This document shows, one piece after another, positions 1 through 25,008 of a DNA stretch of 25,008 bases. The position numbers and the translations under genes are program-made. The DNA is from a virus. Under the pieces are notes generated by a model, which made no database searches, was not told the DNA's origin, and was given only the letters and a program-made list of their open reading frames with translations. Each line of letters begins with the position of its first letter. Within the stretch, counting starts at the first letter, position 1. The stretch is taken from IMG/VR virus record IMGVR_UViG_3300044237_003108, positions 1-25,008 of that record; one strand, 5' to 3'.

Positions 1-2
1 GC

Positions 3-527
3 GGTCACAAATGCACTATCATAAGGCCCGATGGCCAAGTTATTGTTAGGCAGTTCACAAAGGCTGATGCAGAAAAAGCTGGCCTATGGAATAAAAGCGG
101 ACCCTGGAAGCAATACCCTCAACGCATGCTACAGATGCGGGCCAGATCGCTGGCGGCGCGCGATGGTGCGGCGGACGTTTTGGCGGGAATGTACTTAGCT
201 GAGGAAGCGCAAGACATTCCCGCCGAGGCGATACCCGGTGATAATGCGGTTGATATAACGCCTGCTGCTTCAGAAATCCCGGAATGGCTGAACGTTGAAC
301 AGATGTATATCAACGACAACCGGCCTTCGAATTACGCTTACGATAAGGAAGGTGGCAATGAGGTTTTTAAAGAAGTCACAGGCCAGATTAACGACTGTGA
401 AACGCTAGATAAGCTTGAACAGTTGCCGGCGCTTTATGCAGAAGAGCTGGCGGCCATGCCGAATGCCTACATCACGCATGTTACTGATGCTTTCATGAAC
501 AAGCTGCGGAGCTTTGAGCATGGCTAG
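3..527 (+). CDS. RecT-like single-strand annealing protein, C-terminal part (5' end outside window)
   Basis: The reading frame is open from the left edge of the window to TAG at 525-527, giving 174 residues with no start, so the N-terminal part lies outside. The first third carries a stretch around residues 32-60 (WNKSGPWKQYPQRML, then MRARSLAARDGAADVLAGM) that resembles the conserved segment of phage RecT-family annealing proteins, where a W-x-x-x-P-x-x-M-L motif precedes an R/A-rich helix. RecT-type proteins coat single-stranded DNA and pair complementary strands during phage recombination and replication. The C-terminal 100 residues are acidic and variable, which is normal for the family. 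The stop overlaps the start of the next gene by 8 bases, so the two are probably cotranslated. Family assignment is from motif memory, without an alignment. Confidence 0.68.
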   Translation, partial: GHKCTIIRPDGQVIVRQFTKADAEKAGLWNKSGPWKQYPQRMLQMRARSLAARDGAADVLAGMYLAEEAQDIPAEAIPGDNAVDITPAASEIPEWLNVEQMYINDNRPSNYAYDKEGGNEVFKEVTGQINDCETLDKLEQLPALYAEELAAMPNAYITHVTDAFMNKLRSFEHG

Positions 528-852
528 CAGGTTCATAACCGAAGATGAGGTTGACAAGGCCCTAGAATGGCTACGCGACAACGCTCGCGAGTTAGGTGCA
601 GCCAAGGGCCGAATGATTGAAACGAATCACATGCTCAAAGCTGTTAAGGCGATCGAAATGAAGCGCCATGACGGCCCCGTTTCAAAAGCGGAAATGATGG
701 CCCTCGCATCCGACGCTTATAGGCAAGCAATCCAAGACGACGTCGAAGCAACTGTAGCCTTTGAAACCTTGCGCTCATTACGTGAAGCAGCATCGGCAAA
801 AATCGAATGCTGGCGCTCGCAAGAGGCTAATTTACGGAGCATGAAACTATGA
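520..852 (+). CDS. Small conserved phage protein of unknown function, next to recT
   Basis: This is a 110-residue, mostly helical and charged protein. I chose ATG at 520 because it overlaps the preceding stop by 8 bases, a normal coupling geometry; a TTG six bases upstream is less likely. The C-terminal segment (AASAKIECWRSQEANLRSMK) resembles the ending of a widespread small phage protein found beside RecT-like annealing genes, in which a K-I-E-x-W-R-S-Q motif closes the protein. No catalytic motif is visible and I do not know its function. Its position suggests a role linked to recombination or early DNA metabolism, but that is inference. Its TGA at 850-852 overlaps the ATG of the next small ORF as ATGA. 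Confidence 0.78.
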   Translation: MASRFITEDEVDKALEWLRDNARELGAAKGRMIETNHMLKAVKAIEMKRHDGPVSKAEMMALASDAYRQAIQDDVEATVAFETLRSLREAASAKIECWRSQEANLRSMKL

Positions 853-989
853 AAGTTTGGATTAAAAGCCTTAGAAAAGATGGTTATGGCTGGGAAGATA
901 TTTGTAGGCAGCTAAGAATAACTTGCCCGATAGATAGAGAAAAAGTTCGCGAGTATTATTTTGAGTTGGATCGACAAAAGGCGGCTTAG
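849..989 (+). CDS. 46-residue hypothetical protein with possible small HTH
   Basis: This short ORF begins with ATG at 849, overlapping the upstream stop as ATGA, and ends with TAG at 987-989. The translation begins MKVWIKSLRKDGYGWEDICR and is followed by a basic segment (QLRITCPIDREKVREYYF). The pattern of a short helix, the turn GYGWEDIC, and a second helix resembles a minimal helix-turn-helix, so a small DNA-binding or regulatory role is possible. It fills exactly the gap between its neighbours and is coupled to the gene before it, which is the main reason to call it. No specific family is recognised. Confidence 0.6.
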   Translation: MKVWIKSLRKDGYGWEDICRQLRITCPIDREKVREYYFELDRQKAA

Positions 990-990
990 A

Positions 991-1218
991 ATGTCACTAG
1001 AATTTTGCCACGATTGCAGCATGGAATTCGATACTGATTGGTTCGAAGAATGCCCAAGGTGCTCACATGAAAAACCCCTTCGAGTCCGAGAAGCGGCGGA
1101 CCCTAACCTTACGAGAGCGAGCAAAGTTCTTTGCCTCTCGTGGGGGACAATGCGAGGGATGCGGCGTCAAGATACGATCGGGTTCCGTATGGGACATCGA
1201 CCATATACTGAGCCTTGA
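991..1218 (+). CDS. Small zinc-ribbon protein; distal part overlaps HNH gene out of frame
   Basis: The ORF starts at ATG 991, one base after the previous stop, with AAGG about 10 bases upstream. Residues 6-24 contain two CxxC knuckles (C6, C9 and C21, C24), the layout of a short treble-clef or rubredoxin-like zinc ribbon. From residue 26 onward the gene overlaps the HNH gene in another frame for 152 bases, and that tail has no recognisable pattern. All recognisable protein therefore lies upstream of the HNH start. Either the tail is genuine overlap-encoded sequence, or an originally short zinc-ribbon protein lost its stop codon. Function is unknown; many small phage zinc-ribbon proteins bind nucleic acid. 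Confidence 0.55.
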   Translation: MSLEFCHDCSMEFDTDWFEECPRCSHEKPLRVREAADPNLTRASKVLCLSWGTMRGMRRQDTIGFRMGHRPYTEP

Positions 1219-1417
1219 AAACGGCGGCACCAATGATCTCGATAATTTGCAGCTGCTTTGCCAGAATTGCCACGGCGCAAAGACGCCCAAGGACCGAAAG
1301 CAAGCTGCCACTACGAAACGCAAATACACGAAAGCCGTTGTGCCCAACAAGCACAAGCGGGGCGGCTTTCGTGGTTGGCGCAAGATGAATGGTGATCTGG
1401 TATGGCGGGAACGCTAA
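1067..1417 (+). CDS. HNH endonuclease
   Basis: This 116-residue protein has a compact ββα-metal nuclease fold. The zinc pairs C29/C32 and C65/C68 frame the active site, with D45-H46 (WDIDHI), N60 and H69 forming the D/H-N-H triad. The basic tail (KHKRGGFRGWRK) is shared by small standalone HNH proteins of alphaproteobacterial phages and probably contacts DNA. The start at ATG 1067 is preceded by AAGGTG with five bases of spacing, so it is initiated independently although it lies inside the preceding ORF. Such nucleases can nick or cleave DNA in packaging, replication or homing. Here it sits in the early/integration block, not beside terminase, so its role cannot be fixed. Confidence 0.88.
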   Translation: MKNPFESEKRRTLTLRERAKFFASRGGQCEGCGVKIRSGSVWDIDHILSLENGGTNDLDNLQLLCQNCHGAKTPKDRKQAATTKRKYTKAVVPNKHKRGGFRGWRKMNGDLVWRER

Positions 1418-1734
1418 CGCTCTCTCAAATCGCAGAAAAGACCGGCATGAGCCTGCGTTTTTGGCAGGCCAAGGCTAAAGCTGGCGCTATCCCCAACTTA
1501 AAACGCCTGCGGTCGCCGAGTGGAAAAGGTTGTAAATACTTTGTTCAAGCTGATGGATTCGATGCATGGTGGGCCGGGCAGCTTGAGGATGTGAAGCCGT
1601 GTCAGGAAAGCATTATCTGTATCAGCGGGGCGAATGGTGGTGGTTTAAGAAGCGCCACAAAGGCAAAACGATTCGAGAGCCACTCGAAACGAGATCTCTT
1701 AGACAAGCTCAAGAACGTCGCGACCGCTTCTTAG
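1402..1734 (+). CDS. Excisionase-like (MerR-type winged helix) DNA-binding protein
   Basis: The N-terminal 60 residues read as a small MerR/excisionase-type winged helix: a helix-turn-helix (LTLSQIAEKTGMSLRFWQAK), a short wing (PNLKRLRSPSG) and a closing helix with aromatic residues (FDAWWAG). Proteins of this size directly upstream of a tyrosine integrase usually act as the recombination directionality factor, bending attachment-site DNA to favour excision. ATG 1402 overlaps the end of the HNH gene by 16 bases. From residue 66 the frame overlaps the integrase start for 136 bases, and the overlapped tail looks non-conserved. Assignment rests on fold pattern and position. Confidence 0.72.
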   Translation: MAGTLTLSQIAEKTGMSLRFWQAKAKAGAIPNLKRLRSPSGKGCKYFVQADGFDAWWAGQLEDVKPCQESIICISGANGGGLRSATKAKRFESHSKRDLLDKLKNVATAS

Positions 1735-2675
1735 CCGAACTTAGCGCCGGCCGATGGGGCGAGCAACGCGACAAGACTTTCAATGAAGCCGTTCACAAGT
1801 GGATTGATACGCATCTGCCAACGCTCAAGCTCAAGTCAGTGATGCGATACCGCGTGAGCCTCACGCATTTACTTGAGGATTTCGACGGCGTCCCACTCAA
1901 AGATATTACCAGCAGCAAGCTATCAGATTTTGAAGCCCGCCGCCGCAAGTCAGGCGCGACAAACCCCACTATTCGCAGAGATTTGGACTGTCTGTCTTCT
2001 CTGTTTTCAAGCTGCGAGGAATGGGAATGGTTAGACAGCAATCCAGCGCTGGCGTACAAGCGCAAACGCGCCCGCAAGGGACTGAAAGAAAGCGCACCGA
2101 AGACGCGCTATCTCTCTGTGGAGGAAGAGGAAGCTATTCTGTCAGAGGCGACAGCAACGCTTTATAGGGCGGTTGCATTTGCGATTGATACTGGTCTGAG
2201 GAAAGAAGAGCAGTTTTCTCTTCTCAAGTCTGACATTGACCTGGCCAAAGGCGTTATCAACGTTCGCCCTGAGATCACCAAGACAACGCGCGCGCGACAA
2301 GTGCCACTGCTTCCTCGGTCACTGGAGATCGTCAAGTATCTACTTGAGAACGTTCGCGGCCCTTACCTGTTCACAAGTCCCGCGACTGGCAAGCGGTACT
2401 CTGAAAAGTCAAACACGTTCTATGCACGGCTACAGCGCACCCGGACTCGGTTCGGAGTTCCGCCTGTATCATGGCATGACTTGCGGCGAACTGCCGGTTG
2501 CCGTCTTTTGAACGTCCATAGACTGAGCATGCATGAGGTTTCGTTGTGGCTTGGCCACCAGTCGATTCAGCAGACCGAACGAACTTATGCCTTCCTTGAG
2601 CAAGAACGGCTCAAAGAGGCGGTTGAGGCACAAAGTGGGGCACAATCGATAATCAAGGGAGCCGCAAACGATTGA
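1599..2675 (+). CDS. int: Tyrosine-family site-specific integrase
   Basis: This 358-residue phage integrase begins at GTG 1599, with GAGGA about 10 bases upstream. It has an N-terminal arm-type DNA-binding region (residues 1-50, aromatic YQRGEWWWFKKR), a core-binding SAM-like domain (about 55-155) and a catalytic domain (about 170-340). The active-site residues are complete: R201 (DTGLRKEE), K228 in the β-hairpin, H293 and R296 (HDLRR), H320 (LGH) and the nucleophile Y330. It should join attP to the host tRNA attB through a 3'-phosphotyrosine intermediate. The presumed attP core lies 33-78 bases past its stop, and a 19-bp repeat likely to be an arm site lies inside its own 3' end at 2627-2645. 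The overlapping upstream gene probably encodes its directionality factor. Confidence 0.96.
   Translation: MSGKHYLYQRGEWWWFKKRHKGKTIREPLETRSLRQAQERRDRFLAELSAGRWGEQRDKTFNEAVHKWIDTHLPTLKLKSVMRYRVSLTHLLEDFDGVPLKDITSSKLSDFEARRRKSGATNPTIRRDLDCLSSLFSSCEEWEWLDSNPALAYKRKRARKGLKESAPKTRYLSVEEEEAILSEATATLYRAVAFAIDTGLRKEEQFSLLKSDIDLAKGVINVRPEITKTTRARQVPLLPRSLEIVKYLLENVRGPYLFTSPATGKRYSEKSNTFYARLQRTRTRFGVPPVSWHDLRRTAGCRLLNVHRLSMHEVSLWLGHQSIQQTERTYAFLEQERLKEAVEAQSGAQSIIKGAAND
2627..2645. repeat. 19-bp direct repeat, copy 1 (candidate integrase arm site)
   Basis: The sequence ggcacaaagtggggcacaa lies within the last codons of int. An identical copy in the same orientation is at 2824-2842. The repeat itself contains gcacaa twice. 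The two copies sit 62 bases left and 70 bases right of the presumed attP core, the geometry expected of P and P' arm-type integrase sites. Confidence 0.75.
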
Positions 2676-2707
2676 TAAATATGCATTATTCACAATAGAA
2701 CACGTGT

Positions 2708-2753
2708 AATCATAATCCGCGTGTCGGGGGTTCAAGTCCCTCCTCCGCTACCA
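2708..2753 (+). other. attP: Phage attachment site attP: 3' fragment of a CAT-anticodon tRNA
   Basis: From about 2708 the sequence matches the 3' part of a tRNA in perfect register: anticodon loop ATCATAA (2709-2715, anticodon CAT), 3' anticodon stem tccgc, five-base variable loop gtgtc, T-stem ggggg/ccctc, T-loop ttcaagt (2731-2737), 3' acceptor strand ctccgct, discriminator a and cca (2751-2753). No complementary 5' half exists upstream: the five bases before the loop do not match a gcgga stem. This is therefore not a functional tRNA gene but the identity segment that restores the host tRNA after integration. The target is a tRNA with anticodon CAT, probably elongator Met, although Ile2 is possible. 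Confidence 0.87.
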
Positions 2754-2928
2754 ATTTCCCTTGGTTTTTCAGTATTATTTGATGTCTAATGCGCGCTATT
2801 CGCTCAATGCGCGATATGCGCGTGGCACAAAGTGGGGCACAAACTGTTCTTTCACTGTTCCTCTTAGACACTTTTGTTTTGAGTTTTTTGATCTCGGCCT
2901 CAAGCTCTTTAATCTTCTTGTCGCTCAT
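2710..2928 (-). CDS. Small coiled-coil protein whose 3' end runs through attP
   Basis: ATG at 2928 is preceded by AAGAAGG about eight bases upstream, a good ribosome site, and the first 25 residues (MSDKKIKELEAEIKKLKTKV) form a clear lysine/glutamate-rich coiled coil. After residue 30 the frame is a by-product of other signals: it reads across the 19-bp repeat and then the antisense of the tRNA fragment (ending EEGLEPPTRGL), with TGA inside the anticodon triplet at 2710-2712. The start is convincing and the tail less so. If real, integration would replace the last residues with host-encoded sequence. It would be the last gene of the late operon. No function is recognised. Confidence 0.5.
   Translation of the reverse strand: MSDKKIKELEAEIKKLKTKVSKRNSERTVCAPLCATRISRIERIARIRHQIILKNQGKLVAEEGLEPPTRGL
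2788..2817. repeat. Two short direct repeats beside attP
   Basis: The related 12-mers aatgcgcgctat (2788-2799) and aatgcgcgatat (2806-2817) are spaced 18 bases start to start, between the attP core and the right-hand 19-bp repeat. They could bind the excisionase or a host bending protein, given their near two-turn spacing, but nothing in the sequence proves this. Confidence 0.4.
2824..2842. repeat. 19-bp direct repeat, copy 2 (candidate integrase arm site)
   Basis: This is an exact copy of the 2627-2645 repeat, ggcacaaagtggggcacaa, in the same orientation on the other side of the attP core. It falls inside the small - strand coiled-coil ORF at 2710-2928. Confidence 0.75.
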
Positions 2929-2943
2929 GGGCCCACCTTCTTG

Positions 2944-3132
2944 TTAAGCGTACCACTTGCCTTGGTTCTCAAATTCCTCGGCAACTTCCGCAAATCCTGA
3001 CTGTCGCAAGATAGTCAGCATCAACTCATCCGCATAGACGTGCGCCATCTCTGTATCGGCGGTAGCCCAAATCTCCTTCATCCGTCTTAGCGCCTCTTCG
3101 GGAGATATTTTCTCTTCAGTTTCATCTGCCAC
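2944..3132 (-). CDS. Small acidic helical protein of unknown function
   Basis: The frame is open from ATG 3195, but I prefer GTG 3132 (62 residues, VADETEEKISPEEALRR onward). It follows the upstream stop at 3147-3149 directly and carries AGAAGG eight bases before it, whereas ATG 3195 overlaps the upstream gene by 49 bases and lacks a clear ribosome site. The product is acidic and α-helical, with no membrane segment or known motif. It belongs to the run of tiny genes at the distal end of the late operon, between lysis genes and attP, where phages keep dispensable or host-interaction genes. Confidence 0.6.
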   Translation of the reverse strand: MADETEEKISPEEALRRMKEIWATADTEMAHVYADELMLTILRQSGFAEVAEEFENQGKWYA

Positions 3133-3146
3133 AGTGTTCACCTTCT

Positions 3147-3401
3147 CTACTGGTTCGCTACTATTGCGTTCAAGAATGTCATTGACATCGCCCATAGGCT
3201 AAGCGGAACGCCGATTGAGAACATCACGCCAAATATGATGATCATGCGGTTCTCAATTTTAAAGCGGTGATCATTCTCGCGGCGCATGTCGTCCCAGGCT
3301 TCTTGATACTTCGCGCAATGCGCTTTCCAGTCCGCCTCTGTCTCAAACATGTCTGGCGGCAGCATTGGCATTGGCGGCGGCACTCGTCCTAAGCTAAACA
3401 T
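3147..3401 (-). CDS. Small single-pass membrane protein
   Basis: This 84-residue protein starts at ATG 3401, preceded by GAGAAGGTGCCAGA (AAGG with seven bases spacing). The N-terminus is proline/methionine-rich (PPPMPMLPPDMF). A charged helical middle of residues 22-50 contains many W, E, K and R residues. One hydrophobic segment lies at residues 53-80 (IIIFGVMFSIGVPLSLWAMS). Topology is probably N-terminus in the cytoplasm. It is unknown to me; a lysis-related or exclusion function would fit its distance from the endolysin/spanin cluster but is not shown by any motif. Confidence 0.68.
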   Translation of the reverse strand: MFSLGRVPPPMPMLPPDMFETEADWKAHCAKYQEAWDDMRRENDHRFKIENRMIIIFGVMFSIGVPLSLWAMSMTFLNAIVANQ

Positions 3402-3416
3402 TCTGGCACCTTCTCG

Positions 3417-3641
3417 TTAATCATCTAACCCGTCTTCGTGCTCAAGTTTTCCGCGCTTGTGTATCTCACGGAACAATTCAAGCTCTCTCTTTTCCAGGTC
3501 AGCATGTGTCTTCTTAATCTGCTCTTGACCGTCAAACATATCCCTGTGGTGCACCGCAGATCTAAGTCGTTCCATGAGTACAACAGTACGGATTAGATTG
3601 TTGATCAATCGTCTTGTCGATAACTCGCTAAAGTCGCTCAC
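3417..3641 (-). CDS. Small helical protein of unknown function
   Basis: GTG at 3641 begins a 74-residue protein, preceded by AGGTG with five bases spacing and lying nine bases after the stop of the upstream HTH gene. The protein (VSDFSELSTRRLINNLIRTV then charged helices to an acidic EHEDGLDD end) is soluble and strongly helical. It has no cysteine pair or catalytic motif and resembles no family I can name. The region upstream of its start, GGTGCCAGT, is nearly the same as that of the gene at 3147-3401. Confidence 0.62.
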   Translation of the reverse strand: MSDFSELSTRRLINNLIRTVVLMERLRSAVHHRDMFDGQEQIKKTHADLEKRELELFREIHKRGKLEHEDGLDD

Positions 3642-3649
3642 ACTGGCAC

Positions 3650-3979
3650 CTAATCCTCTGTCTTCTTTGGTCGTCCGGCAGCATCGTTATTTCTTGGGTA
3701 TTCCACCTGCCACCACCGTTTCATCGTCTGATACTGAATGCCCGCCAGCCGTGCGACTGCCGAATTCTTCAACTCATGATCCTGCCAATACTTGAACGCC
3801 AACGCACGCTGTTCATCGCTGATCCGGTTATGGGCGATGCGCTCGCGCTTCTCTTCGGTCAACCCGCCGCCTGTCATGAGCCCGGCAATCAATGACGCCT
3901 CGCACTCCGGTTCATGCAGGGTATTGTCGGCGGTTTCGATGACAACCATTGAACATAGAGGCCCGCACGTTGACCACAT
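3650..3979 (-). CDS. Small HTH protein, possible regulator or packaging-associated factor
   Basis: The ORF is 109 residues from ATG 3979; ATG 3949 (99 residues, MVVIETADNT) is equally possible, since neither has a strong ribosome site. Residues 50-95 form helices containing a helix-turn-helix (ELKNSAVARLAGIQYQTMKR, then WWQVEYPRNN) of the homeodomain-like type used by transposase N-termini and small terminases. The protein ends with GRPKK, the core of an AT-hook-like minor-groove contact. It should bind DNA. A small-terminase role is conceivable because the late operon lacks an obvious one in this window, but the size is small and the large terminase is not adjacent, so I leave it as a DNA-binding protein. 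Confidence 0.62.
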   Translation of the reverse strand: MWSTCGPLCSMVVIETADNTLHEPECEASLIAGLMTGGGLTEEKRERIAHNRISDEQRALAFKYWQDHELKNSAVARLAGIQYQTMKRWWQVEYPRNNDAAGRPKKTED

Positions 3980-4000
3980 TTAGCGAACCAGCACAGGCAA

Positions 4001-4150
4001 TTACTTTTTCTTTGCTGTTTTAGCTGATTGTTTAAAGGCTTTTGCTGTTGGCGCTCCTTTCGCGCCAGCTTTACGCATCCGCTCGCCCGATCCTGTTGCT
4101 ATTCGTTTTCGTTTTGCATGGATGTTAGCATATAAACCCCGCTTTACCAT
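4001..4150 (-). CDS. Tiny basic phage protein (LYANIHAKRKR type)
   Basis: This 49-residue protein is translated from ATG 4150, preceded by GGTGAG. It begins MVKRGLYANIHAKRKRIATG and ends in a lysine-rich tail (KAFKQSAKTAKKK). It matches a small conserved phage protein type common in marine and alphaproteobacterial podoviruses, with the sequence G-L-Y-A-N-I-x-x-K-R-x-R-I followed by SGERMRKAGAKGAPT; I believe this is a DUF6321-like family, from memory. It has high positive charge and no hydrophobic segment. A DNA- or RNA-associated role is plausible but undemonstrated. The longer frame reaching 4288 is not coding over its first part, which is the out-of-frame shadow of the next small gene. Confidence 0.8.
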   Translation of the reverse strand: MVKRGLYANIHAKRKRIATGSGERMRKAGAKGAPTAKAFKQSAKTAKKK

Positions 4151-4172
4151 TTGCTCACCATTTAGCCTCTCT

Positions 4173-4298
4173 TTATTTCTTTGCGTACTTTTTTGTAGGA
4201 GCTTTGCGCATAGGCTTTCCAGTCTTTGTCGCCGCTTTCTTTGCAGCAGCCACGCCGCTTTTCGTGTAACTATATTTCTTTTTACCAACCATCGGCAT
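4173..4298 (-). CDS. Tiny lysine/alanine-rich phage protein (KKKYSYTKSG type)
   Basis: This 41-residue protein is read from ATG 4298 to TAA 4173-4175, with GGAG seven bases upstream (ATG 4292 is the alternative). The translation MPMVGKKKYSYTKSGVAAAK continues as KAATKTGKPMRKAPTKKYAKK, a pattern of tiny basic proteins recurrent in marine phage genomes, often beside the gene that follows here. Nearly one third of residues are lysine. The pair probably binds nucleic acid or packs in the virion, but no experimental role is known to me. It lies only 22 bases before its partner gene on the same strand. Confidence 0.78.
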   Translation of the reverse strand: MPMVGKKKYSYTKSGVAAAKKAATKTGKPMRKAPTKKYAKK

Positions 4299-4393
4299 TG
4301 TACTTCTCCGCTATAATGCTGCCATCACTTTTAAAGCTGTTACGCAGGACCACGCGCCGATTGAAAATGCAAGTGCCATCCAACCGGCATAAA

Positions 4394-4630
4394 TTAACGC
4401 GTAAGATGTGTGATAATCGCTTTCGCTATTCCGGACGTCAGATCTGAGCCCGTCAGATTTAGGGCTCCTACGGTGCCCCAAACCGCTAGGACTGCCAATC
4501 CCGTCTTCAACCTTTGCGTCGCCGCTTCCAGCGCCGTCAGGCGTTTTTCTGTTTCGCTCAGTTGGGCAGAGTGCTGCCGTAATTTCATCGACATACCCCC
4601 GATCTGCCTGCCAATCTCGAAGCTGTCCAT
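4394..4630 (-). CDS. Single-pass membrane protein with coiled coil, holin candidate
   Basis: This 78-residue protein begins MDSFEIGRQIGG. An amphipathic coiled coil spans residues 14-42 (SAQLSETEKRLTALEAATQR) and is followed by a hydrophobic segment at 44-62 (GLAVLAVWGTVGALNLTG) and a short tail. Small proteins with a heptad region plus one membrane span occur beside endolysin and spanin genes in podoviruses, where some serve as holins or antiholins. This one directly follows the o-spanin gene. There is no decisive holin signature such as two or three spans with a very basic tail, so holin is a hypothesis. ATG 4630 lacks a strong ribosome site but lies just downstream of the o-spanin stop (4640), suggesting coupling. 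Confidence 0.6.
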   Translation of the reverse strand: MDSFEIGRQIGGMSMKLRQHSAQLSETEKRLTALEAATQRLKTGLAVLAVWGTVGALNLTGSDLTSGIAKAIITHLTR

Positions 4631-4639
4631 TTTTGTATG

Positions 4640-4921
4640 TCATGCGCCCGCCCGCTTAGTTTTTTGGATTTTATCTGATTTGGAGACGCGAACACAATGT
4701 TTTGACGGAGCTGAATAGCTTTTTTCAACGCCCGTCCTCAACGTATCAAGTTTGCTATTATGAACCGCCACAGCCCTTTGCATCACACAAGGAGCTTGCC
4801 GCGAATTTGGAATATTATTGAACTCCGAAAGCGCAACTGAACTAGTCAATTGAATAGGGGTCGGTAGGGAGCTGCAACCCCCGACGGCTACGGCTAGCAG
4901 CGCTCCGAATAATTTGTGCAC
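4640..4921 (-). CDS. Rz1: o-spanin (Rz1-like outer-membrane lipoprotein), overlapping the i-spanin gene
   Basis: GTG 4921 gives a 93-residue lipoprotein precursor with a short basic start (HKLFG), a hydrophobic core (ALLAVAVGG) and a lipobox ending at C16 (VGGC), followed by SSLPTPIQL. ATG 4975 in the same frame would give a long basic n-region of about 24 residues, less typical. The first 80 bases overlap the i-spanin gene out of frame, the classic embedded or overlapping Rz/Rz1 layout. Its mature part would span the periplasm from the outer membrane and bind the i-spanin to fuse the two membranes at the end of lysis. Two cysteines (C45, C76) remain in the mature chain. The body is longer than lambda Rz1. 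Confidence 0.78.
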   Translation of the reverse strand: MHKLFGALLAVAVGGCSSLPTPIQLTSSVALSEFNNIPNSRQAPCVMQRAVAVHNSKLDTLRTGVEKSYSAPSKHCVRVSKSDKIQKTKRAGA

Positions 4922-5078
4922 GTTTCTGCTCCACTTTTTCGATTTTCGACACGGCCTTACGCGCACCCTTTTCAATCAACGCCGCTCTCCAATTTAAAAA
5001 GACCGCAAAACATGCGGCCCCAACACCTATTGCAATCAGCCGCTCGCTGATTATTTGCCAGATCATCCGGACAATCAT
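4842..5078 (-). CDS. Rz: i-spanin (Rz-like inner-membrane protein)
   Basis: This 78-residue protein has one N-terminal membrane anchor (residues 11-29, ERLIAIGVGAACFAVFLNW) followed by a charged periplasmic helix (KGARKAVSKIEKVEQKRAQI) ending in a short proline-containing tail. This is the topology of the inner-membrane spanin subunit, although it is shorter than lambda Rz at about 150 residues. ATG 5078 overlaps the endolysin stop as ATGA, so it is coupled to the endolysin. The 3' end overlaps the lipobox-bearing o-spanin frame, which strongly supports the call. It acts in the final lysis step, connecting inner and outer membranes after peptidoglycan is degraded. Confidence 0.8.
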   Translation of the reverse strand: MIVRMIWQIISERLIAIGVGAACFAVFLNWRAALIEKGARKAVSKIEKVEQKRAQIIRSAASRSRRGLQLPTDPYSID

Positions 5079-5827
5079 TCGTCAACCCCGATCAGTTTTT
5101 TAATTGCGACAAAACTTGCCAGAACGATTGCGCCCCACGTCAACGCCGCAGCGTTTGCGCCAGCTTGCTCAAACATGATTTTGACCGGCGATAATTCTGC
5201 GACCGTTGCTGCCATCGCTTGCAGCCACGCCGAAATATTTTCCGCCCATCCGCTGAGCAAAATTGCGCCGCCCCCGGCTGCAGTCGGCAGCGAAACCGGA
5301 GCTTTTACCGCTTTTTTTGCAACAGCCGTGATTGGGTCATTTACCGGCGCTTTGCTTAGCCCAAAAGCCTCAAAGTGAGCTAGCCGCCATTCCAAATCTG
5401 AAAGCGGATACACTTTTCCCGCTTCGTGATAAGCCATGGCGCGGGCAAACGAGACGGCCCAATCAATGTCTTGCAATTTTGCCTGGGTGATCATGTCATC
5501 CGGACTTATATTCGCTTTTTGCTTCAGCACAGACAAATAGCTCTGCACGTGATTGCCGCCGGACCATTTGCGGATTGCTGCCTTCACCGTGCGATTGCAA
5601 TATCCGCTCTCGAGAAGCTGAAATAAACAGCGCGCGCCATCGATTGCGTCGTCGAAATACGCAATTGAATTGTTTTGCCCAAGACCATCATTCAGCTTTT
5701 GACCGCCAATTGCTCGACGATTTCGCGTGAATTTACTGTCCCAAATGGCACCCGGATTATTGCTGCGGATCGACGCCACTTCACTTTTGCGATCTAAAAA
5801 AGACGGCCGATCATCATTGTCTAACAT
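5075..5827 (-). CDS. Membrane-anchored endolysin-like peptidoglycan hydrolase
   Basis: This is a 250-residue protein. Residues about 15-160 resemble a phage peptidoglycan-hydrolase domain of the kind annotated as structural protein P5-like or lysozyme-like: an R-x-N-N-P-G motif at 21-26 (IRSNNPGAIW), a DGARCLFQLL helix at 63-72, KWSGGN at 87-92, and AYHEAGKVYPLSDLEW at 132-147. E135 is a possible catalytic acid. The C-terminal third is hydrophobic, with a segment at 183-212 and a clear membrane span at 222-246 (ALTWGAIVLASFVAIKKLIG). The enzyme may be tethered to, or exported through, the inner membrane without a classical holin. It starts at ATG 5827 as TAATG with the upstream stop, and the i-spanin follows by an ATGA overlap, forming a lysis cassette. 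Confidence 0.76.
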   Translation of the reverse strand: MLDNDDRPSFLDRKSEVASIRSNNPGAIWDSKFTRNRRAIGGQKLNDGLGQNNSIAYFDDAIDGARCLFQLLESGYCNRTVKAAIRKWSGGNHVQSYLSVLKQKANISPDDMITQAKLQDIDWAVSFARAMAYHEAGKVYPLSDLEWRLAHFEAFGLSKAPVNDPITAVAKKAVKAPVSLPTAAGGGAILLSGWAENISAWLQAMAATVAELSPVKIMFEQAGANAAALTWGAIVLASFVAIKKLIGVDE

Positions 5828-6828
5828 TATGCATACCTCGCGTTAATGCGCTCCACAGCCTGCATTAAGAGGGCTAGGCTGTCATCTGTATGATCGTGCT
5901 GCTGCAGGACAATGCGGGCCTCTTCTGCCTCTTGCTTGGCTGTCGGGCGCAAATCCGGCAAGGGGTTACGTTCCCAAGCGGGCGGCTCTGGCTCGCGTCG
6001 AGCCGGCATTGACGCCCCACTGAATGCAAGCAGAATAGCGGCTGCCATTGAAGCAAACGTAACGGCGATACCGGACCAGATCGACAGCCCGTAGTTAGCC
6101 CAAAACTTCGCGCCTGCCGACGGATCGACTTGACCTGTGATGCCGGCCGCAACGTTACTGGCATGCGTGAGCGCGGCGCTTGCTTGGGTTGGCGTCTCGG
6201 TAACTTGGACTTTCGCGTCCTTTAGCTCACGCTCTAGTGTCACCATTTCGGTTTTCAGCGCTTCGCGGCGCAACGCGTTAACACGCTCTGATCTGAGACT
6301 ATCAAGCTCCCTCATGCGCGCTTCACACTTCACACCACAACCGCCGCGCTTGCTTTCCATCTCCACATACTTCTCACCGCTTTCGATCAGCTTGTCGTAT
6401 GCGCCTGGTGCTCGGAAGCTGCCCGTCCATGTGACATCGGCCCGGATCTCTGCAATGCGCTTCTCTAGGCGTTGCACCTGGCTCCGTGCGTTCTTTGCAT
6501 TCGTGTTCTGGTTATCAGCACGAACTAGGTCCGCTTGCCGAAACAGTGCGGCCGTTCCGCCATTCGTCACTAGATCCGTGAAAATGAAAAAAACTGCAAA
6601 AGGGGCAAGGATCGCAACACGAACATAATTGCCCCTAACTAACGTCGAAAACGTGCGGTTTACTAAGATCGGACACAAGGCAGAGATCAGCGCGAAAACG
6701 ATGAAAAACACCGCCATTAAAAACCAGCTATCACCGCCGAATGTTGAACCGAATATTCCTGTGAGGATACAACTACAGACTGCTATGGTCCAAGCAATCA
6801 TTTCCAGCATGCGATGGTTGGAAATCAT
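5827..6828 (-). CDS. Multi-pass membrane protein with large coiled-coil region
   Basis: This 333-residue protein has N-terminal membrane spans (about residues 9-30, 34-57 and 71-88). A long charged coiled coil of about residues 100-215 follows, including KNARSQVQRLEKRIAEIRAD and LERELKDAKVQVTE. Another membrane span lies near 245-270 (LSIWSGIAVTFASMAAAILL), before a proline-rich cytoplasmic tail. Two cysteines sit close together in the coiled coil (GGCGVKC), a possible intramolecular disulfide if the region is periplasmic. Similar membrane/coiled-coil proteins occur in rhizobial and roseobacter phages without known function. It lies between a coiled-coil protein gene (ATGA overlap) and the endolysin (TAATG), so it may serve in lysis timing or superinfection exclusion. 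Neither role is proven by motif. Confidence 0.74.
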   Translation of the reverse strand: MISNHRMLEMIAWTIAVCSCILTGIFGSTFGGDSWFLMAVFFIVFALISALCPILVNRTFSTLVRGNYVRVAILAPFAVFFIFTDLVTNGGTAALFRQADLVRADNQNTNAKNARSQVQRLEKRIAEIRADVTWTGSFRAPGAYDKLIESGEKYVEMESKRGGCGVKCEARMRELDSLRSERVNALRREALKTEMVTLERELKDAKVQVTETPTQASAALTHASNVAAGITGQVDPSAGAKFWANYGLSIWSGIAVTFASMAAAILLAFSGASMPARREPEPPAWERNPLPDLRPTAKQEAEEARIVLQQHDHTDDSLALLMQAVERINARYA

Positions 6829-7250
6829 GCTTTGCGCCTTTCTCTTTGGAGTTCAGCGAGCACATTCGGAAGTTCTGCAAATCGGGCATCTTGAGCATCG
6901 GCCCGTTTTTGCAAGGTCACGATGTGACGTAGTATTGCACCGGACATATCGGCAAGCTCTCGTCCGAGCTCGTTGATATTTTCCTGCAATTCTGCTGGTT
7001 CCGCTGGCGTGATATCAATTTGCTCTAGCCTTGCAACCCGCTCAATCAGCTCTGCAAAGGCGCGCGGCAGCACGAATTGCTGACTATCTTGAAAAGACGC
7101 TAAACGCTTCTCTAGGCGTTCGAGTCGGTCAACCGCCGCCTGGTCCAACACCTCCCGGCTTTCTACATGCTTGACGATCTCGCGCTTTGACCGTCGGCCT
7201 ATTTGATCAACAATCGCGCGCGTGCGGCTTCTATGACCAGAAAGAGTCAT
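6825..7250 (-). CDS. Soluble coiled-coil protein of unknown function
   Basis: The frame is open further upstream, but I choose ATG 7250 (141 residues, MTLSGHRSRTRAIVDQIGRR). It overlaps the end of the preceding gene by 20 bases and avoids an arginine-rich non-coding-looking extension. GGAG lies about ten bases upstream. Most of the protein is a charged coiled coil in two blocks (residues 40-80, DRLERLEKRLASFQDSQQ; residues 95-138), ending in QRERRKA. No membrane span or cysteine is present. It precedes the large membrane protein with an ATGA overlap, so the two may act together. The family is not recognised. Confidence 0.68.
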   Translation of the reverse strand: MTLSGHRSRTRAIVDQIGRRSKREIVKHVESREVLDQAAVDRLERLEKRLASFQDSQQFVLPRAFAELIERVARLEQIDITPAEPAELQENINELGRELADMSGAILRHIVTLQKRADAQDARFAELPNVLAELQRERRKA

Positions 7251-7800
7251 CCTCAAAATTCTCCGGAATGGGGTCCATGGTTTGCAGCTCGAAAGACTTT
7301 GCCCATATGACCTGGCGGTCCGCCGCGCCCGCAAGCATAATCGCTTGCCACTCGGGTGCTGTGACGCTCGCCGGGCCCGTGTCTGTCACGATGTCGATCG
7401 TTGATGCTGTATCGCCCACATCGATCAAAGCGTTAGCTAGATTGATGACTTCGTTCCATCCGACCCAATCGGCCTCAGTTGTGCCAATCGTATGAATCCC
7501 GCGCGGGTCTGGTGTGACGCCATCTTCCATCATTCCAAAATCATACTGGAAACCAAGTTCTAGACGTCTCTTTCGTTCGGCTTGCACGCGCACTACCATT
7601 TGCTCGTGTGTCGGCGGTTTTGGCGGCGGCTTAGGCGGGTCTGGCGTGACGGTGATTTCCAGCTGCGCGAGCCGTTCCGGTGACATGCGAGGCAGCGTGT
7701 TTTGAGGGATTGTCAACACGTCATCATGATGCGCAAAATAACATTGCACGCGAGAGCGCCCGCTGACCTTTTGGCCATCGGGTAAGTTGTAACTCGGCAT
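7231..7800 (-). CDS. Tail fibre chaperone-like protein with DUF4376-type domain
   Basis: This 189-residue protein starts at ATG 7800 with GAGGGG seven bases upstream. A proline-rich linker (PDPPKPPPKPPTHEQ) separates a small N-terminal domain from a C-terminal region. That region carries VRVQAERKRRLELGFQYDFG, RGIHTIGTTEADWVGWNEV and LAGAADRQVIWAKSFELQ, which resembles DUF4376, a domain common in phage tail-fibre assembly proteins immediately downstream of fibre genes. It probably assists folding or trimerisation of the preceding 801-residue fibre, or caps it. Being the third gene of the fibre cluster supports this. Its end overlaps the next gene by 20 bases. Confidence 0.72.
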   Translation of the reverse strand: MPSYNLPDGQKVSGRSRVQCYFAHHDDVLTIPQNTLPRMSPERLAQLEITVTPDPPKPPPKPPTHEQMVVRVQAERKRRLELGFQYDFGMMEDGVTPDPRGIHTIGTTEADWVGWNEVINLANALIDVGDTASTIDIVTDTGPASVTAPEWQAIMLAGAADRQVIWAKSFELQTMDPIPENFEDDSFWS

Positions 7801-7812
7801 CTCTTGCCCCTC

Positions 7813-10218
7813 TTACTGTGCTAATCCTAGTGGAATGTTTGAACCGCCAAATGGATGCTCGGCAAATGCAATGCCAACAAATGTGTTACCGCTGCGGTTA
7901 ACTTCTGAGGATGTACCGCGTGTCTTGAAACCGTTGGATAAGAAATCGATTTCGCGACTGGTTGCACTTCCGTCGGCATTACTATTGTTGGCACCTAGGT
8001 ATACTATGCGCCCGTTCGTGGTGTCGCGAACGCTATCCCATATAGGCCAGCCATTGCCAGATTGATCAGCGTTGCGATAAAGAATAAACTTCGGTCTAAA
8101 TCCTAGATAAACAAAAATTCCGTCAGCTGCACCGTTGCCCTCAAAGCTGAACACCTTGCTATAGCCAGGTATCGAGCGGAAACAGTAGGCTATATAATCG
8201 CGAGAACTTCCGTTTTGGTCGCTATCTGTGCCTAAGCTAAAAGTTTCCGAACTTGGCGCAGTATTATTCCAGTATGTTGAACTGGTTGCTTGGGCGTTAG
8301 TCAAGTTTAGATAAACCTGCCCTGTCCCACCAATGGCATCGTGATAAGCTGGCCAATTTCCGGTATTGCTAGTTGATTTTACGATAAGTAGTTCAGGTGC
8401 GCCGGACTGGCCATGACCAACCGTGCCCGCTGATCCCGTGCCCGTATAGCCAACAATGCTAAAACCAGCATCGTCATTAACTGATACTGATACTGTGGAG
8501 CTTATAGTTCCATCAATATTAGGCACAGCAGCTCCACCAGCTTTCCAATTCCAGCTGATGTAATTTTCTGTGTTGGTGTTGACCTCAACATCGCCACCAA
8601 GCGTAAAACCGTCGCTATCAAAGCTTGTGAGAGTTTCGCTTTCAGTTGTTTCTACTGCTGTCCCATTTGAGTGCAAAACTTTTGTTGCCCCACGAAGCAC
8701 ATCAAACAGCATGTGGCTGTCCGCTTGGTCCCTGTTTTTAATCCAGGTGAAATCGCTCTGGAAACCAACACCAGTTATTGAGTTGCCACCACTGCCTACA
8801 GCAGTTCCATCGCCAGTATAAGCAACAGCATTAAAATACTCGCCTGGGTCTGTTATTGTTGGGTCGGGTAGGTTGGCTGCTGATAGGGCGACAAATCCAG
8901 TTGGCGCTGTATATGTCCATTCATCTTCTGCGAAAGAAACGGTTGTCGTGTACGTTCCGCCTGATGTTCCATTCATATCAGCTGGCACGAATTCGCCAGA
9001 CAGTCCTGTATAAGCCGCATTCGTTGTTGTGCCTGCCTCTATTTCCCCAACTGTGGCAGAGGCTTGCCAAGTACCATTCTTACTAAACCAGATCGCACCG
9101 TTGTCTAAATCAAGCGCAACACCAATAACGTCGCTGGCTGTGTAGGTACTGCCATAAGACGCATCTATGCTGTTACTTCTTTTTTGACCATTGCTTCTAT
9201 AGGAATATCCAGTAGACCCGTTCGCGAATAAAGTTGTATGTGGCTCAGCATCTCCAGCCGCAACTACACCGAGGAAAATTGCACCGGAACTTAAAGCATC
9301 TACAGTTGTCTCCCAATACCATCGACCAGATGCTAGAGCTATCGTTCCATATGTCCCACCATTGCTACTGAACGCACCATGAGCCGCTGTTCTATTGCCG
9401 TTTGATAGTGTGACAGAACTTGCGGTTTGTAATGAATTATACGTACACACATTGACCGTAGGGCTATCATTGGACTGACTTGGACTGCCGTTAACAGTTA
9501 GATCATTGCCATTGCCCGAGCTGTCTTCGCCAAGATTCGATGCGTTAGAGAAATCCAGATAAAAACCATTGTTTCCGTATGTTAGTCCAGATGGCTTTAT
9601 GGGTCGCCACGCTGTGGTGCCGTTGTAGAATTCGCCAAAATACGTAGGCTCTAACTGCTGCCCATCAACAAAATTTATTTCCGACATGTATCCATTAAAG
9701 TAATAGTTCGCTCCAGAAATGGTGTTATGCTGCCGCCCTATTCGATGTGATCCTGCTACATTGACGCCTATATTGTTTCCTGATCCTGGATTGTTCTCCA
9801 GGTCAAAAGAAGTTATTTGAACACCATTCCAATAAATCTTAATTCGGTCGGCTGGTGTTGCTTGGTCGGTATCTACGGCAACAACTAAGTGACCATATGC
9901 GCCAACATCGCGAAATACTTGTGACGTGCGTCGCCACTTTGTGGCTGCTCCACGCATCTGTAGCTTGTCATCGCTTCTGAACAATAAATCCAAATAACCA
10001 GCATCACTCGCGGAACTACCAGCTGTAAAAATACTTTGATGGCGACCAAGTTCTGATCTCTTAATCCAAGCGCTGTACGTCCATCGATTGCTATCTGTCG
10101 CGGTTCCAGCTGTCCAATTTAGGTAATCACTAGAGCCATCAAACACGGCTGATTGATCGATCTGATAACCGCTATAGCCGCCAGCGGGCGCAAGCATCAT
10201 TGAACCATGTAACGGCAT
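7813..10218 (-). CDS. Tail fibre / receptor-binding protein with LamG-like and SPRY domains
   Basis: This 801-residue protein reads as three modules. Residues 22-195 are a concanavalin/LamG-like β-sandwich (DYLNWTAGTATDSNRWTYSAW, then NIGVNVAGSHRIGRQ). Residues 285-435 are a SPRY-type β-sandwich (ASGRWYWETTV and IGVALDLDNGAIWFSKNGTW). Residues about 460-795 are a Ser/Thr/Asn/Gly-rich region of the kind repeated in marine phage tail proteins (YTGDGTAVGSGGNSITGVGF, SEINRSGNTF-like end). These are binding folds, so surface glycan or protein recognition is expected. It begins as TAATG with the preceding fibre gene, which supplies the tail-attachment domain. The gene is lower in GC by sampling of lines (one 60-base line near 9781 is 35% GC) than the internal protein genes, consistent with module exchange. 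Confidence 0.82.
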   Translation of the reverse strand: MPLHGSMMLAPAGGYSGYQIDQSAVFDGSSDYLNWTAGTATDSNRWTYSAWIKRSELGRHQSIFTAGSSASDAGYLDLLFRSDDKLQMRGAATKWRRTSQVFRDVGAYGHLVVAVDTDQATPADRIKIYWNGVQITSFDLENNPGSGNNIGVNVAGSHRIGRQHNTISGANYYFNGYMSEINFVDGQQLEPTYFGEFYNGTTAWRPIKPSGLTYGNNGFYLDFSNASNLGEDSSGNGNDLTVNGSPSQSNDSPTVNVCTYNSLQTASSVTLSNGNRTAAHGAFSSNGGTYGTIALASGRWYWETTVDALSSGAIFLGVVAAGDAEPHTTLFANGSTGYSYRSNGQKRSNSIDASYGSTYTASDVIGVALDLDNGAIWFSKNGTWQASATVGEIEAGTTTNAAYTGLSGEFVPADMNGTSGGTYTTTVSFAEDEWTYTAPTGFVALSAANLPDPTITDPGEYFNAVAYTGDGTAVGSGGNSITGVGFQSDFTWIKNRDQADSHMLFDVLRGATKVLHSNGTAVETTESETLTSFDSDGFTLGGDVEVNTNTENYISWNWKAGGAAVPNIDGTISSTVSVSVNDDAGFSIVGYTGTGSAGTVGHGQSGAPELLIVKSTSNTGNWPAYHDAIGGTGQVYLNLTNAQATSSTYWNNTAPSSETFSLGTDSDQNGSSRDYIAYCFRSIPGYSKVFSFEGNGAADGIFVYLGFRPKFILYRNADQSGNGWPIWDSVRDTTNGRIVYLGANNSNADGSATSREIDFLSNGFKTRGTSSEVNRSGNTFVGIAFAEHPFGGSNIPLGLAQ

Positions 10219-11543
10219 TAGCTGATTGCCTTGATCATGTTATAATGTATCTCGGTTGATGACTTTACGTAATAGTTGATCTGATCAACGGCGCTTGCGG
10301 TCGCCGTCAACGTGTCATCCGTTCCGCCTGCGTTTTTCCAATAGCTGCCAAACGCCATTGTGCGAGGCGTTGAAGCATCCTGCGTTATGACAATAGAGCC
10401 ATGTTGACCGGCGACAATGTTCGACGCATTAGAAAGCGTTGTGTCTTCGGTTGTCGTGTGACTAAAGTTATTAGAGGCTGCGAAGTCGATCTGGATGCTA
10501 CTAGAACTTGACGTAAGCGCCGTCACTTCTCCGCGTTGTGACGCGGTGAATGTTTGCGCATTATCCAAAACAGCATTGTTTGCATCGTAAACGCTTTCGC
10601 CGCTTGCCGGCTCATACGCTACGCACTTCCAATTGCCGGTTGCGTATTCCCACATCATCGCAACATCGCCGGCAGCCGTTGTGATGTTCGCACCACCTGG
10701 CAATATCAAGTCAGTCGCGTCATGCGTTAGCGTCAACGCATCATCGAACTGCAACAGCACACACGTTCCGACGCCAAGCGTGTTAATGCTCTCAATCGCG
10801 GTTGTGCCGGTAATGTCGAAGCTGTTTCCGTCAATGCCTAACGTTAGTGCTGTTGCGCTGGCAACATCCGCACCCTTTGACCATCGGATTTGCTGCGAGT
10901 TTGTGTCTAGTGTTCCGCCGAGTTGTGGCGTTGTATCTAGGACAATATTGCTGGTCCCATCATCGCCCGTCGCTCCGGTTGCGCCCGTCGCGCCTCCTGA
11001 TGCGAACAAATCCCATACAGTTTCCCAACTCCCGCCAGTCCCCGGCTCGGTTGACGCGGCTGCCGTATGATCAGCTGTGCAGATGTAACTATTACCGTCA
11101 TTCTGAACGCCGTCACCAATCGCATATGCCGTTGACGTCACCCATGCGCCCTGCCAAGTAAACGTGACTAGCGACGTTGCATAATCCGCCTCTTGACTGA
11201 GCAGTGTAATGCGATCGGCAAGCGCCTCGACGGTCTTAGCCGGAAAGCTTGTGCCTTCCTCATAGACTGTTGATTGCAGTTTGGATGTCACGCGGCGCAG
11301 ACTTAACGTTGTGCCACTCGCGGGCGCGGGCGATACCGTACAAGAGCCCGTTGCTGGCAGTCCATCGCTATCAGTTCCACCCGTATACGAAAACGCATAA
11401 TCACCTGTAACATCGGTTCCGCCGCTATCGAAAACCGTTTCCGTTATGTCCGTTGCTGCGAAAAATTGGAACGTGACAGCAAACGCGGTAGTTGATCCGT
11501 TCCCGCTGTAGCTCACAATGGTGTTGGTTGTTGTGACCGCCAT
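10218..11543 (-). CDS. Tail fibre with T7 gp17-like N-terminal attachment domain
   Basis: This is a 441-residue protein. The first ~120 residues (VSYSGNGSTTAFAVTFQFF, then TLSLRRVTSKLQSTVYEEG and FPAKTVEALADRITLLSQEA) match the N-terminal domain of T7-like tail fibres that binds the gatekeeper/nozzle ring. Residues 130-180 form a small carbohydrate-binding-module-like unit (WQGAWVTSTAYAIGDGV, GNSYICTADHTA), followed by a collagen-like spacer (GATGATGATGDDG, 184-196). The remainder is β-rich and ends in a neck that presumably joins or docks the 801-residue fibre. It starts as TAATG with the previous gene, and the next fibre overlaps its stop by one base. The two proteins together probably form a composite fibre. 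Confidence 0.86.
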   Translation of the reverse strand: MAVTTTNTIVSYSGNGSTTAFAVTFQFFAATDITETVFDSGGTDVTGDYAFSYTGGTDSDGLPATGSCTVSPAPASGTTLSLRRVTSKLQSTVYEEGTSFPAKTVEALADRITLLSQEADYATSLVTFTWQGAWVTSTAYAIGDGVQNDGNSYICTADHTAAASTEPGTGGSWETVWDLFASGGATGATGATGDDGTSNIVLDTTPQLGGTLDTNSQQIRWSKGADVASATALTLGIDGNSFDITGTTAIESINTLGVGTCVLLQFDDALTLTHDATDLILPGGANITTAAGDVAMMWEYATGNWKCVAYEPASGESVYDANNAVLDNAQTFTASQRGEVTALTSSSSSIQIDFAASNNFSHTTTEDTTLSNASNIVAGQHGSIVITQDASTPRTMAFGSYWKNAGGTDDTLTATASAVDQINYYVKSSTEIHYNMIKAIS

Positions 11544-14500
11544 TAAAATGGTGCCTCTTCGCCGGTTCGCCCTTGTTCTCTTTCGATTTCGTCCGCCTTC
11601 CTGGCAGCTTCGCTAAGGGCTGGATGCTCGCGGATGGTCTGGATTGATGCCACCTTGCGAAAATTGGAGATAATCTTTCTGATGATGTCAGTTTTGCCCT
11701 TGTGGTCCTGGATTGCGTATTCCGGATCACCCTTGATTACACCATCCAGAACTTCATAGAGCGTCTGATCCCCATACCGCTCCATTTTTCTAATCAAATG
11801 CTTGTTCCGGTTAACCGCTGCCAAATCATCTCTGTTTTCCCTCAAAAGCTGGCTTGCGGTTGTCTTTGCCGTGAGTTCAATCCACTTGTTTTTAGCAGCC
11901 GGCCTATTGCGCAAAGATATTTGGCGACCACCACCCATGTGGATACTGCCACGGTGTGCAGGGAAATAACCGATCTTTACAAACTCACGATCCACATCAT
12001 TCGCCTTTGTGTTGTCGCTGGAATAGATTGGACTAAATGCGTCGTATGCATCGCCAAGGTTTGACTTGTAGCTGATTGGACGGCCCCAAAAATCCAGCCG
12101 AGGCGGCAAGCCTTCGCGGAAGTACGGCAATTTTGCTTTCAGTGAAGACGTCAAATCCCATGTGTGACGCGCAACCGGATCTTCAGTCATAGCCCACTGC
12201 TTAACGCCTGTCGGTATGACCGTTGTTATGATGCTGTTTAAATAGCGTTCTGAATACCTGTGAGGCTCTTGGATCGCCGTTATAGTCCTTGCTACCCCAG
12301 TAAAATAACTCTTGTCTGTGATGTTCCTGGCCACACCCATCGCCGTTGCAGAAAATATTTCCATGATATCCGCATCATGCGCCGTGCTATCATTGTTGAT
12401 AGTAAATTCCGCCAAGTCAGCCGCAAACCCGATATACATGCCGACCGGATCCATGCGGTTGTAAGCAACCCAACGATATTGCGGAGATCCGTCCTTATTG
12501 GTCCCGGTTTGCAATCGGATAGAATAAGGCTGCCAGCCGTTACGCCTTAGCGTTGCCCGCTTGCGCCAACCCTTGTCACCCTCCGGGCCGCCGCCTGAGA
12601 TATTCCCGTCAAGAGCAAAGCTGTAGAATGTCGCCATGACGGTCGAGCCAAGCCCCACACGTGCAAGGGCAAGGTCGCGCCGTGCGCCACCCGCTGCCAC
12701 ATCTGCGCGAAACTTAGCGCCAAGTGGTGCAAGTGGTGTTCTGTCGAATGTGTAACTGAGGATGTTGGCCGGCGTATTGACAAACGGAATAATGATTGAG
12801 CCCGATGGCAAACCTATAGAGCGTGACGAGTGATAGTCTAGGGCATCCCTGAAGCCCATAAGAGCCTTGGCAACCCTGTTCGGATCATTCGTAAAGGTGT
12901 TGATCAAAGCGCTATTCTCTGCGCTTGTGATGAGATCTCTAGGCGGATCGTCAATGATATCCGCAATTCGCGCGTTAACGTCCGCTTTCTTCAACAATCC
13001 TTGCTCCACTTCTGACAGTGCTCGACGCGCTGCGCTTGCGTGCAGTTCCATGCGATAGTTGATTGTTTTGAAATACGTGTCAGCCGCGCCAAGCGCTGAG
13101 CCTGGTATATTGACGATTGATCCAACCATATCAACCGCACGGCCCCATGGCGTTGCCGGATCAAGATCCATATTCTCGGATGAGATTGCGCGCGTGCGTT
13201 GCGTTTCCAGCTTGTCCCGTCCGATTCTAACAAACGGATCATCCGCACCCTTTGAGGCGTCCATCTGTTTCGCAGCAATCTTCATACGATGATAGGCCCA
13301 ACGAAACATATCTCGATGTGCTTTCACCATGGCATCCAGGGCAACACCGCCCTCAATGGCCTTAACACCTGTTACCGGGTCAAGAACTTCACCAATCGCG
13401 CCGGCTAGCTGTCGCTCAACTAGGCTGTTCACCATAACCAGTGAGTTCGAAAGCATGTTGACGACATGCGTTTTCGGACCTGACAGAATCGAGTTGATAA
13501 AGAATTCGCGAACCGCGTCGGCAGACTTGGCTTGCCATGACTTGCGTATGAAGTTTTCGAGAACTTCCGGCGATTGCGTATTCGCGAGAATGGCTATGTT
13601 TTCAGCGATTTCACGAGTTGTATGCTCCCCGCCGGAACTTTCGACGGCAAGCTTAATTTGTCTCAGCTTATCGGCACTTGATCCAGCCGGGATTGCCCAC
13701 TGTTGAAGCGCACGGGCTGTTTCTGTTCTAACACCCATCGCGGCCTGTTGAATGGTGTTGTGAATGGTCAACATGCGGCGGAAGGCAAAGAGCGTTTCTT
13801 GATCGCCGGTCTGGGCGGCCCTTGCAAGTTCGGTTAGCTTTTCACCGGATGACGCCCAAAGCTGTCGGAGCGCATATTGCTCTTCTGCATTCATGGCAAG
13901 CGAGCTATCAGCCCTGCGTTTGCCTGTTAGTAGCTCCCACGCATTCTCATCACCCGCCGCTGCAACTGTTCGGATATTCGAGCGCTTGCCGCGTTGTGCG
14001 GTTTTGATCTCAGCGCGCTGCCCTTCCGCCATGCGGCTGACAGTTGTAAGCACATCATCTTGACTATTGAACTTTGACCAGTTGATAATGTCTTTTGTGT
14101 TTTCAAGTTCAGGTAGTGGCGGCGGTTTCTTGCCGAGTTGCGGCCCTGACTGAGCCGGTGCAAGCCGTGCCTGCATTGTGTGCGGATCTTCTGCCTGACG
14201 TCGTCCTAAAACCCGGTCCACTTCCGCCCATTGATCAGCATCAGCCTTTGGAACGTCAGCATAAACCAACCTGTCGCCTTCACCGACTTTTGAACGCACT
14301 TCGTCCAGGTTGCGGCTGTACGTTAGAACTTTGCCCTCTTGCGCCTCTTTAGCGCCTGCTACAGCGTAATATCTGACGTTCCCGTCAGCTACGTCCGGAA
14401 ACCTATAAGCGCCCTTATCGAGCCCCTTAGCGGCTACTTGCAAAGGCACTTCAACATGAACATGCTTTAGCTTGCCTTCGATCCGGACAACTTCATCCGC

Positions 14501-15628
14501 GTTTGAACCGCCGAGCAATTGATCGACCTTAGCGCCCACGTCGGCCGGCGGTTCGGCGGTTTGATTGGCGACAACTTTCGCCTCAAGTTCCTTGTGTGTG
14601 TTTGCGCCGGCTAGCTCTTTCGCCTTACGCATTTGACGCATGACACGCAAGCCCTGCAAGAAACCCGCAAACGCAACATCCGTTACACTGCCGGCAACCG
14701 CGTTTTTAAGGCGTCCGATAAGCTCCGGCGTTTCTTTGTCAGTTGCCAAAAACTCAACGACAACATTTCCTTTTCCGCCAAGGTCTTTAATCAGGTTGGC
14801 CAAGTTCCCTTCCTGGCCATCAAAGAACGCGAAGTCTGTTGCGGCGGCTTTTGCTACCTGACCACCAAAGCTTGCAGCTTTAACAGGCATCGCCGCAAAT
14901 CCAGTCACAAATTGTGTAACGCTGCGCCCGATTGCGCCAGTGTAGCTTTTGGGGTCGCCAGAAACGTTCGGCAACTTCACACTGTGATCGCCTGGCTTCA
15001 TTGGTTTTGACGTATCGCCACCGACACGCAAATCTGCAATATTATTGTTAAGCCAGACTGCAAGCTCATCAACTAACGCTATTGCACTGTTAACCGCGCG
15101 TACCGGCCCACCAATTGCGATATGTTTGAAATCAGTTGTAACGCCTGTCCCGATGTCCTTGGCAACCGCGCCAGCTGCATCAGCTGCCGGCTCAATCATC
15201 TTATAGACGTTGTACAGCTTGCGTAGGTTTTCATTGACGAAACCTTCAACACCGCTTTCCTGTTGTTGCTTGGCTAATTCTAATTCCTGCGGAGTAGTCA
15301 CGCCATTTTCAAGCGCAAACTGCTCCATTTCTTTCTGTGTTTTTGCCTGCTCGCGTTCTTTGATGCGGTCGGCGTATTCCTCATCGATCGGCTTGCCGAA
15401 TTGCTCACGGTACGCTTGCACCATATCCGCTGGCAAACCGCTTTCGCTTGGCTTAGCGCTTGCCAATTTAAGCTCTTTCGGCGCTAGGTCGCGTTGCCGT
15501 GTTGCTGGTTTCTCATCAAGAACGTTATAGCTTGGCTGTTGCGCTGGCATAGCCGGTTGTGGTGGCGCTTGAACAGGCGGCTGCATTGGCTCTTGTTCTT
15601 GCTTAGGCGCGTCAATCTTTAGGACCAT
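11543..15628 (-). CDS. Large internal virion (ejection) protein with LPD38-like region
   Basis: This 1361-residue protein occupies the position of T7 gp15/gp16, between the hydrolase-bearing core protein and the tail fibres. The N-terminus is Pro/Gln/Lys-rich and disordered (residues 1-60). Long helical regions follow, with hydrophobic glycine-rich stretches (about 150-330, GGPVRAVNSAIALVDELAVW and VTGFAAMPVKAASFGG) that could insert into membranes. Residues 705-1150 contain the pattern REFFINSILSGPKTHVVNML and GSALGAADTYFKTINYRMEL, which I recognise as typical of large phage ejected proteins carrying an LPD38-type domain. These proteins are injected to build the channel for genome delivery. 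No enzymatic motif was found. Stop and start overlap as TAATG on both sides, so it is made in step with its neighbours. Confidence 0.83.
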   Translation of the reverse strand: MVLKIDAPKQEQEPMQPPVQAPPQPAMPAQQPSYNVLDEKPATRQRDLAPKELKLASAKPSESGLPADMVQAYREQFGKPIDEEYADRIKEREQAKTQKEMEQFALENGVTTPQELELAKQQQESGVEGFVNENLRKLYNVYKMIEPAADAAGAVAKDIGTGVTTDFKHIAIGGPVRAVNSAIALVDELAVWLNNNIADLRVGGDTSKPMKPGDHSVKLPNVSGDPKSYTGAIGRSVTQFVTGFAAMPVKAASFGGQVAKAAATDFAFFDGQEGNLANLIKDLGGKGNVVVEFLATDKETPELIGRLKNAVAGSVTDVAFAGFLQGLRVMRQMRKAKELAGANTHKELEAKVVANQTAEPPADVGAKVDQLLGGSNADEVVRIEGKLKHVHVEVPLQVAAKGLDKGAYRFPDVADGNVRYYAVAGAKEAQEGKVLTYSRNLDEVRSKVGEGDRLVYADVPKADADQWAEVDRVLGRRQAEDPHTMQARLAPAQSGPQLGKKPPPLPELENTKDIINWSKFNSQDDVLTTVSRMAEGQRAEIKTAQRGKRSNIRTVAAAGDENAWELLTGKRRADSSLAMNAEEQYALRQLWASSGEKLTELARAAQTGDQETLFAFRRMLTIHNTIQQAAMGVRTETARALQQWAIPAGSSADKLRQIKLAVESSGGEHTTREIAENIAILANTQSPEVLENFIRKSWQAKSADAVREFFINSILSGPKTHVVNMLSNSLVMVNSLVERQLAGAIGEVLDPVTGVKAIEGGVALDAMVKAHRDMFRWAYHRMKIAAKQMDASKGADDPFVRIGRDKLETQRTRAISSENMDLDPATPWGRAVDMVGSIVNIPGSALGAADTYFKTINYRMELHASAARRALSEVEQGLLKKADVNARIADIIDDPPRDLITSAENSALINTFTNDPNRVAKALMGFRDALDYHSSRSIGLPSGSIIIPFVNTPANILSYTFDRTPLAPLGAKFRADVAAGGARRDLALARVGLGSTVMATFYSFALDGNISGGGPEGDKGWRKRATLRRNGWQPYSIRLQTGTNKDGSPQYRWVAYNRMDPVGMYIGFAADLAEFTINNDSTAHDADIMEIFSATAMGVARNITDKSYFTGVARTITAIQEPHRYSERYLNSIITTVIPTGVKQWAMTEDPVARHTWDLTSSLKAKLPYFREGLPPRLDFWGRPISYKSNLGDAYDAFSPIYSSDNTKANDVDREFVKIGYFPAHRGSIHMGGGRQISLRNRPAAKNKWIELTAKTTASQLLRENRDDLAAVNRNKHLIRKMERYGDQTLYEVLDGVIKGDPEYAIQDHKGKTDIIRKIISNFRKVASIQTIREHPALSEAARKADEIEREQGRTGEEAPF

Positions 15629-18600
15629 TATTTAGCGCCTCCCACAACTTGAGACGCCATTCCGGATATGACTTGCTGCACAATCTGCTGAACAAGTTCT
15701 GGCGGTATTTGAGACAAATCTATATTGCTCGCGAGTTGCTGCGTGATTTGTTGGATCATTTCAGGCGGCGCGGATTGCACAACCTGGCTGATATCAACCC
15801 CACCCGTAAAACTTGGGATCGCTGGTGTTTGGCTTTCTTTCACAGGTTCCGATTGCGGCACTGTTTCAGATGCGCTGACGCCACGTGTGCGGCTAGGTAT
15901 AGCTAGCTTTCCTTTCTCGCCTGATGTTTCAAGCATCTTCTGCCACTGCTTAAGTAGCTGCCATTGCTTCCCGGCTTCCTCTCGCGTGATGTTCCCGGCC
16001 CTCAACTCGCCAAGCAGCTTAATACGTGTTGCATGAACTTCCTCAAGTGTCATGGCTTCACGGCCAACACTGGTATGCGTCGGCATGGCGAGCCCGTTGC
16101 GCGCATCCTGGATCTGAGTTGTTTTGCGCTGCTTGATTAGGCTTTCGGTGTAGGTCTGGAGTTCTTTGCGATCAAATTCCTGACCATTCTTCTCAACGTA
16201 GTTATCAAACTGCTCGAGGCTGTTGGTATAGGCTTGGCGCTGTTCTGGCGTGGCGTCCGAGGATGGTCGCAGCTGGCTTTTTAAAAGCGATCGTTGCTCT
16301 TTCACCCATGCCGGAGCGGATGACTTGGGGTTGAGTTCACGCGTTGCCTTTGCATAGATCTTATCAAATGCTGACTTGCTAAGCTGGCCATTCTTATAAG
16401 CTTCTGATGCTTCGTTGATCACATCTTCTGGTGATGTGTCCGATCGTTCAAGTAAGCCAGTGTAGATTTCTGGATCGGTGACGCGCGCAACCTTTGAGTT
16501 AAGCTTCGTCATGAAACGATCGTACATCGAATTCGGTAGTTTGCCGGCGTTGTCTTCGAGCCATTCCTTTGTCAATTCGCCTTTGTGGAATAGCTCTAGG
16601 CCGGTGCGAACAGTTTCTTTTTCCTGCTCACGTTCAACGCGGGCTGTCTCAACTTCTTGTCGGCGCTCCATTTGCTCGGAATAAGCTTCGATGTTCTTTT
16701 CTTCTGCAAAGAGCTTGCGGACAAACTGATCATGTATTGTGTTTCCCGTTGGTGGTTGTCCGGGTCGGTTGTCTTCAATCTCAACCCGTTGCGCGTTTCC
16801 AACTTGCGCTAAAACCTTATTGGCATACCGTGAATGCTGCAAAACCTCGTTTGGCCGGCGCACCGAACCAAAATAGGCATCATATCCTTGTTGGCCGTTG
16901 CGAATGTATCCACTCCGCAACGTGAACCGCTCGCCAACACGAATAAGAGCGCCAATGTTTTTTCCTGGATCGTTAACATCCTGCCACGTTTTCAGCCCGT
17001 ACTCACCGCGATTAAATTGCAGCGGCCCGAATGAATTTTCGCCACGTGGAGTTGTGCGAAATCTCTGCAATGATCCATCGCGGCCAACGCGTGCAATACG
17101 CCCGCCACTTTCTTGCCGAAGCAGCATTGTGAAAAATCGCGCCCACTCCCGTGGAGATCCGGTCGTAATGCCAAATTGCGCCCCGTCTTTCGGAACAAAG
17201 CCATTCAGCCGAGATGATGCAACTTGCGAGATTGCCGCTTGTGCGAAGCTGACGCTGTCCACACGGTCGCCGATTATCTTGATTTGACCGTTAAACGCTG
17301 GTGCGGTTCCCTTATTATGGAAAGCGCCGCCAAGGTGTTGCCGGATTGTTGATTGAGCCCACCGCGGTACGCTATTCGAAGAGTAATTCGGACCCCATGC
17401 ACGCCGGCCGCCCTTATCAATATGAATTGCGTTCTCATAAACGCCGATACCATTGAACCCCAACGCCGACGCTTGTCGGATTAAGCGCAAGCGATCTTCT
17501 GTATTGAAGCCGCGAACGTTGATATCTATTGCGTTGCCGTGTACGTGCTGGCTTCCCTTTGCGCCGCCCACTGCCGCGTTATGTGATGCTGTCCGATGCG
17601 CTGAATTGATCTGCAATGATTGCCCGAATCTCTGCTGCAGTTGAGAGAATCCGGCGACAACATCTTGCCGCACACCGCGCAATTTCTTTGCCTGACCGGA
17701 CGACAATGGAACTGACGTGTTGCGTGTTGGTTCGGCTGCTTTTCGGCTTTGCGCACGGTCAATTTCATTTTGTGCCTCGGTAAAGGCTTTGCCCAAAATT
17801 ATTTTCTGCTTACCGTATTCCTCAAGGCTCATGCCCCCCCTGTTTTTCATCAGGTCGTTAAGCTGCTGCGCGGCCACATCCTTTCGCGCTTGCGCATCTT
17901 CAACCGTATTCTGGCCTTGCTCTGTTCCAATCCCCTCCATTCCGGAAGGGTTGAACTTATACCGCGCAATAATCTCTTTCGCTGTCTCCGATGCGTTCGG
18001 GCCGGCTGCTTTTAACCAGCGATCATAAACTTGCTTGACCGCATGCGCGCGGAGCTGATTCTTAACTTGTGGGCTAGCAACATCACTGCCATCAATCAGC
18101 TGGTCAATTTTGCCGAGATATTCGACATTTTGATCTGGATCATCGCCAATGTTCGGAAGCACTTGATTATCAAGCACTTTCTTGGTTTGGTCAAACGCCC
18201 ACTTCTGGCGATAAACCTGCACATCGCTAAATGACTTGTTGTCGAGTGCCGCGCGTTGCCGTGCAATAAACAGCTGGCCTTCCTGCTGTTTAGATTTTGG
18301 TAGACTGTCTAAAAACTTTTTTGCGTTTTGATCAAACGTTGCAAGCCGGTTTGAGCGCCATTCATTCCCGTCACCAGACAATTGCGTCTTTGACTGGTTA
18401 TATTGCAAATCATTGTTGCCGCCGAATTCCGTTGCCTTGATCTTGAAATCGAAGTTATCAGCCTTGGCTTGTTCGGCTTCTGCATATTTGGCAACGCTAC
18501 CGGCTGCACTTGCGACTGTTGAGACAATCGAAGCAATCGCTTTAACCTTGGATGCCTCGTACTGCGCTTTCTGGCCCCGTGCGCGGGCTTCTGACTTCCG

Positions 18601-18705
18601 ACTTTCCCCAACCGCCTTATAGCCCGCACCGCCGCTACGCGTGCGTTGTATTGGCCTTGCGTTCAACGATGTGCTAGCGAATGGTCGCCGATCAACCACA
18701 GGCAT
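15628..18705 (-). CDS. Internal virion protein with M15 peptidase and lytic transglycosylase domains
   Basis: The frame opens at GTG 18714 (1028 residues, numbering used here), but ATG 18705 has AGGTG six bases upstream and is preferred, removing three residues. Residues about 340-445 are an M15-type D,D-peptidase: R374 in SAHRTASHN, zinc ligands H390 and D397 (SQHVHGNAIDI) and H431 (AIHIDKGG). Residues about 515-630 are a lysozyme-like transglycosylase with catalytic E535 (LLRQESGGRI) and a substrate-cleft motif SFGPLQFNRGEYGL. A coiled coil lies at 660-720, and the last 60 residues carry imperfect repeats (PPEMIQQITQQ / PPELVQQIVQQ). It corresponds to T7 gp16-type cores that open peptidoglycan during DNA entry, but here two enzyme domains cut both the sugar backbone and the peptide. 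It follows the gp14-like gene after the + strand insertion. Confidence 0.88.
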   Translation of the reverse strand: MPVVDRRPFASTSLNARPIQRTRSGGAGYKAVGESRKSEARARGQKAQYEASKVKAIASIVSTVASAAGSVAKYAEAEQAKADNFDFKIKATEFGGNNDLQYNQSKTQLSGDGNEWRSNRLATFDQNAKKFLDSLPKSKQQEGQLFIARQRAALDNKSFSDVQVYRQKWAFDQTKKVLDNQVLPNIGDDPDQNVEYLGKIDQLIDGSDVASPQVKNQLRAHAVKQVYDRWLKAAGPNASETAKEIIARYKFNPSGMEGIGTEQGQNTVEDAQARKDVAAQQLNDLMKNRGGMSLEEYGKQKIILGKAFTEAQNEIDRAQSRKAAEPTRNTSVPLSSGQAKKLRGVRQDVVAGFSQLQQRFGQSLQINSAHRTASHNAAVGGAKGSQHVHGNAIDINVRGFNTEDRLRLIRQASALGFNGIGVYENAIHIDKGGRRAWGPNYSSNSVPRWAQSTIRQHLGGAFHNKGTAPAFNGQIKIIGDRVDSVSFAQAAISQVASSRLNGFVPKDGAQFGITTGSPREWARFFTMLLRQESGGRIARVGRDGSLQRFRTTPRGENSFGPLQFNRGEYGLKTWQDVNDPGKNIGALIRVGERFTLRSGYIRNGQQGYDAYFGSVRRPNEVLQHSRYANKVLAQVGNAQRVEIEDNRPGQPPTGNTIHDQFVRKLFAEEKNIEAYSEQMERRQEVETARVEREQEKETVRTGLELFHKGELTKEWLEDNAGKLPNSMYDRFMTKLNSKVARVTDPEIYTGLLERSDTSPEDVINEASEAYKNGQLSKSAFDKIYAKATRELNPKSSAPAWVKEQRSLLKSQLRPSSDATPEQRQAYTNSLEQFDNYVEKNGQEFDRKELQTYTESLIKQRKTTQIQDARNGLAMPTHTSVGREAMTLEEVHATRIKLLGELRAGNITREEAGKQWQLLKQWQKMLETSGEKGKLAIPSRTRGVSASETVPQSEPVKESQTPAIPSFTGGVDISQVVQSAPPEMIQQITQQLASNIDLSQIPPELVQQIVQQVISGMASQVVGGAK

Positions 18706-18716
18706 ACGAGGCACCT

Positions 18717-18938
18717 ATGATTGTTGCATTGCGCTGGATTGGATACATGTTGCTGGCTTTTGGCTTTGTTGTTTTGATAGCGTCGTTGCTCGGTAGCTGG
18801 TTTGATGGCGAACCCATCTACTCGATGATGAACCTTTTCAACATCAAGCTACTCGTTACTGCTGTCATAAGCTTAGGGCCGGGACTCGCCCTGCTATGGC
18901 TTCACGACTGGCTACGCCGCCGTTACGCTAACAAATGA
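18717..18938 (+). CDS. Opposite-strand two-helix membrane protein (moron candidate)
   Basis: ATG 18717 is preceded by GAGG with six bases spacing, a good ribosome site; the upstream ATG at 18681 lacks one. The 73-residue protein (MIVALRWIGYMLLAFGFVVL onward) has two membrane spans (about residues 5-26 and 40-63: NIKLLVTAVISLGPGLALLW), a short polar loop containing DGEPIYSM, and a basic end (HDWLRRRYANK). By the positive-inside rule the C-terminus should be cytoplasmic. It is the only + strand gene within the late block and fills the only sizeable gap between structural genes (gp14-like stop 18912, ejection protein start 18705). Its 3' end overlaps the gp14-like stop by 27 bases. No family is recognised. 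Superinfection exclusion or host-membrane modification would be typical of such morons. Confidence 0.72.
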   Translation: MIVALRWIGYMLLAFGFVVLIASLLGSWFDGEPIYSMMNLFNIKLLVTAVISLGPGLALLWLHDWLRRRYANK

Positions 18939-19439
18939 ACTAGGACCACGTGATCCGCCGCCGAGTGTATCGGCTGCGTTATCGTAGTTTTGCGCGCTCT
19001 GAATATACGCGTCACGCTGGATGACTAAGTCTTCTGCTTCGTTCATGTGAGAAATGGCCGTGGCTTCTCCGCCCCAGATTTGGACGAGATTGTCGAGCTG
19101 TCCTCGTTGTTGGGTTTCGTTGACGACAAGGGCCGCTGATCCGCTTCCGGGGTCGAGGCCGGCGGCAGCAAATCTAGCCGTTTGTCTAGCGACCTGAGAA
19201 CGTGTCTCCGCGCGCGTTTTTTGAGCCTCGAAGTGTGATTTTTGTAGCTCGGTTCGCGCATTGATCTTCTCAACGATTGCATCTCGTTCGGCAACTTGAG
19301 CGGCGGCACGCGCCTTATCCGCCTCGGCGCGGTTCACATCCGCTTGCGCTTGCATCTGCGCTTGTTGCGCCTGGATTCCCGCAACCGTCCCAATGATCGA
19401 GGCAACCGCACCAATCAAACCAACAAGCGGAGCGCACAT
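18912..19439 (-). CDS. gp14-like internal virion protein
   Basis: This 175-residue protein has a hydrophobic, glycine-rich N-terminus (APLVGLIGAVASIIGTVAGI), then long alanine/glutamine-rich coiled coils (AQQAQMQAQADVNRAEADKA, REDIVEKINARTEL-like) and a central ARQTARFAAAGLDPGSGSA motif. That motif recurs in T7 gp14-type internal core proteins, which enter the outer membrane at infection. It sits between the nozzle gene and the ejection enzyme, as gp14 does between gp12 and gp15/16. Start ATG 19439 shares one base with the nozzle stop (TGATG). Identification is from position plus the helix pattern. Confidence 0.8.
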   Translation of the reverse strand: MCAPLVGLIGAVASIIGTVAGIQAQQAQMQAQADVNRAEADKARAAAQVAERDAIVEKINARTELQKSHFEAQKTRAETRSQVARQTARFAAAGLDPGSGSAALVVNETQQRGQLDNLVQIWGGEATAISHMNEAEDLVIQRDAYIQSAQNYDNAADTLGGGSRGPSSFVSVTAA

Positions 19440-21967
19440 CAGAATGACTCCTCTGTTTGCATTTCAACAACAAGCGACGTCAGCATGAACGGAAACGGTG
19501 TGTCGTGCTCAAACCTCACGCGACATTCGCGCGACCACCCGGACGGCGTTTCAAGTTCCATATATTCAGATCTAAGCGGCGGGGAACTATCCATTTCATG
19601 CTCTGGAATGCGATAGATAATCTGGTCCATCTTACTAGAATTCGGCCCGATCTTTCCACCTAAAGATCTATAAACATTGGCATAAACTGCGTGAATGTTG
19701 CGTGGCCGCGCTGATGCTGATCCTTGTTGCGCGCCTGCCTCAAGATCCATTGTCTCTAGTGCTGCATCTATGGCCAAGCCGACCGAAACGGTCGCGCCGG
19801 CTGGATCAACGTTGAGATTGATTTCGCCGTTTGTGACGGTGTGTGTTTCCTGCGATCCGTTGTTAAGTACGGATACCGCCTCACCTTCCAAATAATACAA
19901 GCCCGTGATTTCCGCATCCGCCGCCGCACCTGAGATACAGCAATCAACGCCGATATAGGCCGCTTTGTAATTATCATCAGATAGGGATATCGAAGGGTAT
20001 TGCGCTTGCACTTCGATGTATCGTTTTGTTCCGCCGTTGATCGTCCGTTCGGACAAAATATATAGATCATCGTTTGTTGTGCCTGGGATTGAAACGCACC
20101 GCTTAACCTTTCCTGATGTTCCGCCAATTAGATGCTTATGCCAAGCAACCACTTGCTGTTGGCGTTCATACGTCATGCCAAGCATATAACCGTCTTCACG
20201 TACCGCATAAACTACTTGATCCGGCTCTAGCTGATAGGCAAGCTCAACCATGCCGTCGCCGGTGATGTGTTCGGAGAATATCGTGAGGTCGACAGCTTCA
20301 TAGCTATCGCGGGCAAAGTCATAGCTGTATTCCCGGAGCTTCTTAGCGTTGTTGTCCGGGTCGCCTGATCGTTGCGGAAACAGCGTAATCCGGCCAATCC
20401 GAATAGGTGCCGTCGCTGATGATCCAAATGTGGTCTGTGGTGCCACGCGAATGTTAGACGGCGTGAGCGCTTCGTTGTTTGCGCTCGTACCAATCGACAT
20501 TTCAGAACTAGACGTTCCGGCTGTTAACACCGTGCCTGGTGATAGCCATCGAATAACGTCCGCTTGTCCAGAACCAATCGTTGCGATAATAGCGTCGCTG
20601 TCTTCTGTCCCGTCTTTAAAGTCTGTAAATATGCCGGAACGGCTAGACCAAATTGTTTGAGGCTCTGCGGCTGTTGAAGCAAACCAAAGCCGGTTTTCGT
20701 GGAAGGCAACTTCACTCGGATAACCATCCTTACCATTCCAGCTACCAATCTCATAAAGACTGATTGCAGATGTTCTGATGCTCTCCGGCATTTGATTATG
20801 AATGATTTGGACAGTCACCACCGTTGACGATGTATAAGCCGTTATTTTTAGAACGCATGTCGTGTCATGCAGATACGTTGCATCGAAGTAACCAGCCGTC
20901 CCCGATGGATAAACCCGCACCGTCCCTTGCTGGTGTGTTGGAACGCGCGTGACCTGGCCCCAATCCGATATAGTCGTGACGTTACTCACGCCATAGACAA
21001 AACCATCTGTGGTGTATTGGTCGCCGTTAGCTAGGCTTGCCGATCCATCCCCAAGTGATGCGCCCTGAATCCCCGTTTCCGTTTGGGTTGCGTCGCCACT
21101 GTCACCGCCTTCCCGAACCCGAATTAAAGCGCCAACCATATCAGACGTGAATATGCCACTCGTTGCCGTGCAGGTCGCCGTTGATCCGACCGCCTGCGTT
21201 CCGTATGTGGTGGCTGATGCATTCCAACTACTAAACGTCAAGGTTTCCGACGTATCGCCGTTGAGCGGCTGGAATGGCCCTTTTTCAAAGCCGAATTCCG
21301 CCAAGGTCCATGCGGTATGTGATGTCCGCGTGATCGTTTGAGGCTTTTGATCTGGATGGCAGATATACAGAACATCGTTGGTCTGGGCGAATTGCAGATT
21401 TGGCAACTGGCTTTCAGTGTAAGTCGTGGCCAGCTCCACAATCTCGGATGCCGTTCCGCCTGATGTGTACGTGCCGAAACTGGTGCTGTCCTCACCGGAT
21501 AGTTCGAACGTGTTGGCCGTCGTATTCGCAACCAGAAAACGCCGGTTGTTAAGCTGGTGCATACCGCCAACACTGCCAATATAGACATAGTCACCGTTTG
21601 AAAGTGTGTGCCCGGTCGATGTAACAACAGCTGGATTGGCATTAGTAATGCCGGTGATATTGTTCGCCGCGTGCGTGATTAAACCGCCGTCGCGGAAAAA
21701 CCAAACATAGCTCGGCCCGAACATCAGCGTATAAGCTTGCTCTGTATTGTAGACAAAACTAACCAGCTTGGCGTCTTCTGAGCTGCTTTTAGGCTCAACA
21801 ATGTATTTGAAGCCTGGGCGCTTGCGTGCGCCACCGTGAGGAACAACAACAAAGTTGGTTACTTCATAGGCCGCGTTCCGATACTTCTCGATATCGACAC
21901 GGCCTCTTAGCCTTGGGGTAAACTCGCCAGCGGTGAAGTTCGTGATGAGTGCTGCTGTTCTTGCCAT
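19439..21967 (-). CDS. Tail nozzle protein (T7 gp12 / tail tubular protein B-like)
   Basis: This 842-residue protein begins RTAALITNFTAGEFTPRLRG, and VDIEKYRNAAYEVTNFVVVP followed by HGGARKRPGFKYI is the strongly conserved N-terminus of podovirus nozzle proteins. β-propeller-type repeats (WFFRDGGLITHAAN, GDYVYIGSVGGMHQLNNRRF) fill the rest, and SFVYNTEQAYTLMFGPSYVWF is also typical. It forms the hexameric tip of the short tail through which DNA leaves, contacting the gatekeeper above and the fibres outside. The start shares one base with the gatekeeper stop (TGATG), and the gp14-like gene follows in the same manner. Length is close to the T7 protein (794 residues). Confidence 0.9.
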   Translation of the reverse strand: MARTAALITNFTAGEFTPRLRGRVDIEKYRNAAYEVTNFVVVPHGGARKRPGFKYIVEPKSSSEDAKLVSFVYNTEQAYTLMFGPSYVWFFRDGGLITHAANNITGITNANPAVVTSTGHTLSNGDYVYIGSVGGMHQLNNRRFLVANTTANTFELSGEDSTSFGTYTSGGTASEIVELATTYTESQLPNLQFAQTNDVLYICHPDQKPQTITRTSHTAWTLAEFGFEKGPFQPLNGDTSETLTFSSWNASATTYGTQAVGSTATCTATSGIFTSDMVGALIRVREGGDSGDATQTETGIQGASLGDGSASLANGDQYTTDGFVYGVSNVTTISDWGQVTRVPTHQQGTVRVYPSGTAGYFDATYLHDTTCVLKITAYTSSTVVTVQIIHNQMPESIRTSAISLYEIGSWNGKDGYPSEVAFHENRLWFASTAAEPQTIWSSRSGIFTDFKDGTEDSDAIIATIGSGQADVIRWLSPGTVLTAGTSSSEMSIGTSANNEALTPSNIRVAPQTTFGSSATAPIRIGRITLFPQRSGDPDNNAKKLREYSYDFARDSYEAVDLTIFSEHITGDGMVELAYQLEPDQVVYAVREDGYMLGMTYERQQQVVAWHKHLIGGTSGKVKRCVSIPGTTNDDLYILSERTINGGTKRYIEVQAQYPSISLSDDNYKAAYIGVDCCISGAAADAEITGLYYLEGEAVSVLNNGSQETHTVTNGEINLNVDPAGATVSVGLAIDAALETMDLEAGAQQGSASARPRNIHAVYANVYRSLGGKIGPNSSKMDQIIYRIPEHEMDSSPPLRSEYMELETPSGWSRECRVRFEHDTPFPFMLTSLVVEMQTEESF

Positions 21968-22572
21968 CAGAGACGACTATTCACCCATATGTTGGCTTCG
22001 AATGAACGCGGCACGCCTTCCTGACTGTCTGCCGTTCGCGCTTCTCTCAACTTCCGCTCGGCGACTTCCCATAGATTCTGAACGCCGCTTATTGACTTTT
22101 TGGACGCGGCTGCAAGTTCTGCGCTCATGCGTGCAATCAGGGCATCAATAAACAAATCATCGTATTTGCTGATGTCTTCTTGCCTAAAGACGTATTCGAT
22201 TTTCACCGTTGCATCGTTCGAGACAACGAACCCGGATTCAATTCGATAATCCGGCTGGCCATCGTGGAATTCACTGTTTGCGGATGCTGATGGTGTGTCG
22301 ATGTTGGTCTGGATTAACCTCAGAAAGTCATCCGGCAACACGTGCTTATAGGTGTATTTCCAATCTGGCGTTTCAGTTGATAGCGCCAGTGTTGACCGTT
22401 TCACCGCAAAGTTCCAGAAATGCCCGCGAAGCATTGCATCACGAGCTTGAGGATACGCAATCTTGCACCGGCGAGCAATTTCCGTCCCTTGGTCTAAAGA
22501 CGTAATTGTCTGCTCACCAATGCGCTGTAGGGCCAAGTTGCAGATTTCAGTATCAGATGTGATCTGGCTCAT
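21967..22572 (-). CDS. Tail gatekeeper (T7 gp11 / tail tubular protein A-like)
   Basis: This 201-residue helical protein (TDTEICNLALQRIGE-like N-terminus: SDTEICNLALQRIGEQTITS; then ARRCKIAYPQARDAMLRGHFW, FAVKRSTLAL, and later DDFLRLIQTN) has the typical layout of podovirus gatekeeper proteins. The L-A-L-x-R-I-G, Y-x-x-A-R-x-x-x-L and W-x-x-A-x-x-R/K elements are hallmark positions. Twelve copies ring the portal and close the capsid exit. ATG 22572 has AGGG upstream. The gene lies between the small virion protein and the nozzle, exactly as gp11 precedes gp12. It is coupled to the nozzle gene by TGATG. Confidence 0.9.
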   Translation of the reverse strand: MSQITSDTEICNLALQRIGEQTITSLDQGTEIARRCKIAYPQARDAMLRGHFWNFAVKRSTLALSTETPDWKYTYKHVLPDDFLRLIQTNIDTPSASANSEFHDGQPDYRIESGFVVSNDATVKIEYVFRQEDISKYDDLFIDALIARMSAELAAASKKSISGVQNLWEVAERKLREARTADSQEGVPRSFEANIWVNSRL

Positions 22573-22589
22573 TCACTTGGCCCTATCAG

Positions 22590-23090
22590 TTAGTCGTGCA
22601 TGTAGACAAGGAAGCCGGCAATATCATCGCCGTCAGCTATTGCACCGGGGCTTGTTGCCCTGATAACAACACCGTCCTTGCTTTCAAACACTTTGGTGTG
22701 TGCAACCGCATCCAGCCCGGCTAGCGTCGTGAGTTCCTCGAACCCGATCACGCCAGCGTTTTCAACCGAGATGCCATCAATCAAACCATTGTCATCCGCC
22801 ACAACAGCTGAGTTATTTAGGTCTGTGTAGGCATCCCAACCAAGATCAAGCGTTGCCGATGCCGTTGTCCAGTTCACATACATCCAGGACATAGGCAGCA
22901 GCAGCCGAACCCGGCCTGCTGGAATTTTGCAAAGCGCTACGGATGAGCCCGCATCACCCGCACCCGATTGGTCGTGCTCGAAGTACATCCCTCGAATACG
23001 GCCTTTCCAATCGCTCGTCTCGTTATTCACGGCCGGCGTGGTCGTGAATACGTTAGCGTATTGGGTGCTTTCTTGAGTAGTTACAGCCAT
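22590..23090 (-). CDS. Small virion-associated protein, possible capsid decoration protein
   Basis: This 166-residue protein (MAVTTQESTQYANVFTTTPA) is β-rich, with cysteine only at position 54. It lies directly after the major capsid protein, and ATG 23090 has GGGGAG eight bases upstream. Its features are an N-terminal polar arm, a central LPMSWMYVNWTTASATLDLGW and a glycine/alanine-rich acidic end (SPGAIADGDDIAGFLVYM). Proteins of this size and composition at this spot in marine podoviruses are usually virion structural proteins annotated as hypothetical; a head-decoration or head-closure role fits best. I cannot assign a family by motif. Confidence 0.7.
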   Translation of the reverse strand: MAVTTQESTQYANVFTTTPAVNNETSDWKGRIRGMYFEHDQSGAGDAGSSVALCKIPAGRVRLLLPMSWMYVNWTTASATLDLGWDAYTDLNNSAVVADDNGLIDGISVENAGVIGFEELTTLAGLDAVAHTKVFESKDGVVIRATSPGAIADGDDIAGFLVYMHD

Positions 23091-23105
23091 GTCTATCTAC
23101 TCCCC

Positions 23106-24017
23106 TTAAGCGTCATACGTTGGAGAAGCGCCAGGATCACACAAGATAGTGCCAACCCGTTCCTCTTCCATGCGAGTTGCGCCAATGGACATGCAGCAGT
23201 AAACTTGCGTTGCATAACCTTTGTCGTCTCGCTCGGTGACGCGTGTTTTCATGTCCTTGCCGACGGACAGAAGCATTCCTGACTTGGTCCAATACAGAAC
23301 CTTGTCATCGAGGTTGCTGTCTGTACCAATCCGCTCGGTCGGAATAATTGTGAACCCGCCGTACTTAGCAATGTTCCCTTCAACAAGCGGCTTAATGCTG
23401 TTGTAGTCAACATTCGCAACCCGCTCATCTTTCATCAAACTTTCTGCCTGGCGCGCATTGACGACCATGAACATTTCCTCGTCCGGGTCGACACTGTTTT
23501 CAAGCAGTTTGCGTTTCGCGAGAAGCACCTTCGCCACGTTCAAGCCTGTATCAGCTGCGGTAACACCTGGCCAAACCGTTTGGACGCCCACGGTCATACT
23601 CGAATCGTAGTTCGTTTGCGTTGAGCCACTTTCACCCGTGTATGCCGTGCCGTCCGCTGCAGCGATGATCACGTCATCCATTGAGCGGCCCATGGCATAC
23701 ATGGCAGCAGTTGCGTACGGTGAAGCGGGATCAATGAGCATCCGGATGCGATCTTGTTCGTCGATCAGATCCGCCCATTCCCAATCTTCAAGCGAAACGC
23801 GCCTGCGTGCATGTGGGGTGTCCATGCGAGGCGTGTCCGCATGACGTGATGTCCTGCGTTGCGCCTGAGTTGCACCGATTTGTTCATAGAAAGAATTTTT
23901 GCCGACCTGTGTTTCGTTGCGGACGGCGGAGCGCAGTCGAGAGCCTTTTTGTTGAACCAGATGATAGACATTGGCTCTATACTGTTCGACGTGCGCCGTT
24001 GTTACCTGAGTAGACAT
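23106..24017 (-). CDS. Major capsid protein
   Basis: This 303-residue protein has the organisation of podovirus HK97-fold capsids: a helical N-arm (VEQYRANVYHLVQQKGSRLR), a P-loop/E-loop region (NSFYEQIGATQAQRRTSRHA, DTPRMDTPHARRRVSLEDWE), the spine helix region (ADTGLNVAKVLLAKRKLLEN) and C-terminal strands (MFMVVNARQAESLM, FTIIPTERIG). The segment HARRRVSLEDWEWADLIDEQ is a recognisable pattern for phage capsid proteins of this type. AGGAG lies nine bases before ATG 24017. It forms the icosahedral head shell, with the upstream scaffold assembling first. No decoration fusion or cleavage motif is visible. Confidence 0.9.
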   Translation of the reverse strand: MSTQVTTAHVEQYRANVYHLVQQKGSRLRSAVRNETQVGKNSFYEQIGATQAQRRTSRHADTPRMDTPHARRRVSLEDWEWADLIDEQDRIRMLIDPASPYATAAMYAMGRSMDDVIIAAADGTAYTGESGSTQTNYDSSMTVGVQTVWPGVTAADTGLNVAKVLLAKRKLLENSVDPDEEMFMVVNARQAESLMKDERVANVDYNSIKPLVEGNIAKYGGFTIIPTERIGTDSNLDDKVLYWTKSGMLLSVGKDMKTRVTERDDKGYATQVYCCMSIGATRMEEERVGTILCDPGASPTYDA

Positions 24018-24168
24018 GCTACCAAGCTCCTAAACGGTTGTTGTCAAGGGTGAATGCTGGTTACCCGGAGAACCGGACCAGTTACGCTAACGGGCGCTTG
24101 TGTGAGGCTCTCAACCGGACGGTTTCCCGTTACCCGGACCTACAGGCGGCGCGATGTGCTGTACTGGC
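24018..24168. repeat. Intergenic region with four CCGGA motifs and a GC-rich hairpin
   Basis: The 150 bases between the scaffold and capsid genes contain four related + strand motifs (acccggaga, aaccggacca, aaccggacgg, acccggacct) at roughly 24063-24139. ttacccgga is repeated exactly at 24061 and 24130. ACGG-TTTC-CCGT (about 24117-24130) can form a short hairpin with flanking CCGG arms. This is the largest non-coding gap in the late genes, so it could hold a transcription terminator/attenuator or a regulator site limiting scaffold relative to capsid. I see no run of T expected of an intrinsic terminator, so the function is open. Confidence 0.5.
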
Positions 24169-25008
24169 TTACCTGATCACGGGTGCGTTGCCGTACAGCT
24201 GATTATTCATCACTGTGAGTTCTTTAACGCGTCGATCATGCTCCGGATGACTGCTGTCATATAGAGCCGCGCCATATTCTTCACGGAATGATGAAATCTG
24301 ATTTTCAAGATCGGCTGGCGTTGCTTGTTGCGCGTGGCCACCCACGAGCGATGTTTCACCGCCCATATCCTTGCCGATCCGTCCAAAAACTTTAAGCATG
24401 TTGGGATCATTACCGAGCCCGGTTTCATCCAACCGCTTCAAGAATTCTGGTGTTGCATACTGGCGCAAGGCTGATTTTGCCTGTCCTACGAACTGATCAT
24501 AGGCCGGCCCCTGCTCTAGTCTCAACGAGCGCTCGGCCTCTTGCCGTGCATGCTCTTGCGCTTTGACCGAGTCTGCATGCCGTTGCACCATCAATTGATA
24601 ATAGCTTTTGTGCAGCGCCTTGGCTTGGCGATCGTTCAAACCTGCCTGGTGTACTGTTGTTCTAAAATAGTCCTCACCGGCTGTATCGTGTTCCATGCCC
24701 TGGGGCATTTCAATTTGTTCGAATTCGTATGCTGTTGATTCTTCGGGACGTCCGAGCTTTGTATAAACCGCATCCCAATCCTCATCAGTCTTCGGTGCGG
24801 GGATGTTGTCGCCCATCTGCCGTTCAAGGTTAACGTATGAGCTGGCTAGCGCTTCTGTGGTCGAAAATTTCTCCAAAGCCGCTTGACCTTGAAGTTCAAT
24901 TGGAAGGCTCGCGCGCCAATCATCGCCGCTGTACTGCGGTGCCGGCTGCTCCATACCCGGAACGCCGCCAGTCTCAGCCAAACCGGCCTGCACGGCTTCC
25001 TCTGCGTT
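24169..25008 (-). CDS. Scaffolding protein, partial (N-terminus outside window)
   Basis: The frame is open to the right edge, with at least 279 residues in the window; the first in-frame GTG (24993) need not be the start. The protein is acidic and helix-rich (YVNLERQMGDNIPAPKTDED; RHADSVKAQEHARQEAERSL), with a mixed-charge C-terminus (HPEHDRRVKELTVMNN). This is the profile of a podovirus capsid scaffold, which guides capsid assembly and is then removed. The segment GDNIPAPKTDEDWDAVYTKL followed by GRPEESTAYEF is shared by scaffold proteins of many alphaproteobacterial podoviruses. Its position immediately before the major capsid gene supports the role, as in T7 gp9/gp10. Confidence 0.85.
   Translation of the reverse strand, partial: NAEEAVQAGLAETGGVPGMEQPAPQYSGDDWRASLPIELQGQAALEKFSTTEALASSYVNLERQMGDNIPAPKTDEDWDAVYTKLGRPEESTAYEFEQIEMPQGMEHDTAGEDYFRTTVHQAGLNDRQAKALHKSYYQLMVQRHADSVKAQEHARQEAERSLRLEQGPAYDQFVGQAKSALRQYATPEFLKRLDETGLGNDPNMLKVFGRIGKDMGGETSLVGGHAQQATPADLENQISSFREEYGAALYDSSHPEHDRRVKELTVMNNQLYGNAPVIR

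Follow-up and report, generated by a model that had tools for sequence, protein, structure and literature searches.

Direct repeats flanking a tRNA-Met attP core are very probably arm-type sites of a viral tyrosine integrase

Phage lambda relies on a tyrosine integrase whose small N-terminal domain binds arm sites flanking the core to the left and right; the sites of its winged-helix directionality factor lie near one of these arm sites (PMC4880445). Putative arm sites around RNA-gene cores are also well known, both from mycobacteriophages (PMC3203893) and from ICEMlSymR7A (PMC11963761). The attP regions of mycobacteriophages L5, Giles and members of Clusters K and L have a tRNA or tmRNA core flanked on either side by pairs of arm sites (PMC3203893, PMC10865867), and arm-site variants among Cluster K1 phages are matched to changes in the integrase N-terminal domain (PMC3203893). 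The alphaproteobacterial element ICEMlSymR7A, which encodes the integrase IntS, has several arm sites, one of them adjoined by the winged-helix directionality factor (RDF) RdfS (PMC11963761). Tandem direct repeats spaced by about one helical turn serve directionality factors as binding sites (PMC7498355). P2 Cox and phage 186 Apl (PMC7498355) are winged-helix binders of direct repeats, as is BldC, for which 9-bp repeats are given as cited in PMC11963761. The viral locus described here shares with these systems a tyrosine integrase with a predicted arm-binding domain, putative arm-site pairs on both sides of a tRNA core, and a candidate winged-helix directionality factor with candidate sites adjoining one arm site.

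The stretch of DNA analysed, hereafter the window, is a viral record of 25,008 nt (IMG/VR IMGVR_UViG_3300044237_003108, positions 1 to 25,008) whose genes include those for head, tail and internal virion proteins, as identified by PHROG family search. A preliminary description had reported perfect 19-bp direct repeats lying 62 and 70 nt from an attP core. The coordinates and strand of the two copies of GGCACAAAGTGGGGCACAA (Table 1) prove correct, as does their 100% identity, and both distances agree with the core placed here. Even when 3 mismatches are allowed, the window contains no further match. The 19-mer consists of two GGCACAA half-sites separated by five bases and hence repeating with a 12-bp period, such that the attP region holds four half-sites, two on each side of the core and all in a single orientation. 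Across 38 sites from 19 loci, half-site self-identity is 0.71 at a lag of 12, compared with 0.12-0.43 at the other lags tested. The earlier proposal that each repeat is an arm site is upheld, with the refinement that each repeat comprises two half-sites rather than a single site.

Both copies had also been assigned to open reading frames, and this coding location had been advanced as an argument for arm binding. The left copy does lie in frame within the last 17 codons of int, where it is read as V-E-A-Q-S-G-A-Q-S. The right copy overlaps two ORFs, 2710-2928 (-) and 2761-3000 (+), neither of which has support, and it is probably not within a real gene, so that the argument from coding location does not hold on this side. 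ORF 2710-2928 (-), for which no significant Pfam or PHROG family match was found, runs antisense through the tRNA core, terminating in ...VAEEGLEPPTRGL, and looks like a spurious translation of tRNA antisense.

An Rfam scan of positions 2600-2900 returned no match above threshold, which is unsurprising for a fragment of a tRNA, and ARAGORN found no complete tRNA in the window; the identity of the core was taken from plasmid-borne tRNA-Met genes instead. Over exactly 46 nt, the core is 95.7-97.8% identical to tRNA-Met(CAT) genes, recognized as tRNA-Met by ARAGORN, on plasmids of the two Alphaproteobacteria Sphingomonas parapaucimobilis and Qingshengfaniella alkalisoli. The int gene ends 32 nt before this core. 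When the attP region was compared directly with phage records at the nucleotide level, the sole match was a tRNA gene. No clear signal for an accessory bending site (IHF-like) was evident: mean best mismatches to the IHF consensus were 2.35, compared with simulated values of 2.74 on the left and 2.85 on the right, and the matches are only slightly better than those of shuffles.

Table 1. Coordinates of the attP module in the window and of arm-like sites in related loci
Feature	Location	Strand	Remarks
Candidate excisionase, winged helix-turn-helix ORF	window, 1402..1734	+	136-bp overlap with int start, other frame
int, tyrosine integrase, 358 aa	window, 1599..2675	+	Pfam PF00589 E 5e-20; PHROG integrase E 5e-62; lambda Int-like model
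Left arm site (putative)	window, 2627..2645	+	half-sites GGCACAA 2627-2633, 2639-2645; within int 3' end; exact match
attP core	window, 2708..2753	+	tRNA-Met(CAT) 3' part, anticodon region to CCA; 46 nt
Four tandem 9-bp units	window, 2788..2823	+	AATGCGCGC TATTCGCTC AATGCGCGA TATGCGCGT; abut right arm site; candidate excisionase (RDF) sites
Right arm site (putative)	window, 2824..2842	+	half-sites GGCACAA 2824-2830, 2836-2842; exact match
Third arm-like site in int	L015 3202-3221, L019 3198-3217, L031 3207-3226, L032 3207-3226, others		motif scan
Near-consensus arm sites, Azospirillum argentinense plasmid p1	L065 2303-2322 and 2487-2506		near tRNA-Ser(GCT), opposite strand

The catalytic residues R201, K228, H293, R296, H320 and Y330 of the window integrase are invariant across 33 aligned integrases. 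In its predicted structure (mean pLDDT 90), strands at residues 7-10, 13-20 and 23-28 and a helix at 34-50 precede the core-binding domain, and the model aligns to full-length lambda Int from residue 1 (Z 20.9, 323 aligned residues). No Pfam arm-domain match was found for this protein; fold and domain order predict a small N-terminal arm-binding domain ahead of the core-binding and catalytic domains. Two genes upstream of int lies an HNH endonuclease gene at 1067-1417 (+) (PF01844 E 1e-13).

Relatives were collected from viral contigs in two rounds of searching, first with the integrase as query and next with an alignment, which yielded 45 loci, the first being a second record with an identical integrase. 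Among viral contigs, one other record has the exact 19-mer, and its integrase is 100% identical to that of the window. In 24 loci besides the duplicate record, with the window and L010 counted, int is followed by the 3' end of a tRNA; the cores of relatives include the 3' ends of tRNA-Gln and tRNA-Cys, named from sequence, with tRNA-Gln also identified by ARAGORN in two prophages. An initial search for left-right similarity with 19-nt windows gave the correct pair for part of the loci and noise for the rest, and because of this noise it was replaced by a leave-one-out motif scan. Here, a position weight matrix seeded with the window repeat was retrained without each test locus and its near duplicates. 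The scan places the left and right sites of the window at ranks 1 and 2 of 49,978 positions, and in most of the 24 core-bearing loci (about 7,400-50,000 positions) both sites rank 1 to 4.

The sites detected in relatives are always on the int strand. Left sites typically end 79-85 nt before the T-loop G (105 nt in one subgroup), and right sites start 62-89 nt after the CCA. Relatives with diverged sites encode integrases that are 33-51% identical to that of the window, though the core is another tRNA (Gln, Cys). The presence of arm sites in related phages had been set beforehand as a test, and diverged versions do flank the core left and right in almost every locus in which a core could be placed. 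Scores for the left site are poor in L022 and L051, and right sites are weak or missing in L013, L035 and L040; the record of L040 has a single core, and its right site was not found. The motif scan detected no arm motif in L046 and L050, nor in L052-L055, L067 and L068, whose integrases (about 24-30% identical) served as negative controls.

Left and right sites within a locus match one another better than they match the sites of other loci (14.7 versus 13.2 of 20 positions, p 5e-5). Differences among the Met, Cys and Gln classes drive this covariation, which lacks significance when Gln-class loci are taken alone (p 0.33). Relatives of the Gln class often carry a third arm-like site inside int (Table 1), which precedes the left site by about 300 bp and is again read in two codon phases. 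The int gene of the window has no such site, its best candidate, at 2290, scoring below zero. Separately, the tRNA-Ser-targeting locus L046 has at 3630-3860 a repeat of its own, GGGGTTATAG (right: GGGTTATAGCAGGGGGTTATAG; left: GGTTATAGATAGGGG), which is possibly a different arm sequence suited to its divergent N-terminal domain.

Divergence of the arm sites was compared with that of each integrase domain over 18 loci. Arm-site distance correlates with distance in the N-terminal domain at r 0.72, compared with 0.39 for the core-binding domain and 0.55 for the catalytic domain. Given the catalytic domain, the N-terminal domain retains a partial r of 0.55 (p 0.0002 by Mantel-type permutations, which leave shared ancestry in the correlation), whereas the catalytic domain given the N-terminal domain has a partial r of 0.01. 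The integrases of L045, L046 and L050 score 167-192 bits in the catalytic domain and 25-31 bits in the N-terminal domain, and the motif is absent from these loci, L045 having been scanned without a located core. The integrase of Azospirillum argentinense (29.7% identity) scores 84 bits in the catalytic domain and 61.5 bits in the N-terminal domain, and its near-consensus sites score 27.6 and 28.0 bits. By comparison of sequences, the site sequence thus appears to follow the integrase N-terminal domain rather than the catalytic domain. We lean, with some reserve, towards a broader reading in which the arm-site code can be read by comparison: the N-terminal domain and the tandem GGCACA-N6-GGCACA would evolve together across changes of target tRNA and catalytic domain, while the arm DNA at the int 3' end would dictate the C-terminal tail peptide, with codon phase free.

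Two relatives are represented by integrated prophages. The L035 record (64 kb) and the L013 record (59 kb) each contain two copies of the core, of which the distant one belongs to an intact tRNA-Gln gene (ARAGORN; anticodons CTG and TTG). After this distant core, a right site, ACACACAAAAGTCGGCACAG or CCGCACAAGAGTCGGCACAG, is found at the usual distance. In both prophages the right site lies 59-62 kb from the int end, beside the intact tRNA-Gln gene, and the int-side junction carries only the left site. The weak right sites scored near int in L013 and L035 fit prophage ends, with the arm sites split between the junctions on integration. This partition is seen in the prophages of these two relatives. 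Both prophages also have an extra arm-like site beyond the right site, at 568-587 in L060 and on the reverse strand at 371-390 in L061.

Homologs of the winged helix-turn-helix ORF that overlaps the start of int occupy the corresponding position in 28 further loci. The overlap of 1402-1734 with 1599-2675 would entail two-frame coding at the integrase N-terminal domain, and a similar overlap occurs in about 28 relatives. Of the 29 members of this ORF family, 26 match HTH_17; the excisionase families phrog_66 and phrog_1840 are matched by 20/29 and 7/29, respectively, and 8/29 also match phrog_57, a terminase small subunit. The window protein itself has no PHROG match and falls below the Pfam cut-off. 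Its fold (VIA-align) is closest to that of BldC (Z 8.1), followed by P2 Cox (4lhf, 6.8), RdfS (8dgl, 6.7) and Tn916 Xis (1y6u, 6.1), values that are modest for so small a domain. From its fold, the family matches of its relatives and its position, this protein is a candidate directionality factor.

Candidate binding sites for such a factor lie immediately beside the right arm site, where four 9-bp units are arrayed in tandem (Table 1). Across 18 loci, self-identity in the 46 nt preceding the right site reaches 0.43 at a lag of 9 and 0.38 at a lag of 18, versus about 0.26 otherwise, and two flanking control stretches lack a peak at these lags. The unit varies by phage, being GCGC-rich in the window and CGGACA-like in L017. 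By analogy with the factors described above, the winged-helix protein may be the one that pairs with this array.

Taken together, these observations argue that the two 19-bp repeats are very probably arm-type binding sites of the integrase encoded beside them. This reading is supported by the conservation of flanking sites, by the right site at the other end of the prophages and by the tracking of site sequence with the N-terminal domain. The repeats could instead serve another DNA-binding protein of the phage, such as a repressor or excisionase, whose place of action happens to be attP; the gene beside int codes for a conserved winged-helix protein, and proteins of this fold bind direct repeats near attP (PMC7498355, PMC11963761). 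We regard this as improbable, since site divergence tracks a domain of the integrase, since the distant Azospirillum integrase with its similar N-terminal domain retains the sites, and since the separate 9-bp array is better suited to an excisionase.

It is less probable still that the left repeat merely encodes a conserved C-terminal sequence of the integrase and that the right repeat is a fragment derived from the 3' end of int by duplication or recombination. The left copy does share the reading frame of int and the two copies are identical in the window, as such an origin would predict, but the match ends with the 19-mer, and the right copies of most relatives differ from the left ones yet keep the motif. 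Moreover, relatives read the left motif inside int in two codon phases, as AQxxAQ in phase 1 and TKxGT in phase 2, and the left site region lies past the int stop in L012, L014, L022 and L037. Because two codon phases yield different peptides, selection would be acting on the DNA and not on the peptide, and this frame-independent conservation inside int cleanly illustrates how selection for a DNA site overrides protein sequence. A chance repeat, for which nothing speaks beyond the short length of the repeat, has a negligible probability: shuffled windows contain a mean of 0.02 matches to the 19-mer, with two matches in 0/100; exact direct repeats of at least 15 nt within 1 kb number 2 in the window versus 0.05 expected; the longest such repeat over 100 simulated windows is 16 nt; and the motif is conserved over about two dozen loci.

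If the repeats are integrase arm sites, a mechanism can be proposed from the lambda system (PMC4880445). The N-terminal domain, with its three strands and one helix in about residues 1-55, would bind the half-sites, while the C-terminal domains would bind, cut and rejoin the core. One N-terminal domain from each of four integrase subunits could occupy the four half-sites, bridging the arms to the core as in phage lambda. Upon integration, the int end would keep the left pair, and the tRNA end would receive the right pair. A directionality factor would be required for excision, a role that most likely falls to the winged-helix protein, which might oligomerise on the 9-bp array by the right arm site.

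A repeat noticed in a single genome can thus be extended to an attP module with putative arm sites, a tRNA-Met core and a candidate excisionase with its candidate sites, in phages known mostly from metagenomes. The conserved grammar provides a search motif for attP, attL and attR of this integrase clade, and the pairs of N-terminal domains and arm sites constitute a ready data set on how such domains choose arm sequence. A literature search for the arm-site sequence near attP, with subscription journals mostly outside its reach, found no description. What is new here is the sequence and grammar of the sites themselves, in a lineage for which the literature searched yielded no earlier description.

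Compared with lambda, the window integrase is 18-19% identical and its sites differ in sequence; lambda has five P/P' arm sites (P1, P2, P'1-P'3), whereas the window has one tandem 12-bp pair per side. Unlike lambda, the window also has a tRNA core, an int gene read towards that core and a left site within the int 3' end. The mycobacteriophage attP regions have other site sequences and int on the opposite side of the core, and the Cluster K1 pairs are mutually inverted, whereas the window sites are all direct. The arm consensus of ICEMlSymR7A, TGKTGGTATC, is unrelated to that of the window (PMC11963761), and rdfS is encoded away from intS, whereas the candidate excisionase of the window overlaps int. 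For P2 Cox, phage 186 Apl and BldC, the binding of direct repeats is described in PMC7498355 and, for BldC, through PMC11963761; the corresponding role of the window protein is inferred. The assignment of the window module to the lambda-type (heterobivalent) tyrosine integrase attP regions, as one of the ordinary kind, is well supported.

Follow-up and report, generated by a model that had tools for sequence, protein, structure and literature searches.

Several phage endolysins with a membrane segment at the C terminus have been described, and the idea of such an enzyme is already published for ORF39 of Hafnia phage Enc34, M4Lys of Salmonella phage BSPM4, and LysAP of Acidovorax phage AP1. In M4Lys a C-terminal transmembrane domain (TMD) is attached to a muralytic 'virion protein' domain. 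On overexpression, M4Lys and LysAP are reported to lyse E. coli by themselves, and lysis was lost upon deletion of the TMD of either enzyme (PMC7143992, PMC8879335). The published accounts are in accord on the requirement for the tail and differ on two points. Azide delays lysis by LysAP, from which involvement of Sec was inferred (PMC8879335), while M4Lys was judged to be Sec-free (PMC7143992). As for the bond that is cut, an endopeptidase peak is reported for M4Lys (PMC7143992), whereas the Enc34 paper describes a GH73/GH23-like fold and argues for glycoside-hydrolase relatives (PMC8943055). A holin or holin candidate is named in the accounts of all three systems: HolAP with LysAP, ORF37 with M4Lys, and ORF38 in Enc34. 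Moreover, ORF52 of BSPM4 is reported to modulate holin function (PMC11657625), so that accessory lysis-timing proteins have a precedent in the C-tailed class.

The window studied here is a 25,008-base IMG/VR virus record. Judging from gene order and from a tblastn search with its 1361-aa protein (26 records matched, each with less than 60% identity), the phage is a predicted podovirus, a distant relative of Pelagibacter and Roseobacter phages. The lysis genes are on the minus strand and read, from 5' to 3', 333-aa protein with four hydrophobic segments, endolysin, i-spanin, o-spanin, and ORF B with ORF A inside it. An earlier note on this DNA covered the interval 4640-5827, which stops just short of ORFs A and B. 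The features are as follows.

5827..6828 (minus strand), protein of 333 aa in which four segments are hydrophobic; joined to the endolysin gene at TAATG; alternative gene in the holin position.
5075..5827 (minus strand), endolysin-like gene of 250 aa; Enc34-type catalytic domain at the N terminus and membrane tail at the C terminus, by PHROG, PDB profile and Foldseek.
5360..5776 (minus strand), catalytic domain, residues about 18-156; W88, Y97 and E135 align with Trp79, Tyr95 and Glu131 of Enc34.
5195..5254 (minus strand), proximal amphipathic helix, residues 192-211; low-confidence model, pLDDT below 50.
5102..5158 (minus strand), C-terminal transmembrane (TM) segment, residues 224-242, by hydrophobicity.
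5075..5078 (minus strand), ATGA overlap of endolysin stop and i-spanin start, read from the sequence; overlap of equal length in 10 of 11 cassettes.
4842..5078 (minus strand), putative i-spanin, 78 aa, with an N-terminal TM segment (residues 9-27) by hydrophobicity; no family match.
4640..4921 (minus strand), putative o-spanin, starting with GTG and carrying the lipobox VGGC; shares part of the i-spanin gene in the +1 register.
4929..4932 (minus strand), GGAG, Shine-Dalgarno-like site of the o-spanin.
4311..4643 (minus strand), ORF B, 110 aa, polar in its N-terminal part and with a TM segment at the C terminus (residues 83-101); its ATG overlaps the o-spanin TGA, and it holds ORF A in another frame.
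4394..4630 (minus strand), ORF A, 78 aa, long helix with a hydrophobic stretch at residues 41-59; holin-like, nested in ORF B.

The catalytic domain of the endolysin is related to that of Enc34 ORF39. The window protein has no match above the cut-off in Pfam and NCBIfam scans and matches PHROG 873 (phrog_873, 'endolysin') with an E value of 3.6e-5. A phmmer search of the PDB with the protein alone gives no relevant match, and a single-protein scan of viral sequences found no relatives; alignments were required to find them. A profile of four proteins (A1: the window enzyme, MW202785.1, phiCjT23, and a segment of BUCT711) matches the Enc34 endolysin catalytic domain (PDB 7q47) at E 7.6e-21 and Gp29 (9vvp) at E 1.9e-24. 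With a profile from the seven nearest endolysin relatives only (A7), 7q47 is absent at E<=1, so the strong sequence match requires the wider alignment. An AlphaFold2 model built from the same seven relatives only has a well-defined catalytic core (pLDDT about 85-94) and a tail mostly below 50. Foldseek finds 7q47 as the sole significant fold match of this model (both chains, E 2e-5, probability 1.00). The identity between the two enzymes is about 25%, and W88, Y97 and E135 are invariant in 10/10 aligned rows, the Enc34 row among them; the roles of the equivalent Enc34 residues are described in PMC8943055. The relatives of the endolysin-like ORF are muralytic domains by both profile and fold, and by homology to 7q47 together with the W/Y/E residues the window enzyme is assigned to the Enc34 type (PHA02564) and is predicted to be muralytic.

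The domain plan of the window enzyme is also that described for ORF39 (PMC8943055), with a TM segment following the catalytic domain. The highest 19-residue Kyte-Doolittle (KD) average in the tail is 1.79, at residues 224-242. This is the sole hydrophobic segment of the protein, and the weakly hydrophobic N-terminal TM segment of SAR endolysins is absent. All ten C-tailed relatives that were measured have a C-terminal membrane segment (KD 1.55-2.42), compared with values of 0.62-1.06 in the stand-alone, tail-less relatives L009, L011 and L017. The earlier note had spoken of C-terminal membrane spans in the plural. One clear span is present; the second helix of the tail (residues 192-211 in the model) is amphipathic and lies below the threshold of 1.6.

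Relatives of the enzyme were found at 24 distinct loci (L002, 15 from one search, L029, L036, L037, L038-L041 and L072), a count that leaves out BUCT711, phiCjT23 and weaker genome matches. Eleven belong to the C-tailed cassette type (L002, L006, L010, L015, L018, L019, L029, L036, L038, L040 and L072), and two others, also C-tailed, are variants carrying additional sequence (L039 and L041). The domain stands alone without a tail in four (L009, L011, L012 and L017) and lies inside a large protein in seven (L005, L007, L008, L013, L014, L016 and L037). A contig of a Hyphomicrobium MAG carries one of the relatives. When 397 and 385 whole genomes were searched, no additional cassette was found; the loci from the first of these searches were covered by the nested-pair scans described below. 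In L009, L011 and L012 the gene after that of the tail-less enzyme codes for a protein with two hydrophobic segments, and in L017 for one with a single such segment. In L009 (1022-1938) and L011 (2080-2987) the two genes are directly adjacent, a holin-like arrangement. Gp10 of the small (7.6 kb) Flavobacterium phage phiCjT23 (L004, 3495-4049) has the enzyme domain and a hydrophobic C-terminal stretch, and in Klebsiella phage BUCT711 the domain is within an 832-aa protein. In L041 (3956-5194) it is joined to another domain (by eye, CHAP/NlpC-like) and several hydrophobic segments, with the nested pair described below still following.

The endolysin is coupled to the gene that follows, as the earlier note had claimed. 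The i-spanin ATG (5078-5076) overlaps the endolysin TGA (5077-5075), and the endolysin stop and i-spanin start share four bases in 10 of 11 cassettes, the window included and L019 left out of the count (ATGA or GTGA, the latter in L040). The exception is L072, where about 0.8 kb separates the two genes; a long ORF is located in this region (4325-5139). Enc34 has a 4-nt overlap at the matching junction (endolysin end 1195, Rz start 1192). The o-spanin frame begins inside the i-spanin gene, again in agreement with the earlier note, with a GTG at 4921 (within 4842-5078), a GGAG seven nucleotides upstream of it, a VGGC lipobox, and its end at 4640.

Overlapped (P2-like) two-component spanins, as described in PMC6139136, share a TM i-spanin and a lipoprotein o-spanin that starts inside the i-spanin gene and extends beyond it in the +1 register. 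The putative window spanins have this layout, with an N-terminal TM segment, a lipobox, and an o-spanin that starts inside and ends beyond its partner. They differ from the class in that family membership goes no further than a weak match of the o-spanin to PHROG 456 (phrog_456, Rz-like spanin, E 0.011); the i-spanin has no family match in Pfam and PHROG scans. Recurrence provides stronger support than PHROG: the spanin pair is found in the relatives, and the o-spanin has 33% identity to its L010 counterpart. The TM segment, the ATGA junction and the spanin layout together support an endolysin that is tethered to the membrane at its C terminus and coupled to a pair of overlapping spanins. Both the endolysin and the spanins belong to known kinds, and the central idea of the earlier note is therefore not new.

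Directly after the o-spanin are two small membrane ORFs, A and B, with ORF A lying wholly inside ORF B, which is in the -1 frame. In the window and its relatives, ORF B starts 4-22 nt ahead of A and ends 50-113 nt past it, with a C-terminal TM segment in every locus (11 loci). Where it overlaps A, B is polar, of low complexity and poorly conserved; this part is positively charged in the relatives and has a net charge of -1 in the window. ORF A is modeled as one continuous helix with low confidence (pLDDT 64), lacks a clear Shine-Dalgarno sequence in the window, and has homologues at the matching position in relatives (26% identity to that of L010). The nested pair is present in the window, in L002, L010, L015, L018, L019, L029, L036, L038, L040 and L072, and in the variant L041, where it was placed by position (the intervening genes are putative spanins at most). 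It is thus found in 10/10 assessable C-tailed relatives; L006 is outside this count, as its contig ends about 200 bases past the o-spanin. The other variant, L039, has the tail and the spanins without the pair.

A scan of 838 kb (both strands counted, duplicate contigs included) for ATG-started nested ORFs with hydrophobic segments in both members found ten distinct pairs, all in the position after the o-spanin and none elsewhere. Because L010 had been seen before the hydrophobicity threshold of 1.1 was chosen for A, the scan was not blind for the earlier loci; L072, obtained after that choice, fits the pattern. With all start codons allowed, three further hydrophobic pairs appear elsewhere (L038 at 6584, the window plus strand at 11798, and L052 at 2688), which are taken as background. 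Control records (two Enc34 pieces, CRP-114, MW202733.1 and HTVC025P) have no hydrophobic nested pair. MW202785.1, used as a control as well, shows solely the pair of its own cassette, and this solely once GTG starts are allowed. Its GenBank entry annotates just 56 aa of A and, for B, a tail of 35 aa, each labeled 'hypothetical'.

Family searches identify the two ORFs poorly. None of window A, B, i-spanin and o-spanin has a curated holin, spanin or Pfam match reaching the cut-off, and window A is not matched by the XhlA or PHROG hemolysin profiles. Among the ten relatives of A that were scanned, the L036 member matches PHROG 1193 (phrog_1193, 'hemolysin') at E 6.8e-4; a tblastn search with it in phages gave no match. 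Weaker matches are seen for L018 (phrog_1193, E 0.1) and L015 (phrog_937, E 0.088), and Pfam XhlA matches one of the ten below the cut-off (E 0.062).

Whether ORF B is a gene bears directly on how the pair is read. One explanation is that A is the sole gene, and B is a chance frame or just a TM tail made from an internal start. The low complexity and poor conservation of the overlapped part agree with this, as do the start codons near the tail in some loci (ATG 5389 in L036, TTG 6401 in L010, GTG 5448 in L029) and the GenBank annotation of B in MW202785.1 as the 35-aa tail. In the window, however, there is no start codon between the A stop and the TM segment of B, and that segment is present every time. 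Moreover, the -1 frame is open across A in 11/11 loci and the +1 frame in 0/11 (L019, a near-copy of L018, is left out). The chance of an open B is 0.003-0.10 per locus in ten loci and 0.17 in L072 by synonymous resampling, and 0.01-0.46 by codon permutation. The joint P is 10^-15.2 (resampling, 10 loci) or 10^-9.9 (permutation, 11 loci), in each case on the assumption of independent loci, although the loci are related. Nine single changes between L018 and L019, the only close pair, are synonymous in A. Four of the nine are also synonymous in B, against 3-5% expected (P 7e-5 to 8e-4 for this single pair), while the other five change B, and the overlapped part is therefore under partial constraint at best. 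The selection test comprises one pair, since a search for sequences close to L018 and to L038 yielded just known contigs. On balance, A as the sole gene is unlikely. It is highly improbable that B instead arises from A by -1 frameshifting, through which A would gain a second TM segment. B does lie in the -1 frame of A, with its TM segment just beyond the A stop, but in nearly all loci it has its own start beside the o-spanin stop. Slippery X XXY YYZ heptamers were sought in the frame of A and found in 0/11 loci, and a frameshift origin was rejected.

The earlier note had seen no classical multi-span holin, and had proposed that control of lysis may therefore lie in the membrane region of the endolysin itself; on this reading the C-terminal region would insert, time and trigger lysis, and no holin would be required. 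The first statement does not hold, with a four-segment, 333-aa protein immediately upstream and two small TM ORFs immediately downstream. The proposal loses its support with it, because holin-like candidates flank the interval and A and B recur at the matching position in relatives. The window enzyme is built on the plan of M4Lys and LysAP, and the lysis of E. coli by these two enzymes alone speaks for holin-free action. On the other hand, the published systems encode holin candidates, HolAP speeds lysis by LysAP (PMC8879335), and lysis without a holin was observed with overexpressed enzyme, a point on which the Enc34 authors themselves urge caution (PMC8943055). We regard holin-free lysis as quite improbable here. 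The 333-aa protein might be the holin, with a different role for A and B. It occupies the position of the Enc34 holin (ORF38), its gene adjoins the endolysin start (TAATG), and it contains four hydrophobic segments. It is far larger than typical holins, however, with a long central polar region, and its matches are weak (phrog_689 holin, E 0.068; XhlA, E 0.12). Nine relatives were screened, and an upstream ORF with at least three segments of KD at least 1.5 was not listed in them. We give this assignment little credence. As a conserved holin the protein was rejected, having no relative in phages or in viral contigs.

A and B fit the predicted holin class in size, position and TM content, and we take A and/or B, whose expression and function are inferred, to be the separate holin(s) that would trigger the tethered enzyme. 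The locus is probably a late lysis operon, in which an Enc34-type tailed muralytic enzyme and overlapping spanins are combined with a nested holin-like pair, A within B. The enzyme would accumulate at the inner membrane through its tail. At the time of lysis, A and/or B, acting as holin or pinholin and perhaps with one restraining the other, would collapse or open the membrane, and the enzyme would then gain access to the peptidoglycan. The spanin pair would disrupt the outer membrane last. More tentatively, and with considerable doubt, the lysis switch may be written twice: A and tail-anchored B may be translated from fully nested frames whose starts lie 4-22 nt from each other, and initiation would then fix their ratio (for example, of holin to antiholin) and hence the time of endolysin release.

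Comparison with the described systems places the nested pair apart. Enc34 (ORF39) shares the catalytic fold, the W/Y/E residues, the C-terminal TM segment, the 4-nt overlap at the i-spanin start and the overlapping spanin pair, but has a small holin upstream and lacks the nested pair downstream. M4Lys, compared by its published description, has the required TMD and differs in its reported endopeptidase activity (PMC7143992). LysAP, termed a 'C-terminal SAR endolysin', is likewise accompanied by a separate one-TM holin, but according to its report it has a GH24 lysozyme domain rather than an Enc34-type domain, its lysis is delayed by azide, and no spanin was found (PMC8879335). The XhlA-type 'hemolysin' and two-holin systems (LysF1a/LysF1b) resemble the pair in having a small helical one-TM protein and two holin-like proteins per cassette; nesting is absent from the description of those genes (PMC13056207), and window A has no XhlA match. 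No description of a nested holin gene pair was found in the one open-access library that was searched, with the terms used, and within that scope the A/B pair is apparently unreported.

Enc34-type C-tailed endolysins, described in enterobacterial phages, now extend to podovirus-like phages. The same domain without a tail, beside a gene with two hydrophobic segments, offers a natural comparison for how the enzyme gains access to the peptidoglycan. If translated, A and B would be a conserved dual-coded lysis regulator that has been missed by annotation.

Other genes of the window were labeled by reading the ORFs by eye (integrase-like, capsid/tail), and no tRNA was found in it. An integrase-like ORF (a tyrosine recombinase by eye; 1599-2675, plus strand) adjoins the lysis end of the record and suggests a temperate phage. 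A 41-aa lysine-rich ORF (4173-4298, minus strand) matches phrog_33179, a family of unknown function, at E 4.5e-10.
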